Assembly (NCBI GenBank): GCA_013368375.1 | Contig: JAACJP010000016.1 | Coordinates: 682,001 to 746,000 of the forward strand | Origin: Tricholomella constricta | Taxonomy: Eukaryota; Basidiomycota; Agaricomycetes; Agaricales; Lyophyllaceae | DNA: 64,000 nt | Direction: 5' to 3' | In this document: positions 1 through 64,000 of the stretch, in pieces | Layout of the letters: every line of letters begins with the position of its first letter | Position numbering within the stretch: the stretch's first letter is position 1 | Position numbers and translations under genes: made by a program | Notes under the pieces: generated by a model | Seen by the model: the letters and a program-made list of their open reading frames with translations, nothing else | The model's database searches: none | Told to the model about the DNA's origin: nothing

Positions 1-1065
1 CTCGGCCAAATCAAAACGAAACTTACTTCGATGACTTTCAAAAAAACGTTTCCCAGCTGGTAGACATCTGCCTTGAATGGATCGTAGGGCTCGGGACGTG
101 CATACTCGGGTGCCGACCTGTCTTGGCCCAATCTTGTCGTATCCTTCACGTCCTTTAATCCAGTAGGGTACCGACGGGATATACCGAAATCAATAAAATG
201 GTACGGAACAGGCCGAACAGACCATCGCGCGCGCCAGCGAAATGTTAACGAGACACCGTCGTTGGTCATTCGTTGAGCGAAATGAAAACCACGGGGGACA
301 ACTTTTGAAGCATCCATCATGAGATTGAAGTAACAGGCATCACTGTTCAAGGAAAATCAATACTTAGTTTAATCAAAAAAGCAACGAGGTACCGATGAGA
401 AACGTTCAAGTCGTGCATGAACTCCAATCCCTGAATTCCCATTATCAGTGCATCAGAGCGCCATGGGCGAAAGTTTGACCTGTAGCAATTGATGAAAGGC
501 TTCAAATACTTCACCAACTCGCCTGAAGGGGACCTGGTTGAACTGAAGCAGTTGTGGCATAACAATCAACACCTGCGAGTCATCGTTGGGGAGAAGCACC
601 ACATCCAAAAGAGGAGCTGTGCGATTTCTGGGATTGGCCATGAGCTCAGGCGACGCTAAGTATCGATATATGGGAAGCTCTTCAGTCGAAGTGTCAATGC
701 ATTTAATGACAACCTTTGTCCCATCGCATTGGCGTGTAGCGTCAATAAGGCCCGGTCTCTGTGCCATATACTAGATGAGCCAACATCGCGGTTTGGAAGC
801 CGGGATACATTACTGGGAGAGACAATGCATCCTCGAAACTGTATATGTCCCTTCCGATTCTTTTAGGCTTCAACCATGATGGTGTCCAGTCGGGTTGATA
901 ACGAGGGCGTAATTTGTAGCCACGCATCAGAAGGAACGGCTGAAGGCCAACCCAGAACTTCTCGCTCTCGGTCAGCTCTCCCATGAACGCATCGCGAGAT
1001 ATGAATTCGTTTTTTTGGAGAGAAAGAGCGTACGCCTCGTCTGCGCCCTCCCATTCAGCGACCAT
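1..1065 (-). CDS. Kinase-like protein, copy 1 (3' end beyond window edge)
   Basis: Protein-kinase-like protein of a family common in agaricomycetes. The N-terminal exon has the family signature RGYKLRPRYQPDWTPSW in place of a glycine-rich loop. Exon 2 carries a beta-3 lysine (KVVIK) and the hinge region. A tiny exon ends at SHR and the next begins DACYFN, so the splice creates HRDACYFN, a catalytic loop with Asp and Asn but no usual Lys. DFG is intact (FIDFGISRRY), followed by APEY and the helix-F motif KADVYQLG. Introns are about 50-60 bp. I chose the ATG at 1063-1065 because copy 2 starts at the same residue; another in-frame ATG lies four codons upstream. The C-lobe exon is outside the window. 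It is divergently paired with the coiled-coil gene at 1426 and is nearly identical to copy 2 at 5.7-7.0 kb. Substrate unknown. Confidence 0.8.
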
Positions 1066-1425
1066 AGCGTTTGGCAATAAACGTTTGTATGGTCGTGTTT
1101 ATCATTTTGAAGCGATTCGCAAACGTACGAGCCATGATCAACAACGACACGAATCATTCTGATTAGAGCGACGATCGTTGGCTCATCTGCTTATAGTCCA
1201 AAGACAGTGGGTGTTGATACACCATGTATGGCTTAGACTCCTATCTTACCCTATTGAGCCTTTCTTTCTCACCGCGCCCAAACGATGTGGCTATAATCGG
1301 CTGACTGCTACATTTAACGCTCGCCCATTTCGATCCTTCTGTGGAACATGTTGAAATTCAGAGTCATCTGGAAATATATAAAGGTCCAGATGAACGAATC
1401 TCACTCACCTTTCTTGAGGAATATC
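1066..1425. promoter_or_regulatory. Bidirectional promoter, kinase 1 / coiled-coil 1
   Basis: A 360-bp spacer between the divergent start codons, carrying no ORF of its own. A TATA-like string (atatataaagg) sits about 50 bp upstream of the coiled-coil ATG. The equivalent spacers in the other pairs are 376 bp (7009-7384), about 367 bp (33100-33466) and 369 bp (57087-57455), each with a TATA-like string just upstream of the coiled-coil gene. That the two genes are co-regulated is inference. Confidence 0.5.
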
Positions 1426-2698
1426 ATGCAGCGAAAGCGACATCAATACAAGGCTGGTGTTGCAAGTCTCGTCGCTATGCACAATGAACATGTTGCAAAG
1501 AGAAATGCTCATCCTGCCGAGCTGGAACAGTTTAAACGAGATGCCAAGCGAGCAATGGATTCGTGCGTATGCCTTATTTTCATCTCTGATTTTGTTTGAC
1601 ATGGTTGAACAGGATCATGTCCCATGTGAAACAAATTCAGCGTGAGCTGAATAGTATTATGGCCTTTCCGATGATTCTTGTCCGGGACAGATACCGGGAC
1701 CGGATTGACGAATGTAAGCATAAACTTGAGGATGCCATCAGCGAGTACAACGTATGTCGCTTCAAGGTCAGACTTTTCTCAACAGTTCTAACTTCAGCTG
1801 TAGACAAGCACCGCAGCAGCGATTGCTGCTTTGCTCGGAGCTGAAATCATGGCCGCTGATCGCATGGTTCTTCAGAAGCCTGTTCAACAAGTCCGTATGC
1901 CCCTCCCCTTATTTGTTACGACTAATCCATGTGGGAATTACAGGCCTCGAATCCGGTTGAGGTATGCGGGTATTCTACCGATATTTTACACCGCTCATTC
2001 GCTGTAATGTTCGTCTTAGCATACCTCTGGGCCAAGGTCAACTCCGCGAATTTTATTTCAGTGGTTGCATCGGCTTAACCTTCTACGCCCAGTGTTTATC
2101 ACACTCCTCATGTTCCAGGCACTGTTAGGTGCGCCAACGTGTTCATGTATCTACTTGGCTCGCTAATTATTTCCATCTCGAAGTCATCTAAGCTTGTAGG
2201 TTTTCGAATACCTTCTTCCCATCGTAACACGGTTCTCTTACCAAGTACAGGCCCCCCTTTTGGTACCCACCTCCACGATATAACTATCAACAGTGGGTAT
2301 TCGCTTCTGTCTTGGGAGGTATCGACCCGACTTTCCTCCTGGTTCTAGATCAAGGGAAAGCCTTGACAGCAATCAGCCTCCGTACTTTGTTCCTTCAAAC
2401 CTCCAAAGCCGCATAAGCCTGTCAGTCATTCATCGTCCTGTTGTTAAGTCGATCTTCTCACCAGAAATGTAGCCCACCATTTATCAACCCACCCTCACAG
2501 ATCTTTTCGCAGCAGTGAGTTTCGTTTGTATTCAATTCGGCCGATGACTGATTATCCATGTCGTGTTTTAGATCTAGGGAAAGCTTTGACAGCAACAGGC
2601 ACGGCGGCTTCCTGGCTGGACCACACAGCGCACCCTACGGAAGCGGATCTGGAAGTCGACACCCTTACAGCGGCAACGCCAGTGGAAACCGTCGCTGA
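1426..2698 (+). CDS. Coiled-coil protein with Ser-rich tail, copy 1
   Basis: Small spliced gene of unknown function. Exon 1 (from MQRKRHQYKAG) and exon 2 (QIQRELNSIMAF ... RDRYRDRIDECKHKLED) predict charged, heptad-like helices. Exon 3 reads TSTAAAIAALLGAEIMAADR and ends QKPVQQ. A further exon starts ASNPVE. It either runs to a TAA at 2076-2078 or splices onward to two serine-rich exons, both beginning SRES(L/F)DSN, at about 2347 and 2573, ending at TGA 2696-2698. I favour the long form because the two duplicated loci differ there by AGG versus CGA, both Arg in that frame, and because copies 3 and 4 also have Ser-rich tail exons. The exact 3' structure needs cDNA. No known domain recognised. 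Confidence 0.55.
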
Positions 2699-3123
2699 CG
2701 TGCCTGGTGCATGATTTTCCTTTTTTGCCGTCCCGAATACATCCTTGATATGGCTTTTTGATGATTTATCATGATTTTCAATCATTCTGTCAGCTCAGTC
2801 ACCACGATACCCACCTCGCTACATTGCTTCTCCTACTCTCTTGTGCCCATGTTTGTAGTAACGTCGAATATGCAACCATCTCTGTAAACCTTTCTAACAA
2901 ATTGGAAAGTGGCGCAATGACTATCGAGCGCGACGATGCGTGACCAATGTGTTCTATTCAGAGAAAGTGCTTGTTCTCGATTTTCCATGCACAGTTCACT
3001 ACGTTATAAAAATGAGGATGCAATATACATGCGCTACAATATTAATATGATTCACAGAAAAAAATTCAATATCAATGTTCAACGTCCAACGTTGCAAGGT
3101 GCAAGACGCATAGGCTGGCATCC
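2699..3123. other. Non-coding spacer, duplicated at 8659-9083
   Basis: No supported gene. AT-rich in its last 150 bp, just before the metallopeptidase remnant. The sequence matches 8659-9083 closely with scattered substitutions. Confidence 0.5.
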
Positions 3124-3538
3124 TCACACAGTCACCACACCCGCCACACACCCCAAAAGCACCGCATCAACCGTCCCCATCGTCTTCTTCTCAATGCACA
3201 TCGCAATTCCGCCCTGCTCCTTCATCGCCTTCTTGCCCGGCCACATCCCCTTTTCCTGCAGCCCAATAAAGTTCACGGCCAGCGCGCCATCCACTGTGTT
3301 TTTGCCGTAGAATGAGGCCTCCTTGACGCGGTGTCGGGCATATACCTCGGGCGGTCCGGTTGTCGTCCAGGTTCCATTTGAGGACATGCGCAACAAACGC
3401 GATGACTACGTTGAGTTCAGTAAAAGAAACGTGGATCACTGAATGAAGAGGGCATGACGTACCCGTCCAGATGAGCCGGGGATGGCTTATCTGTAGCGTC
3501 AGACTCCGCGTCCCAGCAACGAGATCTTTCACGTTCAC
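3124..3538 (-). pseudogene. 3' fragment of ER metallopeptidase gene
   Basis: Matches the last exons of the complete gene at 9084-12669: ISHPRLIWT, then AHVLKWNLDDN, ASFYGKNT, FIGLQEKGMWPGKK and the C-terminus AGVVTV followed by a stop. It is truncated upstream, carries a frameshift after LKWNLDDN and has lost about 15 codons after ASFYGKNT and others after GGIAM. It was carried along by the segmental duplication and has no peptidase domain. Confidence 0.85.
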
Positions 3539-4029
3539 ACGAGAGGAACTAAGCCACATCGCCGCTCCGTCTGTCCAGGTCTTCAGGACTGAGCATTGGC
3601 CCTCCCGCTCTATGGCATCTGCCGCTGCCACTGTCACTACCACTGCCTCCAAAGTTTGTTACTGGCACCGTACCCACAGAATGCTTGGACGCCGACAGGC
3701 CATGGCCGTGTCCTTACGCCCCGCGCTGCCTGTCGTTCCTCATTCCTCGATCTTCGATCTTCGAGGCTATAGGTTTGCTTCGCATGTGCTGGTTCAAAGC
3801 TAAATCTCTACAACGCATAGTATCAGTTCTGCTCTCTACTTGCCGCGTTTTCGTAGGTTGGGGCAGGCTGCACGTGTATCACAGGGACTTGTGTCGACTC
3901 GTCGTCCTTGAGTTGGGCTTTACGACTTTCACTTTCATTTCCCACTTTCTCGCGGTGGGCAAAGTTTACATACCTACGCCTCTGCCCCCCAGCCTGCGAC
4001 CGCTGTTGTGCGTCCGCTTTGCTGGCTTA

Positions 4030-4860
4030 ACGAAGAGATCTGAGCACCTCTCTTTCCTCTTACCAAACGTCTGTTGTGGAAAAATTGGCCATGACTGTGC
4101 AGTGTGGCGTATCACACCGTTTGCCGTGGAGATAATGCGGCCCTTGGGGAGCACGAATTGTCCTTTTTGCCATGTGGTCTTTACGATACATGGTGCAAAT
4201 TGGGCCACAACGCGCTATTGCCACGTCGGTTTTCAGCATCTCTCTCTCACATACACAACGTGGGTTTCTTCCCTTCCAGGGTGCTCTTGTCATCTGTGAC
4301 TTGAGCACTTGATCACAGTGGGAATATTACATATTGTATCATGTTCTGTGCTTGTGAGGCTGAGTCGGCGGGAGCTCACCGCCTCTCTCTGCCTGCGAAC
4401 GCCGTTGTGCTTCCATTCTGTCATCTTGATGGAGAGATTCGAACTGGCTCCAGGCTTCTTTCTTCCTTGCCTTACCAAACTCTGTTTGTGGAGAAATGGG
4501 CGACTTCTGAGCAGTGTGGCGTATAACTCCGTATACACCGTCGCAGTGATGGTGCGACCTCGGAAAAGCACAGACTGTGCTTTTTGGTGACCCTGGGAAG
4601 ATCTGCAGGGTGTTGCGTTGATGGCCATGTGGCCGTTACGTAGTGCAAGTCGAGTGACAACATGCCGTTGCCACGCTGCTTTTCATGTGCCCAGTTTAGG
4701 GCCATGATTCGCATCTCTCTCTCAACATGGCCCGCTGCTCCTCGGCAGATTTGGGTTCCTCCCTTTCCTAGTTGCTTTTTCTGTCATTAATATCTATGAC
4801 TCGAGCACCTAATCACAGTGGGAATATTGCATCATGTGCTCAGGCTGTGCTCTTGTAAGT
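4030..4860 (+). repeat. Diverged ~400-bp direct repeat
   Basis: Two related blocks, about 4040-4360 and 4450-4860. Both run from a cttaccaaac string through gcagtgtggcgtat and catctctctctcaacat-like sequence to a shared atcacagtgggaatatt block. A third short match occurs near 5100-5150 (tgtcatttatgactcgag). Substitutions and indels are frequent, so the repeat is old. Confidence 0.55.
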
Positions 4861-5320
4861 GGTACTAATGATTTGACGGACCTCATTTCTTCCCCAAAGA
4901 TCGCCTTGTGTACGTACGCGCTCTAGCATCGCAAAATTCCTGGCAATTGTGGACCATGGATGTCACTACTGTATCGCAATTGCCAGTTTCCTTCAATTTG
5001 TAGATTCAATGCCGTCCGAATGTATAACGCTGTGGTGTGGGCTGGGAATGAACCATATCTAAGTGAGAATAAAGCGGGAGCAAAGAGAACCCATCGCTCT
5101 TCTTGTCATTTATGACTCGAGGACCATGGGAATGTTAGGGCTAGTGTTGTGCTGTGTGGGCAACATAATTTGCTATGGAGGGTCCTTCGTTGAGTTCTAA
5201 ACAGCCATCCCACCACCTTGGGCCCCGCTCTAGTATTGCGTGATTGGTGTGTAACGGTACTATGAACCGGTGTTCAGCTCGGCTCGATTCCATTCATCGA
5301 CTCCCAAACTTTATATATAG

Positions 5321-5480
5321 GTCATGTTGTAAACTAAGCTCAGCCGTATGTCTGGAACGACTGAATATATTCGTGTACCTGTTGTAAACTAAGCTGCGCT
5401 ACTGTAAGTATTAACCTTGTAGGGTAAATAGATAAATGACATACCTCAGCCGTATGTCTGGAACGACTGAGGTATGCTAC
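5321..5480. repeat. Short direct repeats with palindrome
   Basis: The string cagccgtatgtctggaacga occurs twice (near 5341 and 5448) and ttgtaaactaagct also occurs twice. The second unit is framed by the inverted arms catacctcag and ctgaggtatg, giving a 10-bp stem. Confidence 0.6.
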
Positions 5481-5700
5481 CGATCACGAATGTCCGTAAG
5501 TAGTGCAACTGTACAGTACCAAAATGCCTCCGTCTTTCCTTTTCCTTCTGGGCGAGTGTCTCCGCGTGTCCCACGTGATCCTGACGCGTCGTACGCGAGG
5601 TCCTATTCCAACAGGTCAACCGCAAGTCTATGAAAGAAGGGGTTTGTATTCAATTCTCGTTAATGTAAAACGAAACAAAACGAATGCTCGGACTTAAAGG

Positions 5701-7008
5701 CTACACTAGCGAGTTCACTCCGCAGAAGCTAATCTCAAATTTCTCGCCCCAGGTCAGCCATGGTCTCCAGATGCGACATTTGAACAGACGCTTATCCATT
5801 CCGTCCAAAATTTGCAAAGCAGCAGCTGGAGAAGGTCGACCGTTGGGATCGGGGCTTGTCATGGCTTTTCCGAGAGCGAGAAACGGTTCCAAACCATCAG
5901 GATCATATGGCTGCGCTAACGTCAATGACAGTTCCGACCTCTCGACCAGATCAAAACGCAACTTACTTCGATGACCTTCAAAAAAACGTTTCCCAGCTGG
6001 TAGACATCTGCCTTGAATGGATCGTATGGCTCGGGACGTACATACTCGGGTGCCGACCTGTCTTGGCCCAATCTTGTCGTATCCTTCACGTCCTTTAGCC
6101 CAGCAGGGTACCGACGAGATATACCGAAATCAATAAAATGATACGGAACAGGTCGAACGGACCACCGTGCGCGCCAGCGAAATTTTAATGAGACACCGTC
6201 GTTGGTCCATCGTTGAGCGAAATGAAAACCTCGTGGGACAACTTTGGAAGCATCCATCATGAGATTGAAGTAACAGGCATCACTGTTTAACAAAAATCAA
6301 TACTTAACTTAATCGAAAAAGTAACGAGAGAGTACCGATGAGAAACGTTCAAGTCGTGCATGAACTCCAATCCCTGAAATCCCATTATCAGTGCATCAGA
6401 GGGCCATGGGCGAAAGTTTGACCTGTAGTAATTGTTCAAAAGCTTCAAATATTTCACCAATTCGCCTGAAAGGGACTTGGTTGAACTGAAGCAGTTGTGG
6501 CATGACAATCAACACCTGTGAGTCGTCGTTGGGAAGAAGCACCACATCCAGAAGGGGAGCCGTGCGGTTTCTGGGATTGGCCATGAGCTCAGGCGACGCC
6601 AAGTATTGATAGATGGGAAGCTCTTCAGTCGAAGTGTCAATGCATTTAATGACAACCTTTGCCCCATCGTATTGGCGTATAGCGTCAATAAGGCCTGGTC
6701 TCTGTGCCATATACGAGATGAGCCAATATCGCGGTTCGGAAGCCGAGATACATTACTGGGAGAGACAATGCGTCCTCGAAGCTGTACAAGTCCCTTCCAA
6801 TTTCCTTGGGTTTCAACCATGATGGTGTCCAGTCGGGTTGATAACGAGGGCGTAACTTGTAGCCACGCATCAGAAGGAACGGCTGAAGGCCAACCCAGAA
6901 TTTCTCGCTCTCGGTCAGCACTCCCATGAACGCATCGCGGGATATGAATTGGCTTTTTTGGAGAGCAAGAGCGTATGCCTCGTCTGCGCCTTTCCACTCA
7001 GCAACCAT
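5701..7008 (-). CDS. Kinase-like protein, copy 2 (complete)
   Basis: Complete paralogue of copy 1, five exons. N-terminal RGYKLRPRYQPDWTPSW, then KVVIK (ATP-binding Lys), hinge LIVMPQLLQFNQ, catalytic loop HRDACYFN formed across an intron, FIDFGISRRY (intact DFG), APEY, and KADVYQLG. The final exon encodes the C-lobe (LEPFLALGKAMTS, RPSPAAALQILDG) and stops at TAG 5701-5703. There is no glycine-rich loop and Cys replaces the catalytic-loop Lys two residues after Asp. These differences are family-wide here, so weak, unusual or no catalysis are all possible. It is divergently paired with the coiled-coil gene at 7385. No frameshift seen. Confidence 0.85.
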
Positions 7009-7384
7009 AACGGTTGGCGATGAAGTTTTGTGTGGTCGTGTTTAGCATTCTAAAGCGATTCGCAAGTGTACGAACCATGATCAATAACGACACGGCGAAT
7101 CAATCTGATTTGAACAAGGATCGCTGGCTCATTTGCTTACAATCCAAAGGCAGTGGGTGTCTAGACACCATGTATGGATAAGGTTTTTTATTTACCTTAT
7201 TGAGCCTCTCTTTCTCACCGCGCCGAGACGTTGTGGCTAAAATTGGCCGACTGCTACATTTATCACTAGGCCCACTTCGATCCTTGAATGGAACAGGTTG
7301 AGATCCAGAGTCATCTACACAGTCATCTGGAAATATATAAAGGCCCAGAGGAAAGAAACTTACTCACCTTTCCTGAGGATTATC
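7009..7384. promoter_or_regulatory. Bidirectional promoter, kinase 2 / coiled-coil 2
   Basis: A 376-bp spacer homologous to 1066-1425. The same aatatataaagg TATA-like string lies about 50 bp before the coiled-coil ATG. Confidence 0.5.
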
Positions 7385-8658
7385 ATGCAGCGAAAGCGAC
7401 GTCAATACAAGGATGGTGTTGCAAGTCTCTTCACTATGCACAACGAACATGTTGCAGAGAGAAATGCTCATCCTCCTGAGCTGGAACAGTTTAAACAAGA
7501 TGCCAAGCGAGCAATGAACTCGTGCGTATGCCTTATTTTCACCTCTTATTTTCTTTGACATGGATGAACAGGATCATGTACCGTATGGAACAAATTCAGC
7601 GTGAGCTGGATAGTATTATGGCCTTTCCGATAATTCTTGTCCGGGACAGATACCGGAAACGGATTGATCAATGTCGGCAGGAACTCGAGGACGCCATCAG
7701 GGAGTACAAAGCATGTCGCTTCAAGGACAGACTTTTCGCATAGTTCTAACTTGAACTGTAGACAAACACCGCAGCAGCGATTGCTGCTTTGCTCAGAGCT
7801 GAAATCATGGCTGCTGATCGCATGGTTCTTCAGAAGCCTGTTCAACAAGTCCGTACGCCCCTCCCCTTATCTGTTACGACTAATCCATGTGGGAATTACA
7901 GACCTCGAATCCGGTTGAGGTATGCGGGTATTCTACCGATATTTCAAACCGCTCATTCGCTATATTGTTCGTCTTAGCATACCTCTGGGCCAAGGTCAAC
8001 TCCGCGAATTTTATTTCAGTGGTCACGTCGGCTTAACCTTCAATTTCCAGTGTTTATCACACCCCTCATGTTCCAGGCACTTTTAGGTGCGCCAACGTGT
8101 GTTCATGTATTTACCCATCTCGCTAATTATTTGCACCTTGGAGCCATTTAAGCCTGTAGGTTTTCGAATACCTTCTTCCCATCGTAACACGGCTCTCTTA
8201 CCAAGTACAGACCCTCCTTTTGGCACCCACCTCCACAATATAACTACCAACAGTGGGTATTCGCTTCTGTCTTGGGAGGTATCGACCCGACTTTCCTCCT
8301 GGTTCTAGATCAAGGGAAAGCCTTGACAGCAATCAGCCTGCGTACGTTGTTCCTTCAAACCTCCAAAGCCGCATAAGCCTGTCAGTCATTCATCGTCCTG
8401 TTATTAAATCGATTTCCTCACCAGAAATGTAGCCCACCATTTATCAACCCACCCTCACAGATCTTTCCTCAGCAGTGAGTTTCGTTTGTATTCAATGCGG
8501 CCAATGACTGATTATCCATGTCGTGTTTTAGATCTAGGGAAAGCTTTGACAGCAACCGACACGGCGGCTTCCTGGCTGGACCACACAGAGCACCCTACGG
8601 AAGCGGATCTGGAAGTCGACACCCTTACAGCGGCAACGCCAGTGGAAACCGTCGCTGA
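7385..8658 (+). CDS. Coiled-coil protein with Ser-rich tail, copy 2
   Basis: Paralogue of the gene at 1426. Exon 1 begins MQRKRRQYKDG, exon 2 contains QIQRELDSIMAF and RDRYRKRIDQCRQELED, and exon 3 has TNTAAAIAALLRAEIMAADR. The intron after REYK starts GC instead of the GT seen in copy 1, a GC-AG donor if spliced. The ASNPVE-type exon here reads TSNPVE and can stop at 8034-8036. Alternatively, Ser-rich exons starting SRESLDSN and SRESFDSN continue to TGA 8656-8658. No known domain recognised. Pairing with a divergent kinase gene is conserved in all four copies. Confidence 0.55.
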
Positions 8659-9083
8659 CGTGCCTGGTGCATGATTTTCCTTTTTTGCCGTCCCGAATAC
8701 ATCCTTGATATGGCTTTTTGATGATTTATCATTATTTTCAATCATTCTGTGCGCTCAGTCACCACGATACCCACCTCGCTACATTGCTTCTCCTACTCTC
8801 TTGCGTCCATGTTTGTAGTAACGTCGAATATGCAACCATCTCTGAAAACTTTTACAACAAATTGGAAAGTGGCGCAATGACTATCGAGCGTGATCAATGT
8901 ATTCATTCTATTCGGAAAAAGTGCTTTTCTTGATTTTCCAGGCACAGTTCACTACGTTATAAAAATGAGGATGCAATATACATGCGCTATTAAATTAATA
9001 TGATTCACAGAAGAAAATTCAATATCAATGTTCAACGTCTAACGTTGCAATATGCAAGATGCAAGACGCATATGCTGGCATCC

Positions 9084-12000
9084 TCACACAGTCACCACGC
9101 CCGCCACACAGCCCAAAAGCAACGCATCCACCGTCCCCCGCGTCTTCTCCTCAATCCACATATCAAGTTCCTCAAACAGCTGCATCGCAACGCCGCCCTG
9201 CTCCTTGACCGCCTTCTTGCCCGGCCACATCCCCTTCTCCTGCAGCCCAATAAAGTTCACCGCCAGCGCGCCGTCCGCCCCTCCCGCCCCATCCCCAAGC
9301 TTCAGGACAAGATCGATGTTCCATGTGTTTTTGCCGTAGAATGAGGCCTCCTTGACGCGGTGCCGTGCGTATTCCTCGGGTGGGTTGTCGTCGAGGTTCC
9401 ACTTGAGGACGTGCGCGTCAAACGCGACGACTACGTAGAAAAGCACTGCTCAGCAAAAGAAATGTGGAACATGAATGGGGAGAGCTTGACGTACCCGTCC
9501 AGATGAGCCCAGGGTGGCTGATCTGTAGTGTCAGACTCCGCGTCCCGGCATTCAGGTCTTTCACGTCATTAACCGCTGAAATCGTGAACCCATTGCCGGG
9601 AACAGTCCACGGCGACACATATGCGGGGTCAACAGCGAGCGGGACCTTGAACGGGGTCAAGAACTACCAAACCACATCACCATGTCAGAAAAAGAACGAA
9701 AAAAAAAAGGAAAAAAAGATCAAGTGCAGGCTAAAACTAAAGACGCACGGCAGAAAAGGGATATAACGGATCCCAGTCCGAGTTGTAGTCGTCCATGACG
9801 ACCGGTGTCAGCTCCAGCGAGGAGGTGTTGGCTGTGGCACCAGGACGGCGCGCGACGAACTCGTTCATGATGTCCGTCGCGAGGAGCTCGAACCCCGGCG
9901 CGCCATCCGCATCCGCAATATGGAGATGCTGTTCGTGCGTCGTGATCTGGCACATTTAAATTAATCAGTACATGCATCCCAACGTGTTGATCGAGCAACG
10001 CACGTTCTCCAGGTGCAGGATAAACATGCGCTTCTGGTGCATGTCGTCGAATGGCGCACGCATCGCGAAGACGGCGATGAGCACTGCCGTGACGAGGCTT
10101 GCGTACACGACACCACGGCGCAGTGCGCGCGGGCCGAAGCGGTGTGCGAAGGGTACAACGAGTGGGAGTGCGAGAGAGCCGATACTCGAAACGATGGTGG
10201 CGATCAGGTGGTCTGCTGGTGCCTCGGCGCCGATGCGGCCAGTCTAAATATTTTAGAAACGAAATAGCAGCCAGTGTGAGTTGGGAAACCGTAAAAGATG
10301 GATGCAGAAGAAAGGCAAAGAGATGGGGATACACGTACTAGGGGCACGAAAACCTCGATTACGGGAACGAGGAGCAAGACGCCACCGAGGAGGGGCAGGG
10401 CCTGGCCTAACGCGTATGTGAGGAGCGAGATTTCGTTGGTGCCGCCGCTTATGAGGGGATTAACGAGGAGGACAAGGAAGATCGGGAAGGCAGAAAGGAA
10501 GAAAATGGCCGCGGAGCCGACACCGAGCATCTGCACGCCCCACGCCGTGCCGGCCTGGAGAAGTAGAAGCGCGGTCAAGATGCTGTGTTCCTGGACAGGC
10601 CCAACGATGACTTGCGACAGGAGGGTGCCTGTATAGAGGGGCGCATCGATCAGATGAGGCACGCTGATTAGATGCAAGGGAGGGTGCGTACCAAGTAAAG
10701 CTGCGGGGGCGTACAGCACGATGGCGGAATACTCGCTTGCAAACCAGCTCATAGCTTTGCCGAGGACGCGGCTCATGATGAAAGCGACGACGTTCGGGAC
10801 GAAGAGGCACCCGACGATGCCCGCGACGACTGCGAGCATCCCACGTGCCTGCTCGGCCCAAACGCCGTGGCGCTTTCCATTAGGAGCGGGAGCTTGGAAG
10901 GTTGCGACGACCAGTGCGATGGAGGCAGCGAGAAGGGCGGTGTATATGACCTTGGCAGTGGTGAACGAGTAGATGAAGAAGTGACCGAGGTAGGAGAAGA
11001 AGACTGTTGTAGGACGAGTGTAGGTTGTTAGAGTCGGAATGGGTGAACCCGCCGCAGAGAGGTAGCGCAGAAGAGCGAGAGTGTTCTCGGCCATGTTCTG
11101 AAGTATTTGAGTAAAGAAAGAGGGACGAATAAGAAGAAAATATTACCTGCGCGACTCCAGCTTGTATATTTTCCACTAGATCCTGAGAAACCCAAAACTG
11201 TGAGCACGATACGATTTTATTGCACGCGGGCGTAATCAGACCTTGCGCATGTGGTATAGATAGCTGTTTCCAACAATGGCGATCTGTTCGATCGTCAGGC
11301 GAGGTTAGCACAAATAAGCCAGAAGTCAACTCACATCAAGGCCTGTTACATTCAAGTACTGTTCGAACTGTCGAAAGTCAGTACTACTTTGCATGAGCCA
11401 CAGGAGTTTTTTCAAAGCACCTTGTCAAGTAAGGGATGGGACGAGGACGTACTCAGAAAGGATTATGCCCGAGCTAAATATGTCGTTGGCGAATATCGTG
11501 CCAAAGGGTCTGGAATGCGCACATGAGGCTATCAGCAGTTACGAATCGGTGGAATATGGCATACCTTGGGACATGGGAATATGCTTCGATCATTTCCTCT
11601 GAAGTAGCTTGGAATAAAATCTCACGACCGGTGGTTCCAGCGGCTGGAAGCATATAAGTGGCCAAAACAGTGCTTTGGTGTCGAGTGGAGCTCACCTTCG
11701 AGATTGATAACAGCACGAACACTGTGACGCGTCAAAATCGGCCAATTAAAAAATAAATGGCCCCCACTCACGTAGAAGCAATAGGATGTTGCGTCGAGAA
11801 AAGATGTGATCCATCCTGCAATGATTCCTCCGCGTGATTAAACACTGCAAATACCCCGTCCAATCAGTCCACTTGTATTCCAAGACCAGTTCTCCAAGCT
11901 CACAAAATACAATCGCGTGCTTGGGCGACCAGTTCGGGGTATTCACGAGGACACGCATGCAGTCCAACATAACGCCGACCGAAATGGCGTCGTCCGCCGC

Positions 12001-12669
12001 GCCAGGACTGGGCAGCGTACTGTCGAGATGGGCGTTGACCAGGACCGCATGTTCCTTGCCCTCCGGCGTGCCGTCCGAGATGCGCACCACAATATTCGTG
12101 AGGTCCACATACGTCTTGTACAGCCGCTTGTTCATCATGTCGAACCTGTGCATCATATCATTAGCGCCTCAAAGGACATATCACGCAGGTTAGCACGCAC
12201 CGATGGCTCCCACTGCCCTCCTGGCGCCATACCTCGCACTCGAGCTTACGGCCCGTTGCTACCACCGCAGCCTCGCAGTTCCGCTGCACCGCCTTCGCCT
12301 GCCGCACCATCCACTCGTCTGCCAATGCATGCTCCCACGTCCCCACTGTCCGGTAACCAATGTCCTCCGAAAGGTGCTTCGCAAATCCGAGAATCCGTGC
12401 TTCGGAAATCTGCGGCAAGTTAGTATGTGGGTCATTCCTGCAACAAATGGAGTTCAGTATCTTTGCTTTATCGCGAGTGGTAGGAGACTCACAGGTCGGT
12501 CAGAGGTGCAGGAAGTGCTGAATTTGCAATTAGACGTCATGAGCCTTATAAGTCAGTTCTATTATTGACACGCACCATAGTGTTGCTTCAGTGCGAGATA
12601 CGGGGCGCCTATAAGGATTGGACTGAGAATGAGAAGAGAGCGTATGGGGCCCCAGCGAGAGGGCGACAT
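9084..12669 (-). CDS. ER/vacuolar membrane M28 metallopeptidase (ERMP1/Pff1-like)
   Basis: Membrane-anchored zinc peptidase of family M28. The start ATG at 12667-12669 gives MSPSRWGPIRSLLIL with a signal-anchor helix, and small exons then splice in frame. Metal and catalytic residues are visible: VLVNAHLDSTLPSPGAADDA (His, Asp, bridging Asp), FNHAEES (Glu-Glu, recovered by removing the intron near 11.87 kb), INLEAAGTTG, and YLYHMRKD with the last His ligand. The large exon 10.3-11.1 kb encodes a multi-pass membrane region beginning MAENTLALLRYL. Later exons give a lumenal C-terminal domain (VNDVKDLNAGTRSLTLQ, HVLKWNLDDNPPEE) ending AGVVTV. No lesion seen. A truncated copy of its 3' end lies at 3124-3538. 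Probable role is ER/vacuolar protein processing, by family. Neighbour NOP8 lies 267 bp upstream on the same strand. Confidence 0.88.
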
Positions 12670-12936
12670 GGTGGTAGAGCGCAAGTACTGTAAATAATAC
12701 AGCACCCGCGTTCAAAGCGCAGCTTGAGCTTAAAAATGGCTATTCTGGGAAAAAAATAATTTTTGAACAGGCTTGGCGATCTGGGGTAAGGCTACCAGAA
12801 AAAAAATTGTTTTGGAAATTTGTTTCGATCGTATACCGCCTATTCAGTTAACGTTGTAAAGGCATGGAATTGTATTTATGCCCTCGCATGCCGATATGAT
12901 GAAATGTTGCATTGAAGGAAGGTAAACAGACAAGCT
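12670..12936. other. Spacer with A/T runs
   Basis: A 267-bp interval between the 3' end of the NOP8-like gene and the metallopeptidase start. It should hold the terminator of the first and the promoter of the second. It contains several A-runs but no motif I can assign. Confidence 0.4.
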
Positions 12937-14743
12937 TCACTCGCCCTCGCCCTCTCCACCTCTCCTCCTTCTCTGCACCTTCCCCGCCTCCCTACATCTC
13001 CTCTTCCACTCCCGTGTTAGCTCCACCTTGCTCTCTTCCCACCGTTTCCGAATATCCTCCTCCGTCCCAGTCCGATAGAATCCAACGTTGGGATCACGCC
13101 AGTGCCATTTGTTCTCCCGAGCGACATCGAAGACATCTTTCGGACGCGCCCCAAGCCCAGATGATGGGCCCAAGGGAAAGAAGAGAGGGAGCTTGGAGTT
13201 AAGTTGTGGAGCGGCGTAGGAAGGGGTCGCGGTGCTCGAGAGGGAAAAGAAAGGCGTGTGCGTAGCGGGCTGGGCAGAGGCTTCGACTTCGGTGGTGGCG
13301 AACGGGACGTCGTCGTCAAGCTCGAGATCGAGGTCGAGGTGGTCCATGAGGGAGAAGCCAGCTGTGTAAGAAGATTTAAAATAAGTTAGGACGTTCATGC
13401 AGTAGAGATATATAAACAATATACATGCCTTCTTCTTCGCGGGGGGCGAACAGGTCTTTTAGTTTCGTGGCTTGCTGCTGTTGTTCAGTCGGTGCAGGCT
13501 GTGGTGTCACCGATACCTCCATGGCACGTTCAACTTCCTCCGCGTCTTCCTCATCTTCGCCATCCGATTGTTCAGGTGCAACATCAACTTTCATGGGTAC
13601 GACCTCGAAGTCACCATCATCGTCCTCGTCCAGCACCATACGATGCCGTTTCGCAATCTCGGCCTCGTCGACATCAGACCCGACGCTCTCCCTGCCGATC
13701 CAGTCCGTGTCGTCTTTGTTGCCAAAGAGGGATGCGAGAAGGTTCAGGGAGGTGGTCTTCTCGACTGCAATGTCGATATTGCCGGCTGGCAGGTATTGCG
13801 GTGGTGGAATATTGGTTTTCGTTGACAAAGATGGTGCAGGTATCGATGGAACGCTCTTTGGTGAAGGCGGAGCTTCTTCGAGGGCAGGAGTTGGCTCTTC
13901 CACCTCATCCTCCCCGCTTTCGCTCTCGCTTTCCTCGCTCACCAGCGCCATCTCCACCTCTGGCACCGGTTCCTCATCCCGTCTCGTCCCCAGCACCTCC
14001 ATCTCCAGAAACATGCCCTTCAGATGCACACTCCCATACCGCGTCACATCAATTGTCCTCCTCCTTGCCCTCACATCCGGCTCCTTGACCCTCTTCTTCT
14101 TCTTCTCCGTCTTCTTCCCATCCTTCTCCTTCACAACGCGCTTTTCTTTCTCAGTCGGGGGCGGCAGCGGCCGTTCAGGACGCATCCGAACGCGCCGCAC
14201 AACTCGCCCAAGTGGGGTCACCGTCCACCCCCCACGTCCCGCAACGTTCTCGGGTGTCACGAGCGACATGTCGGCTGCCTCCGCTCCCGCACACCGTTTC
14301 CGCCTCTTTTTGGGTGGCTCCGAGGCTGTGGCTTCGCGCTCTGCAGCAAGTCTACGTTCATTATTTTTGTATTAGACTAGAATCACCACAGGACGATCGG
14401 AGGTGCGCACCGTGCTGCAAAATCGGGCTTGGCCTCACCAATCCGGAGTTTCGCACCTTTCCACGTTGAGCCGCTCAGAAGATTGAGACCTATTCAAGTA
14501 GTCGTCTTTCAAGAAACAGACAATTAGAGATTATTAGGTGGACGTACATCTAGCCAGCTTTCCGATCGTAGTTTCGAGCGTCACATAACCAAATTTTCGT
14601 GGTTGGCCGACACCGTCCTGTAGGCCGAATCCATCGACAGCTTTTACCGTGCCAAACGTCGAAAGTCGTTTGGAAAGATCGCTCGCTGTGAGCGCTGGCG
14701 TCAATCCCGAGATGTGCAGCCTTTTCGTGATGATCTCGTCCAT
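12937..14743 (-). CDS. NOP8: Nucleolar RRM protein, NOP8/NOL8-like
   Basis: Predicted 60S ribosome-biogenesis factor. The first exon (ATG at 14741-14743) is an RRM: KRLHISGLTPALTASDL (RNP2 region) and RKFGYVTLE (RNP1 region). Exon 2 (about 14411-14488) completes it with GSTWKGAKLRIGEAKPDFAA. The long third exon has GWTVTPLGRVVRRVRMRPER, a basic KEKDGKKTEKKKKRVKE stretch and acidic low-complexity sequence. The last exon contains the family tail: KWHWRDPNVGFYRTGTEEDI, then KRWEESKVELTREWKRR, ending RRRRGGEGEGE. Architecture (N-terminal RRM, acidic middle, conserved W/K-rich tail) matches Nop8-type proteins. It shares a 136-bp divergent promoter with the nucleoporin gene. Confidence 0.8.
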
Positions 14744-14879
14744 GCTGGTGGGGGCTTGGCGCAGAAGAATATTTTTGGCTCACAGTGTGGAGTTGTTTAT
14801 TCTCCACGGCGACGTCCCCAGGACCAAACCCTCGTAACTCGTCAACGTTCTCCTGCTTGTTGTTTTTGTTCTTGCCACC
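14744..14879. promoter_or_regulatory. Compact divergent promoter NOP8 / NUP53
   Basis: Only 136 bp separate the two start codons. No canonical TATA string is apparent, in keeping with housekeeping expression. Shared control of nucleolar and nuclear-pore genes is inference from spacing. Confidence 0.5.
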
Positions 14880-16318
14880 ATGATGCACAACTCGCCATTC
14901 ACAGTGGCCGGCATGTCCACGTCTACTAGCACCCATCACCACTCCCCGAGTTTCAACACTTGGGGGAGCACAACCACGAGTGGACAGCTGTCGTCCAGCT
15001 TCACCGATACCCTATCCCAGTCCAGGAGCCACTATCAACCAGGATATCTCATGGTAAGACGCGTTTTTTTTAGACTTGATAAATATTTTCTAACAGGAAA
15101 CTCATGCAGTCATCACAAAGTAACGTAAGGACCGTTCTGTGGGGATCCAGAAGCACGTTTACGAAAATTACTTGACTTTAGAACGCGCCGCAGGGAAATC
15201 AGCGAATAGACGAGGTGCCCATCGTCCAGACGAAGGCGAAGATGAATCAGATTCTTACTCGGGGCTCAACTTCCGATTTCGGGATGGACTCCATGTTTGA
15301 GAGCACGAGGTGCGTTTGTCCTCATGCCACACCCAAGCCACGCTTGACACTGCGACGCCTCTCCAGGCAGCGGCAAAAGCTCATAGATGAGGATGCGCCA
15401 CCGACTAATTCTGTTAACGATATCCCTAATGAGGTAAACCACACCCCGAGCCCACATTATCAACCCCGAGTGCGTCTCCATCTCGTCTCGCCAGCCACAA
15501 CAGACTAACAAAGCAGCGCGCCTGAACCCTTCTTCTTTGCCCTTCCAGAACTCCTCCATACAAGACCTCCCATCTTTCGCACGGCGCGCACCTCGTCCCG
15601 CTCCTTCCACTCCCCAACCCGGCCAGCAGCAGCCGCTCTACATCGTCGTTTTCGGATACCCGGCCGACAAGTACAGCTTGACTGTGGAATACTTCCAATC
15701 CCTCGGCGCTGCCACCGACCCGGACCCACACCTCGAGATCCAGAACTGCTTCCGCATAGGCTTCACTGACCCCGGCGATGCACTGCGCGCGGTACGCAAG
15801 AACGGGGAGGTACTGGGCGGATCTTGGATGGTTGGCACAAAATGGGCGGTGGGTCCAGCGTGATACAAACGTTTTAACAATAATCGTAACTGATCTATGT
15901 ATTTTCTTAAATCATACAGGACCCAGCACACGCGGAAGCCCTGCTCGGGCAATCCACCGCCCCTTCCCACCCCGTTCCCGACTCCACGAGCAGCGGCAGC
16001 AATGCCATGTCCATCGACGAACCCACCTCCCCACCCTCCTCATCCTCACCACAGAAGGGCGCTGCCGCTGCGGCGGCGGCGGCGTCATACAAGTACGGCA
16101 CCCCGCTCAAGCTCGTCCCGTCCAGTGCTGCTTTCCGTAAGCACGATGCGACACCCCAGCAGCCGCAGCCGCAACGTGGATGGGGCCCGATGATGCCGGT
16201 GCCTGCTGCACAACAGCAGCAGCAACCGATGCAGCAGCAGATGCAACCACCGCCGTCGGCGGGGTCTCCGAGTAAGGGTATGTTGGGGCAGGTATCTGAT
16301 TTGATCTTCGGGTGGTAG
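14880..16318 (+). CDS. NUP53: Nucleoporin NUP53/NUP35
   Basis: Nuclear-pore inner-ring nucleoporin. Exon 1 starts MMHNSPFTVAGMSTST and has the family string DTLSQSRSHYQPGYLM. A tiny exon SSQSN follows, then EVPIVQTKAKMNQILTRGST. The central MPPN-type RRM-like domain is in PLYIVVFGYPADKYSLTVEY and NCFRIGFTDPGDALRAV. After an intron near 15.86-15.92 kb come a Ser/Pro-rich region, an eight-to-nine Ala run (about 16060-16085), Gln-rich segments and the C-terminus MLGQVSDLIFGW. That end matches the amphipathic membrane-binding tail of Nup53 proteins and stops at 16318. Five or six introns by my splice reading; no lesion. MMHNSP could also start at the second Met. Confidence 0.85.
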
Positions 16319-19300
16319 AATGGATTTGTTGTTGCTATGACAATTTTGCATTTTGCTTGTGGGTGTGCTGTCGGGCGTGTTGTGTTTATTTTTTTTCGCT
16401 GTCGGGGTGCGGTTCGTGGATGCCTCCGACAAGATAATCATTGACTTATTGTGACGACCATCAAAGCCTATTTTACTGACAGGGAGGTATGTAAGCTGTG
16501 TACATAGGTATGTTGCCATCGCAAACGAAGCTTGAATGATATAGAACGCCGGTCGTGCGACTTCCTTTTGTATATCATAATTAATGTAAGCGCGACCACG
16601 GCTCGCTTCGAGGCGATTTCGTCGGCGACCCCCTGAGTTTCTAGATCGTAAGGCGCTTTGTGCTTCGAGACTTTGAGTGTCAGTGCTAGTGTTGGTGTTA
16701 CCTTTTGCTTGCCCCACGTGCGAATGATCACAGATCAGCGCTCCGAGCCAGCTCCTGCCGAATACGACGTGCCACGAGCATCAGCTGGTCCTAGAAGCCT
16801 GCCTATCATCATCATGCTCGTGAGTCTCATTTAAATTTGGTCAAGACGAAACCCACGAAATTCAAGGGCTTCATATATGATGACGCTTAACTTTGAAGTA
16901 TGTATGTATATCAATAATTTAGCCCTCCACGCCACACCACATTACATTTTAGGATCTGGCGTAACCCACGGCCAATATAATATGGCAACAAACCCTGGCC
17001 CCGGGGAAACTCGTCGGCCTATCGCTGCGCAGTGAATGAGTAGATTTTTCAATGGTATGTAAATCTAAGTCCATATGTCCTCTTTTTTTTTCGATAATCC
17101 AAGCCCAAAAATTATTGGAGCTGTTTACGACAGCAGCGATCAATTTCAAGAGATCTACTTGGAAGGAGCGACTGCGCGACGGCGTAGTTACACGTCGCGC
17201 ACTGGAAGGCAAAGTGCTACTATTAGTACCGCTTCAGGAATGGCGATTCCGTCGGTGCGCAACCTCGAGCGCCAGCCGCCTGTAAGCAATCGTAGATCTG
17301 GCGGATCCTAGGAAAGGAAAGTAACTTTGACATTAAAACATACCCACGATTGCCCCGTTGAAGGTTAGGTTCATTGAGTTTTACGAGAGTTACATAAAAT
17401 TTTGGTTGCCAGTCTGCGATGCCTGGGCCCTGTCAAAGGATCCTCGCGCGTTGAGAGTCTTGAGTCTTACGATAAATGTGAGATCAAAGATTCCAAGAGA
17501 CGGGGACTTGAAGTAGTCGCTCCGCCGTGCGACTTCCTTTGTACTTATATATGATCACGGCTTAACGCTTCGAAGCGATTTCGTCGGCGACCCTCTGAAC
17601 CCTTGGTTTCTAGATCGCAAGGCGCGCTTTTGTGGAACATCAGTGTACACTGTGTGCAGTGTTATCACCTGCTTGCCTACATGATCGCTGGATGCCTATC
17701 ATACTCGCGAGTCTCGCTTCAATTGGGTCGGCATGAAACCCACGAAAGTTAACGGCGTTGTATGACGCATTACTTCGAGGTAGGTCCAGGGTAAGCACAC
17801 CACGCCACATCGCGCAATCCAGAGCCCAGACACCATGGGCCTAAGCATATTCATCGGCCTGGCGCTGCGCAGCGAATGAATCGATGTTTTAAACAGTATG
17901 TAGGCCCGGTCCATCCGTCCTTGTGTCCTTTCTTTCCCGATATCTGAACGAGCGAGCTGAAAATTACCTGAGCTGTACGGAATGGGACGCCACAGGAAAA
18001 AAGAGGAAGCGGAATAAGCCAACCCCGGGCGGGTAAGCCGATACGATCTGAATGCAGTGGCTCATCCAGTCTGAATCAGCTCGGCCTTGGCCTAGTTGAA
18101 CGTCGGCCACTGGAACGCCATGGCTTCCTACTACCGATTCCGTCGCTGCGCAACCTCCAGCGTAGCTTACCGTAGTAGGTGTTCCATAAGCAACCATAGA
18201 TCTGAAAAGAAACTTAACATGAAAACATACCCACGATTGCCGCGAAGGTTTAGGTTCTTCTTCTTCAAGTTTTACGAGAGTTACATAAATTTTGATTGCC
18301 AGTCTGCGATGGCTGGCCGGGAGCCCCCCTTGAAGCCTGTCAAAGGATCTTCGCGCATTGAGCGTCTTCGGGCGACACTTTGACGACAAATCTAAGATCA
18401 AAGGTTTTTAAGACACGGGGACTTGAAGTACTTAGTCGCTCCTCCTATTGGAACTGGCGCTCCAACACTGACGCAGGTGTCGAAAGCAAAGGGCCAAAGG
18501 CTTGAAGTAACCGGCCCGGTAACCTAGTTGATTAGATCATCCGAAATACCCGTCGCAATGGCAGAACCTCTTGTTCCTCAAGGCCTCACGTTCTGCGCAA
18601 TAGCAAGCTACTGGCGGCCCAGGTTCCTCGGTACGGAAGCTAAGGATGTAAGCCTATACCTGAACTACTCACTTTACCTCTAGGCATCCAGAAAGCTCGA
18701 GAATCAAGATCACCACCGATGATTCCTGATGTCGACAAAGTATCGGGATTCTGCGGTTCTTTCGTTCGACAGTATCTCTCTACCTGAAAGAAGAATCGAA
18801 GTTCTTTTTAATCGAGATATGGCACCAGAAAATCAAGAAAATACTGGCAATGGATCCATGTTACACCAAACTCTCCGTACCGTCAAAGGGCACACGATTG
18901 CCTGGTAAAACTTTCAACGACCTCGAGGCTACTGGGATCTATATCGCACTGAATTTTCCCGATTTATTTATCGCGCTTCTCCTCTACCAGGCATTTCCGC
19001 GTGCCTCGCCACTGTGGAGGTGTTTTGATGCCGATGTAGGCCCTCCCCTGCCGCCCTTCGTGACCGAGTGATCAGTTGACACTGCACCTAAGATTACGCT
19101 TCTCTGTGGACATCATGGGCGCGACCGAATCGTGGGACTTCCAATCGGGCCCTGCTTATCTGGCGCATACTTAGTAACACGACCACTTCTGGTCCTCTCA
19201 CAGTTCCTGCATGTCAAGGATTCTCGCTTGGATACCCTCGCGATCCATCCTGGTTGTCCGGTCTAACCGTGTCTTTTTTCCAACGACCATTTGGCATTCA

Positions 19301-19393
19301 TAATGACGCTTTTCCTAAATTCTGCGTCCGGATCCTGCTCTTTGAGAAATATTTTACTGCTGTCGACGTTTCTCTGTTTGCCTTTCGTCCGAC
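16319..19393. other. 3-kb gene-poor interval with tandem repeat
   Basis: No gene I can support. About 16.53-18.44 kb is two diverged 0.9-kb units (separate entry). 18.44-19.39 kb holds short ORFs (for example 18850-19071) without recognisable domains, conserved splice partners or copies elsewhere in the window. The distal part must contain the monooxygenase promoter. Confidence 0.45.
16535..18440. repeat. Diverged 0.9-kb tandem duplication
   Basis: Unit A (about 16535-17515) and unit B (about 17516-18440) share, in order: a gtgcgacttcctttgta-like block; cgatttcgtcggcgacc; gaaacccacgaaa; a gcgctgcgcag block; aaaacatacccacgattgcc; tttacgagagttacataaa; and gacggggacttgaagta (acggggacttgaagta in B). 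Indels are common. A small plus ORF in unit A (17075-17311) has no intact counterpart in unit B. Confidence 0.7.
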
Positions 19394-21287
19394 ATGCACT
19401 CTGGCATCAGGTTTCGAGTCGTTATATGGTGAGGGCTCATTGACAGCGTTTTTCGACGGGTGATTGACCACCATGATGCAGCGGGGCTGGCATTGGGGGT
19501 TTGACTGCGGCAGGTACTTGGCTTTCCGGTCTCTCTGCATGCGATGCGTACTGACCTTCTTGGACACTACATCAGTTGCTTTATCAGCATATCCAGATAT
19601 CGATGTCGAGGTTTATGAAGGTGCAAGTGAGCTCGCCGAGGTCGGTGCTGGAATCGGCATCTTCCCTCGTGAGCTCGACAGAATAAGATCGCCTTGCATA
19701 TTATTACTCACGCTCTTCAAAGGTCCATGGGAGATCATACAGAGATTGGGTCTAGAAAAAGATCTACTTCAATGTTCTGAGGTCAAACCGCAAGAAGGGC
19801 CAGGTATGCGGAAACATTTGGAACCCATCGCAGTTATAATGACTTGCCGGCTTTCAGTAACTTCCTTCAGGTACCGAAAGAGCGACCAGAATCCAGGTCT
19901 AGAATTCTATACACTTATGACGAATGGCATGTCGCAACCGCCTCATCTGCCTTCTTCCAGACGCTTATCTTTACCTGTCCACAGGGAATTTGATGTTGTT
20001 TCATCGCGCCGATTTCCAACGGGCGCTTCTTCGAAGGCTACCCAAGTCGTGTCAAACCCATTGCTCGAAACGCCTCCGTTCCTATACCCAGCGACTTCCA
20101 GGGTCGATTGAGCTTCTCTTCGAAGACGGATCAACGACCACCTGCGATGTGCTCATTGGCGCAGATGGACTAAAATCCGCGGTGCGAAGAAGTTTTATGA
20201 ACGAGAAGGTCACTCGGGCACGTTCAGAGGGAAGGCACGCCGAGGTGGCTGATTTCAATGCCTCGGTTGATCCAGTGTGGTGTGGCACCAATGCCTATCG
20301 TGCTCTAATACCTGCCGAGAGGCTGAAATCGCACGCCCCTGATCATCCAATCTTCTCAAGGCCGACACAGGTATGTTGATCGCCCTTCATTTATTTCTCG
20401 CCACTAAGCGCTGACATGGCGAGCTTCTTGTACCAAGTACCTGGGGAAAAACGGCGTAGGCCAGCCTACTACCGTAAACTCGTTGCCCCACTGATCGTAT
20501 CGTTTTAGTACATAATAGCCTACCCTATAAGTCACGGAAAAATGATCAACTTCGTCGCGTTCACCGCACGGCCTGAGCTTGAAGGCGCGCCGTTCGACGG
20601 ACCCTGGGTCTTTAGCACCGACTGTGCCGAATTTGCTGGCTTATTCTCTCACTGGGAGCCTGAAGCTCAGGACCTTATAGCGGCGAGTGGCTCGTACCTT
20701 TCTTCCCATTGTTTCATTGATCGCTCTACATCAGAGCGTGGACGATCCCCTTGGGTGGGCGGTCCATACCGTAAAGCCCCTCAACTCGTTTATCTCGGGC
20801 TGCGTAGCCCTAATAGGCGACGCGGTGGGTGTTCAGCAAGATCTTTCACTCTCCGCTCACGCTTTATGATTAGGCACACGCTATGGCGCCGCATCAAGGA
20901 TCAGGCGCAGGTCAAGCTGTCGAGGTAGATATCCACATCATTGCCCTTTGTTGAAAAATCAATTGATAGAACATACAGGATGCTTACGTTCTCGCAACCC
21001 TCCTCGGCCATCCTTCCACCACGCGGGAGACATTGCATCGTGCGCTTCATATTTTTGATGTCGTCCGCCGTCCCAAAGCGCTCGAAGTGGCTGAAAAGTC
21101 TCGACGTAATGGCCAACTGTTCATGCTGCAAGACCAAAGCTTCGAAGCTCTGTCGAAGAAAGCAATTCAGGATACACTGAGCGCTCTCAGTGAGGAGTTT
21201 ACGAAAACCTGGGAGTGGGCGTGGACGACGTCTATCGATGAAGATCTACAAGAAGCCCTACGGCTACTGCAATTGGTACATGCATGA
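19394..21287 (+). CDS. FAD-dependent monooxygenase (salicylate hydroxylase-like)
   Basis: Group A flavoprotein monooxygenase. The FAD-binding motif spans two introns: a short first exon (ATG 19394, MHSGIRFRVVI) joins to CGAGIGGLTAAV, then ALSAYPDIDVEVYEGASELA. Splicing out 19429-19481 and the next intron restores this GxGxxG reading; without it the motif is broken, which decides the start. Later exons give HRADFQRALLRRLPKSC, LIGADGLKSAVRRSF (DG motif) and GDAAHAMAPHQGSGAGQAVE (GD motif, again restored by an intron near 20.83-20.87 kb). The C-terminus ends LLQLVHA, TGA 21285-21287. It probably hydroxylates a phenolic or aromatic acid; the substrate cannot be told. One donor near 20.68 kb is unclear, but no definite lesion. 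Confidence 0.82.
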
Positions 21288-21573
21288 TATCTGAGTACTT
21301 AGCTTCAGGTGGTTCATCCCGTCACCGTATTTATGATATATACTCGGATCCCTAGATATCAATAATGTATGATAGTCACCTCTACTCCAGTACTCATAAC
21401 TGCGGGAGTCTCTCGAAAAGCAATCGTGCTTCATTGCTGATTGAACGACGCGAACGATCTTATCTTATCTACTACTTTGCCACGCGAGTTGATGAATCGA
21501 CTTTTTCGGATCGCTCTCACAGGCCTCACCATCCAACACTTACACAGCTGCCCATTTTACTTCTACACATCAG

Positions 21574-22720
21574 ATGGGTAAACGTCGAGGAGGCCTGAGT
21601 GGACTATCGCAGTTTGTACTTGACGCCTTCAAGCAGAATCCTGCAGCTGCTCCGGATGATGAAAAACTGTCATTGAAGGTCGAGGACTTCGAAGGTCGGC
21701 GTGCGAAACGACAGAAAGTGGCCCCTACTGAGCAGGACGGCGAGGAGGGACGAGTAGGACAGTGGGTAGAAAAATACGATGCGACTGGTCTGGTACCTTA
21801 CTACACGCATGCCTCACAAGTGCCAGAACATCTCAAGAAATGTGCGTGCCGAATTCTTCATCACAATTTTACACCTTGGTGACCAGTCATTGTCCTTCAG
21901 ACTTTTCTCAAAGGAATCGGTATTTTTCACTCTACTCGACGCATCCTGGATGTCTGTTGGATGAGGAAGGCTGGTTCAGCGTCACGCCTGAGCGTGTCGC
22001 AGATCAGATTGCAGAACGGTGTCGATGTGATACCATCTTGGACGCGTTTTGTGGTGTTGGCGGGAATGCGATTGCTTTTGCGAAAACATGTCAAAGAGGT
22101 GCGGGGTCTCCTAGCTTATCGAGGCAGAAAACTTGAAAAAGATCTGCTTCCTTGAAGTCATCGCCCTCGACACGTCGCCTACTCGACTTGCGCTCGCCCG
22201 ACACAACGCTCAGATATACGGCGTGGCGGATCGAATAGAGTTCATTCTGTCCGACTACCTCTCTTTTGCCAGGGCATACCTTGCGCTCCCACCTACACAG
22301 TCCGCTCGCCGCATCGACGTCGTCTTTCTCAGTCCGCCGTGGGGTGGGCCCTCGTATCTGTCAGGCACACCACCTTCCCCCACAAATATACCGAACGCAT
22401 CAGTCGAGCAGGAGACGCATGTCGAAGGACATCCTTTATTCTCTCTCGCTTCCATCCAGCCGATCCATGGCGCCGAGCTATTCACGTTAACAAGGCAAAT
22501 TACGCCCAACGTGGCTTATTTCCTCCCAAGAAACACACGTTTGGATGAGATCAGTGACTTGCTGGAGAGCGAGGTTGGGCTTTACGGCGGCGGGGGTAGT
22601 AAAGCTGGGAATAACGAGCCGGAACATGTCGAGGTCGAGGAGGAATGGATGGGGTCAAAGCTCAAAGCCCTTACATGTTATTTTGGTGGTCTGGTCGCGG
22701 GGCAGGAGGCTCTATTTTAA
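21574..22720 (+). CDS. TGS1: Trimethylguanosine synthase (snRNA/snoRNA cap hypermethylase)
   Basis: SAM-dependent methyltransferase that converts the m7G cap of sn/snoRNAs to m2,2,7G. Start MGKRRGGLSGLSQFVLDAF. N-terminal region with KYDATGLVPYYTHASQVP; after an intron at about 21842-21907 comes YSTHPGCLLDEEGWFSVTPE. SAM motif I is DTILDAFCGVGGNAIAFA. A second intron (about 22099-22152) leads to VIALDTSPTRLALARHNA (motif II). The catalytic motif is VVFLSPPWGGPSYL, with the SPPWGGP signature that stacks on the guanine. It ends LVAGQEALF at 22720. Length (about 310 residues) fits the fungal catalytic core. Intact. Confidence 0.9.
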
Positions 22721-23112
22721 GCAAAATTCGACTCTTGAAGTTGACCCATCTTCCTGTGATGCTGAAGGTCCACTCGGAGAGAAACTATATTGACCGCCGA
22801 GTGAAGGTAAGATTACCGCGACCTTAAATTGATATCCTGATGACCACCTTGCATGCGTTTAGGGTGAGTCGTGCGGCGTCCCATTTCATTCCTCGCTGTG
22901 TCACTGCGAGACGACCAAGGAATAGCCAACGACGATGATGATTGCCTTTCATGTCCGCAGTCAAGCCGGATGCGCTATAAACAAGGGTAGGGCAACTTCC
23001 TCTACGATTATGGGACACTGAAGCAGTTGAAACGTAATGCATCAAGACCATCCGCTCTACATATTTCGATTTTCGCCAACCACACAGTCCAAATTGCGAT
23101 TTTCAGTCAGAA
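22721..23112. other. Spacer downstream of TGS1
   Basis: About 390 bp between convergent 3' ends. An intron-like stretch (gtaagatt ... gtttag, about 22807-22861) follows a short open region, so a TGS1 3' UTR intron is possible. Nothing else recognised. Confidence 0.35.
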
Positions 23113-23510
23113 CTAGAGCGCATGTACATCCCAGTGGACGGGTGGAATCGTGCCATCAAGCTTCCACAATCGGAATTCGCGCTCACCGATCGTAGCGAGA
23201 TCTCGTAGTATATTTGGATCTTTTCTAGCCCTCTTGTAGCCAGCTTCCTGATTCGATGCTTTGTTCTCGGCGACACTACGACTCTCCTTGTTCTTGTATT
23301 CCCTCCATATTCCCTTCTGCTACGATGAAGAGGTAAGCTCTGGCGTACAATCTTCAACAGGCCTGTCACAAGCCGACTTCTTGACGGGAAGACAGCTCCC
23401 TGCACTATATAAGTCCGTTTGTTTGTAAAGTGGCGCATCACATAGAAGTCACCGAGATCCTTTGGCCCAACGACACGACCTCTCGTTCCTTTCTCATTTC
23501 GTCCAGTCAT
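23113..23510 (-). CDS. Small spliced gene, unknown function
   Basis: Two exons joined by an 80-90 bp intron (about 23322-23408). Exon 1 reads from MTGRNEKGTRGRVVGPKDLG through FYVMRHFTNKRTYI. Exon 2 reads KGIWREYKNKESRSVAENKA, then GYKRARKDPNILRDLATIGE and WKLDGTIPPVHWDVHAL with TAG at 23113-23115. Charge pattern, frame continuity across a canonical gt..ag intron and balanced composition support coding. I do not recognise the family. The start may lie in a further upstream exon, since an acceptor-like ccatgcag precedes the first Met. Convergent with TGS1. Confidence 0.5.
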
Positions 23511-23810
23511 CTGTCTGCATGGATAAGACGTGCCTCTACTCCGTTCCTACGCTAGTAGGTAGGATTCAAAAGATGTGGGCGGAACTGGCGATGCTGATGA
23601 ACTGTAAATACTACCTCTCGAGTCACGGCTTGGCTGACGGAGGGCGCCTGAAACGTAGAATTATTGAAAGCTTGAGCGGAATAAAAAGAGGCACTCCCAG
23701 GTAAAACCCAGGACAACCATATCAACCAGGACCGAAGCGCTCCGGAATTCGCATTACCTGTGGGCTTCAGATCTCAAAGTCCGTTCTCATAAGACGCTTT
23801 CAAGCTGGAC
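23511..23810. other. Spacer before the segmental repeat
   Basis: 300 bp with no supported gene. It may contain the promoter and any 5' exon of the small minus-strand gene. Confidence 0.35.
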
Positions 23811-23918
23811 AATTATCTCAGCTCACCGGGAATACCTTGCGTGTTAAGAGGGTGGCCGAGGTGTGATTCCCTTTCACGTTTCCGTTGCATTTTGTTTTTC
23901 AGGATCTACTCTGCAGAC

Positions 23919-23925
23919 ATACGAA
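23919..23925. repeat. MULE target-site duplication, left copy
   Basis: The string atacgaa precedes GGGGCA. It is repeated directly after TGCCCC at 30813-30819. The match extends to 11 bp if terminal element bases are counted. Confidence 0.75.
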
Positions 23926-23940
23926 GGGGCAAACAGAAAA

Positions 23941-24097
23941 AGCCGTGGCGCTGCCGTGCACGGCCGTGTATGACCTTGCAGTGCCGTGCATTTTGTGCCG
24001 TGGCAGTACATGTGCCGTGTATGTACCGTGTATGTGCCGTGCATGTGCCGTGCATGTACCGTGAACGAGGTACTGCGTTCAGTGCAGTGCCGTGTTG
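23941..24097 (+). repeat. Left subterminal GCCGTG array
   Basis: At least ten copies of a degenerate tgccgtgca / taccgtg(t/c)atg motif in 160 bp, close to the left terminus. Subterminal arrays of this kind are usual transposase-binding sites; that role is inference here. Confidence 0.7.
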
Positions 24098-24204
24098 CGT
24101 GAACTTGCATGATATTGGTTTTAAGAGAAATAATGAAGATATTTATATAAGAATTGTGATTCCTGTTCGTCAGTACTACCGGCGAGTCGAAGAAGAATTG
24201 CACG

Positions 24205-27200
24205 TCAATTTTTTGTCTTGCGCAAGGGCCGTGGCCTTGGTCGTCGGCTCTCGTCACTGACAGGAGGAGGAGTCGGACGCCTGACAAGGATGAAGCTAGG
24301 TCCACGCTGACGTCGCTTGATTAGTCGGAGCTGCCAGACCTGTCATGACCTCAAGTCACTCACCTCCATTTCTCCCTCACTTCCGTCTCGATCTCCTAGA
24401 TTCCAATGACCTGGTGTTCCTCTATAAGGATCCCAGTCATTTTGATGGTCTCCGGCATCCAAACCCCACTGGTAATGGCCCGCAATTCCCGCTCGCATGG
24501 ACCGTTCAAACATCTTCTCCTCTAAACGCTCCAGGCACTCTTTGTCAACATCGACGTCCGTCCACAGTGATGGAAGGCCGGTAAACTGGATTTTCCATGC
24601 CTTCTCGAGGATAATATTGTCCGCTAGGTGACGATGCTTTGGCTCCGCTTTGAGACGGCTCGAGATGAACACTGTATACGCGTGAGCTATGGGTAAAAGT
24701 CCCAGCCATTTGTGCCGAATTTTCTTGTCTGTGCTGACATGAACTTCAAACCAGTTTGCGACCTGGGCCCTTTCAATGATCGAGAGACTGCCGACATAAG
24801 GAACTAGTGCCCTGGCAAGGCTCTTCTTCTGTGCTTTGATCCATTCTTTTGCAGGTACCCCGGCACTTGGAACACCATCAGGCTTCTTCAAGAGATCAGC
24901 GAGAACTGCCTTTGCAGGAGTAAGCGCATCGTCAACTTCCTTGGTGTATGGAATTGAATCAGGATTTGCCAGAATATCCTCGGGTGTTTCAACTTCGCAG
25001 GCATGTGTCCATTTTCCGAGCTGGAAGGAGAAGTAAGTCAAGGTTCTTGTATCTTTATAATGGGAAAGTAATCTCACTCGTATTTTTCGTCGTTCAGTAC
25101 GGTCCATCCACAGAGAATCGACCAAGTCAATTGCTGGCACTAAGGTGTAGAAGTCTGGTGTGATCCCACTCTCCTCGAACTCGCACCCTCTCCACCATCG
25201 AACAAGCCACCTTGACTGCATTTTTTCTGATTGGATGAGGCGTACAGGATACCAGAACTTTCCATGGCGAGCAAGAGCTCCGCACCCTTCCCTACACAGC
25301 AGTACATCAGCCCATGTTGCGTGCAATAATGAAATATTCTACTGACTTCAATCTTTCCTTCAAAGGCAGTTTCATGCGAGTCTCCTGTTCTATTTTCCTG
25401 AGAATGGTCAGTGCTGCAACCTTTCATTAATTTGAGGTTCACGTACTTGCGTTCAGACGTCCTTGAAGATTTTGTGATTGGTAGTAACGCTGTCACTGTG
25501 CACCTGTCGCACAAGAAAGGTTCGTGCTCTCCGAGCCTGCTAGCCCTTCCTTCCTTCTGACAAGCAATATGTGACCAGTTGCGGCACTCATCACATTGAA
25601 CTGCCTGACCCTCTTCTCTGCGGTAAAGGAGGTTTCCATTTCCGACTGACCCACATCGACAATCAAGAGCAAATAGAGAATCAGGTGCAGAAGATGTGGA
25701 TGAGCGAGCAGATGTGTGAGGTGGCGTGTGAGCAGGCCCGCGCAGAGATGGGGGAGGAGAGGATAGATCAGATGTCAAGTGTCGAGATGATTTCAAACCA
25801 AGTGTGCCACTCTTTGTATCAGGCTTCAATTGATATGTCTCTTCCTCCGATTCTGCCACGTCTGACTCTAGATCAAGGGAAAGCATTGGGTCCAAGATTT
25901 TCGAGAGATACTCCATGGTTGGTCGGCTGGAAGCATTTCTCAACCAGAAACGAGTTTTTTTGTCCATCGGAACCATATCGTCTGCTGTATAGGAGACTGA
26001 GAAACGCTTTCCAAATGATGGTTCTGAGAATCCCAGGCAATACTCCTGTTGAAAGGCTGCTGTTCGTAGGTCATAGAATTTCTTTTGTGCCACTAACCCT
26101 CCACGTAGACGATAGTAGGCCTGGTATGCACGAAATCCTTTGGGAAGCTGGGGGTCCTGGCCTGCCAAGTGTGTAGAGACCTTTGCACCAACTTCTTTGG
26201 TGGGTCTACCTCCATGTTTCATGTCATCATAGGTGAAGACAGTTGTCCGGTCCTCTGAGGCGTAGCGTGCGATGAAATGACTCCCTGCACGATTGACCAG
26301 TGCAAGACCTACTAGATCATAGATAATTCCATCATGTTTGGCAGCGAATGGTGTATGAGGAGCCAATTCTGCAGGAAAATTCCACAGCTGTTGTTCCAGA
26401 GTGGGCTGTTTGCGAGACTGGTCCTGGATCTCAATCCGAAAAGAAATGGGAATAGAAACCACTAGTTTGTCATAGTCTTTTCGCTGCCCAGAACACAAAG
26501 CTTGTCCTCCGTGTGAGCGCCAACATGGCCGCCCGAAAATAGCTGTCTTCTTGATAGAGAAGAAGTTGGTGCAATATTTGATGAAGTTTCCGCCATATTC
26601 CTTGTAATCAGACAAGGTCAAGTAGATCATCGACTCGTGGCGTGGGCTATCCGTGATCTCCATATGTGGCCCACCTGTTGCTACACACCCACTGCAATGG
26701 CGGGTTTCCAATACGAGTATTTGGAAATAGGATGTCGTAAGGAACATTTTTGCCGACTTCTCTTTTGCAAGGAGATCATTTAGCCATGACTTCAAAAATG
26801 ACCTTAAGTACAATACATCCATCACAAAAAAAGAATACACATTACAATGAGAGGCTCATAAGCATCGTGCGGACTAGCCAGTCCATTAGCCTTTAGAAGT
26901 TGTCTCAAATCCTCCCGTTGCATTGTAAGGGCATCAGCTGAAGCATTGCCTGCGATATCCAGGGTCATCCGTGAGGAGATAGCACTATAAAAAGCATGTA
27001 GACAGGAACCGGGGGAGAAAGGCTTGCATATGTGGGAAAATTCCTCGTAATTACCAGTCACGGTCATGTAGAGCAGCTGAAGAGATGTATCCAGCCAGCA
27101 AGAATTTGAATTCCAAGGATAGCTTGGTGGACCCAGAATTGAAGCATCAACTGTAGGTGAGAGACCAGGTTTACGAGGTTTTTTTGCTGTTTTTGGCCGA

Positions 27201-29440
27201 AGAATTTCTTTGGCAGTGTCTGGAGGACGTCCATCGTTCCGTTTGCGCTTCCTGTCTTGGGAGTTTTCAGCTCTACCAGGCTTTGTACGTCCGTACGTGA
27301 TAGCAATGCGCTTCCACCGTTCTGCTTCACCATAACGCACTGGCACACCCTCTATTTTTGATATATGAACGATAGTAAGATCATACTTGAAAGACACGTA
27401 CTTTTAACACTTGAATATTGCCGCTCATAATAAATTGCAATCTGGTACAAAGACGCAAGTCCTTCAAGGAATGCATGGTCACGTCCACAAGCTCGGTAGA
27501 GTTTCCAGTGCATCGCTTCCTCTGCATTAGTTGTTGCTGGTATAGCATCCCACAGGTCAGCATCCATTTTCCGCTCTGATCCAAAAAGCATCATTGCGTG
27601 TGATGGTCGTGACCACCAATTGAACCAGTCCATAAGCTTTGGAAAGTCACGAGCAAGAAGAGCCAGGCGGGAGCAAAATTCATCAGTGTCTGCTGCATGG
27701 AGGAGTGACATGGCACGTTTCACGAAGTCCTCAGCCTTCTCTGGAGGTACTGCACCAGTAATGCGACTAACGCGGGTTACACCAGCACGGAAATGCTCTG
27801 CACAACCCCGCAGTAGCTTTTCAGCTGCATCTTGAAGCTCTTCTCGTGAGCGATTGCTATCAGGACGGCGGTACCAGAATTCAACGAACGCTGTGATGAA
27901 TCCTAGTCGCTCAGCTTGACTGAAATCCATGACCTAACACATCGGACGTTACTTATAGTGTTGGCTTATCATAAAGAGCCTAGTGACATACCCCAGCAAA
28001 CAGACGATCTTCTACTTCCAGATGTCTCTTCTGCGCTTCATGAGCAATGGTCTGGAAGACGGCCAAGAAATGGTACATGAAATGCTCCCCACTGGCACCG
28101 TTCGTAAAGGAAAGGACTCCGGGAACCCAGCAGAACAGGTCTGGGCAGTACGTGGAGCTGACCGGGAAGTCCTCTCTTTCCACCATCCGTGTGCGGCGTC
28201 ACTGACCATTCCATTAACAGGCCCATCGAGAACTTCGTCCTTGACCATCTGAGATTGCATGAAAGGCGTCTGGACGGATATGACAGTCACCTTGCCGATA
28301 GTCGACAGAATGATGAAGCCCGGGTGTTCCTGTTCAAACTTCGCAAAGGCTCGAATGAAATGATCGCCTCCCGTGTCGGCTGGCCGCTTTAGCTTCTGTC
28401 TCTCCTTTGTGACCCTATCAGCATTCAATAGAACATCTGAGATATCTGCCACCGATTCGCCAGGTCCATCGATACCTGGAACTCCAACGATCAACTGCAG
28501 CGGACCGACTTGTGGGTGTGCATTGACCATGGCCTCAAAGCGCCGCTTCTCCTCGGGGAGTAGATGTAATTTTCGAGGTGGTCGGCGATGTACATGATAA
28601 CCACTGTTTTGGTAGTGGATTCCCTTTGACCACGTCCATAGAATAGATTTGACATCACACTTGAGATGATAGAGCATTGCACCACATGAGCATGGCTTCA
28701 GAAGCTGAGTACGGAGGCTTTGTGGCTTTGTATGAGGTCGGACGGTGATTTCGCAGTCCTGATTGTCGCATTGGAGAATCCCTAGGCACGTTCGAGTTGC
28801 CCTCTTTCCGCTCGTCCACTCCTCAGCAAATCTCTGCCCTTTGCGATCACCACCTCCAACGGTATGTGCCCAATGTATTGCCAGATCATTTGTCTCGTTC
28901 ACCTCATCCAAGGTAAAGTCCCGCTCAAATTTCCCATCAGGCCACCCATCCCAGTGGACTTCAGCTCCCGAGTCCTCTTTATGTGCGCGGCCTTGCTTCT
29001 CTTCAGGGTTTTGAATGGGAATAAAATGTCCCTCAGGAGTACGTGTATATATAATTTCATTTGTATTGCCTATGACAAACTTCGATGTGCTTTCAAAGCG
29101 CGTCGGGCCTACAAGTAAGAAAACGGGTCTTTGGGGGCCACATACTTAAGAATGAGAATTTCTTACCTGGAAGCGGTATATTCTTGGGGATCCTAAGTTC
29201 CGAAACGGGTGGCTTGTCTTGTATGTAGCCAATGATGCGGCCTGGAGGAGGTGAGAAGTGCAAAAAAACTCCATCTCAGCAAGACTTACCAGTTGTGTCA
29301 TACATAGGTACTGCCCCAGCAAGGAATGGATCCGACAATAAAGCTCCACCATCTCTGGATATCTCAAGCTCGTCCTTATTCTGCACGCGAGGGACGAAGT
29401 ACTGGTAAACATGTTTGAAGAAACCCTGAGGTGATGTCAT
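24205..29440 (-). pseudogene. MULE transposase fused to USP-like, PHD and Tudor/PWWP-like modules
   Basis: One spliced gene, about 1,500 codons, start ATG 29438-29440 (MTSPQGFFKHVYQYFVPRV). In order: a GCM/WRKY-like zinc cluster (CLGILQCDNQDCEITVRPH, later CSCGAMLYHLKC); a DDE transposase core with GMVSDAAHGWW (D), FTNGASGEHF, VMDFSQAERLGF (D), the MULE CxxH motif GCAEHFRAGV and TTNAEEAMHWKLYR (E); a USP-like domain with Cys box NSCWLDTSLQLLY, zinc-finger cysteines and His box GSHFIARYAS with TYDD; a PHD finger (CRCGS, QCDECRNWSHIAC, LCDRC); a Tudor/PWWP-like segment GKFWYPVRLIQSE ... RWLVRWWRGCEF; and a basic proline-rich tail ending at TGA 24205-24207 after a final intron. An out-of-frame step at about 28160-28185, between the first Asp motif and FPVSSTYCPDL, breaks the catalytic core in this copy unless it is a sequence error. 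Confidence 0.75.
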
Positions 29441-29689
29441 TAGCAACGATTAGACATAGAGTTAAGGGGAAAAACACACTAAAACCATGATGAGAGCTTT
29501 ACTGGAAGAGGTGGGCGTGTAACCTAGGTAGGAAAAAAAACCGGTCCGTTGCAGTGGCCGGAACTCGATCCTCGATCACATTCTCGATCATCCCAAAAGC
29601 TTAGAGGGTACCGTGCCCCTGTTGTGGTCCGTGTAGGTGCCATGTAAACATATAGAAGTATACAAAGAGCAGTGTCATTCCGTGACATA

Positions 29690-29870
29690 ACCCATGCAGG
29701 TGCCGTGCATACCGTGTGTACCATGCAATGCCGTGCAGGTGCCGTGCAGTACCGTGAGCAGTACCGTGCAGTACCGTGCAGTACCGTGAGCAGTACCGTG
29801 CAGTACCGTGAGCAGTACCGTGGATGTGCCGTGCAGTACCGTGGAGGTTCCGTGTCGCACCGTGCTGTTC
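29690..29870 (+). repeat. Right internal GCCGTG/ACCGTG array
   Basis: Tandem 10-14-bp units such as gcagtaccgtgagcagtacc and gtgccgtgcag. Same motif and same orientation as the left array, but about 940 bp inside the right terminus. It lies upstream of the transposase start, so it overlaps the promoter region. Confidence 0.7.
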
Positions 29871-30811
29871 TATACGACGCAGTGAGTATGTTATGGAACA
29901 CATGAGAAATACACATCGAGATGAGCCCCCGAACGATGGTCTGGCGTGGCGGGCAAGGTCAGTGGGAGCTTGAGGGCTGGGGCGCTAGAGTCTGTCATAA
30001 GTCGATGACGTGCCGTTAAACAAAGCGTGTTTCGTCTTGAGACGAAACGCGGTCAATGATGCACGTGACTTAGTTTGTTGAATTCAATATCACACACGCA
30101 CAGGCCACCCAACACCTATCAATGACGCAGACCAAGTCACGAAAAATACATCACGATCGAGGAGCGACCGGTGGAGGCACAGGTGGAGGCAAAAAAAATA
30201 GAGAAGAGACGGGGACAAGCCGAGGTGTGGTGGGCGGAGGGCTGTACTGAGCGAGCGTGGTACACTGAGCTATGGAGTCGAAGCGCTTGGCGACATTGAC
30301 GGCGACGCTGCATGCATTATGATTCATTCGAATGTAGCCCAACGTGAAAGTGTGCGATAGAGTAGCGAAGAGTCGGACGCGTTCCTTATTTGGACCACAT
30401 CCACGTGAGTAGTTCCGCTCCGAAAGTAGAGAGCTGACTCTCTACTTTCGGAGCGGAACGTTGAACAGTCACCCTGAGAAAAGCCTGAAGAAAGACACGA
30501 TTCGGAATGTGATTCACGCAGCATTCGAGTGAAATATCAGGAATCCATTGAACATTCGACAATCCTTGTTTGAATCCCCGCCGAATCGTCAGCTTTGACT
30601 GCCACTCATGTAAAGACTGAAGGCCGCAAGGCGTCCCATCTTGGAGACGCTGTTTCAAAAGGGGAAAGCCGAAGCGTGGGTTGACATCTCCTCCAAGAAT
30701 TTCTGCAGACCTACTACCGTGTCATCCTTCACCTGCCGTGCGAGATACATGTTATTCCGTGGCACGGAAGCACGGCAGCCACGGCATTGCCACGGTAAAT
30801 TTCTTGTGCCC
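29871..30811. other. Right arm of the MULE, no supported gene
   Basis: Holds short minus-strand ORFs (30151-30342, ending PPPVAPRS; 30386-30658) that look protein-like in places but have no recognised domain. It also contains the 22-bp palindrome at 30412-30459 and the tail array of CCACGGC motifs near 30.73-30.80 kb. Confidence 0.4.
30412..30459. repeat. Perfect 22-bp inverted repeat, 4-nt loop
   Basis: Left arm 30412-30433, starting gttccgctccgaaag; spacer ctga; right arm 30438-30459 is its exact complement. Could form a cruciform or RNA hairpin. Confidence 0.9.
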
Positions 30812-30812
30812 C

Positions 30813-30819
30813 ATACGAA
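30813..30819. repeat. MULE target-site duplication, right copy
   Basis: atacgaa immediately after the element end, continuing into ggctcgag, which matches the empty site near 54.8 kb. Confidence 0.75.
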
Positions 30820-31130
30820 GGGCTCGAGACGTTCCTTTCCCTCGTGAAGTCAACAACGAGTTTGGCTCCGGGGGATCGATCGTTGCTATCAGAATTGCTG
30901 GCGCAATTGGATAACTCTCACTCCACAGATGTAAGGCAAATAGTCTCATTTGACCAAGAATACCCTCGCTGTACACACGGCATCGCATATTCCTGGTCAC
31001 ATTCTTCGATGCAACATTCGCGGCTCCAAGCTTAACAAGACCAGCCTGGGCGAGATCCCAGAGTCGCTGCTACACTTCACGCCAGTTCTTCGTAGATCAA
31101 TGACTGCCACCCAATAATAGGGATTCCCGG
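30820..31130 (-). pseudogene. Unidentified gene remnant, copy B
   Basis: Read on the minus strand: RLWDLAQAGLVKLGAANVAS, then (after a 4-bp indel relative to the other copy) CDQEYAMPCVQRGYSWSN, ICLTSVE, a TGA stop where the other copy has Trp, then RSPGAKLVVDF. The protein is not recognised; several Cys suggest a secreted or zinc-binding domain. The MULE cut off its last codons, which remain at 23811-23925 (DPEKQNATET then stop). Confidence 0.5.
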
Positions 31131-31469
31131 TTTATGGAAAAGGACAAATATTTTGCATAATCGAGTAATGAAGTACAGACAGCGAAATCAAGCAACGGGC
31201 ATGTAACGGCTCCAAGGCAGGTACGTTATACGTGAAGTTCATCAATGGTCATAAAGGACAGCAGGCAATACGACGAGTAGAGAAGAGTAGATAGAGTGGG
31301 GTAGAGGTGAACAACAAAAGCATAGATGCAAATGCGCAACGAATCTCTGAAGTATTGAACATATTGAACAAATGATTTATGACCCTTGTTTAAGTACCAT
31401 CGTTGGGGATGCCGGATCTACGGCAAATTCAGTAGATTCTCGGTCGCTATAGAGCTTGGATTTACTGAT

Positions 31470-33099
31470 TCAGAGAAGCTTGAGACGAGGTTTGGGGGCT
31501 GCGCTCCTGGTAAGATAGTGCAAATAAAGACTGGAGAAGGACATCTCACTAGTCGATCCAACTGGAGGACGGGAACTATCATTAGCTGAGTAAATCACAA
31601 ACTTGTGTTTCTTACGTGACATTGCTTGGATGTAAGGACTGGGTGGAGCCCGTTGCAGGATGTTGAGAAACCGCGGTTTCAGAAGTCTGTTGTAATGGGT
31701 AAATGAATGGAAGAAGGAACCGACAGTAGACCCAACTGCTAGAGAATGTTGAGAAACCGCGGTTACAGAAGTCTGTTTGCAATGGGTAAATGAATGGGAA
31801 AAAGGAACCGGCACTTGACCCAACTGCAGAATGTTGAGAGGCCAGTGAACGACGTGAGGATGCTTGAGAGTGAGTGTATGGTAACGAGCCAACACTGGAA
31901 CCGATTCCGGAAGGTTGGGAGTACATAGAGGGGGCCGAAGGTCTTAGGGTCGAAATTCTACTGGAATGCGAACTGTGGCTGTTCACAGAGCAATGAATGG
32001 ACGAATAGAGTGATGTGAGGACATTGAGCTTACCTCGATGATTCCGATCGAGAAATAGCGCTATACTGTGAGGGCCTCATCGTTAGCGCAAAGAAGGAGA
32101 GTGTAATATACAATGGACTGACGCCTTGTCCTGGAGGGTTCATTTGGGGCTGTGGCCAGGACGATTTTGGCATATTAGGGAGTGAACAGCTGGATAGAAG
32201 TTTGACAAACCTGAACTGCAGAGTGTTGAGAGGCCAGAGAATGACGTGAGGGTGCTTGAGAGTGAGTGTGTGCGAACGGACCAACGTTGGAACCGATTCC
32301 GGAAGGTTGAGAGTACATAGAGGGGGATGAGGCTGGTGTGCTCGAAGTTCGACTGGAATGCGAACAGCGGCTAGCAATGAATGGTCGAGCACGATGATGC
32401 AAGGACGCTTGAGCTTACCTCGATGATTCCGATCGAGAGATAGCATTACCGGACTGTAAGGGCTTCATCGTTAGCGCAAAGAAGGAAAGTGTAAAATAAT
32501 GTGGACTGACACCTTGTCCTGGAGGGCTCGTTTGGGCTTGTGGCTAGGACAATTTTTGGTCAAGGAGTGGACAACTGGATAGAAGTTTAACAAACCTGAA
32601 CAACCGGGATCTGCAGAGCCAGATTCTGCGCTACCCCAATTTCTGCGTTGACCATAAGCAGCGAGTTCGCGTCGAGAGCTAGTCTGCTATTTGTCTATCG
32701 TCGATGTTAACGACGCTGCAAGAAGAAATATATCTGAAGCCCCGTACATCGTATTCGGCGATGATTTTGGCAAGTGTTGTCTCAATATCTCTGATGCGAC
32801 TGTTATACCCGTCCCGGATACTGGAGCGGGAAAAGAAATTCAAGGTGCGAAGCTCCTTGTTCATCCTTTGAATGTCAGCGAGAACCCTATGATGTACTCG
32901 TCAAGCTTAAAAGTGGGGAGAAAGGATGAATTTGTACGTACGGCTTGATCTGTCGCGCCGCTAGGTCTTTGGAGAATTGTAAAGAATCAGGACGTTCATT
33001 TACTTTCGCTGTGTGTGCTTTCAAGGCAGATATGACACGATCGATGGCAGCCTTGAGGTTTGCCTTGGTAGGAGTGGGAGTAGGAGTAGTAGAAGATAT
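31470..33099 (-). pseudogene. Coiled-coil protein with Ser-rich tail, copy 3 (start codon lost?)
   Basis: Homologous to copies 1, 2 and 4. Exon 1: TKANLKAAIDRVISALKAHT, then LQFSKDLAARQIKP; exon 2: LRTLNFFSRSSIRDGYNSRI; exon 3: LALDANSLLMVNAEIGVAQN, then LALQIPVVQ. Downstream exons alternate ISRSESSR with Ser-rich blocks containing SMYSQPSGIGS and SLASQHSA. The codon aligned with the copy-4 ATG is ATA here (33097-33099); an upstream ATG at about 33130 is out of frame unless an extra intron is used. The gene may therefore be inactive or use another start. It is divergent from kinase 3. The exact 3' end is uncertain. Confidence 0.5.
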
Positions 33100-33466
33100 A
33101 GCGAGAAACTGTAGGGTAAAGTTGGAATAGCCATGATGAGCCTATATATATTATATTCTTCAGACGCGGAAGGTTCAGAGCATCAAAATGGAGGTAGATA
33201 TAATGGTTATCTCCGCGAGTGCTCTAAGCGTTTCTGGAAAGTAAATCAGTGCCACGACTTTGAGAGATCGATCGAGATAGATGTCGCTGTCCTGGCAGAA
33301 GCCCTGCATGTCACCTTCGGGCTTTGAGCGCTAGGAAAACGGCCTGACTCGAGCAGTGGATCGATTCGAGTGGATTCAAATGTTCGTGAGTGAAGGTGGT
33401 TCGTCCCAGATCAGCCACTTTCCACCCAAACATGACCACATACTAACCTCGTTCTCCTGAACCGTC
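33100..33466. promoter_or_regulatory. Bidirectional promoter, coiled-coil 3 / kinase 3
   Basis: About 367 bp. A TATA-like cctatatatattata lies upstream of the coiled-coil gene. The string aacatgaccacatactaacc just before the kinase ATG also precedes kinases 4 and 5. Confidence 0.45.
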
Positions 33467-34795
33467 ATGTCACGAGTTCAGTGGTCAACAGAACAGCTCG
33501 AGGAGGCGTTTAAACTTGCCATGCTCGAACAGCCATACATGGAGCGCGATCTGTTCTTTGGTGAACGCTACGTCGATGAGAAGTTCTGGGTCCGGCTCCA
33601 ACCCTTTCTTCTTCAGTGTGGCTACAAGTTACGTCCTCGTTATCAACCTGACTGGACACCATCCTGGTTCAAGTTAAGTAGCCTCGAGCCCGCTATCGAC
33701 AATGTCTATGATTTCGAAGATGCACTACCTCTCGCGGTATCGTTATCCAACATTCAATGTCACAACGCTTCGCTCATCAAAATTCTATCTGCGTTTAGCG
33801 TTCGAAATTAATGGATGCTACTCGTCAACACGACGGCGCCAAGGTTGTAATGAAAATTGTCGATACCTCAGCTGAAGAAATCCAAATCATCCAATACCTC
33901 ACGTCGCCTGAGCTCCTCCGCGATCCCAGGAATCGCACAGTTCCCCTTCTTGATGTGTTACATCTTCCCGACAACGACTCGCAGGCATTGATTGTCATGC
34001 CACAACTGCTTCAATTTGATCGGTTGCCATTTCGACGCGTTGGAGAAATTTTCGAAGCCATCTATCAATACCTGCAGGCGAGTGCTTTACTTATGAATGT
34101 GAAGATAAATGATTAAGGTAACAAACAGGGATTGGAATTCATGCACGAGCACCATATTTCTCACAGGTACTTACTCGTTACGTATTTTTGTGTGACGGGA
34201 CATTCATCATTCTTATAGAGATGCCTCTTATTTCAATCTCATGATGGATGCATCCAAGATTGTACCCCGAGGCTTTCACTATTTTCATGAGACGACTCAC
34301 GACGGGCTCAATCGTGAGTTCGAGTGGCTTCAACGGTGGTCCGTTAGACCTGTCCAATATTATTTTATCGACTTCGATATATCACATCGATACCTTACCT
34401 CAAGCGACGTGAAGGAAATGTCGAGGCTTGGCCAAGATAAGTCGGTACCTGAATATTTGCGTCCAGGACCCTACGACCCGTTCAAGGCGGATGTTTATCA
34501 ACTGGGGAACACTCTGTTGAAATTAATCAAGGTGCGTCTTATTATTTTATATACTAATGTTGGCCTGATAAAAACCGACATTCAGCAATACAATCCTAAA
34601 TGGTTAGAGTCACTCCTTGCTCTGGGAGAGGCCATGACTAGCTCCATCCCTGAGGACCGACCTTCCCCGGCAGCTGCCCTGCAATCTCTGGATAAAATCG
34701 ACAGAAAGTTGCTTGAGCACCGCATTTGGAAACCAACAGAATCATGGAGGGATAGGCTATTGATCAGGTTCAACCGAAAGAACCCTAAATTCTAG
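33467..34795 (+). CDS. Kinase-like protein, copy 3
   Basis: Five exons as in copies 1-2. ATG 33467 gives MSRVQWSTEQLEEAFKLAML, then CGYKLRPRYQPDWTPSW. A 55-bp intron (gtatcg ... tttag) joins EDALPLA to RSKLMDATRQHDGAKVVMK, which carries the beta-3 Lys. The loop HRDASYFN is split by an intron. The magnesium motif is DFD rather than DFG (FIDFDISHRY), then VPEY and KADVYQLGNTLLK. The last exon has SIPEDRPSPAAALQSL and ends RKNPKF, stop before 34796. The DFD motif separates copies 3-5 from copies 1-2. Otherwise intact. Confidence 0.85.
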
Positions 34796-35199
34796 TTTTA
34801 TATTTCATTGTTTCTTTCGCAATCATGTGCGTTCGGTTCTTTGGCCACTGGGGTGTACGGATCATGGGCATATATACACACATACACTTCAGCCTAGCTT
34901 CATTTTGTAAGAATGTATGGCTGAAGTCTAGCCTACTTTTCGTAGAGTTTCGAGACGGTCTTCAGTGAAAGTATTCTTTTCAATCCTAACAGGTCTACAT
35001 ACTTCAAAAGATTAAGTCAGTTTGAAAAAGTTCAATTTCTTTCCAGCATTCCTCAATCCTAACAGTCTACTACGCCAAACACGTAGCGTACTTCAAGAAG
35101 CTTAAGTCTAAACTCTAAGAAAAATAAGCCTAAGTCAGAACTCTAAGATACAGCGAGTCTACTGTGCCCGAGCCGTTGCGTCAGCCTACGAAAGGTCTA
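34796..35199. other. AT-rich spacer, no gene seen
   Basis: Contains short direct repeats (caatcctaacag and tcagcctac-like strings). The first 60 bp still belong to the segmental repeat. Confidence 0.4.
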
Positions 35200-35700
35200 C
35201 CCAGCCTATACGGGCTAAGTCAATAAAATAAGATTTCATCATATTACAAGCGTACCTTGAGTGCTTTCTCGAACACAGCTTGACAGTCTGTTGCAAGTCA
35301 TCTATACATGCCCGCCTGTCGGTCGCAGTACGCTGCTCGCCCGCCTTTTGTCGCCATCTTAAGCTCACCCCAGACGTCTGCCATTCTCGAAAATGACGCC
35401 ACGCTGCGTCAAAACTCCTCTTGCAGAACCTTCTTCTCCTCTCGTGATTTGTCACGCGCTGTTCGATTATGAAACCACTTAACCCGATCCACTGCCATCC
35501 ATCAGCATTGAGCAAGGTGAACCATCTGAGTACACTTACCTTCGAGGCTCCATTCCGACTCCTCTTCTTGGGTCATGCCAATACGTCGCCCAACATGCCA
35601 GAACCATGGGTCTTGTTTCTTTGCATCACCCAACTTGTGGCGTTCTGTCACGTTCTTCTGCCACAGCTGTTCCTTGAGCAAAGGCTGCAATGCACTTTAG
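35200..35700 (-). pseudogene. KDZ-type transposase C-terminal remnant
   Basis: Minus-strand reading KKQDPWFWHVGRRIGMTQEE, then EWSLEG; after a gt..ag intron, VDRVKWFHNRTACDKSREEK, VLQEEF, stop, RSVASFSRMADVWGELKM, stop, LATDCQAVFEK. The W/E-rich coiled-coil pattern resembles C-terminal regions of KDZ (Kyakuja/Dileera/Zisupton) transposase-family proteins from memory of the family; no catalytic core is present. Both stops are TGA, one C-to-T change from CGA. Confidence 0.45.
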
Positions 35701-36375
35701 TCAACCCCCTGGAGACCCCTTATTAGGGTAGTTAGTCCCGCTGTGAAAGACTACCCTAACTAGGGCCTAGACCATGGTTCGGGACCACCCCCCCTGGGCA
35801 TCCCAATATTAGGCATGGTCCTCCCACATTGGTCTTTCCCAACCATGCCCAGGGAGTGCCAAGTATTGCAATCTTGTCCAACTGTAATGTGGGGCTGCCC
35901 AAGAAATATGGGCAAGCCCAGCATGTCACGTCACACTTATAGCCAAGACCATAGAATAAAACATGGTTCAATCAGGCACTTGGAAAGTTTTAATGAGCAT
36001 CATGTCAGTTTTGTCAAGCGGGCATAGTCCAGAACAAACAAATGAGAATTTAATTAGATACAAAAAAAATGAAAGCAAGTAGAAGAATAAGGTGTCTTAA
36101 TGCAATAATGAGGTTAACAAAAAAAAGATCTTGTCAGTTAGTAATATCTTTTGACCAGCATATATTTGGTATATTCAAAGCTTGCACTCCACTCTCTTCA
36201 CCTTGGGCAGAGCAACATCTATCCAGTTAATTTAAAGTGTAGTTTACATGTTCACCATGCATTTGGTAGGATATTGTACTATTTGTATTTAATAATTTAT
36301 AAAGGAGGGCCAAATTTATATAGCCAGCAACTATATTTGAACCACTCAGCAACTTTAGTGGTGCTGAATTTCAGA
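35701..36375. other. Spacer, no gene seen
   Basis: It starts with a hairpin (agggtagt ... actaccct, about 35725-35757). Then come low-complexity and AT-rich sequence with A-runs near 36060 and 36120. No supported ORF. Confidence 0.4.
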
Positions 36376-36780
36376 TGAGTTGGGCAAGACCACACCTCAC
36401 AAATGTGGTCGGCGGGAGTCCCAATACAGGTGCAACTTCTTTTGGTACTCCCATCTTGGATGGTCCTAGACCAGTTGGGCAAGACCACAAATGTGGTGAG
36501 TGAGAGTCCCAATACAGGTGCAACTTCTTTTGGTAATCCCATCTTTGATGGTCCTAGACCAGTTGGGCAAGACCACACCTTACAAATGTGGTGAGTGGGA
36601 GTCCCAATACAGGTGCAACTTCTTTTGGTACTCCCATCTTGGATGGTCCTAGACCAGTTGGGCAAGACCACACCTTACAAATGTGGTGAGTGGGAGTCCC
36701 AATACAGGTGCAACTTCTTTTGGTAATCCCATTGTTGATGGTCCTAGACCAGTTGGGCAAGACCACACCTCACAAGTATG
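36376..36780 (+). repeat. 95-bp minisatellite, five copies
   Basis: The anchor string ttgggcaagac recurs at 36380, 36475, 36563, 36658 and 36753. Spacings are 95, 88, 95 and 95 bp; the short one has lost 7 bp (acctcac). Each unit contains gggagtcccaatacaggtgc and ggtcctagaccag. ORFs across it are by-products of the repeat. Confidence 0.9.
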
Positions 36781-37015
36781 TGGTGGGAGTCCCAATTGGG
36801 GTGTCCCACACTACCTGGGCAAGACCTTAGCTCAAATGGGAGTCCCAGTATTCAGTTCCTACAGTCAAGTAAAGGTTTTAGGAGAATTGTCATTCAAACA
36901 TGTATAGTTCATAAATGCATTGAAAATGTCAAACACAGTCCATATATGGATATAAAAGTATGATATAAAGGAGTACATATAATCTACGGGCATAAGTTCT
37001 GAAAAGGCTAAGAAA

Positions 37016-39130
37016 CTAGTACCCATACTCATCAGCATCATCAGCATCATATTGCTTTTGATAAGTAGGAGGCTGACGTTGCATCACATACCCTCTTTCT
37101 GCACCTCCACGTGATGGGCCAGCTACAGGTTCCCTACTGTCATGCTGTGCACGTGCTCGTTGTGGAATCGGAGCAATTACACGAGGGGCCTGTTGAATGT
37201 CGCGAAGCTTCCGCTTCTTCACTGGAGGCTCCATGCCTTGAGAATCCCGAGCACGATGAGCAGGTGGCTGAGTAGCATGTGCGTGAGGCTGCATATACGG
37301 ATGTGATTGTAGGGCCGGGAAATGGCTGTTCTCGTGCCGACTATCACCAGAGTAGTGAGAGCGACCATTGGCTATCTCCAGATCAGCATCTTCATCATCA
37401 GAATACGGTTGGCGATGTAGTGGGACTTGGTTATAGTGATTGCGTGGATCCCTGTCACTGGTGTACTGGTGACGTCGAGCGGACTTCACAGTCCGATTCC
37501 ATGAGCGGTGATGTCTACCGCGGGATGGTGCTCGGAGATCAAGATATGGGTGTTCTGCATGTGACCTTTGCAGGGGTGGCAGACGTTCGGACTGATGGCT
37601 CTTGCCAGGGGGGCGACCATTACGGGGCTCGTTTAGCGTCTGGGAGTGCTGAGTAGGGTGTGGTGGCCACTGACGTCATCTTCTGATTCTGAACAGTCTT
37701 CAGGATCTAAACGGTGCTCCTTAGTTTTGGAAAGCTCTTGCTTGTACTTCTTAGAATCAAGGAGCGTCAGGAGCACTACTCCATCGGTATTGATCACCAG
37801 TGGAACATTCTCTTGCTCATGCAGAGACAATGCCTTTTCCTCTGAAGGCTGCCGTTAGTTTACATCTTAACGGTCAGAAATGTGACAACGTACCGTCATC
37901 CCAAGAAACAATCCTCACAATCTCATCAAAGTCTTTGTCCTCTATTGACTTGACTCGGTTATCGATCATGGCCTTCAGTTGCTTACTCCCAAAGTTCTTT
38001 GGCTCGCAATCAAGGCCTGGAGAGACAAGATCGATGGGCCAGCCTTCGAGGCGCATTTGATGGGTATATGCCATGTCGGCCCAGTGCTTCCACTGCATGG
38101 TGAGACTGTTGGCCTCTCTGTCCGAGAGTTTGTGTCCAATAATATGACCTGTAGTCAAGACAGCGTCAGAATATTGAGGTGTGTACAGAGGTAAAAACAT
38201 ACCTATGTCACTTCACATAATCTCCCCCAAAAGGCGGCGATGGTGGTCTCTCAAGGCCGTTCCTCTGATTTGTTCCCAGTTGACGGGGAACCGACTTCTT
38301 GCAACTGCGACGTGGCGACTGCGTACTTCAGCATTTCTAGAATTATCTACGTTAGGCTAACATTAGGAGGCGTTTATATGTGACGTACTTGAACATTCCT
38401 TCGTAGTCACCCAGTTGCGAGTTGATCGAGGTCTTGTATTCGTTTCGTACTGCTACATATCCAGGTGAACCACCCCATGCAACACTGGCACTTGCTCCTC
38501 GAAGATCTCGCTCCGTGTCGACATCAAAGCCAAAGACATGGATGCCGTATTGATCCCAGGCTTGAATGCTCTGATTTTAGGTCATCAGAGTTGATGAACG
38601 GTTCAAGTATCCGGCTCATAACTGCTTTAAAATTCCCTGTATCCCGTTTACCTTCAATATAGACAGACAGACGCTCCTTGTACCAGTCTAACTGCTCCTT
38701 GAAGTGTGCTTCCCGTGCATCGGCACTGTGCGAGCCATCGAGTTCTTGGAGGTGCTTGTTGTACTCCTCTTTGACAAAAGCCTGCCAATCACATGCTGTC
38801 ACTGTAGCGTGTCCTCGTTAGTGACGGCGAAGCCTAAAAATTCCGAAAAATGTACCATCATCACTGCGCTTTGTCTTCCCATGCTCGCCATACCAGGCTT
38901 GAAACATGTTCCAAGGATTTAGACGGCGAGGTCGCTTCACATCCTCGCCCACAGCTCGCTGTAAAACAAGCACTGACTTTCTGTACTTGACAGAAAGCTC
39001 TTCCAGGCTGTCACGGTAGACCTGGTAAGTCGCCAACGCAGCAGTGACTGCTTCTTTGGGCAGAGGACCAGAGGTGAGATCACCCTCCGCCCAGTCACTG
39101 TTCCCTCCTGCCCTGTCCCATCCCTCTCCC
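37016..39130 (-). pseudogene. Decayed multi-exon gene, 5' end cut off by LTR element
   Basis: Minus-strand exons in order: YRDSLEELSVKYRKSVLVLQ, then RRLNPWNMFQAWYGEHGKTK; CDWQAFVKEEYNKHLQELDG; AWDQYGIHVFGFDVDTERDL through GYVAVRNEYKTSINSQLGDY; RFPVNWEQIRGTALRDHHRR; a TGA where CGA would continue the frame (about 38.22 kb); GHIIGHKLSDREANSLTMQW; WPIDLVSPGLDCEPKNFGSK; acidic and basic low-complexity exons with PPVKKRKLRDIQ; ending DADDADEYGY. The upstream frame is open up to the LTR at 39131, so the LTR interrupts the gene. Family not recognised. Proximity to the KDZ remnant suggests an accessory transposon ORF, but a host gene is equally possible. Confidence 0.5.
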
Positions 39131-39656
39131 TGTGATGCCGTTCGAATTAACTTCTCGAGAGGAGAAGTCCTGTAGGCCCATGGACCACAGCGCTCACGTA
39201 GAGGCGTTATCCATGGGCGGGAGGCACGATCGGACCACAGCTCTCCTTGGAGGCGTTATCCGATCGTGCAGATGGTAGAGAGGAAGAAGGGAGGAATCGG
39301 GTCACAGCCTTCTTGTGAGGCGTTACCCGATTCTTCCCGCGCTATGTGACCCTCAGCGGAGGGAGATCTTGACCCGTCCGGGGACTCTGTAAACCTGAGT
39401 GAGGTGAGCTGTAGCCCGGCTCCGGGTCCTAGGCCTAGGAGTAGGCAACGCCTGGCTCGCGGAGTAGACTTATAGTCAGGTAGCGAGCAAGGCAAAAGTA
39501 AATGATATATGTGATGCGCATCCATAAGGGACGCGCGAGGCATTTATACAGGTGCAAGATTACGTAAAATATGTATAGGTCTGATTATTGCATGTCCAGT
39601 TATTGATGTGTCCGAGCCGGGCTCGCGCGCGTCCAAACGTCGTACCCGTCGTCACA
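39131..39656 (-). repeat. 3' LTR of the chromovirus
   Basis: 526 bp. In element orientation it begins TGTGACGACGGG and ends CGGCATCACA, so the termini are an inverted TGTGAYG. A C-run in tgccccccc (39658-39666), G-rich in element sense, abuts it as the polypurine tract. It contains three hairpins (39176-39333). I find no 5' partner LTR in the window. Confidence 0.7.
39176..39333. repeat. Three hairpins with one conserved loop
   Basis: Stems: gcccatgga/tccatgggc (39176-39184, 39210-39218); gcacgatcgga/tccgatcgtgc (39224-39234, 39259-39269); gaatcgggt/acccgattc (39294-39302, 39325-39333). Stem sequences differ completely but each is perfectly paired. Loops of 22-25 nt all begin (c)cacagc and end gaggcgtt(a). 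Confidence 0.85.
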
Positions 39657-39705
39657 GTGCCCCCCCGCGTGCAGACCGGATTGTATCAACTTGATCGGCC
39701 CTCGT

Positions 39706-42700
39706 TCATCGTCTTCGTCGGCCCCTGTGGCTACCAGCCCGGTTGATCCGCTCCTTTTTGCCCGGCCTGTTCGACTTTCGCAAGTCCCGTCCCGACTGTT
39801 GCTGGCTCATTTTGAGAACCTCTCCTTCCTCGAGCTCGGTGGCTGTACTCGGGCCGGGTATCGTGAATCGATCCTGCAAAGGTATGGGGTTCGAAAGGCG
39901 CGACTCGAGAGGGATTCGTTTCGAGGGCTCAGTCAACCTCTCAGACAGGGATGGCCGCGTCGACGGTCCCGCGACAGGATTGAGCGGAGGCGGTGGCAAC
40001 GCCGCCGATGGCGTGTTCGCCGCAGCATAACCCAACCGAGTGAGGACGTCGAGGACGGCCTGACTAGTTAACTGGGCCAGCTGCGCAGGGTCCAGTGTTG
40101 GGAGCGGTGTCGCTGCAGTCACCTCCATATGAGGGGGGGAGGGACCGCGAACGGGGCTCGGGGACATCTGGCACTGCTTCCCTTTCGAAGAGCTGGGAAT
40201 TGGCGGTGGGGATGGCTGGTGGCGCAGGGGTCGAGGGCGAGGGGAAGGAGCGCGGCGCTGGATCGGGGGAGGTTGACGATGATCGTCTCTCGAGCTACCC
40301 GGAGCGTGATCACCCATTCGCCGTAGGGGTGAGTACGAGCGGCGAGGCCAAGGCGATCGTTCGCGAACGGGAGGACTGCGCTGTAGTGGCGACCGCCTCC
40401 TCTTCCTTAGCGCCGGCTCGCGAAGATCTCGCCTGAGAGGTGACGGTTCTCGGGCGAGGTTTCCGGGAGGAGCTTCGTCGCGTGAAGGAGGAAGTCCCGC
40501 TGAAGCCGCCTGTGCTCGATTCGCGCCCGTGGCCATCGCAGTAGGAGCCACCACACTGGCTTGCGCGAAGTCTTCTTCCGTGGCTCACAGAAGTTCGATG
40601 CGGGCTCTGATAGGGGTGGAAGTTAGCGGGTAGGCTCCTCGCAACGCGGCCGCACCCTCTGGAGTTGCCAACGCTACCCATAAAGTCTGACGAAAGGACG
40701 TCGTCGTCCCGACTAGGCTGACGATCTGCACTTCAGGCATTTCCCGAGCGGCCGCCCTCACAGCGTCCTCGACTAAATCGAGCGGCGTGCTAAGAGGGAA
40801 GGGACTTGATCGCAGGAAGGGAGGGTCCACCTCTGGCGGTGGATTCTTCTCTTCCGCCTCAGTCGCTCCCGCTACGAGGGGAACGTCGACGCGCATTGGC
40901 GACGGGGGTCGTGACGATTCCAAAAGAGGCGGCACCGTTTCTCTGGGAGCGTCGAGCAGTTCAGGCTTCGCTACAGGCGGGGCCAGAGGCGGTCCTGATC
41001 CTTCCGTCGAAGCGAGCATCGTTAATTGCGCTACCGGGGGATTTCGATCTTCTCCTTTCGCGAGCGGGGTACTCGTCAGCCCCGGATCTGCCACGACGGG
41101 CGATTCGGGCAGCTTAGGCAGAGCGCTCTTTTCTGGCGGCTCGGGTTGTCTTCCCGCATCCCGCTTCGGATCGAACTGTAAGTAGACCCACTGAGACGCT
41201 TTGAGTCGCGTCTGGCTGTCTACTGTCCAGTACGAGCCAGCCGGAGCGGGCAACCCGAATACTCGCGGATCCGTCGTCAGGCCTGGAGGGGGGAGGAGTT
41301 CGTAATCTGTCCGGAGTTCTCTGCGAAACTCTCGGTCGTAGTAGCGGTATTCCGTCTGCAGGTCGTTCTTTTTGCCGATCTGCACGAATTTATTTTCGCT
41401 AACTCCTTCCCACTTTCCCCACTTCCACGTACGTCCTTGCACGCTCATTACGGCAGGGGGCTTGACCCAAGCGACGCGTCCCTCATAAAGGTCGACGGTT
41501 TCCGGGGGTGGAGCGTCAAACTTCGGGTTGGGCAGGAGGATAGGCTTGTCGGGTTCGTCCATAACTGCGTCGCTGCGGGTAACCTCATCCTCTCGAGGGG
41601 ACTCCGGGCGTGGGGTCTGGGACGGAAGGGCCATACTCCGGTGCTCTCTCCGGTCCATCCTTGTTTTGAAGGGTGGGTTAATTCCCGGTGAATCGCCGAA
41701 GCTATGGGTTCGGGAGTGGGGTACGGAGAGGTCCTATAGTAGCTTCTGACGCTCCCGTTCCGTATGGCAACGAAATCGTACGTGTTCCTTTCGGAGTCGA
41801 GGAATTGAACATCGGTACCCTCAGTCCAACTACGTCGATGATCGTGGGCGACTCTCATCGTCCATCGATCGTCGGGATCCAATCGGTGCACTACAAAACA
41901 AGGCACTCCCTGACTGAGAAGCCAGAGAGAGTCCTGTTCTCGGTTCTCGTTGATCCAGACTCCCATGAATTTATCGTCCGGGGAGGAGCGCCTTCTCTCC
42001 GCTTCCGCACGTCGTCGATGACACCGCGCCATCCTGCAGACATCAGTCGGGACACGAAGGTTACCCACGCCATCCGGTCCTTTAGGTTCCGTTGAATTTC
42101 GACTCCCGAGTCAACGACTTCTTCCCATGTCGTTAGTCGAGCCAGACGGTCTATTTCGCTTCGGAGAGGTAGTCGGGGGCGAGAGTCCCAGTAATAAGTG
42201 TAATGACCCTGCAATCCCGCTAGATCCGTCATTGATTTTTCGAGCTCATCGAAGCGTCGATGCAGTCGGGTCACGTATTCCATCGGTACGCGTCCGACAT
42301 GGGGGCCGGTACTCTCCCACTGTTTGCTAAATAGTTCATATTCAGGAAGTTCGTTCCGCCAGTTGTATCCCACTTGAGGCCGCAGAATGAATCCTCGCCA
42401 GGGTTGTCCACTCACTATTTGTGGGGACACCGTAAAGTCGAACCTGCCCAGATGTCCGTCTAGACGTCGTTGTGTTCGATCCCGAGGTACGGTTGGCGTC
42501 CATCCTTGAGGAACGACTCCGGGTAGGAAGGGAAACTGCCTCGAATTTGGTGACCAAGCTAGGTACTCCGAATTCACCATTCTACTGCTTAGTTGCTGGA
42601 TTCGCGGCAAGTAAAAGGAGATCGAATTGTCGACGACTGGGGGTTCTTCATATCCGGCGTTGCTAGCGAGGCGGGGCGTTCCAAATGACCGGGAATCGTA

Positions 42701-42706
42701 AGGCAT
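39706..42706 (-). pseudogene. Extra ORF between integrase and 3' LTR
   Basis: About 1,000 codons on the element's sense strand, read through three frame segments. 42706 to about 41950: MPYDSRSFGTPRLASNAGYE, with GHLGRFDFTVSPQIVSGQPW and GFILRPQVGYNWRNELPEYE. About 42000 to 41650: DDKFMGVWINENREQDSLWL and QGVPCFVVHRL. 41658 to 39706: TWKWGKWEGVSENKFVQIGK, proline-rich stretches, RRM-like VQIVSLVGTTTSFRQTLWVA, an in-frame TGA at 40585-40587, then SR/PR-rich sequence and the basic end RAGSHRGRRRR. Two frameshifts plus one nonsense codon make it non-functional here. It could be a displaced gag-like protein or a third, nucleic-acid-binding protein. Confidence 0.6.
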
Positions 42707-43109
42707 ATTAAAGGAAGATTTGTTTGATTGGGGCGGGAGGCGATGCGATAGTAATACTGTTGATTTGCGGGATCGTCACACAAGGCGATAAAACACCGGT
42801 TATGATCCGTCGTCGGTAAAATTACGCGGGGAAGCGGGAGGGAAGTTTAGACAGCGGTTCGGACAGAATGTTTGTCGTTGCGAAGAAGGTAACCCGGTCG
42901 CTTCGTAGGATCGTCACACAAGGCGTTAAACACCAGTTATGATCCGTTATTGATATGATTAAGTAAGGGTTTAGAGGATTAGACGGCGGTTTGGTCTGGG
43001 GAATGTCGTCGAGGGTAGAGCGTTGATAGTCGCGATGTCAGAGTGTTGATGGTTGAAAAATAAGAAGGTTTGATGGCGCTTCGCGTCGCTCCCGGAATTA
43101 AGCAATTAT
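42707..43109. other. Pol/ORF3 spacer with repeated hairpin motif
   Basis: About 400 bp. Two copies of ggatcgtcacacaaggcg ... gttatgatccgt (42770-42808 and 42908-42945), each framed by GGATC/GATCC, 138 bp apart. The core gtcacacaaggcgttaa resembles the loop of the LTR hairpins at 39.2-39.3 kb. Confidence 0.6.
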
Positions 43110-46100
43110 TTAGGTAAGCTTGTGCAGCACGTGATACTCGCGCTTCAACGCGGGCGCGTTCCGCAGGGCAAATTCCGATACCCAGCTGTCGTCGGCTGGA
43201 TCGAATCCTTTCCAACGGATTAAGTACATTCGTCGGTTTCCATCTTTCTGACTGGTCAATCGATGTCCCAGTATCGCTTCCACCTCGTATTCCTCGGAGG
43301 CCATGAAGTCACGCGTAGGAGGTAGAATCGTTCGTTCGCCGAATCGAGGATCCGAGGGGGTATATTTCCGGAGGTGTTCAAGATTAAACACCGGATGCAT
43401 AGGATACGTATCGGGCAGTCGGAGTCGATACACCAAAGGATTGACTTTCTCCATGACTTCGAAGGGTCCGATACTACGTTGAATTAGCTTTCGTCCCGTT
43501 CCTTCTACATCGACAAGTTCCAGAGAATGCGGATTGACTAGGGCCCAGTCGCCCTCCTTGAGTTCAACCAAGGGGCATCGTCCTTTATTGTAAGCTTTAG
43601 CTTGTCGTTCCTGAGCGAGTACTACAGCATCGCGGGCGTTCTTCCGATGCATCTCCAGTTCTTCTAAGAAGTTTTCACTCTTTTGACTAGCGGTAAAAGG
43701 CCTCGCAACCGGGTCTATTGTAGGGACTACGACACCAGCAGTGGTCTGCGGTTTGTAGCCCATTAGTAGAAAGTTTGGCGCGTACGTCGTCGAAGAATGT
43801 ACGGCGGAGTTGTAGGCATGCACGAGAGCCGATAACCATTGCGCCCAAGAAGTTCGGTCCGTCGCCACGTACGCTCGTAACATTTGTTCTATCGTAGCGT
43901 TAAGTATTTCCGTTTGCCCATCGGTTTGAGGATGATGAGCTGAGGATAAGGCCATAACGCTCCCGTAACTTTCTACTACGGATCTCCAGAACGCAGTAGA
44001 CCATCGCCGATCACGGTCAGCGATTATGCGCTCCGGTAATCCTTAGACGTTTGCGATTCTTTCTACGAATATTCGCGCGAAACCCTCCTGAGATAGAGTT
44101 TCGTGTGTGGGTAGGAATAATCCGTACTTTGTGAGCTTATCTACGACGACGAGGACTGCAGTATACTTCAACTCTCCCGACGGAGGTAGCCCGGTAATTA
44201 AATCGAGAGACACCGTCGCAAACGGTCGAGCAGGAACGTGGGCCGGTCTGAGGCCTCCCATTTTCTTCAACCGGCTGGATTTGATTTTTTGACAGACATC
44301 GCAGGAATAAGCAAAATCGTCGGCGTCCTTCGACATGGTTGGCCAGAAAAATAAGTCTTTTAGTCGAAGGAGTAGTCTTCTAGGTCCTTCGTGCGCGCTC
44401 TCAAAGGGGGATTCGTGGATCCATTTAAGTATGAAATTGGTTTGACTTTTCGGCACACAAAGTCTCGTGTTCCAGTCGGCGTCTATGAAGTAGAGCAACC
44501 TGTTATTCCCTCATTGGAATCTTGAAGGAGTAAGAAGTTTCTGAGCATTTGGTATTTCCTCGGGATACTTCTTCGAGAAATAACCATCTCCCTGGTAAGC
44601 GTCACGGAATCGCTTGATTAGATCGGGGTGCATGGAAATCAATAAGTGGGATTTCTTGCTCCAATCGTCGTCTAAAGCTTCAAGCGGTACTTTGACTCCA
44701 GTAGGATACGTCCAGTGGTCGTTGTTGGGGAATGGGAAGGCTCCAATAGTCTGGTCCTTCTCTTCTCGCTGGTTAGCTTTCGCTTCACCAATGCAAGGAT
44801 TGGATTCTTGCCGGTTAGCTTTCGCTTCACCGTCGCATGAATCAAGGTCCCGTTGGTTTGCTTTCACGACACCACTACGGGTTAAGACCGGGAAGACTTG
44901 TTTGTCTATTATATCCTCCCACCACCATACTGCGAAGGCCGCTTTCTTAGCCGGGGCGTAAGTGCCTTTGTCTTCGGCGGCTTGCGCTGCAGTTTGGGCG
45001 TGGTCGTCTGGGATGATAGGTAGCACGTCATCGCGAACAGGAGAATTATGCGGTGGAGTTCTTGGCAGCCTAGAAAGAGGATCCACGTTTGAGTGTATCC
45101 TTCCTGGCCTGTGGACGATCTTGAGGCCTGGGTAAGCAGCGTACACAGCCCCCCACGCCGCTAGTCTCCTGTTCGCATTCTCGTAAACTCGAGCCCACTG
45201 CAGGGCAGCGTGATCAGTGATGAGAATGACCGTCTCCCCTTCTATGAAGGGTTGGAATTTAACGAGAGCCTCTTTGGCTCCGAGCGCTTCTCGTTCGGTT
45301 GCACTATAATTCTGTTCCGCCGGTGACAGAGTTCTACTCCAATAGCAGATAACTCGTTCGACGCGTACTACTGTGGCATCGAGAGACGTCCCCCACTCAA
45401 TGGGAGTCAAGCCTTCGTCTACGTCCTTTGTGAGAGTTGGAACGAGGGAAGGCACGGGCACTCTCTCCTCCCAAGCCCTGGACAAACGATCGTACATCGG
45501 AGTACCTCTCAAGTTCGCGACCGCTAAGGATTGTACTTGTTGAAGACTCGCCCCTAGGGCAACGTCAGAGGCGTCGGTGTAAAGTCGGTAGGGTTTACCA
45601 CGCTCAGGGTGGCCGAGTACCGGGGCCCTGGAAAGCGATTCTTTGATATGCCGGAAGGCGATTTCCTGGTCCGCGGTCCAAGGCCATTTAACGCCTTTCT
45701 TTAATAGGGTGAAAAGCGGTGCTGCCATGAAGGAGTAATGTGGGATGTAAGAAGAGAAGTAGATAACCATCCCTAGGAACTTTTGCAAGTCCGCGACGCA
45801 GCGGGGGCTATCTAGATCCATAATGGCGCTGACTTTCTCCTGGTGAGTCGAGAGCCCTAAGCACGAGACTTACTGTCCTAGTAAGAGGATGGAAGCGTAT
45901 CCCACGAAACACTTAGGAGGAGAAAGAGTGATCCCGGCGGTGGCTATGGCTCCCAGAACCTTGTCGAGATGAATAAGATGCTCATCCCAAGTTTTGGAGA
46001 AGACGACGATGTCATCTATATAAACCAGGGAAAATAACCATAGGAAGGGAGCCAGAATGCCCTGCATGACGCGTTGAAAAATAGAGGGTCCGTTACGCAG

Positions 46101-47096
46101 TCCGAAAGGCATGCACTTGAATTGAAATAACCCTAGATGGCAGCGGAACGCGGTGCGCTCCTTTGCATCTTCGGCCATTTCGAGTTGGGTGAAACCCGCT
46201 AAGGCGTCAAATGAAGATAAAACCTGGGATCCAGATAACGTCTGAATGATCTCGGACTGTCTGGGAATAGGAAATTCGTCTGGGATAGTTTTCACATTGA
46301 GTTTTCGGTAATCGACGACTAGTCGCGGCTTCCCGTTGCGGTAAACAACTACCACCGGGAAGCCCCATGGGCTTCGCGAGGGTTCGATGACATCCGCTTC
46401 AAACCAGGCTGTAACCTGTTTGTCGATAACCTCTCGTTTAGCAGGGGACGCCCCATACATGGGCACGGAAATGGGTTGAGTTCCCGGTTGTAGGGGAACA
46501 TCAACTCTAGCTTGGACTTTCCCGAGTCGTCCGTCGAGCCCGAAAGCCAAATGATTCCTTCGGAGCACCTCGAGTAGTCGGGGCTTTACCTCCTCAGGGA
46601 TGTCGGGGCCCAAATTCACCAATCCTGCCACGTCCCTGAACACAGGTTCGTCGGGTAGGGCGGTGGTTTTAGGACCCCAATTATCATCTGTCTCCAGCTT
46701 ATCCTCCTCAGTGACTGGAGTAGCCGGTCGGGCATTCGCCAAATCTTGAGCCCGTAAGGACCCCTCGATCACAGTTTTAATAGCTTGTGCCGAAGCTGCG
46801 TATTTCTGTTTCTCACCAGGAAGCGTAGGGTTGTCGGCATATTTTGCTGGATCCTTTAAATAGCCAACGACGTCGCCCTTGCGGATATACCAAGGCGTCG
46901 TAGCGGGGTTGGCAATCGGAACATAAGCATGATGCCTGTTGATCCACGTCGTGGGGGCTGCCATAATACTGACGTCGGAATTACCGATCACCACCTTTTC
47001 TACTATCCAATCGTCCCGAGTCCCGAAAGAAGTGGTTACAGGAACGTTATGGATGGTGATGGGCACCGTCCCGCGCTGTACACCGAACCTGCCCAT
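43110..47096 (-). pseudogene. Chromovirus (Ty3/gypsy) pol: RT, RNase H, integrase, chromodomain
   Basis: One continuous frame of about 1,330 codons broken by three stops only: TAA 45870-45872, TGA 44511-44513 and TAA 44043-44045. RT: SPWGFPVVVVYRNGKPRLVV, CMPFGLRNGPSIFQRVMQG, LVYIDDIVVFSK. RNase H: YRLYTDASDVALGASLQQ, YSATEREALGAKEAL, ITDHAALQW. Integrase: zinc-binding SAHEGPRRLLLRLK and CDVCQKIKSS; catalytic VSLDLITGLPPS, IIADRDRRW and HHPQTDGQTEILNATIEQ. The C-terminus has a chromodomain (EYEVEAILGHRL, MYLIRWKGFDPADDSWVSE). The protease active site and gag are absent: the frame starts between protease and RT, so the 5' end of the element is gone. Confidence 0.88.
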
Positions 47097-48086
47097 AATA
47101 CGGACATCAACCGCTGCGCCACGACGAACACGGCCCCAAATGCGATCAAAGCGCTAAACCGACCGACTGACAATAAAACCGACCAACTGACAATACGACC
47201 GACCGACCGACAATACGACCAAACGACCGACGCACCGACCAAGAGACAAAGTAACATGAAACGCCAGTTCTCCTCTCTGGGCGCACGGAGCACGGAACAC
47301 CGTATAACCTGTCAACGACCGCGCACGTTTGTATGCCAAGGTCTCAACCCGGCGACAACCAAACCCGATTTGAAATGATCTTAGGAAACGCCGTTGCCCA
47401 GCCAGTCGCAGGAGGGATCCGGCCGTACCACGGAGTTCCGCACCCAAGAGCCACTACCGATCGCAAAGCCACCACCGATCATACATCTGACCCGACGCCT
47501 CGAGCCGATCAAAAGCCCCTTTGCCGAGCCAAAGAGCGCCACACTCTCTAAAAAGCGTCGCGCGGTACCAAGCTTGGCGGTGTTTCTCCCAATAAACCAG
47601 TAAAACACCTGCCTCGCCGGCTCGCGCGAGGCGAGTCGGTCGTGTAGTATAAAAACATACCCATGTATTACCTACTTCCCCCAGTGAATTACAGCCCGTA
47701 TTTTCCCTCACACTCAGAGTGAATAGCTCGAAACCGTTGTCTCTGTCGTCTCTGCACCGTCCTCATCGTATAAACCGTCGCCACTGTCGTAAACCTCGTA
47801 ACTGTCGTCTCTGTCGCCTCGTACTCGTCGCCCGAACCCGTGAGTTCTCCGTATTAACCTCGTTCGTCTCATTGTCGCACGACCGACACCCAAAGTCGCG
47901 TCGCCGACCCGTTCCACTTGGGAACGTCGCGTTCCATCGCCCCCGTCGCGTTGTTGTCGGTTCAACTAGCTACGAGTCGGATCGTCTCTTACCTTCGTCA
48001 AACAACCCTTACAAGCCCTGCACACTCGCGTGTTTGGGAACTTTTAACATTTCTCGCCCCCCATAGTTGTTAGTTGTTTTGTTGTT
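47097..48086 (+). promoter_or_regulatory. Junction and presumptive 5' LTR/leader of second gypsy element
   Basis: It begins with a gaccgacc-type simple repeat (about 47157-47250) where the truncated chromovirus meets this element. A TATA string (tataaaaa, about 47648) precedes a C/T-rich leader up to the gag ATG at 48087. Without a 3' LTR for comparison, the LTR borders cannot be fixed. Confidence 0.4.
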
Positions 48087-50066
48087 GTGCACAGCACCTA
48101 CAGGCCTTCTAGCGCAATCATTCTGGAGCCCACCGCGAGGGTTTTAAAAGCCACCGCCGAACACGCAACCTCATTCCTCTTGTTCATAAAAACCTACGAC
48201 TCGTCAACCATTCCGCCCGCAACCCGACAAGAAGCTAAAACCCGAACCCTCCGTGCCAAAATTCGCGCTGCTCTCGGACAAGCCGACACCGACTCCGAAT
48301 CGCTCTCCCCGTTCTTCCGCTCAGTAACCCCACACCGCGCGATCCATAACAACCTCAGCCCGCTCTTCTATAGCCCTTCGTCGACACTACCGTCGCCTAC
48401 CCCGACCGATCAAACACCGCTCCCCAAACCAACCGCGCAACCCGACCTAGCTTTCGACCCCTTTGCGTTGGAACCTCCTACCACCGATCAAGGAGTTGAA
48501 TTTAGACTCCCCTATCTATCGCCCGCGACCCCAGAAATCTCAGATTCTTCTTCACCGTCGTATTCCCCCTCCCCGTCCCCTATCCCGAAACCAATACCAT
48601 CTATCATGGCACAACCACCAATCATTATAAAGCCGATGCCCGCACGCGGACAAAGCTCGGCGCCGATGTTCGTGCCCGAACGCGCACGTGAACTGCGCCG
48701 ATATTTCTCGGACTTAAATCACCTCTTCATCGAGTGTAACGTCGTAGATGAACAAGAGAAGAAAACGCACACTACGCGATACACCGACATCGATACCGCG
48801 GATCTGTGGGAGCAACTTGACGAGTTCGCAGTCGGTACCACATACGACGATTGGCGAAAAGCGATAATGGCGCTTTACCCAGGCGCAAGCGAAGAAAGAA
48901 AGTATTCAATGGCCGACCTCGACTACCTGATCAGAGAACGACACCGACTCGGGATCCAGTCGAATAGTGACCTCGGGGAATATTACCGACAGTTCCTTTC
49001 TGTTACCCAGTTCCTTGTCAGCAAAGACCGACTTTCGATAAACGAACGCGACCGCCAATTCCGTCGCGTGTTCCAGTCCGATCTATGGTCAAAGATCCAT
49101 TGCAGACTCGAGATCCTAAACCCGAACCACCATCCCGACGACCCCTACCCCACGGAAACCGTTCGCGCTGCGGCTGAACATATCCTCCACGGAACAAACG
49201 CCGGCCAACGACAGGAAGCGCCACCGGGCGCGCCCCCACAAATTAGGATCGCGCCAAGCGGGTCGTTAACGGGCGCGACCAAGTCGCCTAACACGGGACA
49301 GCCCCTCAAATTGGAAGAGCTCTACGAAAGAATCAACCTGTTGGAACAACATATCCAACGCTTAGGACAAGACAAAGGAGGCGACGGCGGCCGACTGAAT
49401 CAGTCACCTAATGACAACTGCCACTTCTGCGGTGGTGAAGGACATTATATTCCTAACGGTCCCATACATCAAACATACGCGGCCGAAGGACGCTGCCGAC
49501 GAACCGACGACAACAAGATAGGCCTACCAAGCGGCGCGCGCATACCGGCGGGAACTCCAGGTCGATACATAAAAGACAAGTTAGACGAGTGGCACAGGCG
49601 CAACCCCTGCCAAATGGCGACAGGACAGCTATCAGCGAACGCGAACCCGACCGAAAGCATGATGTTGGAAATCCTACAGTTTAACGATGTCACCGACCAT
49701 GACCTGAAAATCGAGGATCGCATGATCGTGTTAGAACGAGAACTCAACACCCTGCGCGCAAGGAAAGAGGTGTTCGACGGCGTAGAACTTATTAGCCGCG
49801 CACCGCAAAGGCGACCCGTCACGGTCAAAACCGTTCAAGACGCCGACCAACCAAGGATCGCACCAGTCAACAAGTCAGCGCCCGCGTCGCAGCCCGTCTC
49901 GGACGCGACGAAAGGCCAAGCCAAGGCTCCCCCGCCACCGTCCAACATACCTCTGATCCCCAGTACCAAGACTGACGCCACAGGCAATGCCCGCGACCAG
50001 AGGCCAGTACACCCTTTCTCTAACATTCCTGAGAACCGATACATCCCCCTACCACGCGAAACTTAG
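48087..50066 (+). CDS. Gypsy gag polyprotein
   Basis: 659 codons. A variable Ser/Pro-rich N-terminus is followed by a capsid-like region (PMFVPERARELRRYFSDLNH; WRKAIMALYPGASEERKYSM; SNSDLGEYYRQFLSVTQFLV) and a zinc knuckle, CHFCGGEGHYIPNGP. The fourth ligand of CX2CX4HX4C is Gly (GGT) instead of Cys, one base from TGT, so the knuckle is probably broken. It ends at TAG 50064-50066. The downstream frame (NLAATEKAKANSAYRTQAP) begins one base back, so gag and pol may once have been fused in one frame. A second candidate start is MAQPP at 48606. Confidence 0.8.
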   Translation: MHSTYRPSSAIILEPTARVLKATAEHATSFLLFIKTYDSSTIPPATRQEAKTRTLRAKIRAALGQADTDSESLSPFFRSVTPHRAIHNNLSPLFYSPSSTLPSPTPTDQTPLPKPTAQPDLAFDPFALEPPTTDQGVEFRLPYLSPATPEISDSSSPSYSPSPSPIPKPIPSIMAQPPIIIKPMPARGQSSAPMFVPERARELRRYFSDLNHLFIECNVVDEQEKKTHTTRYTDIDTADLWEQLDEFAVGTTYDDWRKAIMALYPGASEERKYSMADLDYLIRERHRLGIQSNSDLGEYYRQFLSVTQFLVSKDRLSINERDRQFRRVFQSDLWSKIHCRLEILNPNHHPDDPYPTETVRAAAEHILHGTNAGQRQEAPPGAPPQIRIAPSGSLTGATKSPNTGQPLKLEELYERINLLEQHIQRLGQDKGGDGGRLNQSPNDNCHFCGGEGHYIPNGPIHQTYAAEGRCRRTDDNKIGLPSGARIPAGTPGRYIKDKLDEWHRRNPCQMATGQLSANANPTESMMLEILQFNDVTDHDLKIEDRMIVLERELNTLRARKEVFDGVELISRAPQRRPVTVKTVQDADQPRIAPVNKSAPASQPVSDATKGQAKAPPPPSNIPLIPSTKTDATGNARDQRPVHPFSNIPENRYIPLPRET

Positions 50067-53000
50067 CCGCCACGGAGAAGGCGAAAGCCAACAGTGCGTA
50101 CCGCACGCAGGCGCCCATTACAGACCCAACCAAATCAACGACTCTATTTGAACGCGCACTCGACGCCACCATACCGGTCACAGTTCGGGAACTCTGCGGG
50201 GTAGCGCCAGAGGTTCGCAGAAAGTTTAGGGAAGCTAATACACCGAAGCGTATCGTCGCCGGCAACCTCACAACGGTATACCAAGAAGTCCCCACGTCGG
50301 CGTTCATTGAGGAACTCGATGCACTACCTTGCGAATCCAACAGCGACAACGCGACGCCACCGCCCGGAGCGCTAGTCACCGGCGACATCTACGACACGTA
50401 TTACCAGACACTACTACCTGGCGAGCATCCGGACCGACTGATCGTCGCAATGGAATCGACACTACTACCTGGCGAGCATCCGGACCGACTGATCGTCGCA
50501 ATGGAATCGCATGCACTCAGATCGATCATGATAATGGTCGACGCGAGAGAACAGATAGAAAGCATCGTCGACAGCGGGTGCCAGATCATAGCCATGTCGG
50601 AAGAAGTTTGCCATGGACTAGGGGTCAAATACGACCCAACTATAGTGCTGCAGATGCAATCAGCGAACGGAACAACCGACCCGTCGCTTGGGTCTAGCAC
50701 GAAACGTACCTTGTACGATAGGAGAGGTCACGCTCTACCTCCAAATGCACGTCATTCGCAATCCTGCATACGATATACTCCTCGGCCGCCCGTTCGACGT
50801 ACTTACTTGCTCTAACGTGAAAACGAGATCCGCCGACGATACGATCATAACCATCACTGACCCGAACACTCGAGAGGTCATCGCGATACCAACCTTCGCG
50901 CGCAGACAACGTCGCCGCCCCAAGAACGACGTAAATTTTCGTATACTCTCGAGGAAATAAGTCGAGATCACGGCGATCTTGCACTCCTCCTCGAGTACGA
51001 CCCACTAAGCTATACCCCGACTGTCCTTTCTTTCTGCGAACTACCGACCGAATTTAATAGCGACGCCACCTACGACACGCAACTAGCCTCACTCTACGTC
51101 GCAGCATCCGAACTAACCACACCAGCAATCGCCGACCAATCTGTTAATACCAGCTCTACCCCTCTTGAACGAACGACCCTCTGCACTATTTTACCGAACA
51201 ACGAGCGCCATAGTGGACGCCACACCCAATCCCTGACCAACGCCGCCACCGACGCCTTCGTTGTGAAAATTAAAGGCGTACAAACCAAAAAGAAGTACAA
51301 ACCAGTAGCGCAAAAAGTGCGATCGATCATAGCAAGCTGTCCCGACCACTTCCGAATCGAACGCAAAATATTAGGCGATCCTCTCGCCAACATGCCGACC
51401 TTGGTTCCCAACCCGCCACCTTTTCAACCCACAGGCCGCTACACCCTAGAACGAAAGGAAGACCTAGACCGCGAACACCCGGACTTCCTAACACCCGCCG
51501 AACGCGCCATTATGCACGACCTCATGTGTAAACAGAACCTTGCGTTCGCATGGGACGATTCCGAGCGCGGTAGTTTTCGGTCGGATTTCTTTCCCCCCAT
51601 CGACATACCGGTTGTGGCGCACACACCTTGGATCGAGCGCAATATCCCCATACCACCTGGCATCTACGAAGAAGTTTGCGACATTATCAAAACTAAGCTC
51701 GCTGCTGGCGTTTACAAACCGTCCAACTCCAGCTACCGGTCGCGTTGGTTTTGCACTCTGAAAAAGAATGGCAAGTTCCGCCTCGTCCACAGCCTGGAAC
51801 CACTCAACCGTGTAACAATCCGACACTCGGGTGTCACTCCGATACCAAACCATGTCGCTGAGCAATTCGCCGGTCGCATTTGTGGCGCAATGTTAGACCT
51901 GTTTGTCGGCTACGACGAACGGCTAATAGCACCGTCGTCACGCGACCTTACCACTTTCCAAACACCTTTCGGCGCGTTACGCCTAGTCACCTTACCCATG
52001 GGCTGGACCAACTCTGTCCCAATCTTCCACGACGACGTCACGCACATCCTACAACCGGAGATCCCGGACTATACGTTGCCTTATATTGATGACGCTGCTA
52101 TAAAGGGACCTGCAACTTGGTATCCCGACCCAGACACAGGATTACCAAAAACACACCCCGACAATGCCGACGTGCGATTTGCGATCTGGGAATTCTTCAA
52201 CGACGTCAATCGAATCCTTCAGCGCATGAAGTACTGCGGAGGCACCTTCTCTGGCAAGAATCTGGTTTTATGCGCCCCGCAATTTAAAGTCCTCGGACAC
52301 GTCTGCACGCCCGACGGCCGCATACCCGACGTGGACCGACTCGCTTTGCTGCGTAATTGGAAGTCGTGCGCCACCCTATCGGAATTGCGCGCGTTCTTAG
52401 GAACGGTCGGCGTGCTCAGGATATTCGTCAAGAACTTTGCTCATCGTGCACACCACCTCGTAAAACTGACTCGCAAGGATGCCGTCTTCGAGTTCGCACC
52501 CGACCAAATCGCGGCACAGCGCGACATAGTCGAAGCGATCGCAGAAGCTAAACCCCTCGTACCCATCGACTACACCTCGGACGACCCAGTTATCCTGGCC
52601 GTCGACACTTCACACATCGCAGTCGGATTCTACCTCTGTCAAGCCGACCCCGTCAATCGAAACGACGCAGATACAATCGGTTCGGTTCCATCACACTGAA
52701 TGATCGCGAATCATGATTCTCTCAACCCAAACTCGAATTTTATGGTCTATTCCGGGCGCTTGGCGCGCTACGACTGTACGTTATAGGCGTCCGCAACCTG
52801 GTCGTCGAAGTCGACGCGCGCTACATTAAAGGCATGCTCTCCAACCCCGACATCCAACCGTCAGCTTCCATAAACCGGTGGATCGTATCTGTTCTCATGT
52901 TCCACTTCGAGCTGGTCCACGTTAAAGGCACGTTCCACGGGCCCGACGATTTATCCCGTCGCCCGCGGCAACCCGACGACCCGGCCGACAACTACGACGC

Positions 53001-54690
53001 AGAAGAAGCCGACTTCGAGGATTGGGTCGACCGGATGCAAGGACTCATGCACATTATTCAACCGCTGCCACGACCGCCGTCGACGTTGCATGTGGGCCAG
53101 ATCTTCGCTATGGCTCAGATCTCAAGTAAGGAAGAGATGGTGGCAGTATACACTGACGCGGTACCACCAGACTCAACGACTCACGAACTCGCAGCCGACC
53201 CCCCACGACAACCCAGAATCCGTACCGACGACGATACAGGAATAACCGACCCAAATGCGAATTTGACCGACCTGTCATACGACGACGTGCCCAGAACCGA
53301 CGTCGCGAAAGCCCAAGACCAACGCATAGACGCTGTTAGACAATGGTTGACCAACCTAGAACGACCAGAAGACATGTCCGACGATCAATACGCCACTTTC
53401 ATTCGATACGCCACCAGATTCTTCCTAGACGGAACACGACTCTGGAGAAGAGACAGCCAAGGCGCACATAAACTAATCGCCCGCCCCAGCGCGCGATTAG
53501 AGATTCTACGATCGGTCCACGACAACCTCGGACACAAATGCTTCTACGCGACCCGCGCAACCTTGCTCGAACGCTTCTGGTGGCCTAATGTTCAGGCCGA
53601 CGTCGTGTGGTTCGTAAAGACATGTCACATATGCCAGATCCAGCAAACGACCAAGGTCCTAATCCCCCCGGTCGTTGCGACACCTGCGCCACTATTCGCG
53701 AAAATGTACATCGACACTATGCACCTACCGGCGTCGAACGGTTTTAAATACATCGTACAAGGGCGCTGCTCCTTAATCCACTTTCCGGAATGGCGCGCGC
53801 TCCGAAAAGAAAACAGTCGCACCCTTGGCGACTGGATGTACGAGGATGTCATCTGCCGGTGGGGCGGACTGCGCGAAATCGTAACCGACAACGGCCCCGC
53901 CTTCATCAAAGCCGCCGAACACCTCACAAAGAAATACCACATACACAACATTCGGATCTCAGGTTACAACTCTAGAGCCAACGGGCTAGTCGAGCGATCC
54001 CATTTCGACGTACGACAATCCCTTTTCAAAGCCGCCGACGGAAACGAAAGCAAATGGTCGCAATCCGCATATTCAGTCTTCTGGGCGGAACGCGTCACGA
54101 TCCGCAAGCGAATGGGATGCTCTCCCTATTACGCCGCGACAGGAACCCAACCCCTTCTCCCACTCGACATCGTCGAAGCCACGTACCTACAACCACCGCC
54201 CGACTCTATCCTGTCCTCCACCGACCTCTTGACACGTCGCGCGATCGCCCTGCAGAAACGAGCGACCGACCTAGAACGACTGCATTCAGATGTATACGCA
54301 GCGCGATGACAAGCGGCGATTCGCTTCGAACTTAAACACGCCAAAACTTTGCGCGACTACGACTTTAAACGCGACCTCATCCTCATGCGCAACACGAAAA
54401 TCGAGAAGTCGCTCAACCGCAAAATGAGGTCTAGATACCTAGGACCACTTGTCGTGATCTCACGCAACCGCGGAGGCGCCTACATCCTCTGCGAACTGGA
54501 TGGCACCGTCTTACACCGGCCTGTAGCAGCATTCCGACTCACCCCCTACTTCGCACGAACCAATATCCTCCTACCCGATAGCGCTCTGGACATAGACACC
54601 AGACGACTCAGAGAACTAGAGGCGACGACGATCACCGACGACGAAGACCGACCCGGAGTCGTAGACGACGACTCTGAGGCGGAAGAGGAG
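50067..54690 (+). pseudogene. Gypsy pol: protease, RT, RNase H, integrase (many lesions)
   Basis: Protease: ESIVDSGCQIIAMSEEVCHG and AYDILLGRPFDVLT, split by a frameshift near 50.69 kb; another frameshift lies near 50.94 kb. RT ORF 51263-52699: FCTLKKNGKFRLVHSLEPLN, TLPMGWTNSVPIFHDDV, LPYIDDAAIKGP. RNase H is broken by a frameshift near 52.69 kb and TGA 52714-52716 (LNDRES then stop). Integrase: HDNLGHKCFYATRATLLERF, CHICQIQQ, MYIDTMHLP, IVTDNGPAF, NSRANGLVERSHFD, then TGA 54307-54309, continuing IEKSLNRKMRSRYLGPLVVI. No chromodomain seen. Coding similarity ends at about 54690, where the segmental repeat begins; no 3' LTR follows. Confidence 0.85.
50408..50509 (+). repeat. Exact 51-bp tandem duplication in gypsy protease region
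   Basis: Units 50408-50458 and 50459-50509 are identical. 51 bp is 17 codons, so the frame is kept (LLPGEHPDRLIVAMES repeated). Exact identity indicates a recent event. Confidence 0.95.
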
Positions 54691-54739
54691 CAATTATCAG
54701 CTCACCGGGAATGCCTTGTGTATTAAGAGGGTGGTCGAG

Positions 54740-55140
54740 GTGTTATTCCCTTTTACGTTTCTGTTGCATTTTGATTTTCAGGATCTACTCTACAGATATA
54801 TGAAGGGCTCGAGGTGTTCCTTTCACTCGTAAGTCAACGACGAGTCTGGCACCAGAGGATCGATCACTGCCATCAGAGATACTGGCACAATCGAATAACT
54901 TCCACTCCGCAGCTGTGAGGCATATATCATCGTTTGACCAAGAATACCCTCGCTGTACACACGGCATCGCATATTCCTGGTCACATTCATTCTTCGATGC
55001 AACATTCACGGCTCCAAGGTGACTAAGATCTCCGGCTAAACTAGACCAGCCTGGGCGAGATCCCAGAGTCGCTGCCGCACTTCACGCCAGCTCTTCGTAG
55101 ATCAATGACTGCTACCCAATAATACGGAATCCCGGTTCAT
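54740..55140 (-). pseudogene. Unidentified gene remnant, copy C
   Basis: Longer and better preserved than the copy at 30.8-31.1 kb. SWREVRQRLWDLAQAGLV, then HLGAVNVASKNECDQEYAMP, CVQRGYSWSNDDICLTAAEW, FDCASISDGSDRSSGARLVV, ending ENQNATET before a TAA. A TAG interrupts after AQAGLV. No family recognised. Start not found. Confidence 0.45.
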
Positions 55141-55472
55141 GGAACAAGACAAATATTTTGCATAATCGAGTAATGAAGTACAGACAGCGAAATCAAGCAA
55201 CGGGCACGTAACGGCTCCAAGGCAGGTACGTTATACGTGAAGTTCATCAATGGTCGTAAAGGACACCAGGCAATACGGCGAGTAGAGAAGAGTAGATAGA
55301 GTGGGGTAGAGGTGAACAACTAAAGCATAGATGCGAATGCGCAACGAATCTCTGAAGTATTGAACATGTTGTACAAATAGTTTTACCCTTGTTTAAGTAC
55401 CGTCGTTGGGGATGCCGGATCTACGACAAATTCAGTAGATTCTCGGTCGCTATAGAGCTTGGATTTACTGGT

Positions 55473-57086
55473 TCAGAGAAGCTTGAGACGAGGTTTGGGG
55501 GCTGCGCTCCTGGTAAGATAGTGCAAATAAAAACTGGAGAAGGACATCTCACTAGTCGATCCAACTGGAGGGCGGGAACAATCGTTAGCTGAGTAAATCG
55601 CAAATTCGATGTGTTTCTTACGTGACATTGCTTGGATGTAAGGACTGGGTGGAGCCCGTTGCAGGATGTTGAGAAACCGCGGTTTCAGAAGTCTGTTGTA
55701 ATGGGTAAATGAATGGAAGAAGGAACCGACAGTAGACCCAACTGCTAGAGAATGTTGAGAAACCGCGGTTACAGAAGTCTGTTTGCAATGGGTAAATGAA
55801 TGGGAAAAAGGAACCGACACTTGACCCAACTGCAGAATGTTGAGAGGCCAGTGAACGACGTGAGGATGCTTGAGAGTGAGTGTATGGTAACGAGCCAACA
55901 CTGGAACCGATTCCGGAAGGTTGGGAGTACATAGAGGGGGCCGAAGGTGGTAGGGTCGAAATTCTACTGGAATGCGAACTTTGGCTGTTCACAGAGCAAT
56001 GAATGGACGAATAGAGTGATGTGAGGACATTGAGCTTACCTCGATGATTCCGATCGAGAAATAGCGCTATACTGTGAGGGCCTCATCTTTAGCGCAAAGA
56101 AGGAGAGTGTAATATACAATGGACTGACGCCTTGTCCTGGAGGGTTCATTTGGGGCTGTGGCCAGGACGATTTTGGCATATTAGGGAGTGAACAGCTGGA
56201 TAGAAGTTTGACAAACCTGAACTGCAGAGTGTTGAGAGGCCAGAGAATGACGTGAGGGTGCTTGAGAGTGAGTGTGTGCGAACGGGCCAACGTTGGAACC
56301 GATTCCGGAAGGTTGAGAGTACATAGAGGGGGATGAGGCTGGTGTGCTCGAAGTTCGACTGGAATGCGAACAGTAGCTAGCAATGAATGGTCGAGTACGA
56401 TGATGCGAGAACGCTTGAGCTTACCTCGATGATTGCGATCGAGAGATAGCATTACCAGACTGTGAGGGCCTCATCGTTAGCGCAAAGAAGGAGAGTGTAA
56501 AATAATGTGGACTGACACCTTGTCCTGGAGGGTTCTGTGGCCAGGACAAATTTCGGCATGTCAGGGAGTGGAAAACTGGATAGAAGTTTGACAAACCTGA
56601 ACAACCGGAATCTGCAGAGCCAAATTCTGTACCGCTCCAATTCTTTGATTCGCCTGAAGCAGTGGATTGGCGACGAGAGCCAGTTCGCTCATTGTCTAAC
56701 GTCGATGTTATCAACGCTGCAAGAAAAGATATCTTTGAAGCCCCATACATCATATTGGGCAATGATTATGGCAAGTTGTTCCCCAACCTGTTTGATGCGA
56801 CTATTATACTCGTCCCGGATACTGGAGCGGGAAAAGACATTCAAAGCGCGAAGTTCAAGGTTTATGCTTGCAATTTCAGCGAGAACCCTAAAATGTACTC
56901 GTCAAGCTCAAAAGTGGGGAGAAAGAATAAAATTCGTACGCACGGCTGAAGCTGCCGCGTTGCCAGGTCTTTGGAGAACTGTAAGTCATCAGGATGTCCC
57001 TTTACCTTCGCTATGTGTTCGTTGTAGGCGAATGTTACGCGTTCCATCGCAGCCTTGAGGTTTGCCCTGGTAGGAGTAGGAGGCAT
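55473..57086 (-). CDS. Coiled-coil protein with Ser-rich tail, copy 4
   Basis: Best candidate for an intact group-2 member. ATG 57084-57086: MPPTPTRANLKAAMERVTFA, then HIAKVKGHPDDLQFSKDLAT. A short intron leads to INLELRALNVFSRSSIRDEY and RIKQVGEQLAIIIAQYD. A further exon reads TMSELALVANPLLQANQRIG and ends LALQIPVVQ, aligning with QKPVQQ of copies 1-2. Ser-rich tail exons follow: ISRS(Q/E)SSR alternating with SMYSQPSGIGS and SLASQHSA blocks. Near 55.6-55.8 kb an 86-bp unit repeats and is best explained as a 36-nt exon (TSVTAVSQHSLA, TSETAVSQHPAT) plus a 50-bp intron. Exact tail structure uncertain. Divergent from kinase 4. Confidence 0.55.
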
Positions 57087-57455
57087 AGCGAGAAAACGTA
57101 GGGTAAAGTTGCAATAGCCATGGCGAGCCTATATATACTATCGCCTAGTCTTGATACGATTCGGAAGGTTCAGAGCATTCAAATGGAGGTAGATATCATG
57201 ATTATCTCTGCGAGTGCTATGAGCGTTTCTGGATAACGGATAAGTGCCACGACTTTGAGAGATCGATCGAGATAGATGCCGCTGTCCTGGCAGAAGTCCT
57301 ACATACCGCCTTTGGGTTCTGGGCGCTAGGAAAACGGTCTGATTCGAGCAGTAGATTGATTCGAGTCGATTTAAATGCTCGTGAGAAGTTTGTAGGTCGT
57401 TCAACTTTGCACCCAAACATGACCACATATACTAACCTCGTTCCCTCGAACGGTC
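57087..57455. promoter_or_regulatory. Bidirectional promoter, coiled-coil 4 / kinase 4
   Basis: 369 bp, homologous to 33100-33466. TATA-like cctatatatacta lies upstream of the coiled-coil gene, and aacatgaccacatatactaa upstream of the kinase. Confidence 0.45.
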
Positions 57456-58783
57456 ATGGCACTATTTCAGTGGTCATCAGAACAGCGCGAAGAGGCGTTT
57501 AAGCTTGCCAAGCTCAAAAACTCGTACCTTGACCGCGATATATTCATCGGTAAACGCTATGACGATGAGATGTTCTGGGTCAGGCTCCAACCCTTTCTTC
57601 TTCGGTATGGCTACAAGCTACGTCCTCGTTATCAACCTGATTGGACACCATCCTGGTTCAAGTTAAGTAGCCTCGAGCCTGCTATCAAGAATGTATATGA
57701 TTTCGAAGATGCACTGCCTCTCGCGGTATCGTAATCCACCATTCAATGTCACAACGCTTCGCTCATCGAAATTCTACTTGCGTTTAGCGTTCGAAATTAA
57801 TGGATGCTACTCGTCAACACGATGGCGCCAAGGTTGTAATGAAAATCGTCGATACCTCAGCCGAAGAAATCCAAATCATTCGATACCTGACGTCCCCTGA
57901 GCTCCTCCGCGATCCCAGGAATCGCACAGTTCCCCTTCTTGATGTGTTACATCTTCCCGACAACGACTCGCAGGCATTGATTGTCATGCCACAACTGCTT
58001 CAATTTGATCGGTTGCCATTTCGACGCGTTGGAGAAATTTTTGAAGCCATCTATCAATACCTGCAGGCGAGTGCTTTACTTATGAATGTGAAGATAAATG
58101 ATTAAGGTAACAAACAGGGATTGGAATTCATGCACGAGCACCATATTTCTCACAGGTACTTACTCGTTACGTATTTTTGTGTGACGGGACATTCATCATT
58201 CTTATAGAGATGCCTCTTATTTCAATCTCATGATGGATGCATCCAAGATTGTACCCCGAGGCTTTCACTATTTTCATGAGACGACTCACGACGGGCTCAA
58301 TCGTGAGTTCGAGTGGCTTCAACGATGGTCCGTAAGGCCTGTTCAATATTATTTCATCGACTTCGATATTTCACATCGATACCTTACCTCAAAGGATGTG
58401 AAGGAAATGTCGAGGCTTGGCCAAGATAAGTCGGTACCTGAATATTTGCGTCCAGGACCCTACGACCCGTTCAAGGCGGATATTTATCAACTGGGGAACA
58501 CGCTGTTGAAAACGATCAAGGTGTGTCTTATTATTTTCAATACTAATGTTGGCCTGATAGAACCGACATTCAGAAATACAATCCTAAAGGATTGGAGTCG
58601 CTGCTTGCTCTGGGAGAGGCCATGACTAGCTCCATCCCTGAGGATCGACCTTCCCCGGCAGCTGCCCTGCAATCTCTGGATGAAATCGACAGAAAATTGC
58701 TTGAACGCCGCATATGGAAACCAACAGAATCGTGGAGAAATAGGCTCATGATCAGGTTCAACCGAATGAACCCTATAATTTAG
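57456..58783 (+). CDS. Kinase-like protein, copy 4
   Basis: Same five-exon structure as copy 3. MALFQWSSEQREEAFKLAKL, YGYKLRPRYQPDWTPSW, GAKVVMK (Lys), MPQLLQFDRLPFRRVGEIFE (hinge and after), HRDASYFN across an intron, FIDFDISHRY (DFD), VPEYLRPGPYDPFKADIYQL. The last exon has SIPEDRPSPAAALQSLDEID and ends RMNPII. The C-lobe exon reads through without a stop. Probably functional as a gene; activity as a kinase is uncertain for the reasons given in the findings. Confidence 0.85.
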
Positions 58784-60881
58784 TTTTATATCTCATTGTT
58801 TCTTTCGTACTCATGTGCGTTCGGTTCTTTGGCCGTTGAGCCAACTTTCTGTCGTCATTGAGCACCTACCTTTCTTTAAATCGACCCACGTGGGGTGTAT
58901 AGATTATTCCGCACTGAAAAGTCCTTAGTGCGAAGCCACCACGCAACTACACTGACGCCGACCTATGAGGAACGAACGAAGCAAACCAGCATTCTGTAAT
59001 CGAGAGCTGCTGCTCCCTGAACTGGCTTGAAATGGAATTCATCGACGAGAGGGGATAGGCATTAAACCGGTACTAGACGGAGAACGAGATGGGGTGCTGT
59101 TGTGAAGCAAGCTCGATCGAAGGTTGCGTGTTGATGGACATAAGGAAGCATAGAACCTGTTTGTGTTGTGATTCCCAGGGACATGGTGGTCCGAGTCATG
59201 GGCGATGAGCCAGCGCTTGAGTATTCAGGAATGGAAGGCCACACAATCAGTCAGATCGAGAGGAAGGTTTCAGGGCTTGTCATCGATCAACTGTGAAAGC
59301 ACGGCACCGGTGACCGCCTGATCGTTGACAGTTGCATAACCGTGAATGGTCAAAAGAGGCAGGGGTTCACGTGTTCATGCGGTGGAAAAGGCCCGAACTG
59401 ATTAAAAAACTCGAGTCACAGATAGCGGAAGGCGCCCAACTGTCACTAAGAGAATCGATCGACGAGGGAATAAGGGTTCAGACAAAAAATGCTGTGCAAA
59501 AAACCGTCGCTCTAAATTTCTCAAGGCAAGTGGGACTAAGTTTGTCATAGGCAAAACGATCGCTTTTTCAAAGAAATATGGGGCTTTCATACCTAGGACG
59601 ACGCAACGCCACACTACCTAAACGGGGATGTTGATGAAATTCGATATCAAGAGACCCTAGCAAGCAGCTATGTAGAACACGTCAACCACGAGCAGATCTG
59701 GATCTTTCCAGTCGAACCGCAAAAAGGGGTGCCCGGAAGTTGCCTTTGTGCCACTGAGGAGATCTCACGAGGACATGCTCGAAAATCATAGAAGACAGGC
59801 AAGAGTCGTCGCATGATCACCACATGACGCTTCCTCCAACATGCGCGTAGTGTTTGTCATGGCTTGGGCACTAAAGGAGGGTATTCGAGACCAGTACCGG
59901 GGACTTAGGAGATTGCTTCGAAGAAGCAAGGCCGAGAATGAACAGAAATGCAGCGTGCGTGCCCCCTTCCGTGGTTATCATAAAACTGCCGTGAAATTCC
60001 GAGTCAGTTCACTAAGGGAAATCCCATCGAGAAAACAAGACCGAGAAAGAACACCAGAGATTCCGCGTGCGCGCTCCCTCTTGTGGTATCATCATAAAGC
60101 TGCTGTGAAAATTTCGAGTCAGCGCACTACAGCCTGAGATTCCATCAAAGAAGCAAGACGAAGACCGAGCGAGAATGAACACCAAAATGCAGCGTGCGCG
60201 CTCCCTTCCTTGGATTATCGTGGAATCACTACAGAGAACTCCATTGAAAAAGCAAGACCGAGAAAGAACGCCAGAGGTTCCGCGTGTGCGCTCCTTTCCG
60301 TGGTATGATCAAAAAATGCTGTGAAGATTTCGAGTCATTGCACTACATGCCAGACAGCTGATCAATTTATGAAGTCTGCTTGACGTACATGTTATCCAAT
60401 GGTGAACGTCTAAACAAAGGTTTACCCGCTCCTTAAGTGTACCTTTCCAACACATGCGGTGTTGCAGCAGAGGAAGACTTTCATCCCCTTAGCACGGAGT
60501 CATTAGAGAAATACAGCCTATTTTTAGGGCTGAGAATGTGTACGACAGTCGCAAGCTTCGATTCCAGATCACCGTTCAGCAACACCGTCGTCTCAGTTGA
60601 TGGGTCAAAGAGTGCCAGTAAACATGGGGAAATGCCAGATGCCTATCCCCATCTGTGGATTCCGTAGGAAGGATGACATCAATTGGGAGTGTGCTATAAT
60701 CATAGACTGGAGGAATTTCACCAGCCAAAGTTAGGAAGTGGACGCTGTCGAGAGATGGTGTCAGCGACAACGAGCGAATGCAGAGCTCGATGCTGATGAA
60801 AGGCTAATTGAGGATGTATCAATAGCATGCTAGAGAGCCAAACATGACCACATACTACTAACCTCGTTCCCTTGAACGGTC
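58784..60881. other. 2.1-kb spacer between kinases 4 and 5
   Basis: No supported gene and no coiled-coil partner. It holds the ~115-bp repeats (separate entry). Its first ~250 bp and its 60350-60660 block recur after kinase 5 (62201-62420 and 62590-62900), showing that kinase and flank duplicated together. The last 40 bp carry the aacatgaccacatactacta motif before kinase 5. Confidence 0.5.
59915..60360 (+). repeat. Degenerate ~90-125-bp tandem repeat
   Basis: About four units, each with (g)cagcgtgcg or ccgcgtg(c/t)gcgctcc, a tatcat(c)ataaa(a/g)ctgc block, ttcgagtca and gcaagaccgag. One unit is shortened. A single-unit version occurs at 62447-62610. Confidence 0.65.
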
Positions 60882-62200
60882 ATGGCACTATTTCAGTGGT
60901 CAACAGAACAGCTCGAGGAGGCGTGTAAACTTGCCTTGCTTCGAAAGCCATATCTTGACCGTGGTCTGTTCATTGGGGAACTCTACGACGATGAGAAGTT
61001 CTGGGTCCGGCTCCAACCCTTTCTTCTTCAGTGTGGCTACACGTTACGTCCTCGTTATCAACCTGACTGGACACCATCCTGGTTCAAGTTAAGTAGCCTC
61101 GAGCCTGCTATCTACAATGTCTATAATTTTGAAGATGCATTACCTCTCGCGGTATCGTTATCCAACATTCAAGGTCATAACGCTTAGCTCATCAAAATTC
61201 TATCTGCTTTTAGCGCTCAAAATTAATGGATGCTACTCGCCAACACGACGGCGCCAAGGTGGTAATGAAAATCGTCGATACCTCAGCCGAAGAAATCCAA
61301 ATCATTCAACACCTCACGTCACCTGAGCTCCTCCGCGATCCCAGGAATCGCACAGTTCCCCTTCTTGATGTGTTACATCTTCCCGACAACAACTCGCAGG
61401 CATTGATTGTCATGCCACAGCTACTTCAATTTGATAGATTGCCATTTCGACGCGTTGGAGAAATTTTTGAAGCCATCTATCAATACCTACAGGCGAGTGC
61501 TTTTACTTAATGGTTAAAGAAACAAACAGGGATTGGAATTCATGCACGAGCACAACGTTTCTCACAGGTGCTTACTCGCTACGTATTTTTGTGTGACCGG
61601 ACGTTCATCATTCTTCTAGAGATGCCTCTTATTTCAATCTCATGATGGATGCGTCCAAGGTTGTACCCCGAGGCTTCCATTACTTTCATGAGACTACTCA
61701 CGACGGGCTCAATCGTGAGTTCGAGTGGCTTCAACGGTGGTCCGTAAAACCTGTCCAATATTATTTTATCGACTTCGATATTTCACATCGATACCTTACT
61801 TCAAAGGACGTGAAGGAAATGTCGAGGCTTGGCCAAGATAAGTCGGTACCTGAATATTTACGTCCAGGACCCTACGACCCGTTCAAGGCGGATGTTTATC
61901 AATTGGGGAACACTCTGTTGAAAGCGATCAAGGTGCGTCTTATTAGTTCAAATATTAATGTTAGCCTAGCCTGACGGAACCGACATTCAGAAATACAATC
62001 CTAAAGGGTTGGAGTCACTGCTTGCTCTGGGAGAGGCCATGACTAGCTCCATCCCTGAGGATCGACCTTCCCCGGCAGCTGCCCTGCAATCTCTGGATAA
62101 AATCGACAGAAAATTGCTTGAGCGCCGCATATGGAAACCAACAGAATCGTGGAGGGATAGGCTCATGATCAGATTCAACCGAATGAACCCTATAATTTAG
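60882..62200 (+). CDS. Kinase-like protein, copy 5 (no coiled-coil partner)
   Basis: MALFQWSTEQLEEACKLALL, CGYTLRPRYQPDWTPSW, an intron from gtatcg to ttttag joining LPLA to RSKLMDATRQHDGAKVVMK, HRDASYFN across an intron, FIDFDISHRY, VPEY and KADVYQLGNTLLKAIK. The C-lobe exon ends RMNPII at 62200. A retrocopy is excluded because the introns are present. It arose with copy 4 in tandem (offset about 3.42 kb). The upstream coiled-coil gene was not carried along, so this copy can act alone or share a partner in trans. Confidence 0.83.
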
Positions 62201-63630
62201 TTTTCTATCTCATTATTTCTTTTGCAATTATGTGCGTTCGCTTCCTTGGCCGTTGAGCTCGTCATCAAGCACCTACTTGTGTCGAAAAAAACTACCGACC
62301 CACGTGGGATGTATGGATCATGCTGCACTGAAAAGTCCTCAGTGCGAAGCTACTACGCAACTACACTGGCGCTGACCTTGAAGGGGTGAAGCGAACCAGC
62401 ATCGAGAGCCTCACTGAACTGGCTTGAAACTTTACTAACCCTTCCATGTTATCATAAAACTGCCGTGAAAAACCGAGTCAGTCCACTACCGGAAATTACA
62501 TTGAAGAACAAGGCCGAGAAAGGACGCCAGAGATGCAGCGTGCGCGCTCCCTTCCGTGATATGATCATAGAGTGCTGGGAAAATTGCGAGTCAGTGCACT
62601 ACATGCCAGACAGCTGATCAATTCATTAAGTCTACCGTGACTCAGCGTACATGTTAACCAATCGTGAACGTTGATAGTACATCAAAGGAAGTTTTATCCG
62701 CGCTTTTGAAGTCTACCTTTCCAACACATGCGGTGTTGCAGCAGAGGCAGGCTCTTTTTATCCGCAAAGCCAGAGTACAGCCTATTTTCAGGGCTAAGAC
62801 TCCGTACGATAGTCGCAAACTTCGATTCGAGATCATTGTTCAGCAGCATCGTCGTCTCAGTTGATGGGTCAAAGAGTGTCAATAAGTAGGAAAGCCAGAC
62901 GCCTATCCCCATCTGTGCATCTCATAGGAAGGATAACACCACCCATCGGAGGACTTTAGTGTGGTGTAATTATAGAGTCGAGGAATGCACCAGGCAAAGT
63001 TGGAAATTGGACGCTATTGAAAGCAGAGCTCGATGCTGATGAAAAGCTGGGATTGAGGATGTATTATGCTAGGCAGCGAGCGGAAATTGGAATACAAAAA
63101 CATCGGCTGGCTCGGATCATCAGAGTAACGCCCCACCCGATGCACTGAATACTGAATTCAGCGAGATAGAGTGCCATCTAGATTGTCACGTTCGGCGCGG
63201 CGTGAGGTCTTGTCAAGGAGGTTGGTGGCGACAGGATGTATGTATGCAAGCGCATCTTCACTTCAAACTAGACATTGGATGAGTGTGTCGGACAGTACTC
63301 ACAAGAGCAGGCATTAAACGAATCTCCTGAACCGAGGCGCAGGATAGATGAATTGGTGATTATATGAACCCAGGAATCATAATTTTGGATCTATGCACTG
63401 GCAGATGTGTTCAAGGCAAGACGGTACAGTAAGTGCGTCTGCCGTGATCTATGCTTGACATAATAATGTGTATGTTGAAAGTGATGTGAGTAAAGTATGA
63501 GATAGGTTGATGAGGTATAAACCCAGTTATTATAGTAGTCAATGTTTGCAAGGTAGAGACCACTCCAGGAAATTTGCTTGTGTGTAAGAATCGGCGAAAA
63601 TGCGGCAGACCTGAAGCCTTAATAGTAGTT
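62201..63630. other. Spacer downstream of kinase 5
   Basis: 62201-62900 repeats the flank of kinase 4 with the 115-bp array reduced to one unit. 62900-63630 shows nothing I can assign beyond the 3' flank of the laccase gene. Confidence 0.5.
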
Positions 63631-64000
63631 TCAAAGCTGATCGGGAGTCAGGGCATCGTATTTCGGACAGAGTTGGTCCCAAGCGGCTAAGAAGGGATCG
63701 GTCACCTCAGAGCCATAGGACCAGAAGTTATAGAAGTGCTTACGAGGCGGGTTCGCATTCTTAATGGTGGGTATATCTTCTGCAAAGACAACTGCAAGTC
63801 CACTAGACAACATGAATTTCAGTTCATGTCAACGAAACGTAAAGGGGACATCGACACTCACAGCTCGAGATGCCAATCGATGTGACTGATTTGACGTGGA
63901 TCAGTGAGCCTCAAATCCACTGTGAAAAACCAACATACCAATGAAGGAACCAAGGTCCAGCATTGTCGGTTACGAAGCGGATGGTCGCATTTCCATCAGA
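63631..64000 (-). CDS. Laccase (multicopper oxidase), C-terminal part
   Basis: Phenol-oxidising secreted multicopper oxidase; only the last three exons are inside the window. They read IRFVTDNAGPWFLH, then (two introns removed) HCHIDWHLELGLAVVFAED, the fourth copper-binding region. It supplies the His-Cys-His pair bridging the type 1 and type 3 sites plus the second type 1 His. The residue at the axial type 1 position (ten after Cys) is Leu, as in class 2 fungal laccases. The tail is TIKNANPPRKHFYNFWSYGS and ends DALTPDQL, TGA 63631-63633. Intact as far as visible; it supports a wood- or litter-decay lifestyle. Confidence 0.9.

Follow-up and report, generated by a model that had tools for sequence, protein, structure and literature searches.

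A likely MULE-like mushroom transposon with a predicted transposase, a predicted USP-fold protease and a PHD finger in one gene

Mutator and Ginger1 transposases with an Ulp1 protease, some of them also with a PHD finger, have been reported from hydra and other hosts, and they share with the mushroom element analyzed here a DDE transposase, a protease of ubiquitin-like modifiers and sometimes a PHD finger within one protein (PMC2836005). As far as the published description goes, they differ in their protease (Ulp1 or OTU), in the Gypsy-integrase-like core of Ginger1 and in their animal and plant hosts, and no GCM or PWWP-like module is described for them (PMC2836005). The same source names in passing a single Trichomonas vaginalis protein, XP_001314237.1, in which a peptidase C19 (USP-type) domain is likewise joined to a DNA transposase, although the core is transposase_11, the host is a protist and a histone reader is unmentioned in that account (PMC2836005). 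An earlier note on this DNA had held that a USP-like protease plus histone readers on one transposase would be a different architecture, which was too strong, since transposases with ULP1 and PHD domains, and one bearing C19, are already published (PMC2836005). In the open-licence literature, we found no USP-fold protease with a PHD finger on a GCM/MULE-like transposase in mushrooms or other fungi. Helitrons with VTD or OTU domains also encode deubiquitinases, and VTD activity has been measured, but they are rolling-circle elements with other protease classes; the VTDs of Agaricomycetes are described as mostly host RBR-ligase fusions (PMC9741609). Similarly, the TET/JBP-carrying Kyakuja, Zisupton and Plavaka elements are mushroom DNA transposons with a chromatin-acting enzyme, but that enzyme is a DNA dioxygenase and the superfamilies are different (PMC12730594).

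The window, a stretch of 64,000 nucleotides from Tricholomella constricta, contains what we consider with fair confidence to be a MULE-like element with a single gene for a predicted transposase, a predicted USP-fold ubiquitin-removing protease, a PHD finger and possibly a PWWP-like module in one chain, where the protease would spare the transposase or chromatin from ubiquitin. The element has defined ends and 9-bp duplications, its exons are open, and its parts stand in a conserved order and are under purifying selection. Its boundaries and repeats are as follows.

23927 to 30811, no strand: whole transposon, 6,885 bp, ends placed from an alignment with the C5 copy, the terminal motifs GGGCA.../...TGCCC and the 9-bp duplication on either side
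23918 to 23926, no strand: left target-site duplication CATACGAAG, identical to 30812-30820
30812 to 30820, no strand: right target-site duplication CATACGAAG, identical to 23918-23926
23927 to 23968, plus strand: left terminal inverted repeat, imperfect, ~42 bp, from local alignment against the reverse-complemented right end
30771 to 30811, minus strand: right terminal inverted repeat, ~41 bp, from local alignment with the left end
24009 to 24063, no strand: subterminal minisatellite, unit CATGTGCCGTG (TRF)
29703 to 29844, no strand: subterminal minisatellite with CCGTG units (TRF)

The target-site duplications agreed at 9/9 bp in six of seven elements and at 8/9 in the seventh, within the 8 to 11 bp of MULEs. 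Between these ends, the gene was modelled manually.

24205 to 29488, minus strand: gene, 11 exons, ~1,580 aa, with 10 introns, all GT-AG
29488-29480, 29425-29290, 29241-29167, 29108-27992, 27933-27402, 27351-26846, minus strand: exons
26789-25447, 25397-25347, 25291-25078, 25020-24364, 24306-24205, minus strand: exons, continued
28163, minus strand: 7-nt deletion in the window copy relative to the C5 copy, frame broken

In this model, the reading frame is stop-free across the exons except for the frameshift at 28163, and it starts with MVLGFFKHV... at 29488, as do several homologues. The stop at 24205 agrees with the limits proposed in the earlier note, whereas the start, placed there at 29440, moves to 29488. 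The proposed order of motifs on the minus strand (Glu motif, intron, Cys box, His box, PHD finger and FWYPVRLIQ/WLVRWWRG) was borne out, the short intron between Glu motif and Cys box proved to be a 50-nt GT-AG intron (27401-27352), and the model supports the proposed single gene from the transposase to the C terminus. A preliminary version was spanned over at least 90% by 17 of 56 homologous proteins. In the NCBI model of the gene (P0001, 1,282 aa), the exon with the Cys box, the stretch around the frameshift and the final two cysteines of the PHD finger are left out. The window copy itself is broken, the 7-nt frameshift lying between the first and second catalytic Asp, a lesion previously missed.

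The transposase half comprises the following parts.

28534 to 28953, minus strand: GCM-type zinc DNA-binding domain, aa 126-265
28198 to 28200, minus strand: first catalytic Asp (VSDAAHG), in 42/42 rows, codon checked
27925 to 27927, minus strand: second catalytic Asp (VMDFS), in 41/42 rows, with one gap
27517 to 27522, minus strand: two adjacent Glu of the third catalytic motif TTNAEEAMHWKLYR (TTNAEEAMH), in 38/42 and 39/42 rows, the others being gaps

WRKY/GCM1-type zinc clusters are found in many MULE transposons, and the predicted GCM domain provides such a zinc-cluster DNA-binding domain here. Fold comparison of the catalytic core gave ISCth4, a member of the IS256 family, as the best match. 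No Pfam transposase model matched the element's protein or its homologues. The 9-bp duplications and the GCM domain support the earlier assignment, and the element is likely a MULE-like DNA transposon of Agaricomycete mushrooms. It is less probable that the transposase belongs to another superfamily outside MULE proper, as a fungal Rehavkus relative, a KDZ or a hAT element. Hermes (hAT) scored less than 1 Z unit from ISCth4, which suits this alternative, but ISCth4 was still the best core match, and the duplications here are of 9 bp versus the 8 bp made by hAT elements (PMC9713403). Rehavkus has 9-bp duplications, a transposase PHD finger and a minisatellite near one end, before the 3' TIR, and the mushroom element likewise has subterminal minisatellites; however, no protease is listed in the published description of Rehavkus, and its hosts are arthropods and annelids (PMC6446971). 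The GCM domain of the mushroom element also argues against a placement outside MULE proper. Neither this domain nor the element's ends figured in the earlier note.

The second half of the protein begins with the predicted protease.

26106 to 27124, minus strand: USP-fold protease domain, aa 700-1020, split by intron 26845-26790
27098 to 27100, minus strand: predicted nucleophile Cys (NSCWLD), in all 38 ungapped rows of 49 (11 gaps)
26277 to 26279, minus strand: predicted catalytic His (GSHFIARY), in all 46 ungapped rows of 49 (3 gaps)
26226 to 26228, minus strand: Asp (FTYDD) predicted to complete the triad; of 49 rows, 48 have a residue, which is D in 44 and N in 3

Cutting out this region by its motifs retained 34 of 60 proteins. 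The Cys, His and Asp/Asn boxes stand in C19 order (38/38, 46/46 and 47/48 of the rows with a residue, of 49). The USP-like fold previously proposed held up in prediction, as the model of a homologue 55% identical, rather than of the window protein, places the Cys and His boxes inside a USP fold and not outside it. The fold search of the second half used one 848-residue model, and its match list was filled by USPs; no VTD deubiquitinase was among the Foldseek and VIA matches listed, an absence that excludes nothing. The UCH/USP Pfam models gave no match (PF00443 in 0/18 proteins at E ≤ 0.1), none of the 26 matches of a genome search with PF00443 lay at the element's gene, and a phmmer search of the USP-like part against the PDB returned one chance row. 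HHalign against a rough host-USP-exon profile was not significant (Prob 1.2), with the His boxes nonetheless in register. Because neither the Pfam models nor HHalign gave a significant match, the USP claim rests on the predicted fold and the conserved residues, and because the PF00443 profile was not matched, we call the domain USP-fold and keep it out of C19 membership. Searching other long proteins with the USP-like part recovered six proteins, all of the same family, a weak test given that the family holds far more.

It is rather unlikely, within the same architecture, that the protease is a USP-fold SUMO isopeptidase like USPL1. USPL1-SUMO complexes ranked third and sixth in Foldseek (E of 2.3e-9 and 3.0e-9), and such an enzyme would parallel the ULP1 of Mutator elements in hydra, lancelet and several plants (PMC2836005; PMC13317346). 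However, USPL1 was absent among the best 50 VIA rows, which itself excludes nothing, and a Cys/His set (C, H, C, C) conserved in 43 to 45 of 49 rows of the protease region may be the zinc site of USP fingers, which speaks against the SUMO assignment.

Downstream of the protease lie three further parts.

25500 to 25661, minus strand: PHD finger, C4HC3 (Pfam PHD 4.2e-5)
25078 to 25291, minus strand: putative PWWP/Tudor-like module, aa 1257-1327, containing FWYPVRLIQ / WLVRWWRG; four predicted strands
24364 to 25020, minus strand: helical C-terminal domain, model confidence mostly 90 or more

The PHD finger already suspected is confirmed by its C4HC3 zinc ligands and by its profile match, which in the window protein reaches 23.9 bits, just below the Pfam cut-off of 24, and in homologues is found in 17/18 at E ≤ 0.1 (best, 3.1e-6). 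Its profile matched Bye1 in the PDB (9.3e-12), the Trp before the zinc-binding His is conserved and the nearest solved relatives are among histone readers; from its sequence, the finger likely reads histones. For the Tudor/PWWP assignment, the predicted strands fit but a profile match is absent, as Pfam models did not hit the segment and its profile search of the PDB gave just two chance rows. A bolder reading, which we hold to be improbable, makes the element an old mushroom transposon lineage whose transposase finds H3K4-methylated nucleosomes through the PHD finger and PWWP-like module, erases histone ubiquitin with the USP-fold domain and integrates, as a counterpart of RAG, where a PHD reader is paired with a ubiquitin ligase. 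RAG2 carries a PHD reader. RAG1/RAG2 are also transposase-derived, with a ubiquitin-system domain in the RAG1 RING (PMC10799480). They differ in that ubiquitin is added, versus its predicted removal here, and in being two proteins and domesticated.

The same order of parts was found in the C5 copy (91.5% identical to the window copy), in a second family (44 to 52% identical in the USP/PHD part) and, judged by eye, in a third, distant family only 24 to 28% identical. Of 60 retrieved proteins, 36 carry both motifs in one predicted chain, with the Glu motif of the transposase ahead of the Cys box, and 24 lack one or the other by strict patterns. The motif order is therefore more than chance, being repeated in the C5 copy, in both other families and in those 36 proteins. 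A rearrangement has split the C38 copy, the C39 copy has lost the transposase, and none of the copies was shown to be intact. Uninterrupted predicted proteins occur in Lyophyllum atratum (P0002) and Flammula alnicola (P0004). Each module is under purifying selection, including the Cys-box stretch (dN/dS 0.23; Fisher P 1e-7) despite its omission from the NCBI model, with dN/dS values of 0.09 for the PWWP/Tudor-like module and 0.41 for the helical C-terminal domain. That the protease and readers are captured host modules, passengers adding nothing to transposition, is very improbable: MULEs often capture gene fragments (PMC2528002; PMC13317346) and deletion derivatives here move without an intact gene, but selection acts on every module, and the order and catalytic residues are kept across the family and, by eye, in the most distant one.

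For the favored reading, a transposase with its own ubiquitin-removing protease, the folds predicted for a homologue suggest binding of the transposon ends by the GCM domain, DNA cutting and joining by the DDE core and cysteine isopeptidase activity in the USP-fold domain. The PHD finger and PWWP-like module may anchor the transposase to nucleosomes in active chromatin, where the protease, acting in cis, would strip ubiquitin from the transposase itself and from neighboring chromatin proteins; the complex would therefore evade proteasomal removal and silencing long enough for transposition. In this reading, the element probably frees its own protein or the chromatin of ubiquitin as it jumps. 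Unrelated transposons have repeatedly acquired proteases of the ubiquitin/SUMO system, and the mushroom element has protease, predicted histone reader and transposase in a single predicted chain that mushrooms conserve and selection maintains. Such a fusion allows a clean test, as a single catalytic Cys and a single PHD cage can be probed in one transposition assay. Several dozen mushroom proteins of ~880 to 1,870 aa, annotated as "hypothetical", also gain a proposed identity. A profile search with 18 sequences added at least four further proteins, one of which (Synchytrium) matches 2% of the query only.

In the window (G000:C16:682001-746000; genome total, 44.1 Mb), the minus strand was read in three frames and exon junctions were matched to homologues. 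The manual model comprised 11 exons from 29488 to 24205 and ~1,580 amino acids, with ten introns of 48 to 58 nt each, all GT-AG (10/10). At 28163 the window copy was 7 nt shorter than the copy on contig C5 (locus L009), and this gap was bridged with X in the conceptual protein; the C5 copy had its own 1-nt gap at 29218 in the same alignment. NCBI's model (P0001) agreed with ours over most of the transposase and then from WNFPAEL on, although its end differed. Missing from it were the Cys-box exon, the final two cysteines of the PHD, and the sequence on either side of the frameshift. Between the window and C5 copies, dN/dS was 0.19 overall, with the following values by region.

dN/dS, window copy versus C5 copy (alignment without the last exon; Fisher P from 4e-30 to 0.02)
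GCM: 0.10
DDE: 0.07
USP: 0.22
Cys-box part omitted by the NCBI model: 0.23
PHD: 0.05
PWWP-like: 0.09
C-terminus: 0.41

Ratios against the half copy on contig C38, which lacks the GCM part, were 0.05 to 0.44 (P ≤0.032), and the preliminary gene model had given 0.09 to 0.51 per region for the window pairs. These ratios point to maintenance by selection of what is predicted to be a single protein.

The domain order recurred among the 60 retrieved proteins: the Glu motif and Cys box occurred together in 36 of them, the Glu motif first in every case (36/36), and all seven strict motifs were found in order in 10/60. One or the other was absent by strict patterns in the remaining 24, some of which were partial or differently spliced models. 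By name, the sources were mushroom-forming fungi of the orders Agaricales, Boletales, Gloeophyllales, and Polyporales, except for a Synchytrium match and the nameless record P0056. Pfam PHD was detected at E ≤0.1 in 17/18 homologues, with the window's own stretch marginally below the cutoff (23.9 versus 24 bits), and the best matches of the PHD profile to PDB included Bye1 (9.3e-12), SHPRH, ASH1L, EBS, SET3, and MLL5. Two positions before the zinc-binding His, Trp was present in 35 of the 40 rows with a residue there (49 rows in total), a position that forms part of the cage in H3K4-methyl readers such as BPTF. The module after the PHD, with four strands in the structural model and invariant Tyr-Pro and Trp-Arg (17 rows), appears to resemble PWWP or Tudor; profile searches gave no PWWP/Tudor support for it.

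The window and C5 copies aligned unbroken from 23926 to 30459 (91.5% identity), with additional matches at 30513-30581 and 30713-30811, and diverged outside the element ends, where their 9-bp flanking repeats differed from each other.

Window copy, 9-bp flanking repeat: CATACGAAG
C5 copy, 9-bp flanking repeat: TGGTTTCCG

Among the seven elements with both ends, the repeats matched at 9/9 positions in six and at 8/9 in that on C42; C38, C17, C35, and C83 stood outside this count, a second intact end being either not found or not sought. Three of the seven belonged to a second family (C16, second site; C39; and C21). The terminal inverted repeats were ~42 bp and imperfect, with CCGTG minisatellites internal to them. 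Nested inside the right end, window 30412-30459 carried perfect 22-nt palindrome arms and matched many further genomic places as a MITE-like repeat.

According to PMC2836005, transposases of the Mutator and Ginger1 types can carry Ulp1 together with PHD, OTU occurs in Ginger1 as well as in Helitrons, and one Trichomonas protein joins transposase_11 to C19; PMC9741609 reports measured activity for Helitron VTDs. Rehavkus, as portrayed in PMC6446971, combines PHD with 9-bp duplications, like the window element. No report of a USP-fold protease plus PHD on a MULE-like transposase in fungi was found in searches of an open-licence library. In the proposed mechanism, the GCM domain would bind the repeat-rich element ends, the DDE core would perform cut-and-paste and joining with a 9-bp stagger, and the PHD, perhaps also the PWWP-like module, would dock on methylated nucleosomes. 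The protease, acting in cis, would strip ubiquitin off both the transposase and the chromatin close by; SUMO as its substrate is a live rival. The favored role of the protease would be protection of the transposase complex and local chromatin opening, jointly.

Derivatives on C15 (L018), C17 (L019), and C42 (L017) shared an identical internal deletion, with ends joined at 24277|29468 (within 1 nt), and kept only the first exon and the last 73 nt of the gene; that on C42 additionally held ~6 kb of other DNA. A 515-bp stretch on C83 (L021 4535-5049) was 100% identical to window 23927-24441 and was followed by unrelated AT-rich DNA (120 nt inspected); it is a very recent one-ended piece. The close copy on C38 lay in two halves (L010 and L015), ~20 kb apart and in opposite orientation, suggesting inversion or misassembly. 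On C21, both ends of a single second-family element (L012/L014, C21:93353-119127) were separated by ~19 kb of other DNA, parts of which matched window 39131-43664, and an annotated protein there (P0034) continued from transposase into a CCHC/gag-like part. In a third family (C50, L048), the transposase was 24 to 28% identical (tblastn), and inspection by eye revealed the same order of GCM-like zinc cluster, three catalytic motifs, NSCFFD, KHFSAEI, YNDM, and PHD, with no PWWP-like module seen; gag-like reading frames adjoined these motifs (C50:7001-16900). The left neighbor of the window insertion was a trimethylguanosine synthase-like gene (22115-22720, plus strand; Pfam Methyltransf_15, 3.3e-25), and window 31822-32556, outside the element, contained two direct-repeat pairs, 84 to 87% alike, with ~390-bp spacing.
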